From NCBI GenBank assembly GCA_023356605.1, contig JAKQYE010000003.1, positions 1 to 64,000 on the forward strand: DNA of 64,000 bases, given 5' to 3'. The notes under the pieces are model-generated. The model was not told the DNA's origin, did no database searches, and saw nothing but the letters and a program-made list of their open reading frames with translations. Both the position numbers and the translations under genes were made by a program. Within the stretch, counting starts at the first letter, position 1; each line of letters begins with the position of its first letter. Shown here piece after piece: positions 1 to 64,000 of this stretch. The stretch is from Trichodesmium sp. MAG_R02. GTDB taxonomy: Bacteria > Cyanobacteriota > Cyanobacteriia > Cyanobacteriales > Microcoleaceae.

Positions 1-110
1 AACCAGGTGTCAAAAGTCTTTGGAGGGGCTTGAAACGTTTACATGATATTGCTTCAACTTGGAAATTGGCACATTCCTTTACCTCTATAGCTTGTGAGAG
101 TTATGGGTAA
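1..110 (+). pseudogene. C-terminal fragment of a probable transposase
   Basis: An open frame enters from the left edge and stops at TAA 108-110, encoding 35 residues that begin PGVKSLWRGLKRLHDIA. The W-GL-RLHDIA pattern resembles the end of IS4-type transposases, but this is from memory of the family and the fragment is too short to be certain. Whether the gene is whole cannot be told because its start lies outside the window. Confidence 0.35.
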
Positions 111-432
111 AGCATAGAATTGTTAAAGATTCAATTAATTTATGTCCTTCATAAATAAATATAGTTAATCTTAGATAGAATTCATGGAAAATATTCTAGG
201 CAAAGAAACTCACAAAAAGTACTTTCAGTTAAACAAATACCAATTCACTTTAAATATGTTACAAACAGTTTCAAACTATATATGTGAAATAATTTTGTGA
301 GGTTACTGTAGCGTCAAAGTTTTGAGTCTACAAAATCTTACTTTTAGCTTTTGACTTTTGACTTTCAACTTCCTTGAAACGGTATAACTTTAACCTTAAT
401 CCCTTGCTTCTTATTAACCCCACTCAAAAATA
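111..432. other. AT-rich spacer, no gene seen
   Basis: No open frame, RNA gene or clear repeat is visible between the transposase tail and the 3' end of shc. No convincing hairpin terminator for shc was found here. Confidence 0.5.
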
Positions 433-2331
433 TCAACCACTCAACAAATTATCATACCTCCCCAAAGCCATCAAAGGAAAATACTGTGAATAAAAATGAT
501 ACTTAATATAAAAATGACAGGGAAACCCAGTACCAGTAAATTCCGACTCCAACCAACTCCCATCATCATTCTGAGTCGAAACCAAAAAACCCACACCCTC
601 ATCAATAGCATCCCTAGCAAAATTACCAGTCGCCTCCCCCGCAGCCAATAAACCAATTAAGGCCCAAGCAGTCTGAGAAGCAGTACTTTTCCCCTTCCCC
701 TTCAACGACGGATCATTATAACTCAAACAACTTTCACCCCATCCGCCATCCGAATTTTGACAACCAACCAACCAACTTACCCCCTTTTCTATATGACCTC
801 GGTGACTTTCCCCCGCCACAACAGCCAAAGCCGAAATAACTCCACTCGTACCATATATATAGTTAACTCCCCACCTACCAAACCAACAACCTTCCTCTTC
901 CTGCTCCCTTACCAGAAAATCGATCGCCCGTTTTAACCCCCAATTGTCCATAGATAACCCACAAGAACCAACCATCTCTAATACCCGTCCCGTCACATCT
1001 GCTGTATTCGGATCGATCATTGCCTTCAAATCTCCATAAGGGATACCATTCAACCAGTCTTGATTATTGTCCACATCAAAAGCTGCCCAACCACCGGCTT
1101 GACATTGCATCGAAGCTATCCACTCCATAGCACGAGCGATCGCCTGACCTTTGAACTCCTCATTGGCCAACTCTACAACGTCCAAAGCCATAACCACTAC
1201 TGCCGTATCATCTATATCTGGATAAAAACGATTAATAAATTCAAAGGCCCAACCCCCCGGTCTACCAAACTTATTCTTAACTGCCCAGTCACCATAACCC
1301 CAAATTTGCTGTTGCAGCAACCATTGGCCAGCTTTAACCACTGCCGGATTACTAGGAGAAATACCAGAATCAACCAACGAGCGTATTACCCAAGCCGTAT
1401 CCCAAACCGGAGATACACAAGCTTGTACCCGATAACTATCCTCATTTTCTATAGCAAACCTATCTATCGCCTCCAGCCCCCGCACCACTACAGGGTCAGC
1501 TACATCATATTCTAAACACTTTAATGCCAACATAGAATTTAACATAGCCGGAATAATACCCCCCCAGTCACCCGTAACTTCTTGCCTTTCCAAAATCCAT
1601 TTTTCTGCTGCTTTTAATCCCTCCTCTTGCCAGGGCATCAAATTAAAATTTTCTGCAAATTTAAAAGCTTTATCTAACCCCAGAAATAAATCTGTTATAT
1701 CGTATTGACGGGGTAGTTCAAAATTAGCATTCTTAATTCCTTCTGCATAAAGTTCATCAAGATTAATCTCAGGATTAACTGAAAAAATCGGCTTTTTATC
1801 AAACACAATTAATAGTGGAACAGTACTACTTCTTGCCCAACTTGACATTTCATAAATAGTAAATGGAAAATCTTTAGGAAGTAGCATTATACTGGGAGGA
1901 ATAGAAGGAATACCCTGCCAATTATAGCATCCAATTAAAGCTAAATGTAATTTAGTGAAAATTCTGCTACAACTAATACCTCCTTTTTTAATAATAAAAT
2001 TTTTCGCTTTAATAAGAATAGGATCGGTTTTTGAAATCCCCAATAATATCAAAGCCATATAAGCCTCAATAGAAGTACTTAAGTCTCCTCCATCCTCATA
2101 AAAAAGTTCCCAACCACCATGTTCTCGTTGTTGGGAAATTAGGTAAGTTTTGGCTTTATGAACTGGTATTTTGTTATCAGTTTCCCAAATTTTGTGTAGT
2201 AAAATTATTTCTGCTGTTATTGTCACATTTGATTCTAGTTCACCCCACCAATATCCTTCTGCTTCTTGTAAATTTAATAAATACTTTTGACTGGCTGATA
2301 TAGATGATTTTATTTTGTTTTTTTCGATCAT
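433..2331 (-). CDS. shc: squalene-hopene cyclase
   Basis: This 632-residue protein cyclises squalene to hopene or hopanol, the first committed step to hopanoid membrane lipids, at the membrane surface. The length is normal for the family. The catalytic acid motif DIDDTA is at residues 372-377. QW-type repeats are spread along the chain (for example QQREHGGWELF near 68, QEVTGDWGG near 250, QCQAGGWAAFD, QNSDGGWGES, QNDDGSWLES), and the C-terminus has the usual aromatic FYIKYHFYSQYFPLMALGRY. The start at 2331 is the first ATG and gives a typical N-terminus. It stands alone between repeat-rich spacers, so no operon partner is evident. Confidence 0.96.
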   Translation of the reverse strand: MIEKNKIKSSISASQKYLLNLQEAEGYWWGELESNVTITAEIILLHKIWETDNKIPVHKAKTYLISQQREHGGWELFYEDGGDLSTSIEAYMALILLGISKTDPILIKAKNFIIKKGGISCSRIFTKLHLALIGCYNWQGIPSIPPSIMLLPKDFPFTIYEMSSWARSSTVPLLIVFDKKPIFSVNPEINLDELYAEGIKNANFELPRQYDITDLFLGLDKAFKFAENFNLMPWQEEGLKAAEKWILERQEVTGDWGGIIPAMLNSMLALKCLEYDVADPVVVRGLEAIDRFAIENEDSYRVQACVSPVWDTAWVIRSLVDSGISPSNPAVVKAGQWLLQQQIWGYGDWAVKNKFGRPGGWAFEFINRFYPDIDDTAVVVMALDVVELANEEFKGQAIARAMEWIASMQCQAGGWAAFDVDNNQDWLNGIPYGDLKAMIDPNTADVTGRVLEMVGSCGLSMDNWGLKRAIDFLVREQEEEGCWFGRWGVNYIYGTSGVISALAVVAGESHRGHIEKGVSWLVGCQNSDGGWGESCLSYNDPSLKGKGKSTASQTAWALIGLLAAGEATGNFARDAIDEGVGFLVSTQNDDGSWLESEFTGTGFPCHFYIKYHFYSQYFPLMALGRYDNLLSG

Positions 2332-2396
2332 TTTTTTCTACAATTTAAAATATATTTTTGTTACTAAAAGTAATAATTAATCAATAGTGATTATAT

Positions 2397-2535
2397 ATAG
2401 CAATCCTATGAGTGTTTGTGGCAAAAATCCTACTAATTTTTAGGGAACAGGAAACAGCGAATAGAGAATAGGTAAGAGTCTCAAAAGTTTTATTTACTTT
2501 TGGATTTGTCCCAACCTATTTAGTATCCCTATATC
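2397..2535 (+). repeat. family B inverted-repeat element (~140 bp)
   Basis: The left end reads TATAGCAATCCTATG. A body rich in GGGAACAGG-like words and a conserved stretch ending in a CAACCTAT-like word follow, with a TATAT right end. The same structure recurs at 6239, 12750, 21941 (reversed), 22080 (reversed) and 49740. The ends are imperfect inverted repeats, suggesting a MITE. The right end of this copy is more diverged than in the others. Confidence 0.7.
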
Positions 2536-2663
2536 TTGATCTATGATAATGCTTATGTACTTGGAGCAAGTATAAATGAAAATCTTAGAGTTTCAACAAA
2601 TTAGGGAACCTTCCCGAAAATTTTCTTGTCACTAGATAACTAGATTCTGTATAGATAGACCAG

Positions 2664-2704
2664 CTTCCCAGTATGCAAAAGTCATCCTGGGAAGTTTTCT
2701 TTCT
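2664..2704 (+). terminator. Rho-independent terminator-like hairpin, orphan
   Basis: CTTCCCAG (2664-2671) pairs perfectly with CTGGGAAG (2687-2694) and is followed by TTTTCTTTCT. It is oriented to end a plus-strand transcript, but no plus-strand gene lies upstream within 2.5 kb. It could end a small RNA or be left from a lost gene. Confidence 0.5.
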
Positions 2705-3011
2705 AGTATTCCTCATATCGTTTATCTATTAGCTTATATAGTCTAATTTTTTGACCACTCAAGTTTATTTGTAACATTATTTGATTAAATTTTTAGAAAA
2801 AATTTATATAACCATATAATTTATGAATATGTACCAAATATAATTGGTACTCGAGAGTATAAAGTAAATCAATGGTCATATTTATAATAATTGTTATTAC
2901 CTGGCTTGTCATAGAAAAGGTATGGATAATGATGAATGCTCCGCCACATCTTAATAATAAAAAGAAATTAAATTGCCTTAACCATGGAAATTTTTGGCTC
3001 AGTGAGATATA

Positions 3012-3100
3012 TAGTTATTTCAAATAAAAGTGGAACACTCTTTCTTTTGAAACTTAGTTATAGCAAGAAATACTTGTCTCAATATAAATAAAAAAAACTA
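3012..3100 (+). repeat. family A MITE copy (89 bp)
   Basis: It begins TAGTTATTTCAAATAA, continues with a CTTAGTTATAGCAAGAAATA core and ends AAAAACTA. The left flank is TA and the right flank is TT, so one duplication copy seems mutated. Its ends match those of the IS630-like element at 32730-33674. Confidence 0.75.
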
Positions 3101-3191
3101 TTAAGATATACTAGGAAGTATCACCTCTACCTAGGAAAACCATTTACAAAAAAATAGTTTAAAGCCTTCTCCTTCTTAGGTGGCTTTGTCA

Positions 3192-3290
3192 ATTAGTTGA
3201 TTTTTTTAATAAATATGTTACTACTTCGTCAATTAAAAAGTCAGATTATGAAGGCTAGATTTAAGTGTCGTATCTCTCACGGGCTGACTT
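3192..3290 (+). mobile_element. IS200/IS605 left end plus tnpB 5' fragment
   Basis: A leader (GTTGATTTTTTTAATAAATATG) precedes ATGAAGGCTAGATTTAAG at 3248, which encodes MKARFKCRI, the start shared with the tnpB remnants at 24528 and 51965. The frame is lost after a few codons. It is a short fossil of a tnpB-type element. Confidence 0.55.
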
Positions 3291-3591
3291 GTAAGCTTAA
3301 TGGTAGATATAGTAATCATTTGAGACAATAAGTTGAATAATAATTCAATAAAGAATGGGATTTTGAGTTTGGGAGGTAGCGATCGCCAATTTACTCTTAT
3401 CCACCATCTATTCGGTTAAATTACGAGCTCCTTTATGAGTTAAAATTTTCCAATATAATAGTATTGCTCTCTTTTTCCAAGCTAAACTAATCATTAATAT
3501 ATTAGTATTTTGCCACTGAGTTCTATCTAAAATTAATACTAATTCTGAGGAAATACTAATATATTTCTTGTAAACTAGAAAGCAGAAAAGA

Positions 3592-3665
3592 CATAACCTG
3601 TGGAAAAAAATAAACTAAAAAGTCGCCCGCTGATGGGCGAGGCTTTTAACCCAATTTTTCGGTAA
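3592..3665 (-). mobile_element. IS200/IS605 left-end hairpin, solo copy
   Basis: Read on the minus strand, TTTAC is followed by CGAAAAATTGGG, then GCCTCGCCCATCAGCGGGCGAC, a strong GCCC/GGGC hairpin, and a TTTTTTTCCACAGGTTATG leader. The same block precedes the tnpB remnants at 24421, 49511 and 51861. No tnpB follows here, so only the end survives. Confidence 0.65.
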
Positions 3666-3780
3666 ATAATTTTGTACAGCTGCTTATTGCATGTAATAAT
3701 TATACTTTACTAATAGACACAAACCAATAGTCTAATATCAAACAAGACTACTAAAATCAAAAAACTAATTATTAACTTGA

Positions 3781-4857
3781 TTAACGAATTGAACTTTGCA
3801 TAGAAGCAGTTTCAATTGGCTTTACTAAATACAACTTTAAAAATTGCCAACCATTAGATACATATAGAGGTAACTTCTGGAAAAACTTCACAAAACCAGT
3901 ACGATTAGAATTGGCAATCGCCGCCAACTTCTCATTATTCTTGATACAAACTTCTAATCTTTCATAAAACTCAGGAGTTTCCACATCTAAAATCACGGGA
4001 AAAACCCGTCCCGAAGTTTCATTAGTTTTTTCAATCACATATTTATCATAATCACGAGCATTCAAACCAATAGAAGCATAAAAATCAGCCCGTTGAATAT
4101 CATTCAAATACATAGTTACAAAAACAGAAAGTAAGAAAAATCTACACCACAATTTTGCTTTCCAGTCATTCAAAAATTCAGGTTTTGCCCTCATAATAGC
4201 ATCAAAGAAATCTCCATGACGATTTTCATCCTGACACCAATTTTCAAAGAAACGGAAAATTGGATAAATTCTATCTTCCGGATGAGATTCTAAATGACGA
4301 TATATAGTAATATAGCGCCAATAACCAATTTTTTCAGATAAATAAGTAGCGTAAAAAATAAACTTTGGTTTAAAGAAAGTATACTTACGACTTTTAGTCA
4401 AAAACCCTAAATCCAAAGACAAACTAAAATCAGACATGGCCTTGTTCAAAAAACCTGCATGACGAGCTTCATCTCGGGACATTAAAGTGAAACACTCAGC
4501 TAGGACAGGGCTTTTATCTTTGAGGCGACGACCCAATTCTTTATAAAGTAAGAAACCTGAAAATTCAGCAGTACAAGAACGCTCTAAAAACTCAACAAAT
4601 AAACGGCGAGTTTCTCCATCAATATGCTCCCAAGATTGAGCAAATTCCTTATCCCTAACAAAATGATTGCGATTATAATCTGCACGGAATTCTTCCAAAA
4701 TAGCTATCAATTCATCTTCATTCACAGAGATGTCCATTTTAGCCATCTCATCAAAATCTGTTGTATAGAATCGAGGTGTGAGGATAGTTTCCTTTGCAGG
4801 AACTTTAACACCTGGACGCATTTCAGTGAAGGTTTGTTTTTTGAGAGAATCTACCAT
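3781..4857 (-). CDS. acsF: magnesium-protoporphyrin IX monomethyl ester oxidative cyclase
   Basis: This 358-residue di-iron enzyme forms the fifth (E) ring of chlorophyll, using oxygen to turn Mg-protoporphyrin IX monomethyl ester into protochlorophyllide. An in-frame ATG at 4974 exists, but the start at 4857 gives the family N-terminus [16 protein letters not shown] and the standard length, with GGAA about eight bases before it. Iron-ligand motifs are visible: DEARH (about residues 129-133) and [11 protein letters not shown] further on. The oxygen-dependent form fits an oxygenic phototroph. It is monocistronic here, with more than 2 kb of noncoding DNA upstream. Confidence 0.96.
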
Positions 4858-5946
4858 AAGTTCCGTTGTTTTCTTAATTATGATTAAATTTATGTGAAGT
4901 GGGATATAGCTAAAGTTAGAAGTCAACCCTACCGTTTCATCCCGAATCTGGAAGTCAGCAGTAGTGAATGGCAAATCTCCCCCTACATTTGAAGTACCAA
5001 TAGTACCAGTTATTGACTAGGAGAAAACTTCTTTTATATTGAAAATTTAAGTAGGTATCGAAGCTACTTAATTCACTGCTGACTCATTTCACACCAAATC
5101 ACAGATTATGGTGTGAGGTTCAAGAACAACTTTACCTAAAATTCGAGAGTTTTCAGAATGTCCATAGCATTCACCAGAGTGGTATATTTTTTTTAGTTGT
5201 TCTATTAAATATTAATCAGCTGCTTTTTCGGCCATATTTGTAAAGGCTTTCTTGATAGCATCTAACCGTTTTGAGTCACTGCCAGCGCGAATCGCGAATT
5301 ACCCAGGTGGCTTTGAGCACAGATAATCCATGATTGTACACAAACCTAGAAAAGCCAGCACAGCCAGCAAAAAAGCTCTATTGTTAAGGTCAATGGAGAG
5401 AGTAATTAAAACAACACTAAGTTTTCCATCTCGTACAGTTTATCAAGGTCTGGGAATTTGAAGTACAGAATTTGCGTTAAGAATTGCAAAGCAATAGTAG
5501 TTAATTTGATGGACAAAAACCAAACAAAATTAATTGGTCGATATTAATATACATATGCGGCGAAATACTTATGAAACTAAGTAGTCATTAATCTTGAGAA
5601 TACCTGAGTCGATTGGGGTTTATATTTATAGACATTTCCAAAAATTATCAAGCATTTGCTATAGCTATCTTTACTGGAGCTGGCGAGAGATCCTCCGGAT
5701 AGTCATTTTTGATGCGATGAGCAAGTATTAAAGACAGACAGTTAGTTTAATTATTTACCATTTAATTATTTACCATTTTATGCTATTTTCTGATTATTTT
5801 TTATTTTCTCTATTAAGTACAAACTATACTAAGATTAATACCGCTATTGTTAGTCTTATATGACCACATATTGTTTGTTCAAATTACCTTTTCATAATTA
5901 TAGTTATTTCACATAAGAAAAGCTGGGAAAGGTAAAAACAAGAAAA
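4858..5946. other. 1.1-kb noncoding spacer upstream of acsF
   Basis: No gene is supported. On the minus strand near 5215-5290 a short open stretch could encode RLDAIKKAFTNMAEKAAD before a stop, perhaps the tail of a lost gene, but it is too short to identify. The acsF promoter must lie at the left of this spacer; no motif was recognised. Confidence 0.4.
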
Positions 5947-6132
5947 ATGTCAGTGGAAATCAAAAAAATAAACCACTTGGATCTAGTGACTGGAGTCATG
6001 GATAAAATAGGAACAGTTGATAAAATCAATGAATTAATAGAAGAGAAAAATACGAAAAAAGTCAGTGCAGGTAAAGTAATAAAGCCATGATTCTAAATTG
6101 CATGGGATTAATCAGCTTTTGTGGATTTTAAC
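5947..6132 (+). pseudogene. IS1634-like transposase, N-terminal remnant
   Basis: Frame one encodes MSVEIKKINHLDLVTGVMDK and on to KVSAGKVIKP, ending at a TGA at 6088-6090. The next frame continues with MILNCMGLISF. Together these resemble the start of IS1634-family (DUF4277) transposases, which read roughly LDHLGIVAGI-DEIG, VSAGQVVKAMILNGLGF. One frameshift and loss of everything downstream make it a fossil. The assignment is from family recall. Confidence 0.5.
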
Positions 6133-6238
6133 GACAAATTGATTGTATGCCTCGTTTAGAGGAAAAAAAATTCGATCATTCGGTAATTCTAGCTTAGTAA
6201 TACGCATTTTAAATGAGTATTAGCTTATCATCTGCCCT

Positions 6239-6378
6239 ATATAACAATCCTATTTTTTTCGTGGCAAAAATCCTACTGTTTTTTAGGGAACAGGGAAAAG
6301 GGAACAGAGAATAGATAAGAGTTTTAAAAGTTTTATTTACTTTTTTATGTGTTGCAACCTATGCGCGGATTGCTATAT
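6239..6378 (+). repeat. family B inverted-repeat element (~140 bp)
   Basis: The left end ATATAACAATCCTATT and the right end GCGCGGATTGCTATAT form an imperfect terminal inverted repeat. The body contains AGGGAACAGGGAAAAGGGAACAG and the shared GTTTTATTTACTTTT. Parallel copies at 2397, 12750 and 49740 define the family. Confidence 0.75.
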
Positions 6379-6549
6379 ATTCAAGGATTTATTTGAAGTA
6401 AAGGTGGTGGAATATTTACTAGGAAAAGAATTAAAATAGAGTATTTGAAGAACGACAGATTAGGACTAATTTTAAACAAAGTCTATGAGATTAGCTTAAA
6501 TTAAATATTTGTTTTTATCGTACTAGAAATTATTAAAAAATATCAATTA

Positions 6550-6638
6550 TAGTCATTTAAAATAAGAATGGAAAACTTTTTCTGCTGAAACTTAGTTATG
6601 GCAAAAAATACTTGTATTAATCAAAATTAAAACGACTA
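6550..6638 (+). repeat. family A MITE copy (89 bp)
   Basis: TAGTCATTTAAAATAAGAATGG at the left and TTAAAACGACTA at the right form the terminal inverted repeat, and both sides are flanked by TA (6548-6549, 6639-6640). The core CTTAGTTATGGCAAAAAATA matches other copies. Confidence 0.8.
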
Positions 6639-6754
6639 TAAATCGAGAAACATTTCCGTGTTTCCTAATTGCTAATTCCTAGCCTCACCTATAGGACTTT
6701 CTGTAGCAAATCCTACTTATAGCTGGCTGATAAAGCATCAAAGTATTTACATAT

Positions 6755-7015
6755 AACCCACATTCCGCACTTCTTAACATTAAATTGATAAGTTTTATTA
6801 ATCTATCGCCCAGAATGCTATCCCTGAAACCCTTATAGCTATAGACATCAATTTTCACAACTATAAAGAATTGTAACTAATTTTCTCATAAAAAATTAGT
6901 TATTGATAAACTTTATTGATATTGAGTTCTATAACGAAGATTTTTCGTATAAGTCTCTTTGAAAATGTAAATATACATAAAGATATATGAAGATCTGCGG
7001 AATGTCGGATATAAA
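6755..7015. repeat. ~200-260 bp dispersed repeat, copy 1
   Basis: From CCCACATTCCGCACTTCTTAA this segment matches 34948-35145 over about 200 bases, with few differences (shared CCTTATAGCTATA, ATAAAGAATTGTAACTAATT, TTGAGTTCTATAAC). The left CATTCCGCACTT and the right GATCTGCGGAATGTCGG are roughly inverted, so this may be another small transposon-like element. Confidence 0.6.
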
Positions 7016-7582
7016 GACTAATGGTTTTTTTTAAGTCTAAAACTAAAAATTTCAAAAAGTTCGTATTTTGGGAAGACTTGGAAAGAAAAATTAAGGGACA
7101 AATATATCCGACTACCTCCTCTGTAATTCCTATTTATCCTGTAGGTCGACAATCCGAGGGCTCCCCTACCTGAGTTCGATCCTAACCCATAAAACCTTTT
7201 CAGCAAACCCTACTAGGTTGGCTAATTATAGGATGAGGCAAAAAGTAAAAGAGGGAATCTATTAATCTAATAAGGTTCAAATAAGACCAGAACTTATTAA
7301 AGAATAAAATTATTAATGAGCCTTCTAGGTTATAGAATAGAGAAAAGTCCTTGAATAAACTGTATTGATTTATAATTAACTTTCCCCTGATCGGACCTAG
7401 CATTAATTGTCTACAATTGAAAATGTACCAGCCCCTAGGGCAGTTAGCACATTCTCACACCTCTGTCCTCCCCAATTTTATCACAGCAAGAGTTTAACTT
7501 CTAAGTTCTGAACTTCTGGCTTGAGCTATAACCAGCTTGGCACGGTTGTATTAAGATTAATAAATTTTTGGACTAGATATCA

Positions 7583-8062
7583 ATGAATAATATAGGATAT
7601 AGTTATCTATTCTGGGCGGCTTGCTTACTAGGCTTAAGTGGATGCCATCGAATCTATAATGGGAAAATTTTCACAGGTATAGTTTGGCTCTTTACTTACG
7701 GCTTATTTGGAGTAGGCCAATTTATCGACTTGTTGTTGATTCCTGGTATGGTAGAAGAACACAATGCCAAAGTCAGAGCTAGACTGGGTACTTCAGATCA
7801 AGGATTGCCATTATATCAATCAAGTGGAGCGATCGCTGTCAAAACCTATGCTCCAAAAAATCGTCAACAATTAATGGTTGCATTACTAAAAGCAGCTTCT
7901 ACAAAAGGAGGAAAATTATCTGTTACTCAAGGAGTCATGGCAACAGGAGCTAGCTTTACAGAAGTAGAAGAAACTATGAAAGAAATGCTTAGAACTGGTT
8001 ATGTCAGTGTAGATAACCATCCAAATACGGGAATTGTCATTTACGATTTCCATGAACTCTAA
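7583..8062 (+). CDS. TM2 domain-containing membrane protein
   Basis: A 159-residue protein. The first 60 residues form a TM2-type domain: two hydrophobic helices around a [14 protein letters not shown] loop, the second with [18 protein letters not shown]. This matches the family pattern of glycine-rich, often DRFYLG-type, turns. The C-terminal half (from about residue 95) looks soluble and helical, with [20 protein letters not shown], resembling a small winged-helix-like segment. The function of TM2 proteins in bacteria is largely unknown. It lies 120 bases before rpmF on the same strand. Confidence 0.8.
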
Positions 8063-8183
8063 TTCAGCCAGCAAAGTAATCAATAAAATTTATTAATTAG
8101 TAGTCTTCCATAGCTGCTAAAATTAAGGTAACATAGTGATCTATGTATGAAGTAGTCTGTATTTAGAGAATAGAATAACTTTC

Positions 8184-8360
8184 ATGGCTGTACCAAAGAA
8201 GAGAACCTCAAAATCTAAGAAAAATATGCGGAAGGCTAATTGGAAAAGCCAGGCTCGACTCGCTGCCAATAAGGCACTATCTATAGGTAAATCTGTTTTA
8301 AGTCAAAGTTCCCACAGTTTTGTATATCCAGGTAATGAGGAGGAAGAGGAGGAAAATTAA
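8184..8360 (+). CDS. rpmF: 50S ribosomal protein L32
   Basis: This 58-residue protein starts [20 protein letters not shown], the typical bL32 opening. It continues [15 protein letters not shown] and ends in an acidic run (NEEEEEEN). It is a basic component of the large ribosomal subunit. Many L32 proteins carry a zinc-binding cysteine set; none is present here, as in the C-minus paralogs common in cyanobacteria. The gene is short but unmistakable. The next gene, queA, converges on it. Confidence 0.93.
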
Positions 8361-8547
8361 TTAACTGGGGCTTTTTAACTACTGGAAGCAGATGGTTTAA
8401 ACATTTGCATAATGCAAAAATCGAAAGCTCCCAAAAAAGAAGAAATACCATGCTAGGAGATATAATATCCTAGAATCTACAGTAACTGTCCAAAAAGCTT
8501 GACATACAACTGTAGCAAGCAAGATACTCCCACTGCAGTGGTCTTCT

Positions 8548-9651
8548 TTAATTAATTTTGGCAGATGGCAAAATCAACATTGCATCACCAAAAGAATAAA
8601 AGCGACATTGTTTAGCTATTGCATCTTGGTATAAACTCAAAAGGCGTTTCCTACCAATCATTGCACTAACAAGCATCATTAAACTAGAGCGTGGAAGATG
8701 AAAATTAGTTATTAAACCCTCTACCACCCGCCATTTGTACCCAGGATAAATAAATATGTTTGTATGATCACAAAACGGTCTAATTAAAGATTTATGACTG
8801 CCATAACCATCATTAGCTAGTGCTGCTCCTTCGAGAGCTCTAACTACTGTGGTTCCCACTGCAATAATGCGTCCACCTTTAGCTTTTGTCATATGAATTT
8901 TATCAACAGTCAAAGACGGGACCTCAACCCATTCGGAGTGCATATTATGGGTAGTAATGTCTTTAACTTCAACTGGACGGAATGTGCCAAGACCAACGTG
9001 CAAAGTTATAAAAGCCTGTCTAATATTTTGTTGTTCTAGTTTATGTAGTAATTCATCAGTAAAATGCAAACCAGCAGTAGGAGCAGCTATTGCTCCTGCC
9101 ACTTTGCTGTACACAGTTTGATATTGTTCAGTGAGAGCCCGTGAATTTGTTACATAAGGGGGAAAAGGTACGTTACCAAATTGGCCTAACAAATTTAGTA
9201 AAGAAACTCCTTGGGGCAAATGAAATTGTAAAATACGCCCACCAGTTTCTTGATCAGTTGCTAATACTGTTGCCTGTAAATTATAATTGCAAACCGAGGA
9301 TGAATTAGGTTCAAATTCTATCTTTGCCCCAGTAACAAAACGTTTACCTGGCTTAACCAAAGCTAGCCAAGAATTACTTGTGATTGGTTTCAACAATAAT
9401 ACTTCTACCTGAGCACCACTCGTTTTTTGACCATAAAGCCTAGCAGGAATTACACGAGTATCATTAAAGACCAGTAAATCTCCTGGTTGAAGTAAACCTG
9501 GTAAATCTCTGAAAATACAATAGTTATGTGTGAGCCGCTCTACGACCATTAAGCGAGAGCTGTCCCTAGGTACAACTGGATTTTGAGCAATTAGCCGTTG
9601 GGGAAGTTCATAATCATAAGCCTCAATGGACCAACCTATATCGGTCATCAT
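8548..9651 (-). CDS. queA: S-adenosylmethionine:tRNA ribosyltransferase-isomerase
   Basis: This 367-residue enzyme transfers and isomerises the ribosyl group of SAM onto 7-aminomethyl-7-deazaguanine in tRNA, giving epoxyqueuosine in the wobble position of Asp, Asn, His and Tyr tRNAs. Family signatures are clear: LPQRLIAQNP near the N-terminus, RDSSRLMVV, FNDTRVIPARL, AAPTAGLHFTDELL, HVGLGTFRPV, and the C-terminal TNFHLPRSSLMMLVSAM. The length is slightly above the usual 340-350. The frame opens with two ATGs (MMTD); either could be used. Confidence 0.95.
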   Translation of the reverse strand: MMTDIGWSIEAYDYELPQRLIAQNPVVPRDSSRLMVVERLTHNYCIFRDLPGLLQPGDLLVFNDTRVIPARLYGQKTSGAQVEVLLLKPITSNSWLALVKPGKRFVTGAKIEFEPNSSSVCNYNLQATVLATDQETGGRILQFHLPQGVSLLNLLGQFGNVPFPPYVTNSRALTEQYQTVYSKVAGAIAAPTAGLHFTDELLHKLEQQNIRQAFITLHVGLGTFRPVEVKDITTHNMHSEWVEVPSLTVDKIHMTKAKGGRIIAVGTTVVRALEGAALANDGYGSHKSLIRPFCDHTNIFIYPGYKWRVVEGLITNFHLPRSSLMMLVSAMIGRKRLLSLYQDAIAKQCRFYSFGDAMLILPSAKIN

Positions 9652-10096
9652 GTCATCATTTATTTAGTTATTAGTACCTCCTCTAATAAGCAGACAAGAA
9701 AATCTTTGATATCCTTTAAAGGGAAGGTGAGACCCTATTTGTCAGCAATATTACCGAACATATAGCGGGTAATTGGGTAAAACCCCCCATACAAATTAGG
9801 ATACTTCTCCAATAGTAATCTGCTAATGTATAAGAGTGAATATATTATTGTAAACCTAATTGGAGAATACTAGGCAGATATTAGCTGTAGTCAAAAATGC
9901 AACAGATTCTATAGCTGTTTTAGACTTCTAAACATTGTAGAACATATACCTAATTTGTTTATAAGGAAGCGGCAATATCCGCCCCGCTTCTTTATAACCG
10001 TTTCCTAGTACCTTTAATATTTCCTCCGTAGTATAAAATAAAACATAGAGGTTAAACCAGGGGAAAAGGGACAGTTGTAAGCGGTAATAGTTTGAT
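9652..10096. other. spacer between divergent queA and a hypothetical gene
   Basis: It contains a hairpin-forming GAAGCGG...CCGCTTC around 9965-9990 without a clear T-run, so terminator function is doubtful. No open frame of interest. The promoters of queA (leftward) and of the gene at 10097 (rightward) should be here. Confidence 0.35.
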
Positions 10097-10486
10097 ATGG
10101 AATACCTTTACTTTTTAGCAAATACTAGCCTGTGCCTCAGAGTGGTTGAATATTTAAAAAATATACATCAATTACCACTTCAATTTATGACAGTAATTCA
10201 TCAAATTGATGGTTGGGTTGTCAAAATCAAAATGAGTCGATACTTGACTCCTCAAATACATGGAGATTTTAGGGCTTTTATGAACGAGCTGGGAATACCT
10301 TATGATCCTGATATTCGTGTCAGAATGGCACTATGGGGCTTGGAAACTGGACAACCACCCTTAAGTGTAATGAGACGTTATCAAGTAGCAGTGGTCTCCC
10401 ATGGACAGCCAAACCAGGATGAAATAGAAGCATTTAGAAGCCAATTTGTCAAGGGTTTGGGATATTGCCCAGAAACTTTAGGTTAA
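10097..10486 (+). CDS. conserved-looking hypothetical protein
   Basis: A 129-residue protein with no signal peptide or membrane span. The N-terminal part (MEYLYFLANTSLCLRVVEYL) is hydrophobic-helical, and a central stretch has RYLTPQIHGDFRAFMNELGI. The composition and codon usage look like a real gene and it uses a normal ATG. I do not recognise the family. It is flanked by noncoding DNA, so context gives no clue to function. Confidence 0.6.
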   Translation: MEYLYFLANTSLCLRVVEYLKNIHQLPLQFMTVIHQIDGWVVKIKMSRYLTPQIHGDFRAFMNELGIPYDPDIRVRMALWGLETGQPPLSVMRRYQVAVVSHGQPNQDEIEAFRSQFVKGLGYCPETLG

Positions 10487-10712
10487 TCTTGAAGTTGACA
10501 TTAGTTTGTTTGTTTGTTTGTACCTATACATATATAGCAATAAGCAAATCTACAGGTAAGTTATACGTTTAATCAGCTAAACCTAAAATCCTTGGTTTGT
10601 AAGTATTGCTCATGTAAATTATTCTGTTATAGGTACTTATTATTTATAAATACTAGTATGGGTACAACAAAGGCTGTTTATACTTAATTGATTCTTCACA
10701 ATTGTTAAGTAT

Positions 10713-11252
10713 TTAGTCCAAGTGAATCATAAAAGCAGAAGCAATATAATTCTGTATAATGAATTTATAACCTGCTAACTCTATATAATTTCCAGCTTTT
10801 ACAGTCAACTCAGATACTTGCTGTTCTAGTGATAGAGTTCTATGGAGATGGGAATTTTTACGAGTGTAATTACACTTGACTAGGGCTACGTCGAATCTAC
10901 AAGAATGATCTGCTAATTCTGGGCGTTCGCTCAAAAATATTTCTGCAGTTTGCCATAGTTTTGCTTGTTTTGACTCTGTAACTGCCAGTAAACCATCTTC
11001 ATCCCAGTTACCTCGACTACGAGTTTTAACCTCTACAAATGCTAAAACAGGAAGGCCAAGACTAGAGTTATCTCTTGGTGGAAAAGTTTTCATAGCAATA
11101 ATATCTAGTTCTCCCCAGGGACATTGCCACCTTCGATGGAGTATTTGCCAACCTTCTTGATTTAACCATTTGGCCACTAGCTCTTCTCCCAAAATACCTT
11201 TGTCAATTTTTGGGGAAATGTAAGTAGATTGACTAGATGAAGAAAAGCTCAT
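10713..11252 (-). CDS. YraN family (UPF0102) protein, predicted nuclease fold
   Basis: A 179-residue protein with the YraN/UPF0102 pattern: G-GE-LVAKWLNQEGWQIL near residue 20, then GELDIIAMK, LAFVEVKTRS and RFDVALVKC. The D...EVK arrangement is that of the PD-(D/E)XK nuclease fold, related to Holliday-junction resolvases; no activity is firmly established for the family. It is longer than the usual ~120 residues because of inserts, for example around FPPRDNSSLGLP, and a C-terminal extension. It is divergent from the pentapeptide gene, with 52 bases between. Confidence 0.85.
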   Translation of the reverse strand: MSFSSSSQSTYISPKIDKGILGEELVAKWLNQEGWQILHRRWQCPWGELDIIAMKTFPPRDNSSLGLPVLAFVEVKTRSRGNWDEDGLLAVTESKQAKLWQTAEIFLSERPELADHSCRFDVALVKCNYTRKNSHLHRTLSLEQQVSELTVKAGNYIELAGYKFIIQNYIASAFMIHLD

Positions 11253-11304
11253 TTTGGTTTATTCTAAATAATGGACTGATTAAGGTAGATTAGCCAGAAG
11301 TAGC

Positions 11305-11670
11305 ATGAATCTTAGAAAACACAAAACTTACCAAATTTTAGTCAGATTTGTCTTTTTATTAGCAGTATATATGATTGCTATGGGGACAATAACTGTTATG
11401 ACCTTTACTAAGGCGACACCAACTTTAGCCGATGAGCATAACAAACAAATCTTGACAGATAAAGATTTTTCTAGCAAAGACTTAACTAAAGATTCATTTA
11501 CTAAATCAATTCTGCGTGAAAGTAACTTTAGTAATGCAAATTTGAGTGGAGTTAGTTTGTTTGGCGCTCATTTAGAAGGAGCTAATTTAGAGGGAGCTAA
11601 TCTTAGTGATTCTGTTTTTTTTAAACCTTCCTTTTTTGTTTTAAGGGTATTGCTGAATCAGAGTGCTTAA
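11305..11670 (+). CDS. exported pentapeptide-repeat protein, probably truncated
   Basis: A 121-residue protein. The N-terminus is a signal peptide-like hydrophobic segment (VRFVFLLAVYMIAMGTITVM) with a likely cleavage near TLADE, pointing to the lumen or periplasm. A(D/N)LXX pentapeptides follow (SNFSNANLSG, ANLEGANLSD). The repeats stop abruptly at SVFFKPSFFVLRVLLNQSA, which is hydrophobic and unlike the normal continuation, so the 3' part has probably been lost through a frameshift or replacement. Family function is unknown; many cyanobacterial members are thylakoid-lumen proteins. Confidence 0.65.
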   Translation: MNLRKHKTYQILVRFVFLLAVYMIAMGTITVMTFTKATPTLADEHNKQILTDKDFSSKDLTKDSFTKSILRESNFSNANLSGVSLFGAHLEGANLEGANLSDSVFFKPSFFVLRVLLNQSA

Positions 11671-11811
11671 TGGTGGTTAAAAGGTAGTTTACCCTAGGGG
11701 ACATAATGGATAAAAAGTCCAATTGAGTGACTTAAGATCCCTACTGATTTGAAGTAGCACAAAGTATTGCACTTGGAGCGTACTTAATATACTTCTTCCT
11801 AAGCATAATTT

Positions 11812-12353
11812 TTCGGGGTGCATCTCAATTAAGTGATAAGTAATTGTACTTAGGGAATAAAGATAAGTAATTATACTGAAGAAAGTTTATGGACAGGAAA
11901 CAGAAAAAAGGCATAATAAACAGGACTTACGTATTGCTTCTATATATGGTGTATTTTTGATAATCCTGATCCGATATTTACACTACAATTAGTGTCTTTG
12001 CGTGAGTCCTGATCTATCTGGAAAAAAACTAATTATAGTATGGAGAATTTCATGTCGACAGTACGCTATATGTAGCGTACCTGTACCTGCGTAAGTCCTG
12101 ATTAAGCAAATTGGTTTGCGAATCAAGTCGCCTGGGGCACAATGGTTAGGAGATCATTTGCCTCGTTACTCTAGTGTCGGTGTGCATATCTTAATGGCGC
12201 TTTTGCTGCTTAACTCTCTTCGTGTCGAATGCGATCGCTAAACCCAAAATAAGGATGCTTTGTAGCTTAAGTTCACCCATAAATTCCGGTTGTGTTTGAG
12301 TATTCCCACTTTTTGAGTAGAATTACTTATCAGTTAATTGAGACGCACCCAGA
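11812..12353. mobile_element. inverted-repeat-bounded remnant with nested elements
   Basis: GGGTGCATCTCAATTAAGTG near 11815 and its near-reverse complement CAGTTAATTGAGACGCACCC near 12334 bound about 540 bases. Inside are family C inverted repeats (11921-12102) and a short plus-strand frame ending about 12241 that encodes LRIKSPGAQWLGDHLPR, reminiscent of the end of an ISKra4-type transposase. It appears to be a gutted transposon that later received smaller insertions. Confidence 0.5.
11921..12102. repeat. family C inverted-repeat elements, compound copy
   Basis: CAGGACTTACGTATTG (11921) and GCGTGAGTCCTGAT (ending 12013) form one unit. A further GCGTAAGTCCTGAT ends at about 12102 after an inner GTACGCTATATGTAGCGTAC palindrome. 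The same CAGGACTTACGCA ends are seen at 34159, 35431, 46045 and 46150. Confidence 0.65.
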
Positions 12354-12422
12354 GCCTTGATATCTTTACTTATAGCTAAACTATGTTTCTAGTTTCTAGC
12401 TTCCACTCGAGGGACGTTCTAG

Positions 12423-12596
12423 TTATTGGCCACTACAGTTACAACCATTATGACTGCAACTATTTACACCACTCGAATGTCCATTAGAACATTCCTCGGA
12501 GCAGTAGTATGATCCGTCTTTCTTCACCGCTGTGCTAATACTAACTACACATAGGCAATCCGCACAAGCACATTTAATTAGAGTTGCTTCGCTCAT
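12423..12596 (-). CDS. bacterial metallothionein (SmtA/BmtA family)
   Basis: A 57-residue, cysteine-rich protein too small for most gene callers. It opens MSEATLIKCACADCLC, continues SYYCSEECSNGH and ends CSHNGCNCSGQ. The cysteine layout C-x-C-x2-C-x-C, then C-x3-C with a nearby histidine, then C-x4-C-x-C, is that of cyanobacterial metallothioneins (Pfam PF02069), which bind zinc, cadmium and copper in the cytosol. A good GAGGAAA ribosome site lies 6-7 bases before the ATG. The gene stands alone; no smtB-type repressor gene is next to it in this window. Confidence 0.9.
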   Translation of the reverse strand: MSEATLIKCACADCLCVVSISTAVKKDGSYYCSEECSNGHSSGVNSCSHNGCNCSGQ

Positions 12597-12696
12597 TATT
12601 GTTTCCTCAATCCACTAATATAACTAATTTAACACGTTAAAAATATTTTGTATTTTTACTTCCGTAATGGTAGATGAAAATGAACAATACCTATTG

Positions 12697-12746
12697 ACAT
12701 CCTCCCTGGCCTAAAGGCACAGTGGAACAACCGAGCCGTAGCTCCG
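12697..12746 (-). mobile_element. IS200/IS605 right-end remnant
   Basis: TGACATCCTCCCTGGCCTAAAGGCAC followed by GAGCCGTAGCTC is the reverse complement of the right end seen at 25780-25830 and 47690-47748. Only the end survives, immediately followed by a family B element. Confidence 0.55.
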
Positions 12747-12749
12747 ATA

Positions 12750-12889
12750 TAGCAATCCTATTTTATTTGTGGCAAAAATCTTACTGCTTTTTAGGCAACA
12801 AGCAACAGGCAACAGTTAACAGGTAAGAGTTTCAACTTTTTTATCTACTTTTTGATTTGCCGCAACCTATGCGCGGATTGCTATATATG
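12750..12889 (+). repeat. family B inverted-repeat element (~140 bp)
   Basis: ATATAGCAATCCTATTTTAT at the left and GCGCGGATTGCTATATA at the right form the terminal inverted repeat. The body has the CAACAGGCAACAG and TATCTACTTTTTGATTTG words typical of the family. Confidence 0.75.
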
Positions 12890-13057
12890 CAAAAGTATTA
12901 GTAATAGTAGGATAAATTTCTACTACATTTAAAGACGATAGTAATATGTACATGTCTAAGCGCTCATTGCCATAGTTTTTGATATATTAAGACTCATTTA
13001 AGAGCGGTATATATTAATCTTATAGGTCAAATATACCTACTAAATCTATCAATTATT

Positions 13058-14572
13058 TTAGTTAGTTGATTCCCCCAAAGGTACTTGAATTAAATCCTGA
13101 ATAGTTGTCATTCTTAACCTCTCTAATTCCTCAATCCATTGTGATTCACTATAAAATTTTTCTTGATATTTTTTAGCCAGTTCTCTATCAGCGGATAAAT
13201 TAGTTTCTTGCCACATATTCAACCAAAGACTTTGACGTTTTTTTGACATAATTAATTCTATAGTTGCTACTGTAGAACGAATTTCTAAAGGGGCTCTAAG
13301 AATATCTTTTTTTGTCTTTTCATCTAAATGGAAAAGATGCTCTAAATTAGCAAGTTTATCTGGAGTTTCCCAACAACTATCTTGTAATCTTGAAATTAAA
13401 TCATCTAATTGATTAAGTTCATTTTCCGAAATATTTTCTACAGAAATAATTTGCTGCCACAAAAATCTATTATGAGATAAGCTAAACTGTAAATCTCTGG
13501 CCTCCATTGCCTCTTTCACATCTTGACGATAGTTTGGACAATGTAAGTAAATACGCAGTAATAAAGACTCAGCTTCAGCCAATAAACTCCCTTCCACAGG
13601 TGGAGATAAAACCACTGGTGAATTATTTTTTTTCCCTTTAGTGAAGTTCCTATTATTTGGCTGATTAGATTTGAATTGTTTCGCTACCAGTAATGGTGGC
13701 GATAAAAATTCATCCTTAGCTAACAGCTTTTTCCAGTTAATAAAAACTTGAGCTAATAAAGTTTCAGAAATTAGTGAGATTCTTCGAGGATCTCCATGAC
13801 TTAAAACTTCGGCACAATATTGAAGATAATAAGTAAGCTGATTATCATTAGTTATCTTCGTTAAAGTTTTAACTATTTCTTGATTTGCTTGACTATACTC
13901 ATCTGCCAGACTCAGATTTTTACTTCCGACTATATTTTGAATTTGCCAATCAATCCATAAAGGAGAATTAACCAATAATTCTTGATATTTTTCAGCAGAA
14001 TGAGTCCTCAAATATTCATCAGCATCTTTCCCATCAGGAATATTTAAAACCCTCAGTTGAACTACCCCACTATAAGCAAGTTTTTCTATTTCTCCAATTA
14101 CTCGTTCAGTAGCTTGAATACCAGCTCGGTCAGCATCAAAATTTAAGATAATTTGTTTAGATTCTGTGTAACGTAAAAGTTGTTTAATTTGAATTGAACT
14201 TAAGGCCGTACCAAGAGAAGCCACAACATTATTAATCCCCGAAGCATGAAGAGCAATAGCATCAAAATATCCCTCTACAACTACAGCTTTATCTTGTTTA
14301 GCAATAGCAGTTTTAGCCTTATCCAAAGCAAATAAAGTTTTACCCTTATCAAATAATTCTGTCTCAGGAGAATTCAAATATTTAGGTTGTTCATCACACA
14401 GAGTTCTGCCACCAAAACCAATAACCCTACCTTGAACATCATTAATAGGAATTATCAAGCGATCGCGAAATCTATCGTAATAACCAGTACCAGATTTTCT
14501 ATTCAAAATCAATCCAGCTTTTTCCACTAATTCCCCAGGAAAACCTTTGTGTTCTACCAGATAACCATAAAT
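13058..14572 (-). CDS. dnaG: dnaG exon 4
   Basis: 504 codons plus stop, beginning IYGYLVEHKGFPGELVEKAG directly after intron 3. It contains the Toprim catalytic centre and the C-terminal DnaB-interacting region. Taken alone it would be misannotated as starting at an internal Met (14527). Confidence 0.92.
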   Translation of the reverse strand: MYGYLVEHKGFPGELVEKAGLILNRKSGTGYYDRFRDRLIIPINDVQGRVIGFGGRTLCDEQPKYLNSPETELFDKGKTLFALDKAKTAIAKQDKAVVVEGYFDAIALHASGINNVVASLGTALSSIQIKQLLRYTESKQIILNFDADRAGIQATERVIGEIEKLAYSGVVQLRVLNIPDGKDADEYLRTHSAEKYQELLVNSPLWIDWQIQNIVGSKNLSLADEYSQANQEIVKTLTKITNDNQLTYYLQYCAEVLSHGDPRRISLISETLLAQVFINWKKLLAKDEFLSPPLLVAKQFKSNQPNNRNFTKGKKNNSPVVLSPPVEGSLLAEAESLLLRIYLHCPNYRQDVKEAMEARDLQFSLSHNRFLWQQIISVENISENELNQLDDLISRLQDSCWETPDKLANLEHLFHLDEKTKKDILRAPLEIRSTVATIELIMSKKRQSLWLNMWQETNLSADRELAKKYQEKFYSESQWIEELERLRMTTIQDLIQVPLGESTN

Positions 14573-17500
14573 GTTAAACTAAGCCTGGTAAGTTACCCTA
14601 CCCGACTCGTCTTCAGAACCGTGCGTGAGACTTTCACCTCACACGGCTCCTCTCTTAAACGTCCCAATTCAAGGGTACATCCTTGCCTTAATATCAAAAT
14701 ATCGTCCACCCACAAATAATCCTCAGGTAAATCCTGTAATTTTGTTTCTGGGTATCTGTTTTCATGTAAGGCAGTTTTAGTATCGTGACAATAACGGTGC
14801 AACAGTTGTTTATTTCTAATTGTGTACCGGCCACCTTCAGACCTTGGTTTTATATGGTCTACTGACCTAAGATCAGTCGGTCTAAAGGTTAGTCCACAAG
14901 ATGCGTATTTATTCTTTTGCCCTTTTAGCAGCGTTGTGACTTCTTTCCTTACCCCCGGATGTTTCCCGATACAGCTGCTCGAGTAGGTCCAGTCATCATC
15001 ATAGGGTAATTGATTACCTTTAACTTTGATGGGCCTTACAGTGGGAACATCTGAGTGTGAGCTTAGTATATATTCACCATCGTTAAGAACCCAATTCCTG
15101 GTCTTTACTGTGGGCAAATACTTTTCCTTCACCCAAGTTGCTGACTTATTTGGATGCCTTCTACGTGGCGTACCCACCCCCAAGAGAGGTGGGTGGAACT
15201 GATTATTGTCCAGTACTCCGGACTTTAACCATTCCTTGACTAACCGCCTGTACGGCGATCGCCCAATCTTTCCTAATATTGCATCATGGTTAATTCGATC
15301 AAAACATTTGGATAGATCGGCGTCAAAGACATATTTGGGTTTTTTACTGATGCTCTTATAGATGGCCCCAATAGCGTCATGGGTTGACCTACCTGGTATA
15401 AAACCATAGCTATTAGGTTCAAAGTGAGCCTCCCATCCTGGTTCCATACCTAACTTAACCAAGGCTTGTAACGCTGTGTCGTACATCATAGAGATGCCTA
15501 ATGGGCCTTTCTCGTCTTTCCCTAATTTTGGTATCCAGACCCCAAGAGTTAGGCTTGCTTTGAGGTGACGTGTTTTTAATATATCTACCAGGTTGAATCG
15601 CTGCATTGGAGATAGACTCTTAATTACATCCACTCCAGCAGTTTTCCTACCTTGGCTATCTTGGGTCACACCCCTAACAGCTAGCAACCTTAAATAATAA
15701 CTTTTGGTCAGAAGTCTTTGGTGTTTACGCATCTTGCGTATTTTGCCACGGCTGGATGCTCTGTAAATTAACTTTTGCAACTTAAATACATTCTTCAGGG
15801 CCCGTTTCCAGTCTATGTCCCTCCATTTAAAGTTAGGATTGACAGTTATCTGGGACGGTATATCCTCTGTATCCCATGCCACGCTAAAAAATGCTTTAGT
15901 ATTTCCTAAACGTCTTTTTAGTGTTTTAGCCTTATTCATCGCTAATTATTACCTTACATTACGTCTAACAGTGGGTACGTCTGCATTTGGTGCTTCTTAC
16001 CCAATCCTACTCCCTCTAAAACCTACGTCTAGGATGCGTAGATTGACCTTGAATGGCTTCCTAAGTTCTCGACCTTATATTCTTAGGTGTCTTAGAGGGG
16101 TTTCCTCGTTTCCTTATACCTTTGTTATGACTAGTTTAGTGGGGTAAAATCTCCCGAAGGGTTCGGCATGGTTGTTGGTAACCCAGAAACTAATAAGGTT
16201 ACCCATAGACCCTTTGATTTTGTCCTACATTCCACGGCTACCTTGGGAATGGTCTGGCTTAACGAGAGTTTAATTACCTTCCTGTTCGTCCACATACCAG
16301 CCTCTGCTAGAAGTCTCACTCCTGAATTGTAGTTAGAGCTTTGACCCCATTTAGACCAGCTTCGGGGATTGATGTTCAATCGCTACCCCGTGGCCTATGC
16401 TGTCAACCCAACAACAGGGCGGATGGAATTTCACCATCAAGGACATAAGAATTATCCACGAGTCGAGGTTCTCCTCATGTATTGACTCGGGACGGCCATT
16501 TATACCCAGTTTTCTGGCTTAGTGGCCAACGAGTCGCACAGTTTCCCAACCATTAGGAGCATAACCCAACTGAAATTTTTGAATAGTCTCTTCTGAAATT
16601 TGACGTGAAATTTGTAAATACTCTAAAGCAATTTTTCCCTGGGGTTGTCTTAAGGCATATTGATAAAAACTATTAGCCATTGCCAAGATTTCATAAAGTT
16701 TTTCTCGCAGAGAAATTTGCCGTTGAAACTCTTGTCTATTTTCAGGTAATTCTGTTTTAATTTGTATTTGATAGCGTCTAGCCAAATCCAACACAACATC
16801 ACTAAAAGAAGACTTACCAATTTCCATTAGAAACTTCAAAGCATCACCAGTTGCGCCGCAACCGAAACAGTAGTACATTTGCTTAGTAGTGTTAAACTAA
16901 GCAAACCCATTTCCGGGTATCCCTTATAGGGTCTGCTCGTCTTCAAAACCGTGCGTGAGACTTTCACCTCACACGGCTCCTCTCCTAAACGTCCCAATTC
17001 AAGGGTACATCCTTAAAATTCCACTCCAGACCTAATGAGTCCTTAATGGTTAACTGCTTTCATATCCTTGGCAGTTTTAAAGTCGTGACAATGTGGGTGC
17101 AACAATAATTTCTCCTTAAACGTGTTGCTACCCCCTTCAGACCTTGGAACGATATGGTCAACCTCGATTAAATCCGTTAGTCTGAAGCTTGGTCCACAAG
17201 ATTCGCATTTACCTTTTTGCTTTTTCAACAGAGTAGTGACTTCCTTCCTTACACCTAAGTGTTTACCCATTCTGTTACTCCAATAAACCCAGTCACCGTC
17301 ATAGGGTGATTTATAGCCTTTTACTTTGACGTGCCGTACAATTTGGACATCTGAGTATCGGCTTAATACATATTCCCCTATATGGTTAAAAACCCAATGT
17401 CTTGCCTCTTTTGTGTTGGAGAAGTACTTTTCTTTGACCCAGATGCCTGACTTGTTTGTGTGCCTTCTATTTGCCCATCGACCTAGTCTTTGCCATAAAA

Positions 17501-20500
17501 GTTCATCAATTTTACTGAATATCTCTTTGCTGACCACAGATGAAAAGTAGTTAGCCCATTCTCTTATGATCGGATTTAGTTTTGCTATTAAAGTCTTAGC
17601 CAAGGCTGATTTGTGAGAATCACATATATCCGCCATCTTCGGGTAATGAGTTTTGATACTCTTAGAAGATGGTTTAATCAGAGTTTTAAATCCTTGTTTA
17701 ATCCTCTTAGCCTGACCTTGCCTAATAGTAAATCCTAGAAAATCGAATCCAGGTCCACTCCCTTCATATCATTCTAGAGTGTGAGCAATTCTAGTCTTTT
17801 CTGGTCGGAGTTCTAATCCTACCTGGTTTAACCATTCCTGTATTAAGGTTTTGGCTTGTAGGACTACTTTGATGTCTTCATGTAGGATGACAAAGTCATT
17901 AGCATAGCGTATTAGATTGAGGCTTCGGGCTTTTTGCACTTGGGCCTTTTCAGGACTTGGAGTGCTCTGTCATAAATCCTTCGGATGCCTAACGGGAGTT
18001 TTTCATCTTTTCCTGGTTTTGGTCTCCAAACTCCACGGGTTAGACTGGCTTTGAAGTGGCTTGTGTTTATTAGCTCGACCAGGTTAAATCCCTGCATTAG
18101 AGGCAAATTACTAATGCCATCTATTCCGGCAGTTTTCTGCCCCTGGTTATCCCGTGTTGCGTCCCTAACAGCTAGTAACCTAGGATAATAACTTTTTCTC
18201 AGAAGTCTTTGGTATTTATGGATCTTGCGGATTTCACCACGGCTGGATGCTTTGTAAATTAACTTTTGCAACTTAAATACATTCTTTAGGGCCCGTTTCC
18301 AGTCTATGTCTCTCCATTTCAAGTTAGGATTGACAGTTATCTGGGACGGTATATCCTCTGTATTCCATGCCACGCTAAAAAATGGTTTAGTATTTCCCAA
18401 ACGTCTTTTTAGTGTTTTAGCCTTATTCATCGCTAATTATTATCTTACATTACGTCTAACAGTGGGTACGTCTGCATTTGGAGCTTCTTACCCAATCCTA
18501 CTCTCCCTAAGACCTGCATCTATAGTGCGCAGATTGGCCTTGAATGGCTTCCTAAGTTCTCGACCTATGTTCTTAGGTGTCTTAGAGAGGTTTCCTCGTT
18601 CCCTTATACCTTTATTACGGCTGATTTAGTAGGGTAAAATCTCCCGAAGGGCTCGGCATAGTTGTTGATAACCTCGTTAGCAAAAGATTATCTATAGACC
18701 CTTTGACTTTCCTCCCACACTTCCATAGCTATCTTTGGAGTGGCCTTTCATGACGAGAGTTTAATTACCTTCCTGTTCGTCCACTTGTCAGCCTTTGCTA
18801 GAAGTCTCACTCATATGATAGTTAGAGCTTTGACCCCGTTTAGGCCAGCTTCGAAGATTGATGTTCAGTCTCTACTCCGTGGCCTATGCTGTCAACCCAA
18901 CAACAGGGCGGATGGAATTTCACCATCAAGGAAATAAGAGTTTTCGCTGGTCGAAGTTATTCACTTCATGTCACGACCAGGAAGGTCTGCTATATATGCT
19001 TTTCAGCATTTTAACTAACCAACGAGTCGCACACTAACAGTAAAGCTAGGAGTTTTTTGTTAAACTAAGCAAACCCATTTCCGGTGGCCCTTTATAGGGT
19101 CTGCTCGTCTTCAAAACCGTGCATGAGGCTTTCACCTCACACGGCTTCTCTCCTAAACGTCCCAATTTAAGGGCACATCCTTAAAATTCTACCTCAGACC
19201 TAATGAGTCCTAATGGTTAACTACTTTCATGTCCCTGGTAGTTTTAGAGTCGTAGCAATGTCGGTACAACAACTGCTTATTTATAAGTTGGTTGCTGCCA
19301 CCTTCAGACCTTGGAATGACATGGTCAACCTCGATTAAATCCGTCGGTCTAAAGTTTAATCCACAAAATTCGCATCTACCCTTCTGCTTTTTCAACAGGG
19401 TTATGACTTCTTTCCTTACACTTGGATGTTTGCTGATTCTACTACTCCAATAAGTCCAGTCACCATCATAGGGCAACTTATTGCCTTTAACTTTGGCATG
19501 CCTTACAATTGGCACGTCCGAGTGTTGGCTTAGTATATATTCGCCATCGTTAAAAATCCAATTTCTGGTGTCCTTTACGTTGGAAAAATATTTTTTCTTA
19601 ACCCATTTCCCTGGCTTATTTGGGTGCCTTCTACTCCCCCAGCGACCTAGTCTTCAACCTAGGAGGTGATCCAATTGACTGAATATTTGCTTACTGACTA
19701 CACTTGAGAAGTAGTTAGCCCATCCTTTTATTACCCGGTTTAACTTGACAATCAAAGCCTGAGTTGAGACTGTTTTGTCAGTGCCACATATATCTGCAAG
19801 GTTGAAGTCTTTGGTATTTACGCATCTTGCTGATTTCGCCACGGCTGGATGCTCTGTAAATTAATTTTTGCAACTTAAATACATTCTTCTCAACCCGCTT
19901 CCAGTCTATGCCCTTCCACTTAAGATTAAGATTAACACTTATCTGGGGCGGTATATCGTCTGTATCCCATGCCACCCTGAAAAAGGGTTTAGGATTGCCT
20001 AAATGTCTTTTTAGTGTTTTAGCCTTATTCATCGCTAATTATCACTTTACATTACGTCTAACAGTGGGTACGTCTGCCTGATGGCTTCTTACCCAATCCT
20101 ACTCTCCCTGAGACCTACGTCCTTTTGCGCAGATTGACCTTGAATGGCTTCCTAAGTTCTCGACCTATATACTTAGGGGTCTTAGAGAGGTTTTCTCGTT
20201 CCCTTATTCCTTTATTACGGCTGATTTAGTAGGGTAAAATCTCCCGGAGGGCTCAATATGGTTGTTAATATAGACACGAAGATATCTATATTCAGTGACC
20301 CTCTGACTTTCGTCCTACATCCCATAGCTACCTTTGGAATGGTTCCCTTTCACGAGAGTTTTATTACCTTCCTGTTCGTCCACTTGTCAGCCTCTGCTAG
20401 AAGTCTCACTCCTGAATTGTAGTTAAAGCTTTGACCCCATTTAGACCAGCTTCGGGGATTGATGTTCATTCGCTACCCCGTGGCCTACGCTGTCAACCCA

Positions 20501-20778
20501 ACAACAAGGCGGGTGGAATTTCACCACCAAGGACATAAGAGTTATCCACAAATCGAGGTTTCCCCCATGTATTGATTTGGGACGGCCAGTTATACCCAGC
20601 TTTGCTGGTTTAGTGACCAACGAGTCGCACCTTCATGGAAAGGGCATAATCCTACATAATCTTTCCCTCGCTTTTTTAATAAAAGATGCTCTGAAATAAC
20701 ATCATAAATATCAGCTCTTTGCTTAACTTCTGCAATAGTATCTTGATGAAAACGGAAATTATTCATAGAATTTCTCAA
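13058..20778 (-). CDS. dnaG: DNA primase, split into four exons by three group II introns
   Basis: DnaG makes RNA primers at the replication fork. Joining 20778-20631, 19058-19033, 16890-16540 and 14572-13058 (minus strand) gives 2040 nt, a continuous 679-residue primase. The N-terminus has the CHC2 zinc finger built from three exons (CPFHE, then EKTPSFTVS, then TTKQMYYCFGCGATGDALKF). The large last exon holds the Toprim core (VVVEGYFDAIALHASG, NFDADRAG, DGKDADEYLR) and the C-terminal helicase-binding part. All three introns begin GTGCGACTCG and end TTTAAC, and each join restores the frame and the expected family sequence. The gene is essential in bacteria, so splicing is presumably efficient; that is inference. 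Confidence 0.9.
14573..16539 (-). mobile_element. group II intron 3 in dnaG (1967 nt)
   Basis: The 5' end is GTGCGACTCGTTGGCC and the 3' end GCTTAGTTTAAC. Domain V, 34 nt, is at 14616-14649 (GAGCCGTGTGAGGTGAAAG). It interrupts dnaG between the Thr codon ending exon 3 and the Ile codon opening exon 4. Confidence 0.9.
14593..15939 (-). pseudogene. intron 3 encoded protein, internally deleted
   Basis: This open frame (448 residues) keeps the reverse-transcriptase N-terminus through RT blocks with VFDADLSKCFDRINHDAIL, then is fused in frame at GVGTP to RRRHPNKSATWVKEKYL, so YADD, thumb and most of maturase X are gone. The HNH part is damaged: the first cysteine is tyrosine (KYASCGLTF). Its last 30 or so residues are translated domain V and VI. 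An uninterrupted frame does not make it functional. Confidence 0.82.
16540..16890 (-). CDS. dnaG: dnaG exon 3
   Basis: 117 codons in frame, from TTKQMYYCFGCG to NGWET. It holds the second half of the zinc finger and the start of the RNA-polymerase-like domain. In unspliced DNA the frame reads through into the intron for a few codons, giving a false C-terminus. Confidence 0.9.
16891..19032 (-). mobile_element. group II intron 2 in dnaG (2142 nt)
   Basis: The 5' end is GTGCGACTCGTTGGTTAG, the 3' end GCTTAGTTTAAC, and domain V lies at 16946-16979 (GAGCCGTGTGAGGTGAAAG). It is the longest of the three. It separates the microexon from exon 3. Confidence 0.9.
17043..18430 (-). pseudogene. intron 2 encoded protein remnant (YAND, stop codon)
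   Basis: The N-terminal RT region (from MNKAKTLKRRLGNTKPFFSV) runs to IYDRALQVL, then a deletion and frameshift remove much of the palm. The catalytic motif survives as YAND (17895-17906) instead of YADD. A TGA follows shortly (near 17768), then an intact-looking maturase X segment (GFDFLGFTIRQGQ, REWANYFSSVVSKEIF) and HNH (CESCGPSF, IEVDHIVPRSEGG, HCHDFKT). Confidence 0.82.
19033..19058 (-). CDS. dnaG: dnaG exon 2 (26-nt microexon)
   Basis: With the single G carried over from exon 1 it reads GAA AAA ACT CCT AGC TTT ACT GTT AGT, giving EKTPSFTVS, exactly the expected zinc-finger linker of DnaG. It is bounded by the TTTAAC end of intron 1 and the GTGCGAC start of intron 2. Confidence 0.88.
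19059..20630 (-). mobile_element. group II intron 1 in dnaG (1572 nt)
   Basis: The 5' end is GTGCGACTCGTTGGTC and the 3' end GCTTAGTTTAAC. Domain V is at 19114-19147 (AGCCGTGTGAGGTGAAAG with complementary CACGG arm). GTGCG...AC ends fit group II consensus. Domain IV carries only a severely deleted intron-encoded protein. The first several hundred bases are close to those of introns 2 and 3. Confidence 0.88.
19210..20032 (-). pseudogene. intron 1 encoded protein remnant (RT lost, HNH kept)
   Basis: The N-terminus MNKAKTLKRHLGNPKPFF runs about 75 residues to KYQRLQ, then jumps out of frame to the end of the maturase X region (LADICGTDK...VIKGWANYFSSVVSKQIF), deleting the whole reverse-transcriptase palm. 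The HNH endonuclease segment is intact in appearance: CEFCGLNF, IEVDHVIPRSEGG, HCYDSKT. It cannot act as a reverse transcriptase. Confidence 0.8.
20631..20778 (-). CDS. dnaG: dnaG exon 1
   Basis: It encodes 49 residues plus the first base of codon 50 and ends in CPFHE, inside the zinc-binding finger. Two ATGs (20778 and 20766) are possible starts; the second, MNNFRFHQDTIAEVKQ, is closer to other primases. Confidence 0.88.
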
Positions 20779-20867
20779 ATAATTTAACCTAAATTTTGAA
20801 GTTTGCTAGTAAGCATTCCGATTTTAGCACTCAACACAATTAATAATTACTGCTAGGGTTAAGGGAG

Positions 20868-21640
20868 GATAGTTCATTAACATCCCCCCCCCGCTATTAG
20901 GCACTGGGTTTCCTCGCGAGCCTTAGCCCCTCGGCGGATTGACATCTCACGGGCTGCTGCTACTTTTGCAGTAGTCTTATACTGGCCGATATGTCCGTTT
21001 TTTGCCTCGGTATGCCCACCCGGGACTAATATATTTATTGTTGCATTTGCCGAAGCACTCATATTTAGCCCCGCAATATCCGACATTTCCACTGACGAAT
21101 TGATAAATCTAATTTTCCGCCTTTAAATCCACAACAATAGTAAGTTTGGGATGTGGGTTCCAAGCGACTAATCGGCTAATTATAGTCATTTCAAAAAGAG
21201 AGGGAAAACTTTTTCTGCACCAAACGCGAATTATAGCAAGAAATACTTGTCTCAATCTAAATTAAAATAACTATACTCTTAGAGTACGACCATATTTTTC
21301 GGCTTTTCCTTCTAGAAATGTCCGAGATTTTCTCCAGCCGTTCTTCAGAAATAGCTCTCGATAATTTCCGATTCTTAACCATCCCAGAAACATATCATAC
21401 CTCTAAAACAATTGTTTGGTTTTCACAGACATTTCAGTAGATAATTTCTTTAGAAAACCTCTCCTTGTATCTTCCAGTTTGCCATGAAATTTAGCTATTT
21501 TCAGTCTGGCTTTTTTATATCCCTTAGAACCCTTAGTTTTTTTTAGATAATGACTTACTTAGTTTTCGGTACTTCTTAATTCGTTAGATTTCGGGCCCAT
21601 GATGTACAAGGTAAATAGTAAAAATCCTTTAGTGCGAGCA
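20868..21640 (-). pseudogene. tnpB remnant of IS200/IS605 element, split by a MITE
   Basis: The C-terminal part encodes ASANATINILVPGGHTEAKNG with downstream right-end sequence at 20868-20940; upstream come EPTSQTYYCCGFKGGKLDLSI and, beyond an inserted family A element (21183-21273), more tnpB-like DNA matching 25200-25500. TnpB is the RNA-guided nuclease of these elements. Multiple stops and the insertion show it is dead. The element may have ended close to the dnaG promoter. Confidence 0.7.
21183..21273 (+). repeat. family A MITE inside tnpB, with TA duplication
   Basis: TAGTCATTTCAAAAAGAG...TTAAAATAACTA (91 bp) is flanked by TA at 21181-21182 and 21274-21275. The related tnpB copy at about 25500-25520 has the uninterrupted sequence GGCTAATTACTCTTA (reverse complement) at this point, with a single TA, so the insertion and duplication can be read directly. 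Confidence 0.9.
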
Positions 21641-21671
21641 TTCGTGGGAGGACCTCATAACAAGGTCAAGC

Positions 21672-21785
21672 GCTGTATATGCAATGTCCGCATAACATAA
21701 GAATTATTAAGACACCTGTGGAGTGCTAATTATCAAAAAAGGTTATTCGACTTGTTTTAGTTACTTAATATTTTTAGGAATTGGT
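21672..21785. repeat. dispersed repeat, copy 1 of pair with 41176
   Basis: GTCCGCATAACATAAGAATTATTAA, a GCTAATTATCAAAAAAGGTTATTC-like block and GTTACTTAATAT match 41185-41275 with moderate divergence. No open frame. Type unknown. Confidence 0.45.
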
Positions 21786-21940
21786 ATAACTGATAGCTAA
21801 TGGCTGAGAATTAAACCTTCAGATTAATTTATTGATTTTTTTGTGCTTATCTACACTCAATTATGCTAATAAATCTTATTAGAAATAGGGAACAGAGAGT
21901 AGGGTTTTTAGATATAACTAATCTAAGGTTTAATACATAC

Positions 21941-22211
21941 TATAGTAGTCATAAATAGGTTGGGATAAATCAAAAAGTAAATAAAACTTTTAAAACTCTT
22001 GCCTATTCTCTGTTCTCTTTTCCTTGTTCCCTGAAAAGCATTAGAATTTTTGCCACAAACACTCATAGGATTGCTATAGCAGTGCTAAATAGGTCGCGAC
22101 CAATCAAAAAGTAAATAAAATTTTAAAACTCTTACCTATTCTCCATTCCCTGTTCCCTGTTCCCTAAAAAGCAGTGGGACTTTTGCCACGAATAAAATAG
22201 GATTGCTATAT
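21941..22211 (-). repeat. two adjacent family B elements, reversed
   Basis: Two units lie head to tail on the minus strand. 21941-22079 ends ...CACTCATAGGATTGCTATA and 22080-22211 ends ...AAATAGGATTGCTATATA. Each contains the CCTATTCTC, TGTTCCCT and TTTTGCCAC words of the family in reverse orientation. The tandem pair suggests insertion next to, or duplication of, an existing copy. Confidence 0.72.
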
Positions 22212-22631
22212 AATCGTTAAAAATATTACTTTTGCTTACTTATTACTTAATAACTGAAGTTTTAAGAAAGTATAGGATTATTTCTGGGAATTGGTACTAA
22301 AATTGACGTTATAGCACTGCAAAAGAGTGTCAGGATATTGATAAAATTGAAATCCCAATCAACCAATAGCTGGGACATGGGTACGATTGCGCAGCTTTCT
22401 GTGTCATGAGGCTCTTTAATAGCTGTTTGCAGAGTATCTCGATACGGAAATGCTTAGAGCAATGCCGTAAAAATTGAGCATAATTGCCAAAATTATCTAA
22501 AATTGTTAATGGCTAAACATTCAGAATAAAAAATAGTTAATCTGCAACCTCAGATATCAAGTATAATATACGAATTTAATTTTCGGCTGGAGTAAAAAAG
22601 ATCTAGCAAGTTATAAGGAAATGGGTAATCG
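22212..22631. other. spacer upstream of the DUF502 gene
   Basis: No gene recognised. It probably holds the promoter for the 22.6-32 kb plus-strand gene group. Confidence 0.35.
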
Positions 22632-23321
22632 GTGTTCAAACGCATAAGGCAGGACTTAAAAAATGACCTAATCGCTGGTCTATTGGTAGTAATACCATTA
22701 GCTACCACAATTTGGCTAACCATAACTATTGCTCGGTGGGTAATTGATTTTCTAACCAAGATTCCAAAGCAAATTAATCCCTTTGATGGTTTACATCCTA
22801 TATTGGTGGGTCTACTAAACTTCCTAGTAGGACTAGCAGTACCATTGCTAAGTATCCTCATCATAGGGCTGATGGCCAGAAATATTGCCGGAAAATGGCT
22901 ATTAGATCTAGGTGAGAAAATATTACAAGCAATTCCATTTGCTGGCTCAGTTTATGGCACTCTAAAGCAAATATTAGAAACTCTGCTTAAGGATTCTAAC
23001 GAGAAATTTCGCCGTGTGGTACTGGTAGAATACCCACGTCGAGGAGTTTGGACTATAGCTTTTGTTACTGGCACTATAGGTAACGAAATTAAATCTCATC
23101 TAGAAGATTCAATGTTAAGTCTATTCATTCCCACAACTCCAAATCCCACATCAGGTTGGTACGCAATAGTACCAGAAAAAGATGTGATTAATGTTTCTTT
23201 GTCAGTCGAAGATGCTTTTAAAGTTTTAATATCTGGTGGAATAGTAAATCCCAGTGGATCAACAGAAATTAGTCAAGACAAAATATTCAATAATCAACTC
23301 AAACCAGTAAGTCTCGATTAA
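22632..23321 (+). CDS. DUF502 family membrane protein
   Basis: A 229-residue protein starting at GTG. Two hydrophobic helices (LIAGLLVVIPLATTIWLTITIARWVIDFL and LNFLVGLAVPLLSILIIGLMAR, described by their ends) anchor it in the membrane. The conserved GSVYGTLKQ(I)LET and VVLVEYPRRGVWTIAFVTG motifs place it in DUF502, whose function is not established. In cyanobacteria this gene is commonly just before nusB, as here (67 bases). Confidence 0.88.
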   Translation: MFKRIRQDLKNDLIAGLLVVIPLATTIWLTITIARWVIDFLTKIPKQINPFDGLHPILVGLLNFLVGLAVPLLSILIIGLMARNIAGKWLLDLGEKILQAIPFAGSVYGTLKQILETLLKDSNEKFRRVVLVEYPRRGVWTIAFVTGTIGNEIKSHLEDSMLSLFIPTTPNPTSGWYAIVPEKDVINVSLSVEDAFKVLISGGIVNPSGSTEISQDKIFNNQLKPVSLD

Positions 23322-23388
23322 AGAATAATATCAAAAACTTTACACATCTAGGATTTAATAGATTAGACTCTAATATTATATACACGTT

Positions 23389-24012
23389 ATGAAAAAAGCT
23401 CCCCGCTCTACAGCTCGTGAACTAGCTCTCCTTGGCTTAAGTCAATTAACAACAAATTCAGGGAGTTTAGAAAAAAAGCAACTTCAAGAAGTTGTATTAG
23501 CAGCAGTTCGCACTTTAAGAACGGAGGCCCAAGATCTTCTGGAAACGGCAGCAGCAGAGCTACAGAGAGGGAGCGATCGCCTTCTGAGTAGTCAGATAAA
23601 CACTACTGATATTGAAAGTGCCAGAGCAATGCTCTATGAAGCTATAGAATTAAGCCAAACAGCAATTAATCGTATTGGTAGTGCTGTTGAATTACCAGAA
23701 ATCCTTCAACTCACTAATCAATTAGAAGTTCGCAGCTATACTATGGAAATTCTGACAAAAGTAAACGGTAATAAGAAAGAAATTGATAAATTACTGAGGG
23801 AATCAATAATAGATTGGCAAATAGAACGTTTACCTAGAATCGATCTAGATATACTCAGAATTGCAGTAGCAGAAATAATGTTTATTGGAATTCAAAAACC
23901 AGTGGCCATTAGTGAAGCAGTAGAACTAGCTAAGCGTTATAGTGGTGAAGATGGGCATAAGTTTATCAATGGAGTATTACGAAGAGTCCTCAACAAAATT
24001 AATGTAATTTGA
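23389..24012 (+). CDS. nusB: transcription antitermination protein NusB
   Basis: This 207-residue NusB binds boxA RNA with ribosomal protein S10 and supports antitermination of rRNA operons. The N-terminal STARELALLGLSQL and the C-terminal LPRIDLDILRIAVAEIMF and GEDGHKFINGVLRRVL are diagnostic. Cyanobacterial NusB carries extra length in the middle (here helices around residues 35-110), which accounts for 207 instead of about 140 residues. The neighbour ftsY follows in many cyanobacteria; here 2 kb of transposon debris has come between. Confidence 0.95.
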   Translation: MKKAPRSTARELALLGLSQLTTNSGSLEKKQLQEVVLAAVRTLRTEAQDLLETAAAELQRGSDRLLSSQINTTDIESARAMLYEAIELSQTAINRIGSAVELPEILQLTNQLEVRSYTMEILTKVNGNKKEIDKLLRESIIDWQIERLPRIDLDILRIAVAEIMFIGIQKPVAISEAVELAKRYSGEDGHKFINGVLRRVLNKINVI

Positions 24013-24040
24013 GGACTCATTAAGTCAAACTGAAAAGTTA

Positions 24041-24183
24041 TAGTTATTTTAAATAAGGATGAGACACTGGTGATGTCAATGGAAGTTTAAACATATTACG
24101 AAAAGCAGTCCCAAACGCTTTGAGCCATGGGATAGAAGGTGTTGTAGTTCACCCCGTAATGGTGACCCTTAATTAAAACTAGG
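24041..24183 (+). repeat. possible diverged family A-like element
   Basis: A TA-flanked left end TAGTTATTTTAAATAAGGATG matches family A and the IS630-like element. A right-end-like AATTAAAACTA lies near 24180. The interior differs from the 90-bp copies. It starts 28 bases after the nusB stop. Confidence 0.4.
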
Positions 24184-24420
24184 TTAAGGAATATTTTTCT
24201 ATAGATTTAGTGACTATAAGGAAGTCAATGATTTTATTATCCTGAATGCCTACAAACCTTCACCGATAATTTTGAGAATCTGTACTATCAGAAAAATTGC
24301 TTTCTTTGTTCAATCTGAACAAATACCTATGGTTTTAGTACCTGAGGTTGAGGGTAGTATTTATAAATGGTATTTACTGCTCAAAATTTAGTCAGATGTG
24401 TGGATTCGGTGACGCTCTGA

Positions 24421-25830
24421 TTTACCGAAAGATTGGGCTTAAAGCCTGGCCCATAAGCGGGTGATCTTTTAGTTTATTTTTTTTCCACAGGTTATGTTAT
24501 CATGCTTTTTAGTTTAAAAGTCATTCTATGAAAACCAGATTTAAGTGCCGTATATATCCAAATTGGGACAAAAACACGGATCAGCAAGGCTGCGCAGGTT
24601 GTGTCCGCGTTGTCTTGAATGATAGTCTAGCTTGCTCTGGTGGAAAAGTACAAACCTTGAAAGAAAAAACCGACTAATTCTGAACTGCAAAAACAGTTTA
24701 TTACTCGGGCTTTAAAGACTGAGGATAGAGTTTGGCTTTCAGAGGTTTTTTGCCCTTGCCATTACAGCAATCTTTAAACGATGTAATACCCAGGCCTATC
24801 AAAACTTTTTTCAATCAACTCAAGGCAACAGAGAAGGTAAACCTATAAGACCTCCTAAATTTAAGAGGAGAATGTCATTGCCAACCAAAGATTTGCAAAG
24901 GGTGGATTTTAAAGTTGGTCAGCATAAAGTTTACGTAAGCTAAAATAGGAAAGCTGAAAGTTGTGTGCTCAAGGGAACTACCCGCTATTCCATCATCAGT
25001 AATACCTAATCAAAGATTCAGCTAATGGATATTTCCTAAGTTTTGTAGTAGAAGTTTTGCCCGAAGCATTGCCTAAAACTGATAATTCAGTAGGTAATTA
25101 TTTAGGAATTAAAACTTTTACGACTGTAGGGATACCCTTATACAACGTCTGTACATGGTAAAAAAATTGATGCACTAAAACCACTGAAGAAACGAATCCT
25201 CCAAGTACCGAAAACTAAGTAAGTCATTATCTAAAAAAAACTAAGGGTTCTAAAGGATATGAAAAAGCTAGACTGAAAATAGCTAAATTTCATGCGAAAC
25301 TGAAAGACACAAGGAGAGATTTTCTACACAAATTATCTACTGAAATGTCTGTGAAAACCAAACAATTGTTTTAGAAGTATGAGAAGTTTCTGGAATGGTT
25401 AAGAACAGGAAATTATCAAGAGCTATTTCTGAAACACGGCACCAGAAAATTCGGGACATTTTTAGAATGGATTTGCAGAAAAATACGGTCGTGATTTAAG
25501 AGTAATTAGCCGTTGGGAACCCATATCCCAAACTTGCTGTTGTTGTGGATTTAAAGGTGGAAAATTAAATTAGATTTATCAATATCCTGAAGTGGGAATG
25601 TCGTACATTGTGGGGCTGAACATGGTCGCGTAGGGTCAGGTCGTTCTGTCGCTTTGGAAAATGCAGCAAGAAATATATTAGTCGCGGGTGGGCATACACC
25701 AGACAAGAAACGGACAGGTCCCTCAGCATAAGACTACTGCCAAAGTAGCAGCAGGCTGTGAGATGTCAAACTGCTGAGGAGCTAAAGCTCGGTATGAAAC
25801 TCGGTGCCTTTAGGCCGGGGAGGATGTCAA
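24421..25830 (+). pseudogene. IS200/IS605 element with decayed tnpB
   Basis: The left end (TTTAC flank, GAAAGATTGGGCTTAAAGCC, hairpin GCCCATAAGCGGGTGA) leads to ATG 24528 and MKTRFKCRIYPNWDKNTDQQ. The frame is then broken many times, but TnpB features persist: RTKR-like helices, VDFKVGQHKVYV, a CCCGFKGGKL zinc-finger region near 25540, and a right end with GAGCTAAAGCTC and GGCCGGGGAGGATGTCAA (to 25830). No tnpA is present. The conserved 3' end is where such elements encode the guide (omega) RNA; here that is inference. Confidence 0.75.
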
Positions 25831-25845
25831 ATTGGAGTGTACTAG

Positions 25846-25995
25846 GCTTTGGTCAACCCCAAAGGCATGAGCCAAATCTATCCTAATTGCTTTGCTACTG
25901 TCAGTAAGGGACTGGAAATCAGGGAGGATTATTGCCCTGAGCGTGGCTATGGGACTGATAGTGATTGTGCAGCAGCAGAGATAGTATTGTATGGT
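25846..25995 (+). pseudogene. second, different tnpB C-terminal fragment
   Basis: The segment encodes VNPKGMSQIYPNCFATVSKG, then LEIREDYCPERGYGTDSDCAAAEIVL. This is the zinc-ribbon end of an IS1341-like TnpB (expected C-x2-C...C-x2-C), with two of four cysteines replaced (NCFA and CPER). It is fused to the right end of the preceding element and abuts the ftsY leader; its frame overlaps no real gene. Confidence 0.6.
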
Positions 25996-26077
25996 GGATC
26001 AGAGATGGGGAGAGCTATTGCTGTACCCATATGGTCAGCTTTGGGAGAATTTCACAATAGTAATACTTATAATAAAT

Positions 26078-27739
26078 ATGGTTTTTAATTGGTTCCGTCG
26101 TAAGTATAATGACAGTTCAGACAAAACTTCAAAGGACAAACCTGCACCTGACAAAGACGAGATAGAAGCAAAACTTGAATCACAAGAAAAATCAACCCAG
26201 GAGTCTACACAAGGTACAGAAGATTATTTGAGTTGGGCTAAAGCAGCTTATAAAAATATTCAAGAGCAGAAAAAATCTCAGGTAGTATCTCAAGCTGCTA
26301 CAGATATTGTTGAAACAGAGGAGAAGCTAGAAACTCAAATACCTGTAACCACAGCAAAAGTTGAGCCACGCAGACCAGACTTATCCAAAATTGAAGAACA
26401 AGAAGATATTGTAGCAAAAAAAATAGAATCTACATCTACAGATGCTCAGGCCGAACCAAGTTTAACCGTAAGGGAAATCGCCCCTAGGGAGATGAAATCC
26501 TCAGAATTAGAAATTCCGGTAAAATCAGATTCGGTGGTAGAGGGAATGGCTCCGGTAACTCAAGTAGATGAGGAGTTACCTTTCTGGGCTAAAGCTCAAG
26601 CAGAAAGACAAGCAAGAGTAGAACGTCTCAAAGAAACTGCTATAGAAGAGCCAGAACCAGAAACTATCCAACAAACAATTGTGGATAATGAGGTAGAAGA
26701 AATAGACCCCATAATTCTTGATGAAGCATTTCTATGGTCAGCAGAAGTTTTAGCAGCTCAAGGTCGTCCCCCAGATCAAGTTTCTGCTGAAGAGATTTCT
26801 TGGCTTAAGAAATTACGACAAGGCTTAGATAGAACTCGGCGGAATTTACTCAACCAATTGAGGGCTATTGTCGGCCAAGGACCTCTAAATCAAGATGCAG
26901 TAATGGAAATAGAGTCAATGTTACTACAAGCTGATGTTGGAGTAGAAGCTACTGACTTAATCATAGAAACACTACAAAATAAGTTGCGCGAAGAAGCTTT
27001 ACCTCCAAAAGAGGCGATCGCTTATTTGAAAAAAATCTTACGAGATATCCTGGATGAGCCATTCAAAGACTCGGAAATTGTCAGTCGCGCATATAACTTA
27101 ACTTTTGTCCCTCAAAAGGATACCTTAAATATTTGGCTTTTGAATGGTGTTAATGGAGCTGGTAAGACAACAACTATAGGTAAAATTGCTCATTTAGCTA
27201 CCAAGTCAGACTACAAATGTTTAATTGCAGCAGCAGATACATTTCGAGCTGCGGCAGTAGAACAATTGACAATTTGGGGACAACGAAGTGAGGTAGAGGT
27301 AATCTCTAATTCTGGTAAAAATACTGACCCAGCAGCAATAGTTTTTGATGCCGTATTAGCAGCTCAAGCTAGAAATGCAGAATTACTACTGGTAGATACA
27401 GCTGGAAGACTACAAAACAAGAAAAATTTGATGGATGAACTGAGTAAAATTCATCGCATAGTAGAGAAAAAAGCACCAGATGCGGTGGTAGAATCTCTAC
27501 TAGTATTAGATGCTACACTTGGTCAAAATGGTTTACGACAAGCAGAAGTATTTGCTAAAGCTGCTAAAATAAGTGGCGTAGTGTTGACGAAACTCGACGG
27601 AACTGCTAGGGGTGGTGTGGCACTTGCCATTGTGAAGGAATTGGGTCTGCCTATTCGCTTTATTGGTGTGGGAGAAAAAATAGAAGACCTACGTCCATTT
27701 TCTAGTTATGAGTTCGTTGAAGCTCTTCTAAGTGGTTAA
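26078..27739 (+). CDS. ftsY: signal recognition particle receptor FtsY
   Basis: This 553-residue GTPase docks SRP-ribosome complexes at the membrane for co-translational insertion. An in-frame upstream ATG (25991) lies in transposon debris; ATG 26078 gives MVFNWFRRKYND, the usual hydrophobic-basic opening. Residues 20-220 form the long acidic A domain with SWAKAA- and FWAKAQ-type repeats; the NG domain follows with GVNGAGKTTTIGKIA (P-loop), DTFRAAAVEQL, DTAGRLQNKKNLM and TKLDGTARGG. Its usual promoter context has probably been altered by the insertions between it and nusB. Confidence 0.96.
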   Translation: MVFNWFRRKYNDSSDKTSKDKPAPDKDEIEAKLESQEKSTQESTQGTEDYLSWAKAAYKNIQEQKKSQVVSQAATDIVETEEKLETQIPVTTAKVEPRRPDLSKIEEQEDIVAKKIESTSTDAQAEPSLTVREIAPREMKSSELEIPVKSDSVVEGMAPVTQVDEELPFWAKAQAERQARVERLKETAIEEPEPETIQQTIVDNEVEEIDPIILDEAFLWSAEVLAAQGRPPDQVSAEEISWLKKLRQGLDRTRRNLLNQLRAIVGQGPLNQDAVMEIESMLLQADVGVEATDLIIETLQNKLREEALPPKEAIAYLKKILRDILDEPFKDSEIVSRAYNLTFVPQKDTLNIWLLNGVNGAGKTTTIGKIAHLATKSDYKCLIAAADTFRAAAVEQLTIWGQRSEVEVISNSGKNTDPAAIVFDAVLAAQARNAELLLVDTAGRLQNKKNLMDELSKIHRIVEKKAPDAVVESLLVLDATLGQNGLRQAEVFAKAAKISGVVLTKLDGTARGGVALAIVKELGLPIRFIGVGEKIEDLRPFSSYEFVEALLSG

Positions 27740-28850
27740 AGATTTGTTGTTTTTACCATTGAGAATCGGAAACTGTATCTAAGTAGCAGTTGTGAAATAA
27801 ATCTATGTTTTTGGTATTTTTATCTTCCTGTAGGGTAAATATCTTGCCTGCTATAGCCATAGCTCACTGTTGACGAAATCCTCTGTCAACTAAATGTTGA
27901 TATTACTTTTACTAGCTATACTTTTATTTATATTGGAAAAAGAAATTAGCTATAAAGTAGTATAGTCATTTCAGATAAGAATGGAAAACTTTTTCTGCAC
28001 CAAACGCGAGTTATAGCAATAAAAACTTGTCTCAATCTAAATTAAAATAACTATATCTAGAATGGGAAGTCGATAAAGTTTATTCTCTAAAAACTTTTGA
28101 ATATTACATGTGGTAAAACCACTATTGATTGGATTAGCTAAAATTATTTCTATATAAAAATACAAAAAAAAAATAAAGAGTAACACCTTGTCATAAGTTA
28201 TGACTTCAAACTATATTTAATATCCTACTCATTTAGAAAAATAATCATGATAGTAGTCTAGTTTAAGAACTTTTGATGGTATTTGACAATTTTGAGTTTG
28301 AAAAAATAGCTGAAATTCAGTCCAGACAAGGGGATTAGGTCTATGGGCTTAAATGGCTCAAACCCTTGAAAGTAAGAGATTAATATCTTTTTGAGGTGAA
28401 ACTCTCTGTATATATTTTGTTGAGACTATTTTATGATTCTGTTTTGTTTAAGTCCCACTAACAAAGCAAGATTGTAATTAACCTGGAATTTGGGATTAGC
28501 TTAACCTCTGTATAGTTAGCTGTAAGTATAATCAGTTAGTAGAATGAGCTACACTCATAGCCTTAACCCGGACTAGCGTTAATTATATAGAAGAGAATGA
28601 ATTATATTAAATCCGGTTTTCATACACCTATTATTTTTATGGCTTAAGCTCTTAAATGGAAAAAAAGTAATTCAGGTTTCATAAAGGGCCTTTGAGTAAA
28701 GGACTTGGGATTAAAACATATTTCCCATTAAAATCATCAACGAAACAGCAATCTTAGGAAGACAATAAATATCAGAATTTCAACTAATGAAATAATACAA
28801 GCTATCAAGTATCAATAAACTTTAATCAATCAACTAAGAAGAAAAAATCT
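27740..28850. other. 1.1-kb spacer between ftsY and rsbU-like gene
   Basis: Apart from a family A MITE at 27963-28053 nothing is recognised. There is no open frame of interest on either strand. The AT-rich 28400-28800 part probably contains the promoter of the phosphatase gene. Confidence 0.4.
27963..28053 (+). repeat. family A MITE copy (91 bp)
   Basis: TAGTCATTTCAGATAAGAATGG...TTAAAATAACTA flanked by TA on both sides. It is very close to the copy at 21183, sharing TTTTCTGCACCAAACGCGA, so the two are probably recent sisters. Confidence 0.85.
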
Positions 28851-30278
28851 ATGAATGTACTGCCTGTGTACGAAAATTCCCCTGAACCTACTAACCATGT
28901 TGCTACTGACAATTCCTCTCCAATGAAGTCTGTATATGCTATTCAAGAAATAGTGACTCATTTACATAAGGAACAACAAAATGTTAATGATTTATTAAGT
29001 TCTTTAGGCTTTGCCTTGCGTAGCTTCAATAATCTCAATCAGTTTCTAGAATTGATTCCGCTTATGAGCTGTCGAGTAACCGATGCAGATAGTGCAGCAT
29101 TGATATTATTTAAGCCTAATGGACAGGTTAGGTTCCAACAATTACACTGTCAAGAAGGCCAGAAATCTCTGGATATCCGACAAGCATTAGAAATAGCAAC
29201 TCGTCAATTGATTGCAGAAACAACTTTGCCTGCCGAACTACAAACAGTTCCTATTCAAACTGCTAATCTTGACTACCAAGTTAGCAACTATTTAGGAAAT
29301 GATGTTCAATTATTTGGCACATCGATTTTAGTAAAGAACTCAGAACGAGGCCGTCTATATGTATTTAGTCACGAAGAGGAATATGTTTGGACACCAACAA
29401 GACAGAAATTAATTCGCCTAGTAGCAGACCAGACCGCAGTAGCGATCGCCAATGATGAACTATCTACCTCCTTACGAGAAAAAGAACGTTTGGACCGAGA
29501 GCTAGAAATAGGGGCAGAAATTCAACTCCAACTATTACCACCAAAATGTCCAGAAATTCCTGGTGTTACCCTGGCGGCAATGTGTCAAACAGCAAACCGA
29601 GTAGGAGGAGATTATTATGACTTTATTCCCTCTAACTACGACCAGGTTAATTCTAAGCAGAAAAAACAGGAACCCTGTAAGTGGAGTATTGTGATTGGAG
29701 ATGTGATGGGGAAGGGGGTACCTGCGGGTCTAATTATGACTATGACTAGAGGAATGTTGAGAGCAGAGGTATTAAACTGCCACTCACCAGCACGAGTGTT
29801 AAAACATTTGAACCAAGTTATGTACGCTGATCTGGAAAATTCCCATAGATTTGTCACTTTGTTTTATTCAGAGTATGATCCAGAAACTACAATTTTGTCT
29901 TATAGTAATGCTGCCCACCATCCTCCCATGTTGTGGCAAGCTGCTAGTAATTCTATTGTGAATTTGGATACTCTGGGAACGTTAATTGGTTTGGAAGTAG
30001 ATTCTGAATATAATGAAGCACAAGTCAAACTTCATCCAGGGGACACTATTATTTATTACACAGATGGTTTTACAGATGCAGCTAATAAGCATGGCGATCG
30101 TTACGATGATCTTAAGTTAAGTCAAGCTTTCAAGTTTGCGTGTCAAAATTATCAAGAACCACAAGAAATATTAGACTATTTATTTAATCAAGTCAGACAA
30201 TTTATCGGAGAAGGAAATCATAATCCAGATGATATGACTTTAGTGGTAATGAGGCTAAGGCTTAATGAAAATTCATAG
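28851..30278 (+). CDS. GAF-domain PP2C-type serine phosphatase (RsbU-like)
   Basis: A 475-residue cytosolic protein. Residues about 55-205 form a GAF-like sensor domain (ending LVADQTAVAIANDEL), followed by a coiled linker (LREKERLDRELEIGAEIQLQ) and a SpoIIE/PPM phosphatase domain with VGGDYYDF, GDVMGKGVPAGL, NAAHHPP, YYTDGFTDA and PDDMTLVV, including the metal-binding aspartates. Such enzymes dephosphorylate anti-anti-sigma (STAS) partners in partner-switching pathways. No partner gene is adjacent, so the target is unknown. This gene is often found between ftsY and argH in cyanobacteria. Confidence 0.9.
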   Translation: MNVLPVYENSPEPTNHVATDNSSPMKSVYAIQEIVTHLHKEQQNVNDLLSSLGFALRSFNNLNQFLELIPLMSCRVTDADSAALILFKPNGQVRFQQLHCQEGQKSLDIRQALEIATRQLIAETTLPAELQTVPIQTANLDYQVSNYLGNDVQLFGTSILVKNSERGRLYVFSHEEEYVWTPTRQKLIRLVADQTAVAIANDELSTSLREKERLDRELEIGAEIQLQLLPPKCPEIPGVTLAAMCQTANRVGGDYYDFIPSNYDQVNSKQKKQEPCKWSIVIGDVMGKGVPAGLIMTMTRGMLRAEVLNCHSPARVLKHLNQVMYADLENSHRFVTLFYSEYDPETTILSYSNAAHHPPMLWQAASNSIVNLDTLGTLIGLEVDSEYNEAQVKLHPGDTIIYYTDGFTDAANKHGDRYDDLKLSQAFKFACQNYQEPQEILDYLFNQVRQFIGEGNHNPDDMTLVVMRLRLNENS

Positions 30279-30328
30279 CAATCAAAAGATATCAAGGTTA
30301 CTTTTCTGAATGTGGGGGAAGAACATAG

Positions 30329-30571
30329 ATGCTTGAGCATATAATTACTACAAAATTAGGTCTGAATCTGATTGATAATTATTGTAGTATTTTTTTAGAT
30401 TTACTAGGATCAAAAGTATTGTACAGTTGCCAACTTTTTGCCCAACAAGTTGATGTAGACTTGTGGGCAGATGTACAAAAAGCTTGGAACAACTTTATAG
30501 AATGTGGTCAGGGATGGGCACTATTAGTTGGTCTGATAATTGGTTGGATGGTTAAAAGTATTTTGCCATAA
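30329..30571 (+). CDS. small protein with C-terminal membrane helix
   Basis: An 80-residue protein starting MLEHIITTKLGLNLIDNY, lying 50 bases after the phosphatase gene and 47 before argH on the same strand. A single hydrophobic segment (GWALLVGLIIGWMVKSILP) ends the chain, suggesting a tail-anchored membrane protein. I do not recognise the family. The position in the gene group and clean spacing support it being real. Confidence 0.6.
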   Translation: MLEHIITTKLGLNLIDNYCSIFLDLLGSKVLYSCQLFAQQVDVDLWADVQKAWNNFIECGQGWALLVGLIIGWMVKSILP

Positions 30572-30618
30572 ATTACTAACTATTAAAATTTTATTAAACA
30601 GGAATAAAAATCTGCAAA

Positions 30619-32013
30619 ATGACGCAAGATAAACAAACCTGGAGCCAAAGATTTGAAAAGGCTTTGCATCCTACTATAGCTAGATTTAATGCTAGTATTA
30701 GCTTTGATATGGAATTGATTGAGCATGATCTAAATGGTTCAGTAGCTCATACAAAAATGTTAGCTAAAACAGGTATTATTTCAGCTGATGAAGGGGAAAA
30801 ATTATTGATGGGTTTAGAAAAAATTCGTCAAGAGTACCGAGCTGGAAAGTTTCATATAGTTGAAGATGCTGAAGATGTTCACTTTGCTGTGGAAAAAAGA
30901 CTGACAGAACTTACTGGAGATGTAGGGAAAAAACTACATACAGCTAGGTCGAGAAATGACCAAGTAGGAACTGACACGAGGCTTTATTTACGAGAACAAA
31001 TTGAGAAAATTAGGATTTTATTAAGAAGATTTCAAGAAGTTATATTGGAACTAGCTGAGTCTAATATTGAAACTTTAATTCCTGGTTATACTCACTTACA
31101 AAGAGCGCAACCTTTGAGTTTAGCTCATCATCTTTTGGCCTATTTTCACAAGGTAGAAAGAGACTGGGAAAGATTGGGAGATGTTTCTCGTCGGGTTAAT
31201 ATTTCTCCCCTTGGTTGTGGTGCTTTAGCTGGTACAACTTTTCCTATTGATAGATACTATACTGCTGAGTTATTAGAATTTGAAAAACCTTATGCTAATA
31301 GTTTAGATGGGGTAAGTGACAGAGATTTTGTTATTGAATTTCTCTGTGCAGCTAGTATAATTATGGTACATTTGAGTCGTTTGGCAGAAGAAATAATTTT
31401 ATGGTCATCTGAAGAATTTGGGTTTGTAACTTTAACTGATGTTTGTTCCACGGGTTCGAGTATTATGCCTCAAAAGAAAAATCCTGATGTACCAGAGTTA
31501 GTTAGGGGAAAAACAGGTCGAGTATTTGGTCATTTACAAGGCATGTTAGTGGTGATGAAGGGTCTGCCACTAGCGTACAACAAAGATTTGCAAGAAGATA
31601 AAGAAGGCTTATTTGATGCTATTAAAACTGTTAAAAGTTGTCTAGAGGCAATGACGATTTTATTGCACGAAGGCTTAGAATTTAAAAGCGATCGCCTTAC
31701 AGAAGCAGTAGCAGAAGACTTTTCTAATGCTACAGATGTAGCCGATTATTTAGCAGCTCGTGGTGTACCATTTCGAGAAGCTTATAATTTAGTAGGCAAG
31801 GTTGTGAAAACTTGTATTTCTAGTGGTAAACTACTGAAAGATTTAACCCTAGAAGAATGGAAGGAATTACACCCTATATTTGCAGGTGATATTTATCAAG
31901 CGATCACTCCTTACCAGGTAGTATCTGCACGCAATAGTTATGGTGGGACAGGTTTTGAACAAGTAAGAACAGAAATTGCTATTGCCAAAAATAAGTTTAG
32001 CTGTTTGGTCTAA
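30619..32013 (+). CDS. argH: argininosuccinate lyase
   Basis: This 464-residue enzyme splits argininosuccinate into arginine and fumarate, the last step of arginine synthesis. The fumarase/aspartase-superfamily signature [12 protein letters not shown] is present, together with [23 protein letters not shown] and [11 protein letters not shown]. The length is standard. It closes the plus-strand gene group and is followed by a strong bidirectional hairpin at 32124-32164. Confidence 0.97.
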
Positions 32014-32123
32014 TTGAGCACTTACTCATCTAAGCAACAAACCGGGTCTCTAATTATCTAGAGTGTTCCCAATCATGAAATCTTATCTCATAACCTGGTT
32101 TCTGGGTAAGTCCTACAATTATT

Positions 32124-32164
32124 AAAATCTAGATTTGATTCTCTAATCTTCAAATCTAGATTTT
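32124..32164. terminator. bidirectional terminator between argH and a minus-strand gene
   Basis: AAAATCTAGATTTG (32124-32137) and CAAATCTAGATTTT (32151-32164) form a perfect 14-bp stem with a 13-base loop. A/T tracts on both sides let it serve argH (plus) and the 32208-32390 gene (minus). Confidence 0.7.
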
Positions 32165-32207
32165 GTCTTTCAAAATTCATAGCTAAGAATTTTGAACATA
32201 AAATGCA

Positions 32208-32390
32208 CTATTCCTCTACAGCACTAGCAACCTCTTCTGATTGCTCGTTACTGTTTTGATTATTACCAGACCCAAACTTAGATGAATATCGCTTCGAGAA
32301 AAAACTTGTATTCTTCTTTTTACGAAACTTACGTGCGTAAGCTTGATTACGTTGTGCTTTTTCTTTTTTTGGATTACGGCGTTTAGCCAT
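32208..32390 (-). CDS. small basic conserved protein
   Basis: A 60-residue protein starting MAKRRNPKKEKAQRNQAYAR. An upstream in-frame ATG at 32411 exists, but the 32390 start matches the form I recall for cyanobacterial relatives. It is lysine- and arginine-rich in the first half (KFRKKK) and acidic at the end (EQSEEVASAVEE), suggesting nucleic-acid or ribosome association; this is inference from composition. It converges on argH. Confidence 0.7.
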   Translation of the reverse strand: MAKRRNPKKEKAQRNQAYARKFRKKKNTSFFSKRYSSKFGSGNNQNSNEQSEEVASAVEE

Positions 32391-32729
32391 TAGAACCTCA
32401 CTAGTTAACATCCTTCAAAGGCCATAAATGGGGAGCAGCTCCTCAAAAGCTACATAGAACTTCAACCCAAGACTCATAAATCTCAAATCAGCACGAGCTG
32501 AACCTAATCGCGCCTATCTTCCAAAATTTACTACCCTCAGGTTTTATGGCCGTTCAACAGTACTTCGCCAAAGTGGCCAATATGGTGCTCCTCTATAAGA
32601 CCTTCCTGGACACTACTGATTTAGTAGTGAAAATATCCGTTTACTATATCATTTACTTTTTCAGGAAGCAAGAGTTTTTCCCTCTTCTCTATACAACAAT
32701 TACTATTTAGCTGACCACAACGACTATAA

Positions 32730-33674
32730 TAGTTATTTTAAATAAGAATAAGACACTGTTTGGCACAATGATTACGAATAGTTTTATCAAGAGATGTGTT
32801 GATAGGTGAATACATTCTAGATATTTTTAATGCACTAAAATCATGTTCTATGTCATTTAAATCTGGAGAGTATTTTGGCAAAAATAGTAATTGATGACCC
32901 CCTGGTTCTACTAATTCTCTAATAACATTTTTTATATGAATTGGTGAATTATCGATGCAGCAGTACACTGGGAATTTTTAATGATGGTAATAAATGTTGA
33001 TTTAACCATTGTTCAAATCCCACAGCATTTAGGCTTCCTTTAAATATAATTGGTGCCATTAAATCTTTTTCCTTTTTTCTTCTTCCGGCTACTAAATTTT
33101 CTCTTTTTACTCATGTTTATTCTTGCTCACCATAAACTTTTTTCCTTTTTTTGTACCAGGCATAAATACAGTCTTGATTATCTTAAAATCCTGATTTATC
33201 AATAAATAAAAGGCTTTTACTTCCAAATTTTTTGATAAATTTTCCTAGTTTCTGGTAATATTTTATTCTTTCTTCTCTATTTATTTCTCTATAATGAAGT
33301 TTTTTTTCTAGTAATTTTAATTATTTTCAAACCATAAAATATAGCTGTAGAATTAACTCTAATTTTTTTATATCTATCTGCTAATTATCGATTCTGGATT
33401 TTGTTTTACATCTTTTTCTAATTCTTTCCAATCTAATTTTATTTGACGACATTTTACCTTAGTTGCTGACATTTTTTGGTGAAATAACCATCTATATACC
33501 GAAGCTCTTCCTCTCCCAAATCTATGAGCTGCTTCGGTAATCGTACCACCATTTTCTACCAAAAATATTACTTTTTGTCTGAAGTCTAAACTGTAAGGCA
33601 TGGTTAAAAATAGTTTCTAGTTGACTTAATTTTGTTCTACTCAATTTTTGTCTTAATCTTAATTAAAATGACTA
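32730..33674 (-). mobile_element. IS630-like element with decayed transposase
   Basis: The boundaries TAGTTATTTTAAATAAGAAT (32730) and TTAATTAAAATGACTA (33674) are inverted repeats of each other and match the ends of the family A elements. The right flank is TA; the left flank reads AA, perhaps mutated. The minus strand holds pieces of a transposase: a helix-turn-helix N-terminus (MPYSLDFRQKVIFLVENG, HRFGRGRASVYRWL) at 33374-33601 and the C-terminal DDE part (DNSPIHIKNVIRELV, FLPKYSPDLNDIEHDFSALK) at 32738-32968, with stops between. Confidence 0.78.
32738..33601 (-). pseudogene. IS630-family transposase pseudogene
   Basis: The N-terminal HTH and the C-terminal catalytic end are readable, but the middle is broken by stops and frameshifts. 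The D-x-S-P-H and SPDLN-IE motifs are those of the DDE catalytic domain. An active relative elsewhere could still move this copy and the family A elements; none is visible in this window. Confidence 0.78.
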
Positions 33675-34158
33675 TAACTCCTTCTCTAGCCTTGATATTG
33701 TGACACATGTTTAGAAAATAGATAGAATCTTCTGTATTTTCTAATAACATTGGTATGGAAAAGTCTAAAGTCTAGATTGGGGGTATTACTGGAGTTTAGA
33801 CTAAATTTTGGGGTCTTCAGATAATCTACTAAGAAGGAAGGAAAACTTGAAACTTAGAACCAAAGGATAATATAAGTTTTGGCCATAAAATAAGTGATAG
33901 ATATTATTTGTTTTTTTTTGGTGAGTTTGGGTTAGGGTTACATTATTCAAACTCCTTCCAAAATCTTGCGATCGCTTAATTAACAGCCTAAACTCAGGAA
34001 AACTGACTTACAAGTGATTACAATGCTTATGATTGAAGGGTTTAAGTGCATTTAGCTAATGTTCCTATTCTCCCTCGGCCAGTTCAGGCAAACTATAATT
34101 AGTCTAAACTCCAATTATTAAGAATTTGAGGGGTTGAATCTGTGAATTTTGATATAAA
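33675..34158. other. spacer, no gene seen
   Basis: AT-rich; one HIP1-like GCGATCGC near 33969. No open frame, RNA or repeat recognised. Confidence 0.4.
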
Positions 34159-34250
34159 CAGGACTTACGCAGTGCCGCCATATATAGTGCATTTTTGACA
34201 ATAAATTCAGATATTTACACTACAAGTAGTACCTTTACGTAAGTCCTGAT
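34159..34250. repeat. family C inverted-repeat element (92 bp)
   Basis: CAGGACTTACGCAGTGCC at the left and TTTACGTAAGTCCTG at the right are inverted repeats. The centre resembles 11921-12013 (ATATTTACACTACAA). Confidence 0.7.
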
Positions 34251-34629
34251 AAACTTATTTAAGAAAAAAAAAATAAATAAGAACCACATTATCAAAAAAG
34301 CCCAATGAATTAAGTGCTTAAGCAAAATTATTTACTTATTTTAATTATCTATTCTTCTTAGAAGGCAAAGAATTCAGTTTGTATAGATGTGTAATTAATT
34401 TTGGATGACCACTTATCTATGATTTTTTCTTTAAACTTAGAAATAATTCTATTTTCAAACTTCTATAAACTTGAATGATGACTTAACTTAAAACAATAAG
34501 CCTTTGATTTCACTTGATAATATTTACTTTGTATATAAATACAACTTCATAAAACTAATATAAAACGTCATAATAAGTGATATTTTAATGTTTACTTCCT
34601 GTTTTCATTTAAGTCGTCGGCGGTTACTC

Positions 34630-34770
34630 ATCCACAAGCATTGAGAGCATCAATCAATTTTCCTGTAGCAGGTAGTGCGATCGCATGCCATGGTGTGCGA
34701 TCGCAGCTACAAATAATATTTTTACAACAATAGGGTAAAAGCTCTAAAATCAAACTCCTTTCTTCAGTGG
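34630..34770 (-). repeat. degenerate segment shared with 35290-35425
   Basis: On the minus strand this reads CDRTPWHAIALPATGKLIDALNACG then stop, and is similar in DNA to 35290-35425 (SDRTPTHMF...KLIDAI). Both are followed by the same GGGTAAAA-CTCTAAAATCAA block (34733, 35410). They look like two decayed copies of the same gene tail; the gene is not recognised. Confidence 0.45.
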
Positions 34771-34947
34771 GATTAACAACTTTTCAGGATTGATTTATAG
34801 TTAACAAATGAATCCCTTGAAACCATTGAAATATCCATCTTAATGTCGGAGTATTTGTGAGCTTTCCTAACTGGTTTTTGAGAATATTACTGATTATTTT
34901 AAACTATTTTTCAACTCTCCTTTAGCAAGAATATATACTAATAAAAC

Positions 34948-35145
34948 CCACATTCTGCACTTCTTAACATTAAATTGATAAGTTTTATTAATCTATCAGC
35001 TTGAATACTATCCCTGAAAGCCTTATAGCTATATACATTAATTTTCACTCTTATAAAGAATTGTAACTAATTTTTTATGAGAAAATTAGTTATTGATAAT
35101 TTTTATTAATATTGAGTTCTATAACTCACATTCCGCACTTCCGGC
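34948..35145. repeat. ~200 bp dispersed repeat, copy 2
   Basis: Matches 6755-6950 closely: CCCACATTCTGCACTTCTTAA, then ATTGATAAGTTTTATTAATC, then ATAAAGAATTGTAACTAATT. It ends CATTCCGCACTTCCGG. Confidence 0.6.
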
Positions 35146-35430
35146 ATGTAACACAAAAAGATACATGAATCATGATCAGAATTTGAGCCAACAAATTAAA
35201 CAAATTAATTCTGTACAACACAAGAAAATCAGTGGCATTAGTATTGTTGGCAAACCAAGGATTTCTTTTGGCAGCGGAAAATAATTGAGCAACTACACTC
35301 CTGCTGATAGCATCAATTAATTTTCGTAACCATTCAAGTGGTGCGAACATATGTGTTGGTGTGCGATCACTTATTATTAAAATCACAGATAATACTTTTG
35401 ACAACAAGAGGGTAAAAACTCTAAAATCAA

Positions 35431-35498
35431 CAGGACTTACGCAGAACCACCGTATCTAGTAGGGGGCTATATAATTTGATATACGTGGGTAAGTCCTG
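35431..35498. repeat. family C inverted-repeat element, short copy
   Basis: CAGGACTTACGCAGAACC and GGGTAAGTCCTG bound 68 bases, the shortest copy of the family in the window. Confidence 0.6.
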
Positions 35499-35679
35499 TC
35501 ATTAATTTTGTCTGTCTACTTATTTAAAAAGATATTGAACCTTCTCCACAATAATGGTGACTACTAAGGGCGAATTTCATGTTCATCAAATATACTATTT
35601 GCATTGGGGGCAAGATGCCTAAACTGGATAAGTTTAAAGTTAATATTTGTAACTCATATACCTGGAATCTACTCTATAA

Positions 35680-36885
35680 TTAATGAGGTAATTTATATTG
35701 ACCAACAATTTTCTTAGCAAACTCCGGCACATGAGATTCTAATTTTTCTGGATAATTTCGATGTACATAAAGATAATTACGAGTAAAGTGGGAATCAATA
35801 GAAAACCGCCCATATTCCAAACCTTTAGGACCAATTCTTTCAATTACAACTCCCATTAATTTGGCTGCCCACATTGGTAAAGTTACGGCTTGGTCATAAG
35901 CTGGAATACTTTGTTGTACAGCTTGATGTCTGTCTCCCTGAGAAATTACAGGTTGAGTATCTAATTGATTCATTACCAAATCTAACATTTGTTTTCCTGT
36001 CTCATTTCTAACAGTAACCCACTGCCAACCAAAAGTAGCTCCCATATATCCAACTACTAAATCTGCTAAACCATTTACATAGTCAAAACAACTCAGACAA
36101 GAAGGGGCAAAAATGTCTTTCAGTTTTTTAGTATTCAAACCAAAAAATGGTACTTTTTCTATCGTTCCATCCTCGTGTTTAAAATGTACTCGAAAATCTT
36201 GCATAAATTCATAATGTACAACAGTTTCCGGAGACTTACTTGTAGTTTCTAAGAACTTTTGTAAACCCTCTCTTGTGACATTATCTACACAAGGAGTTCC
36301 TAAAACATAGAGCTTTTCTAAGCCCAATTTTTTCTCCACCGTTCGTAATGCTTGAATCTGACAACCAACCCCTATTACTAATAATTTTTTCATCCCATAT
36401 TTTTCAATTTCTTCTAATACTGAAAGATTGGGAGAAAGAGTCGGTTTATTAACTTTTGCTGCCAATACTTCTTCTGGAGTACGGGCAATAACTGGCATCG
36501 GTTGAAAGCAGTCTTCCTTGACGTTTTGTACACAAACTACACCCTCAACAATGCCTTGAATAAGCATTTCACAGGCGATAGTGCTCACAATACCAGTCCA
36601 TTGGGCTCCTTCAATAGGTTCCTTTTTGCGAGCTGCTATCATATCTTGATGAACGCCAAAATATGTTTCATTTTCATTATCCAGGTTGCGAGTGCGCCCA
36701 TGAGTTTGCTGTTCCAGGTTGTCAAATTGTTGATTAAGAAATGCACAAGCTTCCTTGACATAATGGATGTAATATGTATTGCACAAACCGCATTCGCTAC
36801 AGAGTTCTTTGGCAGGAGGACGGGCACCTGGTCTGAGAGCTTTAGCTTTCTTATGTTTGGGGGTGTTTGGAGTTGAGATAGTCAT
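35680..36885 (-). CDS. bciB: F420-hydrogenase beta-like 8-vinyl reductase (BciB type)
   Basis: This 401-residue iron-sulfur flavoprotein is of the FrhB family. In cyanobacteria the full-length member of this form is BciB, which reduces the C8 vinyl group of divinyl (proto)chlorophyllide. Visible cysteine motifs are CSECGLC (about residues 33-39), GVGCQI, GTPCVDN and CLSCFDYVNGLADLVVGYMG, consistent with two 4Fe-4S clusters and FAD. The plant relative HCAR reduces 7-hydroxymethyl chlorophyll a, so that activity is an alternative. With acsF it is the second chlorophyll-synthesis gene here; the two are not linked in an operon. Confidence 0.85.
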   Translation of the reverse strand: MTISTPNTPKHKKAKALRPGARPPAKELCSECGLCNTYYIHYVKEACAFLNQQFDNLEQQTHGRTRNLDNENETYFGVHQDMIAARKKEPIEGAQWTGIVSTIACEMLIQGIVEGVVCVQNVKEDCFQPMPVIARTPEEVLAAKVNKPTLSPNLSVLEEIEKYGMKKLLVIGVGCQIQALRTVEKKLGLEKLYVLGTPCVDNVTREGLQKFLETTSKSPETVVHYEFMQDFRVHFKHEDGTIEKVPFFGLNTKKLKDIFAPSCLSCFDYVNGLADLVVGYMGATFGWQWVTVRNETGKQMLDLVMNQLDTQPVISQGDRHQAVQQSIPAYDQAVTLPMWAAKLMGVVIERIGPKGLEYGRFSIDSHFTRNYLYVHRNYPEKLESHVPEFAKKIVGQYKLPH

Positions 36886-38245
36886 TTCAGTTAACAGTTG
36901 TCGGTTATCAGTTATCCCAGTAACAGGGAGGTAAAGTTAGCAACTTTGATCTTAGGATACCCTAGTTAGACTGAATATAACAAAAACCAGGTTTATAGGA
37001 AGTAAATGTGAGCATGGAGGAGTATCTTATATAAACCTCAGGACAAACCCCCATCTAATTTGCTGATTTCTATATTGAGTGTTTTTAGAATTATATAAAC
37101 CCTATATCTGTCAAGTTTATTCTCAACAAGTGCAATAAACTATAGTTTATTGAAAAGATACGTTTGCCCTGATATAAAACTGGTTTTTCGGTTTTTGTAT
37201 CTAAATATATGAGAATACCTAAATCCTAAATAAGTGAGGGTCCTAGCCATTTTTAGGCCATCGATGAGAGCCGTGATTACTAACGCCCTGACCAAATAAT
37301 CAGAAATACTTGAAATTATTTTTCAGATTGGGACTTCAGAAACCTTAACTACAGAAGTAATACTAAATCCGGTTTAGACACAACCATTGTTATGGAGGTA
37401 AGGTAAAAGACGTATAGTCGTTTCGTGGGGAGAATTGAGATAAGTGTTTTTTGCTATGAAAGTATTTCAGGCGAAAAATATCTCAATATAATTTAAAATG
37501 ACTATAAGTCCAGAAGCTAGAAAGGTTAGAGGAGAATTTAAAAAACGTACTGCATGATAACCGGATTTGGTATAAATGATATTTACCACAAGAAGCACCA
37601 AGAAACTGAAGGAGGGATTAGATATCTCCAAAAGTTACCAAAGTCATTCTGTCCCTTTACTTTAGCTGGACTTTTCCCGATAATAGGAGGGAAATAATCT
37701 CAAAACCTTATAGAGTAATGTTTTGACCTATAAAACTGTTTTCTTGATATATACCCATCCTCAATCATTATATAAAATCACTAGGCTTCTTAAAAAATCG
37801 CTCTAACTCCTATTTCTTCACTATAAGTGCTTTCTGCCTTCTGCCTCGGAACAGCCCATTTTTATCACTCTTGAGATAGGATTGCTATACCTAGGTTTTA
37901 GCTATTTTTAGTTTCCTTGGTATTTCCCTTGTTAATACAGGCTTTGGAGCCATTTTCGGTGTAAAGAATATCAAAGTCTAGTTGGCTTGTTAATAATTGT
38001 TAAGCATTTTTGGCTAGTTGTATGCCATTATTAAGTCTTTGAAGTATTTATTATTCAATTGAAGTTAATACCTATAAAAGTTGGAGAAACTTTAAAAAAT
38101 CAGGACTTACTCCAAGAAAGTATATGCATGATAATTTTGGCAATCTTGACAGTCTGTTTTGTGGGATAAAACTCCGTTAAGCTTCGTACTCCTCTAGCTA
38201 TTCATAAAAACAATCCAATTATTAAGTTGTTACTAAAAATTAAAA
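36886..38245. other. 1.4-kb noncoding spacer upstream of bciB
   Basis: It holds a family A MITE (37415-37504), a solo family B end (ATAGGATTGCTATA near 37875) and a solo family C end (CAGGACTTACTCC near 38101). No open frame is supported. Confidence 0.45.
37415..37504 (+). repeat. family A MITE, diverged interior (90 bp)
   Basis: TAGTCGTTTCGTGGGG...TTTAAAATGACTA is flanked by TA on both sides (37413-37414, 37505-37506). The interior differs more from the others than those do among themselves. Confidence 0.7.
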
Positions 38246-38271
38246 GAAAAAAAAGGGGTGTCTAACCCCTT
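38246..38271 (-). terminator. Rho-independent terminator on the minus strand
   Basis: Read leftward, AAGGGGT, loop TAGAC and ACCCCTT form the stem, followed by TTTTTTTTCTTTT. It lies just after the decayed AAA ATPase segment (38363-38502, minus) and is probably that gene's old terminator. Confidence 0.65.
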
Positions 38272-38362
38272 ATCAGTTAAAATCATGACAGTTTAATAGA
38301 TGGTAACACAATTTTATGGTTTAGTGTATTGGTTTTATTTTTAGCTTTTCTCTAAAGTAAAT

Positions 38363-38502
38363 AGTTATATTCAATATTAGTATAGCCATCGTTACTTTCC
38401 TTAACTGCACTAGGTTTACCAAGCAGAATATCTGGTTCATCAAAAAAAAGAATTGCATTCCCATCTTCAACTACATTAAATAACTTTCCTAGTTTTTTTC
38501 TG
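38363..38502 (-). pseudogene. AAA+ ATPase fragment (Walker B region)
   Basis: The minus strand reads KKLGKLFNVVEDGNAILFFD, then EPDILLGKPSAVKESNDGYTN, closely following the AAA+ family pattern [30 protein letters not shown]. Only about 45 codons remain. This is a fossil of a CDC48/FtsH-like or spastin-like ATPase. Confidence 0.65.
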
Positions 38503-38930
38503 TTTCCTAAATATATTTACTAATTACTGTTGAAAGAAATATTGACAGGATAGATATCAGGCTATAATTAATTAGCAATAAGTTTTGTAGTTATTATTTT
38601 CAGCTTCACTTTCTCTAAAGAATAGAATTTTTTTATGCGTTTGTCAAGTTTATATACCTGATATACTTGATATCATTGCTGTACTTAATCATTAATTGGA
38701 TGCAACATATGTAAGGTTCATCAGTCAATACAAGTAAGCCCCAAGTGGCTTTTCGTGCCAGAGGTTGGGCCTAAAAGTTAAGGGGAGAACGAGTTTTCAT
38801 GAGACAAATTTTCCACAGAGGTACTTGACTTAAAGTGTCTTATATGCTATTTTGAATGTTAGTTAAATGGTAAAAAACTTCAGGTTAAATGGGCCTATCA
38901 GTTGTTGGAATTGACTGATTCGATTTATCA

Positions 38931-39256
38931 AAAGTAAAGTTGCGATCGCAACCCTCGGACTGTAAGTTGCGGATTTTTCAGGGGACAACTAAAGTACTGC
39001 GGGTTTCCCGACTACGGAGGATTTTTAGATAGCACTTGAAGAACGAGAACTTTCTCTATCTCCACAATATTACAGTCTGTTAACAGACCTCTGTTTAAAG
39101 TAAAGTTGCGATCGCGACCCCCGAGCTATAAGTTGCGCACTTTCCAGGCGGCAACTAAAGCGCTGTAGGTTTCCCAACTACGGAGGATTTTTAGATGGCA
39201 GTTGAAGAGCGAGAACTTTCTCTATCTCCGCAAGATTACAGTCTGTTAACAGACCT
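38931..39256 (+). repeat. 160-bp tandem duplication of the pncB leader and start
   Basis: 38931-39090 and 39097-39256 are the same sequence in tandem (period 166), both with AAAGTAAAGTTGCGATCGC, CGGAGGATTTTTAGAT and the first ~20 codons. In the upstream copy the start is ATA (39029) instead of ATG, and its frame ends in TAA, so only the downstream copy is a start. Confidence 0.88.
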
Positions 39257-40580
39257 TTATCAATTAACAATGGCAGCTTGCTATGTTGGGGAAAAAATAG
39301 ACCAACGGCAAGCATGTTTTGAGTTATTTACGCGAAAAATGCCAACAGGTTTTGGCTATCTCATTGCTATGGGTTTGGCACAAGCATTAGATTATCTGGA
39401 AAAATTTAGATTTAGCTGCGATCAAATTGATGCTTTAAAGTCAACGGGAATTTTTGCTAATGCTCCTAGGGAATTTTGGTCTTTGCTAGCAGAAGCTAAA
39501 TTTAGTGGAAATGTATGGGCGGTGCCAGAGGGGACAGCTATTTTTCCAAATCAACCCCTACTTAGGATAGAAGCACCACTTTGGCAAGGGCAGTTAGTGG
39601 AAACATATCTATTAAATACAATTAATTACCAAACACTAATAGCAACAAAAGCAGCCAGAATGCGAGATATTGCAGGGAATGACACTAAATTACTAGAATT
39701 TGGCACTAGACGTGCATTTAGTCCCCAAGCTAGTATTTGGGCTGCTCGTGCTGCTTTGGCAGGGGGAATGGATGCCACTTCTAATGTTTTGGCAGCCTTG
39801 AAATTCGGTCGCAAACCAGCAGGGACAATGGCTCATGCTTTGGTGATGGCAATATCCGCACTCGAAGGTAGTGAAGAGGATGCCTTTAATGCTTTTCAGC
39901 GATATTTCCCCACAGCACCTTTATTAATAGATACTTACGATACTTTGGCAGCTACCAGTTTATTGGCACAACGAGTTCAACAAGGTGAAATGCAACTAAG
40001 TGGGGTAAGGTTAGATTCGGGAAATTTAGTTAAATTGTCTCAGGAGGTACGATCGCTACTGCCAGATGTGACAATTTTTGCTAGTGGAGATATAGATGAG
40101 TGGGAAATAGCTAGACTTCAGAAAGAAAATGCTTGTATTGATGGATATGGTATTGGTACTAAATTGGTAACTGGTGTCCCTGTTAATGGAGTTTATAAAC
40201 TAGTAGAAATAGACGGTATTCCTGTGATGAAAAATTCTACTGGAAAAGTTAGTTATCCTGGTCGAAAACAAATATATAGATATCTGGAAAATGGTCAATT
40301 GAAACAGGATTATTTAGGATTAATGGCTGAAAATTTATCTAATAAAACAGAGCCTCAGACTGATTCTTTTATAGAATTAATGGTACAAGTAGTTCAGGAC
40401 GGGGAACTATTGCAAAAATCAGAAAATCTTGAAGCGATCGCTAAACGCACTGCTATTTCTGTTGCTAGTTTACCCCCTGAAATTCGGAGTCTAGAAAATC
40501 CTAGTTTGCCACCCATGAAAATTTCCCGTAAATTACAACAACTTATAGGAAAAACTCAAGCTAAAATACTTAAAAATTAG
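39195..40580 (+). CDS. pncB: nicotinate phosphoribosyltransferase
   Basis: This 461-residue enzyme makes nicotinate mononucleotide from nicotinate and PRPP, the salvage entry to NAD. The family opening LLTDLYQLTMAACYV is followed by CFELFTRKMP, LEFGTRRAFSPQAS, GTMAHALVM, LIDTYDTL and GVRLDSGNL. A strong GGAGG ribosome site sits 10 bases before ATG 39195. The leader and start are tandemly duplicated upstream. nadD follows 1.2 kb downstream, with decayed genes between, consistent with an ancestral NAD-synthesis cluster. Confidence 0.95.
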   Translation: MAVEERELSLSPQDYSLLTDLYQLTMAACYVGEKIDQRQACFELFTRKMPTGFGYLIAMGLAQALDYLEKFRFSCDQIDALKSTGIFANAPREFWSLLAEAKFSGNVWAVPEGTAIFPNQPLLRIEAPLWQGQLVETYLLNTINYQTLIATKAARMRDIAGNDTKLLEFGTRRAFSPQASIWAARAALAGGMDATSNVLAALKFGRKPAGTMAHALVMAISALEGSEEDAFNAFQRYFPTAPLLIDTYDTLAATSLLAQRVQQGEMQLSGVRLDSGNLVKLSQEVRSLLPDVTIFASGDIDEWEIARLQKENACIDGYGIGTKLVTGVPVNGVYKLVEIDGIPVMKNSTGKVSYPGRKQIYRYLENGQLKQDYLGLMAENLSNKTEPQTDSFIELMVQVVQDGELLQKSENLEAIAKRTAISVASLPPEIRSLENPSLPPMKISRKLQQLIGKTQAKILKN

Positions 40581-40829
40581 GGAACATGGAGGGTAAAAGA
40601 GAAAAGAGAAACTTCATAATTAAAATTTTCTTAAAGTCCGGGTATATTGAATTATTAATTGATTCTAAAAAAATCGCCTGTCTATTGTTTTGCTTTAGCA
40701 CCATATAAATATTTTGATAGCTAAAGCCCGACAACAAAATCTACTATTATAACGGTTTTACTGAACATAATTCTTTGATGAAAAAAGCTAGCTTCAAAAA
40801 ACTTAATTTCAGTAAATTATTAAGATTAA

Positions 40830-41090
40830 ATTTTGCGTAATTCCCAAGTATTATCTGGTTTAATAACTGTATGTATTGGAGATGCTTTAGGTGTACCTGT
40901 AGAATTTTCCAGTCGTAATCAAAGAAGAATTAACCCTGTAACTGAAATGATTGGTTATGGCCCACACAACCAACCACCAACCACCAGGCAACTGGTCTGA
41001 TGATAGTTCTATGAGATTATGTTTAGCTGAATGTCTATGTAATGGATTTGATTTAGAAGCGATCGCTAACTCTTTTTATCGGTGCTATAA
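40830..41090 (+). pseudogene. ADP-ribosylglycohydrolase remnant
   Basis: One frame reads LRNSQVLSGLITVCIGDALG then VPVEFSSRNQRRINPVTEMIGYGP. After a frameshift near 40970 another reads WSDDSSMRLCLAECLCNGFD. These are the GDALG and WSDD-(T/S) metal-site motifs of the ADP-ribosylglycohydrolase family, which remove ADP-ribose from proteins or small molecules. The gene is cut off near 41090, leaving well under half of a normal ~280-residue enzyme. Confidence 0.72.
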
Positions 41091-41175
41091 ATTCTCTCTT
41101 TTGTCAAATTTTATGTTAAGAAAGATATTTATAAATCATAATCGGTTGAGGGGGAGAGGAAGGAAGTAGGGACCT

Positions 41176-41530
41176 TGCATGCAAAGTCCGTACAACATAA
41201 TAATTATTAACATTAACTTGGCTCAAATTAGCAAAAAAGTTATTCCCTTTGTATTAATTACTTAATATACGAAGTCTTACTTAATTATAGCATTAATCCA
41301 TGGGAATTGGGAGTAGTCAGGAGTCAAGACGAACGGGGTATTACAGAGGAGGTGGTCGGATATATTTGTCCCTTAATATCAAATATTTTGGCTTAGTAGT
41401 AATATAATTACTTTGTAGTAATTATATTACCTTGATCATCATACAATGGGTAGGGGTGAATGACCATTTAACCCTACAATATAAACTCCTATCTTTAAAT
41501 ACTGAATAACACCCATGGTACCGGATTTGA
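41176..41530. repeat. two dispersed noncoding repeats in series
   Basis: 41176-41275 resembles 21672-21785. 41376-41530 (TCATACAATGGGTAGGGG, CCCTACAATATAAACTCCTATC) resembles 45653-45800. A short block at 41338-41379 (ACAGAGGAGGTGGTCGGATATATTTGTCCC) is the reverse complement of 7085-7125. None is coding. Confidence 0.45.
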
Positions 41531-41673
41531 TATAATTTTTCTGCCATTGTCTGACCAAAATCCTAATATAGGTGAGATTTTTGGACTGGAAAGCTGGAAC
41601 TTTTTTCTACTCAAAAAAGTTAAAGCCTTTATCTATCAATAGTTTTAGAGTTAATTAGCAAGTCATATATTTA

Positions 41674-41763
41674 TAGTTATTTTAAATAAGAATGAAACAT
41701 TTTTTTGGATAAAATACTTTCATAGCAAGAAAAACTTGTCTCAATTATATTGTTAAACGACTA
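41674..41763 (+). repeat. family A MITE copy (90 bp)
   Basis: TAGTTATTTTAAATAAGAATG...TTAAACGACTA flanked by TA on both sides. It lies about 75 bases before nadD, so it may affect that gene's promoter. Confidence 0.8.
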
Positions 41764-41840
41764 TATCCCTAATGATGACTATTGAAGCTAGATGTTAATA
41801 GCTGAATGTTTACAAACTAATCGAAAAATTTACAAAATAA

Positions 41841-42431
41841 ATGATGAAAATAGCCTTATTTGGAACAAGTGCAGACCCACCAACAGTGGGACATAAAATG
41901 ATTATTGAATGGCTTTCTCAAAACTTTGATAAAGCAGTAGTTTGGGTATCAGATAATCCCTTTAAATACCATGAGACATCCTTAGAACAACGTGCGATAA
42001 TGTTATCAATTTTGATTGAAAATATTGAATCTAATCAAAACAATATTTATTTACATCAAGAATTAAGTAGTCGTCGTACTTTAGAAACTGTTGAACTTGC
42101 CAGAAAGAAATGGAATGATGCAGAATTTACTTTAGTTATAGGTTCAGATTTAGTCAAACAATTACTAAGTTGGTATCAAATAGAAAAACTTTTACAAAAA
42201 GTTGAATTATTAATAATACCCCGCAAAGGTATAACAACAAAAGAGGTAGATTTACAGAATTTAAGAGAACTAAGTAGAGAAGTCAAAATAGCTTTTTTAG
42301 AAGTTCCGAATGTTTCCTCATCTGCATATCGTGAACAAGGAGACGAAATGACTGTTGCACCTCCTATTAAAGATTATATATATCAGCATAAGTTGTACCA
42401 ATGGCAGAAAGCGACTACGGAGAAAATATAA
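41841..42431 (+). CDS. nadD: nicotinate-nucleotide adenylyltransferase
   Basis: This 196-residue enzyme joins nicotinate mononucleotide and ATP to nicotinate adenine dinucleotide, the step after PncB. Nucleotidyltransferase motifs are LFGTSADPPTVGHKM (GxxxPxxxGH) and VSSSAYR near the end (ISSTxIR-like). It starts with tandem ATGs. Its 3' end overlaps the start of the decayed NUDIX gene by 31 bases, showing that the two were one operon. Confidence 0.92.
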   Translation: MMKIALFGTSADPPTVGHKMIIEWLSQNFDKAVVWVSDNPFKYHETSLEQRAIMLSILIENIESNQNNIYLHQELSSRRTLETVELARKKWNDAEFTLVIGSDLVKQLLSWYQIEKLLQKVELLIIPRKGITTKEVDLQNLRELSREVKIAFLEVPNVSSSAYREQGDEMTVAPPIKDYIYQHKLYQWQKATTEKI

Positions 42432-42900
42432 ACAATAAAGCAGACTTTAAAGTGGGGGTATATGATGTAATTTTTTCAGTTTACACCCAACAAAATTGTC
42501 TCTTAGTTTTATTAGTAATGAGACAAAAAAACATTTATTAAATACTAGAGTTTACCAGGTATTTTAGTAATAAAAGGAGAATCTTTAGAAGCAGAAGCAT
42601 ACAGAGTTTTAGTACAAAAAAGTATGGTTAAAAATCTATACTTAGAACAATTATATACTTTTGTTAATCCTGATCGTGAAATCAGGAGAATATATTTATA
42701 ATTTTAGATATCTATCGGTCAGTTATTTTGCCCTAGTTAGATTTGAAGAAGCAGAATTAATTGCTAATGGGGCGACAAGTATTTCTTGGTATCCTATGGA
42801 TAAAATTTCTCAGTTAGCATTTAATTATAAAAAAAATATTGAGTATGGATTTTCCAGATTACGTAATAAACTTGAGTGCAGTCCTATTGCTTTTGAATAA
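42401..42900 (+). pseudogene. NUDIX-family gene (NrtR or ADP-ribose pyrophosphatase-like), decayed
   Basis: It starts MAESDYGENINNKADFKVGV and VYTQQNCLLVLLVMRQ, then stops. Later frames recover EAEAYRVLVQKSMVKNLYLEQLYTF, then YLSVSYFALVRFEEAELI and YPMDKISQLAFNYKKNIEYG. These are the flanks of a NUDIX domain, but the GX5EX7REUXEEXGU box is missing. In cyanobacteria such a gene beside nadD can be NrtR, a NUDIX repressor of NAD genes, or a hydrolase; the HTH region needed to decide is gone. Confidence 0.72.
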
Positions 42901-43738
42901 AAAAAATCAGCTTTTAACTGGATTATCTTTAATAACTATAATCCTAACAACAATAAACTTATTTTCTACCCAGAATGCCGAAAGTAAATCACAAAAATCT
43001 CTATTTCTTGGTTTCCAAATTATTAGTAGTTCCCAGGGAATAACTCTTTATCAAAAAGATTCAGATTATCTACAAGTTATTGATTTAACTAAAGGTGCAA
43101 AAATTAATTTTATTTATGGAAATATCACAGAGTTAGGTAATAAAAAAGGAGCTTATGGGGGTAACGATCCACAATTTGAACGTCAAACAATATCACAAGT
43201 ATGGTCTAACTTATCTTCTGTAACTTCAAGTTTATTTTGCATCAATAATGGTCAATTTTTTAGAAATGATAAAAACTCCTCTACAGCCTTAGCATTTCCT
43301 GTCAAGTCAGACGGAATTATAGTTACTGACGGTTATGCAGGAGAAATAGAATTTCCTCATCAGAAGTTAATGCTAGAAGTCTGGAATGATAGAGCCTTAA
43401 TTAGTAAGTTTCAGCCAAATAATCTGCAATTGTCAACAGCACCTAATCTTATTGTTGGTTTACAGGAAAATGCAGATAAAGGAGTTGAAGATCAAACAGG
43501 TAGAACGTTTATTGGCATTCAAGATCAAGATGGCGATCGCTTGAATGAAACAATTTTAATTTTTACTTCTAAACAAGCAACTCAACCTCATGCTACTAAT
43601 GTTTTAAAAAGTTTCGGTGCAACTCAAGTAATAATGTTAGATGGTGGAGGCTCAACACAATTAATTTGTCAGGGAAATAATTATATAGATTCACCAAGAA
43701 CTATCCCTCAAATGATTGCTGTTTTCAGTGGAGATTAA
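42893..43738 (+). CDS. exported phosphodiester glycosidase (NAGPA/DUF2233) family protein
   Basis: About 281 residues from TTG 42893 (an in-frame TTG at 42839 would add 18 residues that overlap the NUDIX remnant). The N-terminus NKKNQLLTGLSLITIILTTI is a signal or anchor helix. The body has GGNDPQFERQTI, CINNGQFF, and the family hallmark MLDGGGSTQL near the C-terminus. Relatives are NAGPA, which removes GlcNAc caps, and bacterial exopolysaccharide-associated proteins. The substrate is unknown. The start codon is uncertain because no ATG is suitably placed. Confidence 0.75.
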   Translation: MNKKNQLLTGLSLITIILTTINLFSTQNAESKSQKSLFLGFQIISSSQGITLYQKDSDYLQVIDLTKGAKINFIYGNITELGNKKGAYGGNDPQFERQTISQVWSNLSSVTSSLFCINNGQFFRNDKNSSTALAFPVKSDGIIVTDGYAGEIEFPHQKLMLEVWNDRALISKFQPNNLQLSTAPNLIVGLQENADKGVEDQTGRTFIGIQDQDGDRLNETILIFTSKQATQPHATNVLKSFGATQVIMLDGGGSTQLICQGNNYIDSPRTIPQMIAVFSGD

Positions 43739-43756
43739 CTCAAGAAGACTGAATAT

Positions 43757-43787
43757 AAAAAACTTCCAGTTTTGAGTTACTGGAAGT
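43757..43787 (-). terminator. terminator hairpin for the 43825-44262 gene
   Basis: ACTTCCAGT (43762-43770) pairs with ACTGGAAGT (43779-43787). Read leftward the stem is followed by TTTTTT, giving a good minus-strand terminator; it can also slow plus-strand transcription from the glycosidase gene. Confidence 0.7.
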
Positions 43788-43824
43788 CTAAAGAAAATTG
43801 ATTTTACTTGTTATAATAATTAAA

Positions 43825-44262
43825 TTACTTCAAAAGAGAAATTTTTTGATCCGCGACAACTTCTGATTGTACATTATCAAGAAAATTATCATCAACTAAA
43901 TCTAGTTCCCCACCCGGTGCTTCAGGATGTTGTCGCACAAATTTTTCTTCTACTGGTACTTCTTTTGGCTCATCATTAGCATCAATATTAGCTTCTGCTT
44001 TACGAGTTACATAACGAGTGGCAAAAAAAGCACCTAACCCTGTTAAACCTAGGATACCAGCAGCAATACCAGCAATAGCAAAGTCAGACTTACCAGGAAA
44101 TTTGTTGCTTAACCAAGAATTGGATGAAATTAGAGATGTTTCTGATGTCAGACCTTTACCTTTGCTACTAAAAGGACAAGCTTTTACAGAATTAGCACAA
44201 AGTATACTACCAGCGATCGCTACAGTGGACAAAGCACCCACCATCATATTCAGCTTCTTCAT
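43825..44262 (-). CDS. exported or membrane hypothetical protein
   Basis: A 145-residue protein with an N-terminal signal peptide (MKKLNMMVGALSTVAIAGSI, cleavage probably near ANSVKA-C), a central helix (FAIAGIAAGILGLTGLGAFF) followed by positive charges (RYVTRKA), and an acidic C-terminal tail with PGGELDLVDDNF. The layout suggests a single-pass membrane protein after signal removal. The family is not recognised. Confidence 0.65.
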   Translation of the reverse strand: MKKLNMMVGALSTVAIAGSILCANSVKACPFSSKGKGLTSETSLISSNSWLSNKFPGKSDFAIAGIAAGILGLTGLGAFFATRYVTRKAEANIDANDEPKEVPVEEKFVRQHPEAPGGELDLVDDNFLDNVQSEVVADQKISLLK

Positions 44263-44346
44263 TTTTGTTTAGTTTAGAAAGTACCTTTAATGAATTTATG
44301 TTAACGGCATTGTCCCAAAATTGCAACCTAAGTATTCGGCTTAACT

Positions 44347-44952
44347 TTATTCATCTCCAGAAATCTCACTTGTTTCTTGGTTAGGATTAAGACAAGTAGC
44401 TAATAATTTCTCTGTCGATAATCCTACATTAGCACTTAAACCAACCACACAAGAAGAAAAACTTTTTGGTAGTAAACTAAGACGACAACTTTCTAATACA
44501 GTAGCTTCATTAGATGTATTTTTAACTGATTTATTAATCTTTTCCACACAAGTTCCTAATTCATCAACTCTTCTCACTCTTTGACAATTCAATAAAATCT
44601 TTTCTACGGGAAGTTCTTCTGTTGTATTATCATATATTTTAGTGACACATTTTGAGAGATCTTTGGGTTTGAGAGCCGCACTACAAGCATTAGCTACTTC
44701 TTCCTCAGATAAACCTACACTTAATAAATCTCTAGAGCAAATTGTAAATGATTTTCTATTTGTTTGGGCTGTTGCTACTTCAGGAATACCTATCAACAAA
44801 CCACAACTAAAAAGTTGTATTGCTGCTAAATATACCCAGAATTTACTAAAGTATTTCTTAGGTTCAGATAAGGTAAATTTCTCAGATAAAAAATTAGAAA
44901 AGTTCATCTTAGGCATAACAAATAATCTCAAGCTAAACTCTATAGTGGACAA
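44347..44952 (-). CDS. exported cysteine-repeat hypothetical protein
   Basis: A 201-residue protein; the real start may be an internal Met (residue 13 or 16), since the first dozen residues precede a second basic-hydrophobic opening. A hydrophobic signal (FWVYLAAIQLFSCGLLIGI) is followed by a probable cleavage at VATAQ. Then come about four loosely repeated units of 30-40 residues, each with two cysteines, such as CSRDLLSVGLSEEEVANAC, CVTKIYD...LLNC and CVVGLSANVGLSTEKLLATC. Regular Cys pairs in an exported protein suggest disulfides. Function unknown. Confidence 0.6.
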   Translation of the reverse strand: MSTIEFSLRLFVMPKMNFSNFLSEKFTLSEPKKYFSKFWVYLAAIQLFSCGLLIGIPEVATAQTNRKSFTICSRDLLSVGLSEEEVANACSAALKPKDLSKCVTKIYDNTTEELPVEKILLNCQRVRRVDELGTCVEKINKSVKNTSNEATVLESCRLSLLPKSFSSCVVGLSANVGLSTEKLLATCLNPNQETSEISGDE

Positions 44953-45024
44953 TTGACAAAGTAGTAATTAAATAGTATATGATATAGGATTGTGGCGAAA
45001 TTTTATGTTAATGAGGAAATTATT

Positions 45025-45633
45025 ATGTCTAGATATAGAGGTCCACGTTTAAGAGTAGTGCGTCGTTTGGGTGATTTACCGGGCCTAACTCGTAAAAGTG
45101 CCAGACGTGCTTATCCACCTGGTCAACATGGTCAAAATCGCAGAAAGCGTTCAGAATATGCAGTTCGGCTGGAAGAGAAACAGAAATTACTATATAATTA
45201 TGGTCTTTGTGAACGCCAACTTCTACGTTATGTAAAAAAAGCTCGTCGTGCAGCAGGTTCTACAGGGCAAGTATTACTACAACTTCTAGAAATGCGCTTA
45301 GATAATACTGTATTTCGTTTAGGAATGGCTCCAACTATTCCCTCTGCACGACAGTTAGTAAATCATGGTCATGTAACAGTTAATGGTAAGGTAGTAAGTA
45401 TTGCTAGCTATCAGTGTAAACCGGGAGAGGTCATCAGTGTTAAGGAAAAAGAGAAATCGAAGGAAATGGTAAAGACTAATCTCCAATATCCAGGTTTAGC
45501 TAATATTCCTAGCCATTTAGAATTTGATAAAAACAAACTTGTTGGTAAGGTTAATGGTGTTGTGGAACGGGAGTGGGTGGCGCTTCAAATTAATGAACTG
45601 TTAGTTGTGGAATATTATTCCAGACAAGCTTAG
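45025..45633 (+). CDS. rpsD: 30S ribosomal protein S4
   Basis: A 202-residue primary-binding protein of the small ribosomal subunit, also a translational regulator in some bacteria. The start at 45025 ([20 protein letters not shown]) follows a GAGGAAAT ribosome site; an in-frame GTG at 44992 would add 11 residues and is unlikely. The S4 RNA-binding domain is seen at [31 protein letters not shown]. The N-terminus lacks the zinc-finger cysteines of the C-plus form. It is a single gene in a repeat-rich setting, not linked to other ribosomal genes. Confidence 0.96.
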
Positions 45634-45652
45634 ATTTCTGTGTTTCGTCTCT

Positions 45653-45800
45653 ATTTTGCCTTTGATATTAAATCCGTTGCCTTTGGAGTAATATAATTCC
45701 TTTGATGGTCATACAATGGGTAGGGGCTTTTTTCTTGGGAATGCTATGCAAGCATACAGCGGAGGACTCATTCTCATTCGCCCCTAAAATATAGACTCTT
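45653..45800. repeat. dispersed repeat, copy 2 of pair with 41376
   Basis: Shares TCATACAATGGGTAGGGG and the CCCCTAAAATATAGACTCTTACC end with 41376-41530. Begins 20 bases after the rpsD stop. Confidence 0.45.
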
Positions 45801-45806
45801 ACCTTT

Positions 45807-45913
45807 ATAGCGGTTTTCAAATTGATGAACTACATCACCATAACCAAAACTTTGTAGGGACTTTGCATGCAACGTCTCTACTGTGGTCTACCAAAATGAA
45901 AACTGCTGTAATA
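45807..45913. repeat. family D inverted-repeat element (~107 bp)
   Basis: TATAGCGGTTTTCAAATTGATG at the left and CAAAATGAAAACTGCTGTA at the right form an imperfect inverted repeat around a conserved AACTACATCACC and GTCTACTGTGGTCTA-like centre. A second copy is at 52191-52308. Confidence 0.6.
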
Positions 45914-45946
45914 CTGAATAGCACCGATACTAGCAGATTTGATATA

Positions 45947-46035
45947 TAGTCATTTAAAATAAGAATGAAAAACTTTTCCTGCTGAAACTTAGTTATAGCA
46001 AGAAATATTTGTCTCAGTCTAAGTTAAAATGACTA
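45947..46035 (+). repeat. family A MITE copy (89 bp)
   Basis: TAGTCATTTAAAATAAGAATG...TTAAAATGACTA flanked by TA at both ends. Core CTTAGTTATAGCAAGAAATA. Confidence 0.82.
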
Positions 46036-46044
46036 TAGTTAGTA

Positions 46045-46241
46045 TAGGACTTACCCAAAGTATGAAAATCTATACACTATCTGTAGGGGTTAACGGCTGT
46101 TAACCCCCACTGGATATAGTGGTTGGTGCGTAAGTCCTGATAATAAGTATAGGACTTACCCAAAGGCACTAACTGTAGGGCAGATATCTGAAAAATTAAT
46201 CAAAAACACGCTACATATAGCGCTTAGTGCGTAAGTATTGA
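46045..46241. repeat. two adjacent family C elements
   Basis: 46045-46141 (AGGACTTACCCAAAG...GCGTAAGTCCTGA) contains an inner GGGGTTAACGGCTGTTAACCCCC hairpin. 46150-46241 begins the same way and ends GCGTAAGTATTG. They lie 8 bases apart. Confidence 0.65.
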
Positions 46242-46349
46242 AGTAGAGAGGAGATAGAATTAAGCAGAGTAGGTTGGGTGTGATACAAAATGTGATACAA
46301 AAATAGGAATTAACTATTTTGTCAGACCTCTACCCCGGTCCTTCTCTTG

Positions 46350-46495
46350 GTAGGAGAGGTGAGAAAAAGTATTATAAACAGGACTTACGCAAAGAAACCA
46401 GGTTTTGACAGTAAATCATTGTTTTTAATACATAAATATCTAGGAGAAAACGGGTTTCTCAGTTTGTAGGAGAGGTGAGAAAAAGTATTATAAAA
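46350..46495. repeat. 29-bp direct repeats around a family C-like end
   Basis: GTAGGAGAGGTGAGAAAAAG with TATTATAAA occurs at about 46350-46379 and again at 46466-46495. Between them is AGGACTTACGCAAAGAAACC, a solo family C left end. Confidence 0.5.
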
Positions 46496-46534
46496 ATCAA
46501 ATTTTTACAGGCTTTAATCTAATTTAAAAATTCC

Positions 46535-47464
46535 CTACCTTTTTCTGTGATGAACTTTCACTTCTATGCGACGGTTACGTTGTCTATTAGTTTGAGAATC
46601 ATTTTCTGCGATAGGGCGAAATTCTCCATAACCAATAGCTAACAGACGATAACCCTGACCTAAGTTTTTTGATAAATATTCTGCCACTACTTCAGCTTGC
46701 AAAAATGACTTTTCTTGATTGACCTTTGCTTTTCCTGTATTATCAGTATGGCCAGAAATGCTAATTGTTACATCCTTATAGTTTCTCAATTCACTAATTA
46801 AATTATCTATAATGATTCTTCTGTCAGAAAGAATTTTATTACTACCAGACTTAAACAAAATATCACTAGGAAGGGTCACCATATTAGCATCTTTAGTAAA
46901 AACTGGTGGAGAAAATTGATTAATCTGTCTGTTTCTACTGTCAGAGAGAGGAGCAACTAACTCTTGAGCAATTATATTTAACCTTGTCTCTAAGTCTTGA
47001 TCGCCTCTACTAACTCCTAGTTTATTTTCTAAAGCTGTAGTACGACCAATAAGAGTATTTAACTCTACTTGTAATTCTTGAACTTGTGTTTGTAGCTCAA
47101 TTTTTTTCTCCTCAGTCAGTTCAACCAGGGGTCTTATAGTTCCTCGAATAGATGTAGGAGGAATATTTGAAGGTAGGGGTAAATGTTTTTCAGGTACTTG
47201 AGTCTTAAAACCATTAAGGAGTTTTTCTGCTATGGGTATCTTTTGAGAAGTAGAAGGATATTGAAATGCGATCGCCATTCCCAGTACCCAGGAAAAACTG
47301 CTAGCTACCCCAAGGAGTAATAAGCGAAATATTAAGGACAATATTAACAAACCTATCCCCGGAGAACTAGGGGGAATTCGATCAGGAGAAGATTTACTCA
47401 CAGTCTTTCTATTGAGGATACTTTCAATTGAAATTTTATAGGGTTTTGGGCAAGTAATCAGCAA
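46535..47464 (-). CDS. OmpA-domain cell-envelope protein
   Basis: A 309-residue protein. One N-terminal membrane helix (IGLLILSLIFRLLLLGVASS) is followed by a coiled segment (LTEEKKIELQTQVQELQVEL) and a C-terminal OmpA/MotB peptidoglycan-binding domain with DILFKSGSNKI, ISISGHTDNTG, YLSKNLGQGYRLLAIGYGEF and NRQRNRRIEVKV. It probably spans the periplasm, anchored in the inner membrane and gripping peptidoglycan. No motor or secretion partner is adjacent. Confidence 0.85.
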   Translation of the reverse strand: MLITCPKPYKISIESILNRKTVSKSSPDRIPPSSPGIGLLILSLIFRLLLLGVASSFSWVLGMAIAFQYPSTSQKIPIAEKLLNGFKTQVPEKHLPLPSNIPPTSIRGTIRPLVELTEEKKIELQTQVQELQVELNTLIGRTTALENKLGVSRGDQDLETRLNIIAQELVAPLSDSRNRQINQFSPPVFTKDANMVTLPSDILFKSGSNKILSDRRIIIDNLISELRNYKDVTISISGHTDNTGKAKVNQEKSFLQAEVVAEYLSKNLGQGYRLLAIGYGEFRPIAENDSQTNRQRNRRIEVKVHHRKR

Positions 47465-47490
47465 TAGGCAACAAGTAATACCAAATCCTA

Positions 47491-47748
47491 TTTACAAAAA
47501 AATTGGGTTTAAAGCCCCGCCCATAAGCTGGCGACTTTTTGGTTTATTTTTTTTCACAGGTTATGTCCTTCTTGCTTTTTAGTTCACAAGAAATATATTA
47601 GTGGCAGGTGGGCTTACGGAGGCAAAAAACTGACGGGTCGGCAAGCATAAGACTACTGCCAAAGTAGCTGCAGCCTCTGAGAGGTCAACCCGCCGAGCGG
47701 CTACGGCTCGGTAGGAAACTCGTTGCCTTTAGGCAGGGGAGGATGTTA
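47491..47748 (+). mobile_element. miniature IS200/IS605 derivative, both ends kept
   Basis: The left end (TTTAC flank, AAAAAATTGGGTTTAAAGCC, hairpin GCCCATAAGCTGGCGA, CACAGGTTATG) joins, after a deletion of nearly all of tnpB, to the last coding stretch (CAAGAAATATATTAGTGGCA) and the right end (GAGCGGCTACGGCTC, GGCAGGGGAGGATGTTAA). At about 258 bases it keeps both ends without any gene, so it could be moved in trans by a TnpA. Confidence 0.72.
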
Positions 47749-48359
47749 AAAGGGAGATTTATTAGAAGGGTAAGGGAGAAAGCAGAAGGGTTAGAAGGAT
47801 TTAGAAAAACTAGCTTTTCATAACCAGAATTGGTATAACACTAACTACCATGTATTGATACTAGACTTAGGTAATATCAATTTAAATAAATATTGTTATA
47901 GTTCTTTAGTTATTATGACCTAGAACTGTGAAGTCATAACTGAGGAGGTAAGAATTTTAATAAGGTTATAAGGTTTATTTTTTCTGAGGGTTAAACTATT
48001 CTATGATTGACTAAAAATACTGTTATAACAATAATCAATTGTTTTTATTCCCAAGAGATAATTTGATTTTTCTTCTCCATCTCCCCGATAAATTTACTAA
48101 CAGTTTTGTAATCATTCTGCTGTAACTATCTTTTTTGAATTTGGTATAACACTTTATTAATTAAGCAATTAATAAGAAGGGAATGAACCTATCTATCCCC
48201 ACTCTTAACTTCTAAGTCCTACTCAAAAAACTTAATATTGGGAAAAATACCAAGTGGTTTCTATATAGTTAGATATTAGTTGCCATGACTAGGGGGGAAA
48301 TTCTCACGGCTCTCAAATTTAGTCCATATTGCTAATTTAACATCTGACTTTAGCTATAT

Positions 48360-49382
48360 TTACCATGGTTCTACTTCTACTAAACCTTGTTTAGTAAACA
48401 ACACCCTAAACTCAGTCGTAGGTTGATTCTGATCTCCACTTACTGCTTGTTGGTTCAATAAATCTGGCAGAGGGACTTTATTCACCTCATCAGCAGCAGT
48501 AGAATTTATCGGTTTATACCCAATAATAGTACCATCGGCAGTGACTTTTACACGATAAATCAAATCTGTGTCGATTTTCATTGTCCAATTCTTACTAATT
48601 TTTTTAGACAGAAAATTCCGTAATTTTTCAATCTCTGTTGCATCAGTAATTGATGAATCAACTACTATTGATTCTGGAGAAGATTCCGAACTTTCTGGTG
48701 TAGGAGTGGGATTAAAACCAGGTTCCGGGGTACTTGTAGGAGATGTCTCTAAATTACCTGCACTCTCATTTGATTCTGGTTGAGGATTTCTCGGACGCTG
48801 TACTTCTGGAATAGGTACAAAGAATAAAGCTAATGCCGCTATTGCTAAACCGGAGATTCCCACAGCAGCAGGTATAACTTTTGGAGCTATAGGTTCCCCT
48901 GAATTTGCCCGTTTTCGAGAAACTGGTCTGAGTGGCAAAGAGAAATCTGGTAGAGTAAGAGAATCAGCAGAAAATTGGTCTATCGCCTCAACAAGATCAA
49001 ATAATTCAACTGTGGTTAAATCAATAACTCTTTCAGGTTTCTGGTCTTTTCCATGGGAGACATCCCTATTGGAAAGTGTTAATCTGTGAAGGTTGGCATC
49101 TATTTTTTGTAAGTGCAGTAACTCTTGAGTCTCACTATGGTGCCTGGGGTAGGATATTCCACTCAGAAGTTCCTGAGTATAGCTACTAACTTGCCTAACC
49201 AAACTTTCAAAAAAATCTCGTCCCCCGGTTAATGGTGACTCTTGGCCATGAATATGACATTCAGCACTCATTAATATGGATAATACCTGCCCTGGATTTA
49301 AATTGGGAGTTCCTCCAGTATCACTTAAGCCTTGCAAAATTAATTTGCAGTGAGGCAAGCTGTACTGGCGTTTAATCGTCAT
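48360..49382 (-). CDS. DUF4335 domain-containing protein
   Basis: A 340-residue protein beginning MTIKRQYSLPHCKLILQGLS, the signature opening of the cyanobacterial DUF4335 family. The N-terminal ~160 residues are soluble, followed by a single membrane helix (VIPAAVGISGLAIAALALFF), a proline/serine-rich linker (NPTPTPESSESSPES) and a C-terminal globular region (TDLIYRVKVTADGTIIGYKP). Family function is not known. A DUF3038 gene is often a neighbour; none is visible here. Confidence 0.85.
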   Translation of the reverse strand: MTIKRQYSLPHCKLILQGLSDTGGTPNLNPGQVLSILMSAECHIHGQESPLTGGRDFFESLVRQVSSYTQELLSGISYPRHHSETQELLHLQKIDANLHRLTLSNRDVSHGKDQKPERVIDLTTVELFDLVEAIDQFSADSLTLPDFSLPLRPVSRKRANSGEPIAPKVIPAAVGISGLAIAALALFFVPIPEVQRPRNPQPESNESAGNLETSPTSTPEPGFNPTPTPESSESSPESIVVDSSITDATEIEKLRNFLSKKISKNWTMKIDTDLIYRVKVTADGTIIGYKPINSTAADEVNKVPLPDLLNQQAVSGDQNQPTTEFRVLFTKQGLVEVEPW

Positions 49383-49510
49383 TGCACTTCTGCTCCATAA
49401 AACTGGTATAAAGGGTCACTACGATCATCAAAGATTATAGTAGTAGTATTGCAACATTTTATGATATGATAATTAAATTTGCTAATTAGTTTGATAAAAT
49501 CTGAGTATCT

Positions 49511-49870
49511 CACCGAAAAATAGGGTTTAAAGCCTCGCCCATAAGTGGGCGACTTTTTAGTTTATTTTTTCCCACAGGTTATGTCCTTCTAGCTTTTTAG
49601 TTCAAAAATTATTCTATGAAAGCAGGATTTAAGGACCGTATATATCCAACATTGGGACAAAACACCGATTAGCAAGGCTCTGAAGGTTGTGTCCGTGTTG
49701 TCTGGAATGATAGTCTAGCTTTCTCTGGTGGAAAAGTACAAATGAGTGTTCATAGCAAAAATTATACTGCTTTTTAAGGAACAGGGAAAAGGGAACAGAG
49801 AGTAGGTAAGAGAATTAAGCAGTTTTATTTACTTTGTGATTTGTCGCAACCTATGGGCGGACTGCTATAT
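49511..49870 (+). mobile_element. IS200/IS605 left end and tnpB 5' fragment, cut by a family B element
   Basis: CACCGAAAAATAGGGTTTAAAGCC and hairpin GCCCATAAGTGGGCGAC lead to ATG 49616 (MKAGFKDRIYP). The tnpB frame is broken and ends at GGAAAAGTACAAATGAG, where a family B element (49740-49870; right end GGGCGGACTGCTATATA) takes over. The moaA leader follows. Confidence 0.65.
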
Positions 49871-50013
49871 ATCCCAAATGGATATGGGTGAGCTTTGAAT
49901 GACTTGAAGCAACTCGCAAATTCAGGACTCTTTATTCAGTAATGTTAACTAAGTTATTCATTCCTTTTTTTTTAAGTATAAAATTTAGATTGTATTAATA
50001 GATTATTTTTAAT

Positions 50014-51000
50014 ATGAACACAGTTGATTATCTGAGAATTAGTCTGATAGATCGTTGCAATTTTCGGTGTCAATATTGTATGCCAGAAGGTGTAGAAATA
50101 GATTATATCTTCAAACAAGATTTGTTGACTGATAATGAGTTGCTTAGTCTGCTTAAAGATGTGTTTATTCCTGTAGGTTTTACTCGGTTTCGCTTAACTG
50201 GAGGTGAGCCTTTATTACGTCCTGATGTTATAGATTTGGTTGAAGCGATCGCTTCTTTTCCTGAAACAAAAGATTTATCTATGACTACTAATGGATTTTT
50301 ACTATCAAAGATGGCAAAAGATTTATATCAAGCTGGTTTAAGAAGAATTAATATTAGTTTGGATACTCTTGACTCAGATACTTTTAATTTAATTATTGGT
50401 AATAAAGGTCGTAGTCGTTGGCAGCTTGTTTGGAATGGTATTCAAGCGGCTTATGAGGTGGGTTTTGACCCTTTGAAGATTAATGTGGTTGTTATTCCTG
50501 GGGTTAATGATCATGAAGTTTTAGATTTGGCGGCTTTAACTATTGGCCGTAATTGGCATATTCGATTTATTGAATTTATGCCTATAGGTAATGATAAATT
50601 GTTTGATAATAGAGGTTGGATTTCTTCTGAAGAATTAAGGCAAAGGATTAGGGAAAAATGGGGCCTAACAGAGTCTTTTGTCCGGGGAAATGGACCGGCG
50701 GATATATTTCAAATTCCTGGGGCAAAAGGAACTTTGGGGTTTATTAGTCAGATGTCTGAATGCTTTTGCGATCGCTGCAATAGAATGCGTCTTTCTGCTG
50801 ATGGATGGTTAAGACCTTGTCTGTTAAATGAAATGGGTCAAATAGATTTAAAAAGTAGTCTGCGTAATGGAGTTTCTGTGGGAGAGTTACGGCAGCAGGT
50901 GGAATATTTATTAGGTCTAAAACCAGAAATTAATTTTAAGCAAAGGGAGTCCGGTACTACTGGAATTTATAGTCGAACTATGTCACAAATTGGTGGATAA
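50014..51000 (+). CDS. moaA: GTP 3',8-cyclase (molybdenum cofactor)
   Basis: This 328-residue radical-SAM enzyme starts molybdopterin synthesis by turning GTP into the 3',8-cyclo intermediate, with MoaC. The N-terminal SAM cluster is C-x3-C-x2-C in [14 protein letters not shown] (about residues 13-26). [11 protein letters not shown] is the SAM-binding GGE motif. The second cluster, which binds GTP, is [20 protein letters not shown]. The C-terminus ends SQIGG, the double glycine usual for MoaA. It is alone here; other moa genes are not in the window. Confidence 0.95.
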
Positions 51001-51316
51001 TTTTTAATTTTGGCAAAGTGTAGGGAGTCAGGAGCCATAGACAGATTATTGGAATAATTATTCTTTTACTTCTTATGTTAGTCGGATTGAAAAACGTTAT
51101 TTATAAGAAGGATTAGACAGTACAGGATTAAGATATAAAGGTAGTTCAGGATATTTGAGTAATACTATTTCTCAAAAATAATACTATAGTTTATACTTCT
51201 ATCACATATATGTAAAATAAATATTTATATATGGGATAGAGTCTGATTTTTCTACAGGATTTACCATGGAATTTATGTTTTAAAATGGCTTTTTTTTAGC
51301 AGTTATGGCATTTTTT

Positions 51317-51793
51317 TTACTGTTTAAAATCTGTTGGATTCTGTTTACGACTTACGGGACGAGGGACTTTTAATTTTGTCTTGAAATGATAATAAACATA
51401 CCTATGTACTGTTGAATATGGTAACTGAATATCATACACTGCTTTTAACCATTTTTGTACTTCATTATAACTATTAAAATTCTCTATTTCTTCTAGTTTA
51501 TTTCTGAGTTGTTTTTCGATTGTTGATGGTATTTTTCTAGGTCTACCAATAATTTTTTTCTTATTTAATAAACCTTCTATTCCCAACTTTCTATATCTAG
51601 TAAACCATCGTGAAACCGTTGTACGATGACATCCTAATAATTTTGATATTTGTTCAATCGTATTTGCTGCTCCTATTTTTAGCAAATATAATGCTTGTAC
51701 TTTTTGCTTGAGTTTCGAGTCTGTCTGTTGAGATAATATCTCTTGAAGTTCTTCGACTGATTCAAGGATATCTAGTTTAACAACGCACACCAT
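51317..51793 (-). mobile_element. helix-turn-helix first part of an IS630-type transposase
   Basis: 158 residues with an HTH (ANTIEQISKLLGCHRTTVSR, WFTRYRKLGIEGLL) and KKKIIGRPRKIPSTIEKQL, then a second winged part ending LPYSTVHRYVYYHFKTKLKV. This is the DNA-binding half of IS630-like transposases; the DDE half is absent, since the next bases leftward are unrelated. Direct repeats of GTTATGGCATTTTTTTT type flank it (51300, 51820). The IS belongs to a different subtype from the 32.7 kb copy. Confidence 0.7.
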
Positions 51794-51860
51794 AATATTT
51801 AATGTTTTCAGGTAGATTCAACTATAGCATTTTTTTTGAGAAATACTATAAGGCCTTTTT

Positions 51861-52700
51861 TACCAAAAAATTGGGTTTAAAGCCTCGCCCATAACTGGGG
51901 GAATTTTTAGTTGATTTTTTTCAATAAATATGTTATAACATAAAGGGGTTTATTAATTCAAATTATGAAAGCTAGATTTAAGTACTGTATATATCTAACC
52001 CCGGGACAAAAATACTGAGAGCGCCAAGCTATTTGCCTGTGTCTGTGTTGTTTGGTATGATAGCCTAGCTTGCTGCTAAAAAAAAGTACTCTGTTAGAAT
52101 TTAGAATTTAGAATTTAGAAGGGTTTTTCTCTGAAGAAGGGATACAAAAATAAGTCGTTTAAATGTAGAAAAGTAGATTATATCCCTACCATATAGAGCT
52201 TTTGAGGTTGATGAACTACATCGTCACAACCAAAACCCTCTAGGGACCTTGCATAACAAAAATGCAAACGTCCCTACTGTGGTCTACTAAAATGAAAACT
52301 GCTGTAAAGCCAGAAAGTCACGAACTAGGAAACAAAAAACTGACTAATTCTGAGCTACAAAAACACCTTATTATTCTGGCTAAAAAGACTCAGGATAGAG
52401 TTTGGCGATCAGTTGTTTCTGCAGTTGCCACTACAGCAATCTTTTGTAGGGAGGTTGCATAAGGGGGTCCCTACATGGTCAGAATTTTGATGCACCAAAA
52501 CCACTCAAGAAACGAATTAAACAGTGTCGAAAACTAAGTAAGTCATGATCCAGGGAAAACTAGAGATACAAATTGTTATGAAAAAGTCAGAGGAAAAATT
52601 GCTCTTCTTTCACGGCAAATAGAAAGATATAATAACAGATTTTCTACATAAATTGTCTACTGAAATAATTCGTGAAAACTAAACAATTATTGAAGCTATA
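51861..52700 (+). pseudogene. tnpB remnant split by a family D element
   Basis: Left end TTTAC, CAAAAAATTGGG, hairpin GCCCATAACTGGGGGA, then ATG 51965 with MKARFKYCIYL. The similarity stops near 52085. A block including a triple GAATTTAGA repeat and a family D element (52191-52308) follows, and tnpB-like DNA resumes (KTDNSELQKHLIILAKKTQD, then KRIKQCRKLSKS). Many stops. It ends without a right end. Confidence 0.62.
52191..52308. repeat. family D inverted-repeat element (~118 bp)
   Basis: TATAGAGCTTTTGAGGTTGATG at the left and CTAAAATGAAAACTGCTGTA at the right, with AACTACATCGTCACAACC and CTACTGTGGTCTAC shared with 45807-45913. Confidence 0.6.
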
Positions 52701-52794
52701 TAGAGTTATTGAGAATTAAGATCAAAAAATAACTCAAATCGTAAGCTATTAGTTGAATGCTTACATTACAACTAATCTGTTAGGTTCTTTTTTA

Positions 52795-52883
52795 TAGTCA
52801 TTTAAAATAAGAATGGAATTTTTTTTCTACTGAAACTCAGTTATAGCAAAAAATATTTGTCTCAATCTAAATTAAAATAAATA
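52795..52883 (+). repeat. family A MITE copy (89 bp)
   Basis: TAGTCATTTAAAATAAGAATGG...TTAAAATAAATA, TA-flanked. The right terminal CTA has become ATA. Confidence 0.75.
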
Positions 52884-52889
52884 TAACTT

Positions 52890-53229
52890 CTCCAATACAT
52901 CATTAGTAAAGGAATTTTCTCTTTTTTTGAAAGTCTCTATCCAACCCTCAACTCTGTCTGTTTGCTCCCCATCTCCGGAGGAATCTAAGAATACTTGAAA
53001 ATCTTCAATTGCTCCCTGACAATCTCCAGTTAATGCTCTTGCTAAACCTCAATTAAACTGAATATTACTATTATTAGGCTTCAATTTAACTGCTTTTTCA
53101 AGGGCAAACATAACATATTTTCCTGATTATTGAAGCTGCTAAACCAATATAATTATCCCTAATTATCTATATCAATTTTGACATCTAAATCTAATTTTTA
53201 TGCTTGATTATAAAGATTAATTGTTTGTT
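52890..53229 (-). pseudogene. decayed TPR tail of the caspase-STAND-WD40 gene
   Basis: Directly after the 53230 stop, the minus strand still encodes tetratricopeptide pieces in broken frames: IEQTINLYNQA, then ALEKAVKLKPNNSNIQFN, GLARALTGDCQGAIEDFQVF and VEGWIETFKKRENSFTNDVL, followed by a stop. With the ALELEPEIDLD region of the upstream protein, this suggests that the ancestral protein ended in a TPR domain now cut off by a frameshift. Confidence 0.65.
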
Positions 53230-56200
53230 CTATTTTTCCATATTTTGCGATTTTTTTCCTTCTTCTACTTTAGCAGAAGCAGCCAATTTGTTTGCTACAA
53301 GTTGGGGGTCTGTGTCTCTAGTTTCTGTATCAGGATCGAGGTCAATTTCTGGTTCCAATTCTAGGGCTTTTTTGAAGATAGAAATTGCCTGTTTTATTTT
53401 CGTTTTTTTTCCTGTTTTTGCAAGATTTTTAGCTTTTGTAATTAAACTAGGATGAACGGGAAGTTCATCACAAGTTTTCTGATATGTTTCCAAGTCGCTG
53501 TTGATATACTGCTGCCACTCCTCTGCTGTTAAATTCCGACTCAGACGGCGACAACCTTCTTGAATTAAGCCTTCTGGTGTTGCCCAATGGAGGCGTGCGG
53601 TATTGTCATCACTTGCAGTTGCAATGGTTTTGCCGTCGGGGCTAAAGGCTACTGCTATTACCCTGGACTGGTGGTTGAGAGTAGCTAATTCATTGCCATT
53701 CTCAGTATCCCAGAGGCGGGCAGTATCGTCAGAACTTGCAGTGGCAATGGTTTTGCCGTCGGGGCTAAAGGCTACTGCTATTACCCTGGACTGGTGGTTG
53801 AGAGTAGCTAATTCATTGCCATTCTCAGTATCCCAGAGGCGGGCGGTATTGTCATAACTTGCAGTAGCAATGGTTTTGCCGTCGGGGCTAAAGGCTACTG
53901 CATATACCAAGTCCTGGTGGTTGAGAGTAGCTAATTCATTGCCATTCTCAGTATCCCAGAGGTGGGCGGTCAAGCCTACACTTGCAGTAGCAATGGTTTT
54001 GCCGTCGGGGCTAAAGGCTACTGCTCCTACGACGTTCTGGTGGTAGAGAGTAGCTAATACATTGCCATTCTCAGTATCCCAGAGGCGGGCGTCAGAACTT
54101 GCAGTAGCAATGGTTTTGCCGTCGGGGCTAAAGGCTACTGCTCCTACGACGTTCTGGTGGTAGAGAGTAGCTAATACATTGCCATTCTCAGCATCCCAGA
54201 GGCGGGCGGTTTTGTCAGCACTTGCAGTAGCAATGGTTTTGCCGTCGGGGCTAAAGGCTACTGCATTTACCCAGTTCTGGTGGAGTAGAGTAGCTAATAC
54301 ATTGCCATTCTCAGTATCCCAGAGGCGGGCGGTTTTGTCATAACTTGCAGTAGCAATGGTTTTGCCGTCGGGGCTAAAGGCTACTGCTTCTACGACGTTC
54401 TGGTGGTAGAGAGTAGCTAATACATTATTGCCATTCTCAGTATCCCAGAGGCGGGCGGTATCGTCCAAGCTTGCAGTAGCAATGGTTTTGCCGTCCGGGC
54501 TAAAGGCTACTGCATATACTGAGGACTGGTGGTTGAGAGTAGCTAATACATTACCATTCTCAGTATCCCAGAGGCGGGCGGTTTTCTCATAACTTGCAGT
54601 AGCAATGGTTTTGCCGTCGGAGCTCAAGGCTACTGCATCTACCGAATACTGGTGGTTGAGAGTAGCTAATACATTGCCATTCTCAGTATCCCAGAGGCGG
54701 GCGGTTTTGTCAAAACTTGCAGTAGCAATGGTTTTGCCGTCGGGGCTAAAGGCTACTGCATTTACCAAGTCCTGGTGGTTGAGAGTAGCTAATTCATTGC
54801 CATTCTCAGTATCCCAGAGGCGGGCGGTTTTGTCTCTACTTGCAGTAGCAATGGTTTTGCCGTCCGGGCTAAAGGCTACTGCTATTACCCAGTCCTGGTG
54901 GTTGAGAGTAGCTAATACTTTGCCATTCTCAGTATCCCAGAGGCCGGCGGTTTTGTCAGAACTTGCAGTAGCAATGGTTTTGCCGTCGGGGCTAAAGGCT
55001 ACTGCATATACCGAGTCCTGGTGGTTGAGAGTAGCTAATACATTGCCATTCTCAGTATCCCAGAGGCGGGCGGTATTGTCAAAACTTGCAGTAGCAATGG
55101 TTTTGCCGTCGGGGCTAAAGGCTACTGCTATTACCCTGGACTGGTGCTTGAGAGTAGCTAATACATTGCCATTCTCAGTATCCCAGAGGCGGGCGGTATC
55201 GTCCAAGCTTGCAGTAGCAATGGTTTTGCTGTCGGGGCTAAAGGCTACTGCTATTACCGAGTCCTGGTGGTTGAGAGTAGCTAATACATTGCCATTCTCA
55301 GTATCCCAGAGGCGGGCGGTTTTGTCTCTACTTGCAGTAGCAATGGTTTTGCCGTCGGGGCTAAAGGCTACTGCATATACCGAGTCCTGGTGGTTGAGAG
55401 TAGCTAATACATTGCCATTCTCAGTATCCCAGAGGCGGGCGGTTTTGTCATAACTTGCAGTAGCAATGGTTTTACCGTCGGGGCTAAAGGCTACTGATCT
55501 TACCTTGCCCTGGTGGTTGAGAGTATGGAGATGATCAGGCAGTTGAGTTAACCCTTTGCGAATAGCTCCATCAGCCGCATTTTGAGGTAGATCTGAAAAC
55601 TGACCCCCTAAAAATTTTCTAACCACTTTTCGCCACCCAGAGTCTTGCCATTGTTTAAATTCTTGAATTTTGTTCATTGACTCGACTCCCAACAAAACAC
55701 TTGTGTCGTAGCTGTCATAAGTTCTCAATAATTCTGCTTTTGTCGCTAACTGACCGGCAAGGGACATTTCACTATTATGTTTAGCTATATTTTGCTGCAT
55801 CCAAGCATACCCAAATAACCCAGTCATAAAAACCAAAGAAACACCCAAAATTTGATTCTGCCTTTGAGCCGACTTCCTAGCTTTTTGTTCCTGTTTAAAT
55901 TCCCATTTTTTCCGTTCTTCCACCTTCCTTTTCAAACTCTTTCTCAACTCACGACTCGCCTCAATAAACTCATAAGCCAACCCATCCAACAAACCCATAT
56001 CCCCATACTTTCTCACATATTCTTCTGCCTTAGTTAACTTACCTCCTCGTAATAAAAAACCCTTATTTCTTCCATCCTTTTCCCACTCAGCCGCATCAGC
56101 TTCAATTTTCCTTTCCACCGGCAAAGCCTCTTGATATTCCTCCACCCATCCCCTCAAAGTTTTCCAACTTCTAATTAAATCTTCATGAATAATATCTAAT

Positions 56201-58056
56201 AATGTTCCCTTCTTTGAATTATCCTTAGTAATTAATCGATTATTTGGGTCAGCTAAATTATCACTAACCTCCAATAAAAGCTCTAAACTATGTTGTTTAT
56301 TAGGCAAATTTTCCAAAATTACTCGCCTACGAGTATCCGTTACCTTGAGAAAATTAACTGACCGTTCCCCAGGCTGAACTAATTCTAAAAATATCCTCTT
56401 CGCCACCGACTTTTTCTCTTTATTCAAACCCTCAAAAACTGCATCAGCCTGCTTCGTCAAAGTGCCCTTAATTCCACCCAACTTTTCATAACTTGCCAGA
56501 GTTAAATATTGACTTTTATTTTCCCCCCGTGTAGCAGATTTCCACAAAGCATCCAAAGTATATTGTAACAGAGGTAAACTACCAGGATTACGCAAAAAAT
56601 CTTCCGCCATTTGAGCAACTAACTTAGCTTCTACTGCCATTCCGACTAATTCCGCCGGCTTCTTAATTGCTTCCTCTATCTCATCCTTTTCCAAAGGGGT
56701 TACTAATAATTGATGCTCCTTAATTTCTGTTGCCAAACCTGGATATTTTGAACATTGGTCGAGAAAATCAGCCCGCATTCCTAAGACCAAACAAAATTTA
56801 TTTTGAGTTCTTTCACTTCCTAAAACAGACAAAAAACAATCAAAAAATTCCCGTCGTTTTTGATCATTCTCACAGAGAGTAAAACACTCCTCAAATTGGT
56901 CAATTACCATCAATACTTTCTCAGTCTTTGCGTGATTAATAAAATCGATGAGTTCTTCCGTTAAACTCTCTAGTTTTCCCCCTTCTATATTAATTGCCTT
57001 TTGCAGACTTTCCAGAGGACAAGAACTGGGAGTAAAAGGATTAATATATAACCATCGGTCACTTCCAGATATTTTTTGCCCCCGCTTCAATTGATATAAC
57101 AAACCCGCCCTTAACAAAGAAGACTTCCCACTACCCGAAGCTCCCAAAACCACCACAAAATTATTAGTCCTAACTTCCTCAATTAATTCATCAGTCAACC
57201 GAGTTCTACCATGAAAAAATACCCCATCTTTTTCCTGTTCAGTAAAATAAGATAAAGCCCGATAAGGAGGAGTTTCTTTCCAACGTCCGTCCATAGATTT
57301 AGTCAAAGTATTCGTAGTCAGAATAATCGCATCTCCTGAATTATGAAACATAGGAGCTTGAGAAGTATTTAGCATATTCTTTCTAATAGAATCTACCAAA
57401 ATATAGTTAGTTACCCAACCATCAACATAATTTTCTGGGTTTAAACCAGCCAGCAAATTATCAGTAAATAAACCATGTGTTCCACTCAATTTTTCCACAC
57501 TTGTTTCAAAAGAACGAGAAGCAGTAATATAACAACGACTTATTTCTGTTCCAGTACCAGGGTCAGCCTCTTGAAAGTTTAATAATTCCCCACTAAAACA
57601 ACAATCTAACCAAACAATTTGTTGTTTTACCGGACTTTTAGCCAATAACTTTTGCAACCAATTTAAAGAAATACCATAAACATTTTCCGAAAATTGAGCA
57701 TCACTAGTAGCCAAAAAACCTTCTCGAATATCTCCCTTTGTATTGACATAACCATGTCCGGCAAAAAAGAGTAAAGCCACATCAGGAGTTTCATTTTTTA
57801 TAGGGGGTTTAAATAAATTAATAATTGCTTGTTGGAGGTCATTAATTCTAACCCGGCCCTTAAAATCAAATATTTCTTTACCTTCCTCATCATACTTCTT
57901 TGGCCAACGTTGAACTCGAAATTTACCATATTTTTCCAAGATACTAGTAATAGCTTGAGCATCTTTAATAGCAGCTTTAAGGTTCAAATCTCCCAACTTT
58001 TTATTTTTCAAAAATGGATAACGATTAATTCCAACAACTACGGCTTCTTTACGCAT
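53230..58056 (-). CDS. caspase (C14)-STAND ATPase-WD40 protein
   Basis: A 1608-residue protein. Residues 1-240 form a caspase/metacaspase-like domain with the catalytic His in FFAGHGY (H101) and Cys in WLDCCFSGE (C153). Residues about 265-700 are a STAND-type NTPase (FHGRTRLTDELIEEV; P-loop LGASGSGKSSLLRAG near 304-318; Walker B MVIDQFEE near 383-390). A membrane-like helix (ILGVSLVFMTGLFGYAWM) comes near 750. Then there are 16 WD40 repeats of about 41 residues (roughly 844-1490), and a TPR-like stub. In NLR-type proteins the repeats sense, the NTPase oligomerises and the protease executes; that role, regulated cell death or defence, is inference. The TPR tail continues only as a pseudogene. 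Confidence 0.92.
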   Translation of the reverse strand: MRKEAVVVGINRYPFLKNKKLGDLNLKAAIKDAQAITSILEKYGKFRVQRWPKKYDEEGKEIFDFKGRVRINDLQQAIINLFKPPIKNETPDVALLFFAGHGYVNTKGDIREGFLATSDAQFSENVYGISLNWLQKLLAKSPVKQQIVWLDCCFSGELLNFQEADPGTGTEISRCYITASRSFETSVEKLSGTHGLFTDNLLAGLNPENYVDGWVTNYILVDSIRKNMLNTSQAPMFHNSGDAIILTTNTLTKSMDGRWKETPPYRALSYFTEQEKDGVFFHGRTRLTDELIEEVRTNNFVVVLGASGSGKSSLLRAGLLYQLKRGQKISGSDRWLYINPFTPSSCPLESLQKAINIEGGKLESLTEELIDFINHAKTEKVLMVIDQFEECFTLCENDQKRREFFDCFLSVLGSERTQNKFCLVLGMRADFLDQCSKYPGLATEIKEHQLLVTPLEKDEIEEAIKKPAELVGMAVEAKLVAQMAEDFLRNPGSLPLLQYTLDALWKSATRGENKSQYLTLASYEKLGGIKGTLTKQADAVFEGLNKEKKSVAKRIFLELVQPGERSVNFLKVTDTRRRVILENLPNKQHSLELLLEVSDNLADPNNRLITKDNSKKGTLLDIIHEDLIRSWKTLRGWVEEYQEALPVERKIEADAAEWEKDGRNKGFLLRGGKLTKAEEYVRKYGDMGLLDGLAYEFIEASRELRKSLKRKVEERKKWEFKQEQKARKSAQRQNQILGVSLVFMTGLFGYAWMQQNIAKHNSEMSLAGQLATKAELLRTYDSYDTSVLLGVESMNKIQEFKQWQDSGWRKVVRKFLGGQFSDLPQNAADGAIRKGLTQLPDHLHTLNHQGKVRSVAFSPDGKTIATASYDKTARLWDTENGNVLATLNHQDSVYAVAFSPDGKTIATASRDKTARLWDTENGNVLATLNHQDSVIAVAFSPDSKTIATASLDDTARLWDTENGNVLATLKHQSRVIAVAFSPDGKTIATASFDNTARLWDTENGNVLATLNHQDSVYAVAFSPDGKTIATASSDKTAGLWDTENGKVLATLNHQDWVIAVAFSPDGKTIATASRDKTARLWDTENGNELATLNHQDLVNAVAFSPDGKTIATASFDKTARLWDTENGNVLATLNHQYSVDAVALSSDGKTIATASYEKTARLWDTENGNVLATLNHQSSVYAVAFSPDGKTIATASLDDTARLWDTENGNNVLATLYHQNVVEAVAFSPDGKTIATASYDKTARLWDTENGNVLATLLHQNWVNAVAFSPDGKTIATASADKTARLWDAENGNVLATLYHQNVVGAVAFSPDGKTIATASSDARLWDTENGNVLATLYHQNVVGAVAFSPDGKTIATASVGLTAHLWDTENGNELATLNHQDLVYAVAFSPDGKTIATASYDNTARLWDTENGNELATLNHQSRVIAVAFSPDGKTIATASSDDTARLWDTENGNELATLNHQSRVIAVAFSPDGKTIATASDDNTARLHWATPEGLIQEGCRRLSRNLTAEEWQQYINSDLETYQKTCDELPVHPSLITKAKNLAKTGKKTKIKQAISIFKKALELEPEIDLDPDTETRDTDPQLVANKLAASAKVEEGKKSQNMEK
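53590..55525 (-). repeat. 16 tandem WD40-coding repeats (~123 nt)
   Basis: Units of about 123 bases encode L-x-HQ-xx-V-x-AVAFSPDGKTIATAS-x-D-x-TARLWDTENGN(V/E)LAT. The units are almost identical outside five or six fixed codons. Small length changes occur (an extra Asn in unit 9, two missing residues in unit 12). The opposite strand shows long artefactual open frames because of the repetition. Confidence 0.92.
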
Positions 58057-58973
58057 AATTAAAACTATTTAACAGTCATACTGTTCTATTAATTAGAAAT
58101 AGAAATTAATAGATATCTCCAGGGAAGGTGATCAAATCCTTCCACCACTTTTGTCACATCAACACTTTTGGCCAAGTCTATTAATTTTTATTAGTATATT
58201 ATGATAGATTATGAATCTATAAAAATCAAGTAATTATTTCCCATTCTCTACTTCAACCATAAAATTGAGTAAATATAGCAATCCTATCTGAAAGGTAAAA
58301 TAAACTTGCTCCCCTTGGGATGAGGTAGAAAGCAAAAAGCAGAAAGAACCGGGGTCAAAGCTATTTTTTAATAATTACAGTAATTTGACAAATAATTGAG
58401 GATTACTATATTTCTAAAATTTAGAAGTTGATTACTGTTAAAGCAATCAATCTGTAAGCATTCAGCTAATAGGTATTAACTATCAGCTAGAAGGAAAAGT
58501 TGGACTCCAAGAAGAATTAAAAGTCAGATACGAAAAAGATTATCAGCTCCGAAACTCCTATCCCAAAAAGCAGGAAAATTTGGGAAAACATAAAAATAGG
58601 ATTGCTATATTTTCTGGAATGCTTAGACTTTTTTATGCTTAGAGTTTTACCTGTTATAAATTTTCCGAAATCTTGAATTTATTTCACTTCCCATTCTTCA
58701 GAAATTAAGGCCAATTATCATTGAATTAAGGAATGGCTCTTGTGTCCTGGGGCACAAAATTTTACGAACCATTTCCTAGAAAGTATCCCGGCTATATCTT
58801 CTAATATTTCTATGAGTCAGGTTTAACTATTTAACTATTTAACTATTTAACTATTTAACTATTTAACTATTAGAGATATAATAGTTGACGATAGATAGAT
58901 TAAACATTCTATTCTGTTCAGTAAATCAACCCTTAATAATTGTAGGTAAAAACTATCCTCAAATCAGAAAAAT
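58057..58973. other. spacer with a 13-bp inverted repeat pair and short tandem repeat
   Basis: TATAGCAATCCTA (58276) and TAGGATTGCTATA (58601) are exact inverted repeats matching family B ends around about 340 bases of unrelated DNA. At 58823-58870 the 8-mer TTAACTAT is repeated six times. No gene. The divergent promoters of the caspase gene and the macroglobulin gene must be here. Confidence 0.6.
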
Positions 58974-61900
58974 ATGGTTCTTAAATATTGGAAATATTTT
59001 ATCCTAGGATTATCCCTAGTACTTACCATCGGAGCCTGTAGTAGCTTTTACGTAACTTCAAAACCGGAAAAACTACCAATGGTAGACTTGATAATTACTC
59101 CTCCACTACCAGAGTGGATAGAGCAAATTACCCCTAAAGGGGAAGCAGCATCTTTAAATCAAATTCGGATTCGGTTTAAAGAGCCTTTAATTCCTTTAGA
59201 AACTTTAGATTCTCCAGAACAACAAGAAAAATTAAAGCAGTTTGAAATCTTCCCAAAATTCCCCGGTAAATTCCGATTTTTGACCCCGAAAATGGTGGGT
59301 TTTCAACCAGAGGAGACTTTCCCAAAATCCTCCAGAGTAAAAGTGACTCTAAAATCTGGTTTATCCGACTTAAAAAATCATCAATTAGATGAAGACTTAG
59401 CCTGGACTTTCAATACTGAACCAGTCAAACTCACCAATTTACCAACTAGCAAAGATACAAATAATAAACTAAAACCAATTGAGATAAATCCGACTCTCAA
59501 ATTTACCTCCAATGTAGAATTAGATTTAGCTTCAGTTACCAAAAAAATCAAACTACTGCCAGATAGTAAGACAGAAAGCTTACCTTTTATAGTTAGTTTA
59601 GAAACATTAGAAACTGCTGATGAAGAAGAATCTCCCATAGAAGAATTTGACTCTTCTTCCCGTGAATGGAATTATTTGATTACTCCCCAAGTAACTTTAG
59701 AAAAAGGTACTAAATATCGTTTAGAATTTGACTCCGGTATTCAGCCATTGAAAGGTAATTTACCTAGTCAAACACCTTTTGTTAGTGAAGTAGAAACCTA
59801 CTCTAATTTGGAATTTTCACAACTCAAATTTTCCCAGGGAAGTAGTAGATTTGTTAAAGGTAATCCCATGTTAGAGTTTAATCATGAAATTGTACCAGAT
59901 TCAGCAGTCGAAAATATTACAATTGAGCCAGCACCAAAAGAGACTAAAAATCTAATTATAGCCTACGAAAACTATAACATTGTTCGTCTCAATCCTTGGC
60001 TATTAGAACCCGATACAAACTATAAAATTACCATCGGTGCTAATACCAAAGATAAATTTGGGCAAATATTAGGAAAGCCTGTTGTCTTAGATTATCAAAC
60101 AGGAGATTTATTAGGAGATATTTCTGTTCCTTCAGGGTTAAACATTTTCCCGTCTAGTCAAGATTTACAACTGAATATTTCTACAGTAAATCTGCCAGAA
60201 TCAGAATATCAAGCAACCTATAAAGTTGTACAACCAACAGATTTAGTTTACACAGATTCAGCCTATCCCAGAAATAATAGGAAGAACTTATTACCCACAA
60301 ATGAAAAGTGGCAAAAATATCCTGTTTCTGGAGAAAAAAATAAAATCACAGAAGTAGCAGTTCCTCTCCGAAAACAACTCGGTAGTCAGACCGGAATGTT
60401 AGCTTATGGAGTACAAGCTCGGACGAGTTCTTATAAACAAAATGGTCAGGAAAAATGGCAGGAACCAAAATTTTATGGATTAGTACAACTGACAAATTTA
60501 GGAGTATTTGCTCAGTGGTTTCCAGAGTCGGGAATTATTCGGGTAAATCATCTGGATGATGGTTCTCCAGTTGTGGCAAATGTGGAGATTTATCAATCTC
60601 AATTAAATTCTGAATCTCAATCTCAACCTACTCCTTGTGCTACTGGAAAAACTGATAAAAATGGTCTGGTAAGTTTAACTAAGACAGACTTAAAAGAATG
60701 CATGAACGGTCAGCGCTTTTCTCAAGGACCAGAACTATTAGTAATTGCCAAAGAAAATCAAGATTGGGCATTTGCCAGAACTAGAGAATATAGTGGTACT
60801 TATGGTTATGGCATTGATTATGGTTGGGATAGTGGAAAACCTGAATCGCGGGGTACTATTTTTTCAGATAGAAAACTTTATCAACCAGGGGAAAGAGTTT
60901 GGTTGACTGGAGCTGCTTATTATTTGGAAAATGGCAACTTGAAACAAGCCCAAAATATAGATTATCAAATTACTCTGAAAAATCCAGATGGTAATAATAA
61001 AAATTTAGGCACTCAGACCACTAATGAATTTGGTACTTTTTCTCTAGAAATTCCTCTGGATAGTAATCAGCCATTGGGTTATTACAACGTGGAGGCGAAA
61101 GGAGAAAATGATGTAGAAATTTACGGACAATTTCGCGTCGCCGAATTTAAACCACCTAATTTTAAAGTAGACCTGAAACTTGATAAACAAATTGCTTTAC
61201 TTGGTGCAGAAATTGCGGCGGAAGCTGAAAGTAATTATTTGTTTGGTTCCCCAGTCCCAGGAGCAAAAGCTAAATATTATCTGACTCGCAAAAAAGCAGA
61301 ATTTACTCCCAAAGATTGGCAAGAATTTTCTTTTGGGCGTCAATGGTTTTGGCCGGAAAAAATACCAAATGTTCCTAATAATGTGCTGGAAAAAAATGTA
61401 GTGCTAGATAATAATGGTGGGAATAATCAAATATTTACAGTTGGCAAAGATTTACCCTATCCAATGACTTATCAAGTAGATGTGGAAGTAACAGATATAT
61501 CTAATCTTTCTGTAGCAGATAGTCAAACATTTACTGCTCTACCAAGTCAGAAATTAATAGGTTTAAAAAGTAAACTTGTTGCCGATGCTAATAAAAAATT
61601 CCCAGTAGAAATTATTGTTACTAACCCTCAAGGAAAAGTACTTTCTGGGGAAAATATTCTGCTGGAATTACAAAAAATGGAATATAGCACTGTCACCCAG
61701 GTAGTCGCAGGTAGTCGTAAACCCAGATATCAGGTTGAATACAAAACTGTTCTCACGGAAAAAGTCAAAACTGACAACAAACCCAAAACTATTAACCTCA
61801 CACCTCCCGAGTCAGGTAGTTATCGCATTCGTGCCAACTTTGCCAATGCTGAGGATGACATTACTGCTACTGATATTCAGGTTTGGGCAACAGGAGCAGG

Positions 61901-64000
61901 GCGAGTTTATTGGGGAGGTCGCGAGGAAAACCGTCTAGAAATAAAACTCGATAAAGACACCTATCAAGTAGGGGAAACTGTAACTGCTTTAGTTCAGTCG
62001 CCCTATCCAGAAGGGGAATTATATTTTGCCGTCGTACGCGACAAACCTGTATATGAAAAAATTGTCAAAGTTAAAGGTGGCGCACCGGAAATTAAATTTA
62101 AAGTTACAGAAAATATGTTACCTAATGCTGCGGTGGAGGCGGTATTAGTCCGGCAAGGTCAACCACTGCCAGATGTGGAACCTGGAAATGTGGAAGATTT
62201 GATGAAAGTTGGTTTTACTCCATTTAAAATTGATTTGACGGAGAAATACTTAAAGGTAGAAGTGACACCCCAAAGTCTGGAGTTACAACCAGGGGCAATG
62301 GAAAATGTGGAGTTGGCACTTAAAAATAATCAAGGGCAACCGACCAAAGGTCAGTTTACAGTAATGGTAGTGAATGAGGCGGTGTTACAACTGAGTGGTC
62401 ATCGACCACCAAATTTGGTTGAGACTGTCTATGCCGAGCAACCAATATCTACCCGTTTCAATGATAACCGGGAAGAAGTGGTGATACAAAATATGGCATC
62501 CGCCCTAAGAAAAGGTTGGGGTTTTGGCGGTGGGATATCCTCTGGTGCTGCTGGCACTCGGATCCGGAAAGATTTTCAGTCTTTAGCTTATTACAATGGG
62601 TCTGTTATTACGGATGATCAAGGTAAAGCGACGATAAATTTTAAGATTCCCGATGATTTTACAACCTGGCGTGTGATGACTGTTGCCACAGATGGGAATT
62701 TACATTTTGGCAATGGAGAAGCGACTTTTATTACGACTCAACCTTTAATGTCGAGTCCTGTCTTGCCTCAGTTTGCTCGTATTGCTGACAAGTTTAATGG
62801 TGGCGTAGCCGTTACGAATAATACTGGCAAAAAAGGAAGTTTAAAAATAAATGGGGAGGTTGGTCAGAATATTTTGTTTACTAAAAATTCCCAAACTACA
62901 GAAACTCTAAAAATAAAAGCAGATCCAGGCACTAATGCTTACCGTTTCCCCATGGAGGCAAAACAACCGGGTGAGGCCAAAGTGCAATTTACCACTGACC
63001 TGAATAACCGTGAAAATGATGGGTTTGAAGTTGCTTTACCCGTTCGGTCTTTGGCAGCAAGTGAAACTGTGGTGGAGTCTGGTATAACTGAGTCTCAAGT
63101 GCAAATTCCTCTGAATATTACTGAGAATGTGATGCCAGATGTGGGAGGTCTGGAAATATTTATGGCAAGTACCCTGATACCAGAAATTATTGTTCCGGCA
63201 AAAGCAGTGTTGAAAAAAGAGCAGTTACCATTTCTTGAGCCTCTGGCTAGCCAGTTAGCGATCGCTTCTAACCTAGAAATTTTAGGTAAAAAATATGAGC
63301 AAGCATTTGTAGAGTTTAACCCAGAGCAACAGGCAAGACTGGCATTAGAAAAATTAGAAAAATTACAACTGCCAGATGGTGGTTTTGGTTATTATCCAGG
63401 GCAAGAAATTTCTAATCCTTTTTTGACTTCTTATGCCGGGGAAGCGATCGCTCAAGCCCAAAAAGCATTTCCAAATTTATTGGATGACTCAATGTTAAAG
63501 GGCCTACGGAATTACTTAAACGACCTATTAGCAGACCCAGGTAAATATGATTATTGCACCGAACAACTATGTAAAAATCAAGTGCGGTTAAATGTCTTAA
63601 TAGCATTGTCAGAATTAGGTGATACCCGCAATAGTTTCCTGTCAGATATTTATCAACAACGGGAAAAACTGTCCCAAGTAGACCAAATTCAACTAGGGCG
63701 CTACTTATCTACTTTCCCCCAGTGGAGTCAGCAGTCAGAAGAAATGTTTAATGAAATTCAGTCAAGGGTCTATGAAACAGGGCGCAGTGCCACATTGAAT
63801 TTACCACCTACCTGGGGATGGATGAATTCAACGACGGCAAGTCAAGCTCAAGCATTGCGACTATTTATTACCCGCGACGCCAAACCAGAAGTAATAGACC
63901 GAATATTACAAAGTTTGCTCAACCTGCGGCGGGATGGCACCTGGGGCACAACTTATGATAATGCGGAAGCATTAAGGGCATTGGTTACTTATAGCAATAC
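58974..64000 (+). CDS. alpha-2-macroglobulin family lipoprotein (partial)
   Basis: An uninterrupted frame of more than 1670 codons runs off the right edge. ATG 58974 opens a lipoprotein signal (GLSLVLTIGAC, lipobox Cys at residue about 22), so the protein is anchored to a membrane and faces the periplasm. Macroglobulin-type beta domains follow (for example RKLYQPGERVWLTGAAYY written as SDRKLYQPGERVW, and DFTTWRVMTVATDG, which precedes the thioester region). The expected CxEQ thioester is replaced by EQLPFLEPLASQLAIASN, so covalent trapping seems lost. The C-terminal part shows the helical thioester-domain fold (LPDGGFGYYPGQE). No bacterial penicillin-binding partner gene is visible before the window ends. 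Confidence 0.88.
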   Translation, partial: MVLKYWKYFILGLSLVLTIGACSSFYVTSKPEKLPMVDLIITPPLPEWIEQITPKGEAASLNQIRIRFKEPLIPLETLDSPEQQEKLKQFEIFPKFPGKFRFLTPKMVGFQPEETFPKSSRVKVTLKSGLSDLKNHQLDEDLAWTFNTEPVKLTNLPTSKDTNNKLKPIEINPTLKFTSNVELDLASVTKKIKLLPDSKTESLPFIVSLETLETADEEESPIEEFDSSSREWNYLITPQVTLEKGTKYRLEFDSGIQPLKGNLPSQTPFVSEVETYSNLEFSQLKFSQGSSRFVKGNPMLEFNHEIVPDSAVENITIEPAPKETKNLIIAYENYNIVRLNPWLLEPDTNYKITIGANTKDKFGQILGKPVVLDYQTGDLLGDISVPSGLNIFPSSQDLQLNISTVNLPESEYQATYKVVQPTDLVYTDSAYPRNNRKNLLPTNEKWQKYPVSGEKNKITEVAVPLRKQLGSQTGMLAYGVQARTSSYKQNGQEKWQEPKFYGLVQLTNLGVFAQWFPESGIIRVNHLDDGSPVVANVEIYQSQLNSESQSQPTPCATGKTDKNGLVSLTKTDLKECMNGQRFSQGPELLVIAKENQDWAFARTREYSGTYGYGIDYGWDSGKPESRGTIFSDRKLYQPGERVWLTGAAYYLENGNLKQAQNIDYQITLKNPDGNNKNLGTQTTNEFGTFSLEIPLDSNQPLGYYNVEAKGENDVEIYGQFRVAEFKPPNFKVDLKLDKQIALLGAEIAAEAESNYLFGSPVPGAKAKYYLTRKKAEFTPKDWQEFSFGRQWFWPEKIPNVPNNVLEKNVVLDNNGGNNQIFTVGKDLPYPMTYQVDVEVTDISNLSVADSQTFTALPSQKLIGLKSKLVADANKKFPVEIIVTNPQGKVLSGENILLELQKMEYSTVTQVVAGSRKPRYQVEYKTVLTEKVKTDNKPKTINLTPPESGSYRIRANFANAEDDITATDIQVWATGAGRVYWGGREENRLEIKLDKDTYQVGETVTALVQSPYPEGELYFAVVRDKPVYEKIVKVKGGAPEIKFKVTENMLPNAAVEAVLVRQGQPLPDVEPGNVEDLMKVGFTPFKIDLTEKYLKVEVTPQSLELQPGAMENVELALKNNQGQPTKGQFTVMVVNEAVLQLSGHRPPNLVETVYAEQPISTRFNDNREEVVIQNMASALRKGWGFGGGISSGAAGTRIRKDFQSLAYYNGSVITDDQGKATINFKIPDDFTTWRVMTVATDGNLHFGNGEATFITTQPLMSSPVLPQFARIADKFNGGVAVTNNTGKKGSLKINGEVGQNILFTKNSQTTETLKIKADPGTNAYRFPMEAKQPGEAKVQFTTDLNNRENDGFEVALPVRSLAASETVVESGITESQVQIPLNITENVMPDVGGLEIFMASTLIPEIIVPAKAVLKKEQLPFLEPLASQLAIASNLEILGKKYEQAFVEFNPEQQARLALEKLEKLQLPDGGFGYYPGQEISNPFLTSYAGEAIAQAQKAFPNLLDDSMLKGLRNYLNDLLADPGKYDYCTEQLCKNQVRLNVLIALSELGDTRNSFLSDIYQQREKLSQVDQIQLGRYLSTFPQWSQQSEEMFNEIQSRVYETGRSATLNLPPTWGWMNSTTASQAQALRLFITRDAKPEVIDRILQSLLNLRRDGTWGTTYDNAEALRALVTYSN

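What the first reader, a model, noticed from the sequence alone, without database searches (positions are those of the whole stretch)
13058..20778. Primase gene dnaG carries three separate group II introns
An essential replication gene is broken into four exons by three related group II introns (1572, 2142 and 1967 nt). Each has GTGCGAC...TTTAAC ends and a domain V hairpin. Joining the exons restores an unbroken 679-residue primase with the zinc finger and Toprim motifs in place. Group II introns in bacteria usually avoid conserved genes; three in one essential gene would make replication depend on repeated RNA splicing.
Basis: partly seen in the sequence, partly recalled or inferred. Interest (0 to 1): 0.88.

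Follow-up and report, generated by a model that had tools for sequence, protein, structure and literature searches.

The report
Primase gene split by three introns
In a Trichodesmium ocean cyanobacterium the only primase gene found, which DNA replication needs, is cut into four pieces by three group II introns that have lost their own helper protein, so the cell probably depends on splicing helped by proteins made elsewhere; related bacteria do this in other essential genes, so the case is a new example rather than a new phenomenon.

Summary
On the minus strand, exons 20766-20631, 19058-19033, 16890-16540 and 14572-13058 join into an unbroken 675-aa DnaG (679 aa only with a TTG start). They are separated by group II introns of 1572, 2142 and 1967 nt. 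All three introns score above Rfam's group II threshold, fold a domain V and a domain VI with a bulged A, and carry an EBS1 that pairs with their own 5' exon. No other dnaG is found in the genome (92% complete). Intact relatives, T. erythraeum included, share the joined sequence, and dN/dS matches theirs. Introns 1 and 2 split the zinc ribbon, so unspliced pieces cannot replace the enzyme.

The genome is a Trichodesmium with about 31 intron hits; dnaN, ruvA, prfB, thyX and a cysK-type gene are also interrupted, and two lysozyme-type genes carry three introns each. Trichodesmium is known for this, so dnaG is a new host of a known kind. None of the three introns encodes an intact maturase, so splicing in trans is likely. 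The genome's long maturases of this family have all lost the second Asp of the YADD motif, which suggests splicing-only proteins. A seemingly trans-split dnaG in an Okeania MAG is probably an assembly error.

The parts
20631..20766 (-). dnaG exon 1 (136 nt, aa 1-45 plus first base of codon 46); carries zinc-ribbon residues C41 and H44
19059..20630 (-). group II intron 1 (1572 nt), IEP reduced to remnants; EBS1 CTTCGT pairs with IBS1 ATGAAG, EBS2 AAGGG with CCCTT
19778..20032 (-). remnant of the IEP N terminus (RVT_N) in intron 1
19210..19515 (-). remnant of the IEP C terminus (HNH) in intron 1
19033..19058 (-). dnaG exon 2, a 26-nt exon; contains both IBS1 and the IBS2 region of intron 2
16891..19032 (-). 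group II intron 2 (2142 nt), IEP broken into open pieces; EBS1 GCTAAC pairs with IBS1 GTTAGT
17912..18430 (-). IEP N-terminal piece (RVT_N) in intron 2
17043..17636 (-). IEP C-terminal piece (GIIM maturase domain + HNH) in intron 2
16540..16890 (-). dnaG exon 3 (351 nt); carries the second zinc-ribbon half, CFGC
14573..16539 (-). group II intron 3 (1967 nt); EBS1 AGTTTC pairs with IBS1 GAAACT
14593..15939 (-). 448-aa ORF in intron 3: RVT_N + first half of RT fused to HNH; a deletion of about 190-200 aa removed the YADD region and the maturase domain
13058..14572 (-). dnaG exon 4 (1515 nt with stop): most of DNAG_N, Toprim and DnaB-binding domains
14612..14652 (-). domain V of intron 3
16942..16982 (-). 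domain V of intron 2
19110..19150 (-). domain V of intron 1
22632..24012 (+). conserved upstream neighbours (membrane protein gene, nusB-like gene) also found upstream of dnaG exon 1 in Okeania L163; shows this is the ancestral dnaG locus

Best explanation
This is the cell's working dnaG, interrupted by three members of a chloroplast-like (CL/IIB-type) group II intron family that has spread through the genome. [quoted passage not shown] Inferred: one long transcript is spliced three times. Each 5' splice site is chosen by EBS1/EBS2-IBS1/IBS2 pairing, and the bulged A of domain VI attacks it to form a lariat. Splicing is helped in trans by maturases of the same family encoded in introns of other genes (C15, C212, C148). 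These maturases have lost the second Asp of the RT motif YADD, so they are probably splicing-only proteins. The introns are then immobile and fixed, and replication depends on splicing.
For: Joined 675-aa frame with full Pfam domains. Rfam hits and domain V/VI folds. Cognate EBS1-IBS1 pairing, 13 of 15 strict, p = 5e-5. Only these dnaG pieces in the genome. Intact orthologues at 83-90% identity collinear across the junctions. dN/dS 0.15-0.23 for the window gene against relatives, the same as 0.14-0.23 among intact relatives. Introns 1 and 2 split the zinc ribbon. Same host pattern genome-wide. Long open maturases with RT, GIIM and in part HNH domains elsewhere in the genome. Altered YADD in 9 of 20 planktonic Trichodesmium copies and 0 of 32 in Okeania-side genomes. 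Precedent: in vivo splicing and trans-acting maturase in T. erythraeum (PMC4649490).
Against: No RNA evidence. The assembly has 537 contigs and is 92% complete, so a second dnaG or an intact RT-competent IEP could be missing. dN/dS averages over the whole lineage and does not date the insertions. The maturases' dN/dS does not separate open copies from broken ones, so their function rests on the open frames alone. EBS2-IBS2 pairing of intron 2 is short.
Confidence: 0.85

Rival explanations
1. The interrupted dnaG is a dying pseudogene, and the working primase is a second copy missing from the draft assembly.
For: The assembly is 92% complete in 537 contigs; Trichodesmium is reported to have many pseudogenes (PMC4649490).
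Against: All four exons are free of stops and frameshifts, and dN/dS equals that of intact relatives. The locus keeps the ancestral upstream neighbours. Intact relatives in the genus show one full-length dnaG. Cognate exon-intron pairing is kept.
Confidence: 0.07
2. The introns splice on their own or with another host factor, and the RT-altered maturases are not involved.
For: Group II RNAs can self-splice; PMC4649490 names autocatalysis as an alternative for ORF-less introns. Other maturase families (C163 with YADD, C494, C312) are also present.
Against: The C15, C212 and C148 proteins are 57-77% identical to the IEP remnants in the dnaG introns; the other families outside C145 reach at most 59% over short stretches and mostly under 47%. 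A trans-acting IEP assisting several similar introns has been shown for T. erythraeum (Meng 2005, cited in PMC4649490).
Confidence: 0.25
3. The arrangement is an assembly artefact made by joining intron repeats wrongly.
For: A repeated intron family in a draft genome; a nearby case in Okeania SIO2B3 does look misassembled.
Against: The three introns are distinct sequences, about 85% alike in their 5' parts and less in the rest, too different to be confused. Each matches its own exon by EBS1. Exon order and neighbours follow the ancestral gene.
Confidence: 0.03

Closest known systems
Trichodesmium erythraeum ribonucleotide reductase gene with three group II introns and four inteins (Liu et al. 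2003, cited in PMC4649490)
   Same: Same genus, three group II introns in one essential DNA-metabolism gene.
   Different: Different host gene; dnaG here has no intein. Known to me only through the citation.
Group II introns of T. [quoted passage not shown]
   Same: Same genus; introns in protein-coding genes; splicing helped by IEPs acting in trans.
   Different: The T. erythraeum dnaG in hand (G056) is uninterrupted.
Site-1 dnaG introns of Okeania sp. SIO3B5 and SIO2B3 (L165, L163)
   Same: Exactly the same insertion site and the same EBS1 (CTTCGT) as window intron 1.
   Different: They form a separate, well-supported intron clade (support 1.0), keep YADD and a long open IEP, and are the only intron in their dnaG. 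This suggests two independent invasions of one site.
Organellar splicing-only group II introns in housekeeping genes (PMC4424553)
   Same: Essential host genes, degraded IEPs, reliance on proteins acting in trans, mobility apparently lost.
   Different: Here the trans factors are encoded in introns of the same bacterial genome, not in a nucleus.

Membership tests
Group II intron | 5' GUGYG and 3' AY boundaries | tested here: met
   All three begin GTGCGACTCGTT and end GTTTAAC.
Group II intron | Domain V catalytic hairpin | tested here: met
   RF00029 55.8-59.8 bits (threshold 40) and RF04357 57.3-61 bits (threshold 53).
Group II intron | Domain VI with a bulged branch-point A near the 3' end | tested here: met
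   In the folds of all three, the A of GCUUAGUUUAAC is unpaired within the closing helix, 8th base from the 3' end.
Group II intron | EBS-IBS pairing specific to the host exon | tested here: met
   EBS1: all three pair over 6 of 6 positions with their own exon; genome-wide permutation p = 5e-5. EBS2 weaker for intron 2.
Group II intron | Intron-encoded RT/maturase | tested here: not met
   Only truncated or broken pieces in all three. The feature is optional for the family; many Trichodesmium introns lack it.
Group II intron | Excision as lariat with exact exon ligation in vivo | not testable with these tools
   Needs RNA.
Essential gene with several group II introns, as in Trichodesmium | Host gene essential, single copy and kept functional when joined | tested here: met
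   single copy within a 92% complete assembly.
Natural trans-splicing group II intron (considered for Okeania SIO2B3 dnaG) | Intron halves truly encoded at distant loci | tested here: inconclusive
   Halves lie on two contigs, but both breaks fall at one point inside the same dispersed element, with an N there; probably a misjoin.

The most novel reading that the evidence does not exclude
Planktonic Trichodesmium has domesticated its group II introns: a few full-length maturases with a disabled reverse transcriptase (YADN, YADK, YADE and others) act in trans as general splicing factors for introns fixed in primase, sliding clamp, RuvA, release factor 2 and other genes. This would be a bacterial parallel of organellar maturases on the way to a spliceosome-like division of labour.
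Probability: 0.4. Interest if true: 0.72.

Novelty: new member of a known kind. Interest (0 to 1): 0.52.

Why it matters
A primase, with its zinc ribbon cut in two places and a 26-nt exon between two introns, is a strict test of how accurate bacterial group II splicing must be. If the RT-altered maturases do the splicing, planktonic Trichodesmium offers a tractable bacterial case of introns that have lost mobility and become dependent on shared trans factors, a step proposed for organelles and for the origin of the spliceosome.

Tried and rejected
Second dnaG in the genome: none found. A natural trans-splicing dnaG in Okeania SIO2B3: exon 1 plus the 5' intron with its IEP on C195 and the intron 3' end plus the other exons on C112 looked like the first bacterial bipartite intron (PMC4424553 states none had been reported by 2015). 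Both breaks turned out to lie at the same point inside one dispersed element of roughly 300 bp whose copies elsewhere join the two sides directly, with an N at that point in C112, so I take it as a cis intron with an insert in domain IV and a misjoin. Shared descent of window intron 1 with the Okeania site-1 introns: not supported by the tree. dN/dS as proof of maturase function: not informative, since broken copies give the same ratios. MAG_R04 (G060) may also have introns in dnaG, because exons 1-3 are missing and the contig stops about 41 nt past site 3, but this is inconclusive. Papers naming dnaG as a group II intron host: the search on these words gave none on this subject.

Full report
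Observation. On the minus strand of the window the dnaG gene lies in four exons, 20766-20631, 19058-19033, 16890-16540 and 14572-13058. Five intact relatives begin with the same MNNFRFHQDT. The joined protein has the DnaG zinc ribbon, catalytic core, Toprim and DnaB-binding domains. Without splicing, exon 1 reads into intron 1 and stops after 58 residues. Zinc-ribbon residues C41 and H44 are in exon 1 and the CFGC pair is in exon 3, so no unspliced piece can carry a whole zinc ribbon.

The introns. All three reach Rfam's group II threshold, share their ends, and fold a domain V and a domain VI with a bulged A near the 3' end. The EBS1 loop of each pairs over six positions with its own IBS1: ATGAAG/CTTCGT, GTTAGT/GCTAAC, GAAACT/AGTTTC. 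Over 15 introns of this genome the own exon scores 12.4 on average and foreign exons 0.9; the own exon is strictly best in 13 and the permutation p is 5e-5. EBS2 pairing is also above chance but short for intron 2. Intron 1 lies in codon phase 1; introns 2 and 3 lie between codons. The 26-nt exon 2 contains both IBS1 and the IBS2 region of intron 2, so intron 2's 5' site does not need intron 1 to be removed first (inference from coordinates).

Is the gene alive? No other dnaG piece is found in the genome, which is 6.77 Mb in 537 contigs and 92% complete. Of 62 genomes of the family, most show a single full-length dnaG. dN/dS of the joined gene against five relatives is 0.15-0.23, and among intact relatives 0.14-0.23. 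The upstream neighbours at 22632-24012 are the same as upstream of dnaG exon 1 in Okeania.

Organism and genome-wide pattern. All relatives in the genus whose dnaG is whole lack introns in it. The genome has 31 domain V hits, 27 of them above threshold. Joining exons across further introns gives dnaN (2 introns), ruvA, prfB, a PLP-enzyme gene of cysK type, thyX with an intein, and two phage-lysozyme-type genes with three introns each. This is the known Trichodesmium situation: PMC4649490 reports 17 group II introns spliced in vivo in T. erythraeum, ten of them without an ORF, and cites three group II introns plus four inteins in one ribonucleotide reductase gene. [quoted passage not shown]

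History of the insertions. In a tree of the first 830 nt, dnaG introns 2 and 3 are sisters (0.98), while intron 1 groups with other Trichodesmium introns. Two Okeania genomes have an intron at exactly site 1 with the same EBS1, but these form a separate Okeania clade (1.0), so site 1 was probably invaded twice.

How splicing is likely helped. Intron 1 keeps only IEP ends, intron 2 has a broken IEP, and intron 3 has a 448-aa ORF that lost about 190-200 residues with YADD and the maturase domain. Elsewhere the genome has long open IEPs of the same family, in introns of the two lysozyme-type genes (C15, C212) and on C148. All three have an altered YADD: YADN, YADK, YADE. Over related genomes, the second Asp is changed in 9 of 20 family members in planktonic Trichodesmium (G000, G056, G060, G061) and in 0 of 32 in the Okeania-side genomes (G041-G045, G057-G059); Fisher p = 4.6e-5. 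Six of the nine altered copies have no stop over 576-618 codons. The copies are not all independent, and dN/dS does not separate open from broken copies, so this is a lead, not proof. Together with the T. erythraeum precedent for an IEP acting on several introns in trans (Meng 2005, cited in PMC4649490), it makes splicing-only maturases the likeliest helpers.

Side trail. In Okeania SIO2B3, dnaG exon 1 with the 5' intron and its IEP lies on one contig and the rest on another. This looked like a natural trans-splicing intron, which PMC4424553 says had not been reported in bacteria. Both breaks, however, fall at the same point of one dispersed element that is whole in other genomes, and the second contig has an N exactly there. 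A misjoin is the better reading.

Verdict. The finding is real and well described; its interpretation overstates the novelty. It is a new host gene for a known kind of arrangement, with an interesting lead on RT-altered maturases.

Noticed in passing
L163:6807-9288 and L164:8755-10972 (Okeania sp. SIO2B3): dnaG exon 1 plus the intron 5' part with a 586-aa IEP and the intron 3' end plus the remaining exons are on two large contigs. Both breaks lie inside one dispersed element with inverted AATAATGAAT-type ends; probably a misassembly, but a true trans-split intron is not excluded.
   Followed up: yes
L143:4631-6436, L144:6931-8598, L145 (C148:3783-5195): Long open group II maturases whose RT motif YADD is changed to YADN, YADK and YADE; similar changes in other planktonic Trichodesmium genomes and none in Okeania-side genomes.
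   Followed up: partly
L143:1647-8275 and L144:3401-9188: Two phage-lysozyme-type genes in the same genome, each interrupted by three group II introns, one with a 27-nt exon between introns.
   Followed up: partly
L147:7934-9764: thyX gene with both a group II intron and an intein, as published for a bacterial thymidylate synthase by title in the reference list of PMC4649490.
   Followed up: partly
L066 / L124 (Okeania sp. SIO2C9): The C-terminal part of dnaG is present more than once in tandem downstream of a dnaG truncated near residue 490.
   Followed up: no
window 11305-11670: The pentapeptide-repeat gene next to dnaG is 121 aa here against 175 aa in Okeania L164, with an unrelated C-terminal end; it may be truncated.
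   Followed up: no
L037 / L166 (Trichodesmium MAG_R04): The dnaG contig stops about 41 nt downstream of intron site 3 and exons 1-3 are not found in the assembly; introns there are possible.
   Followed up: partly
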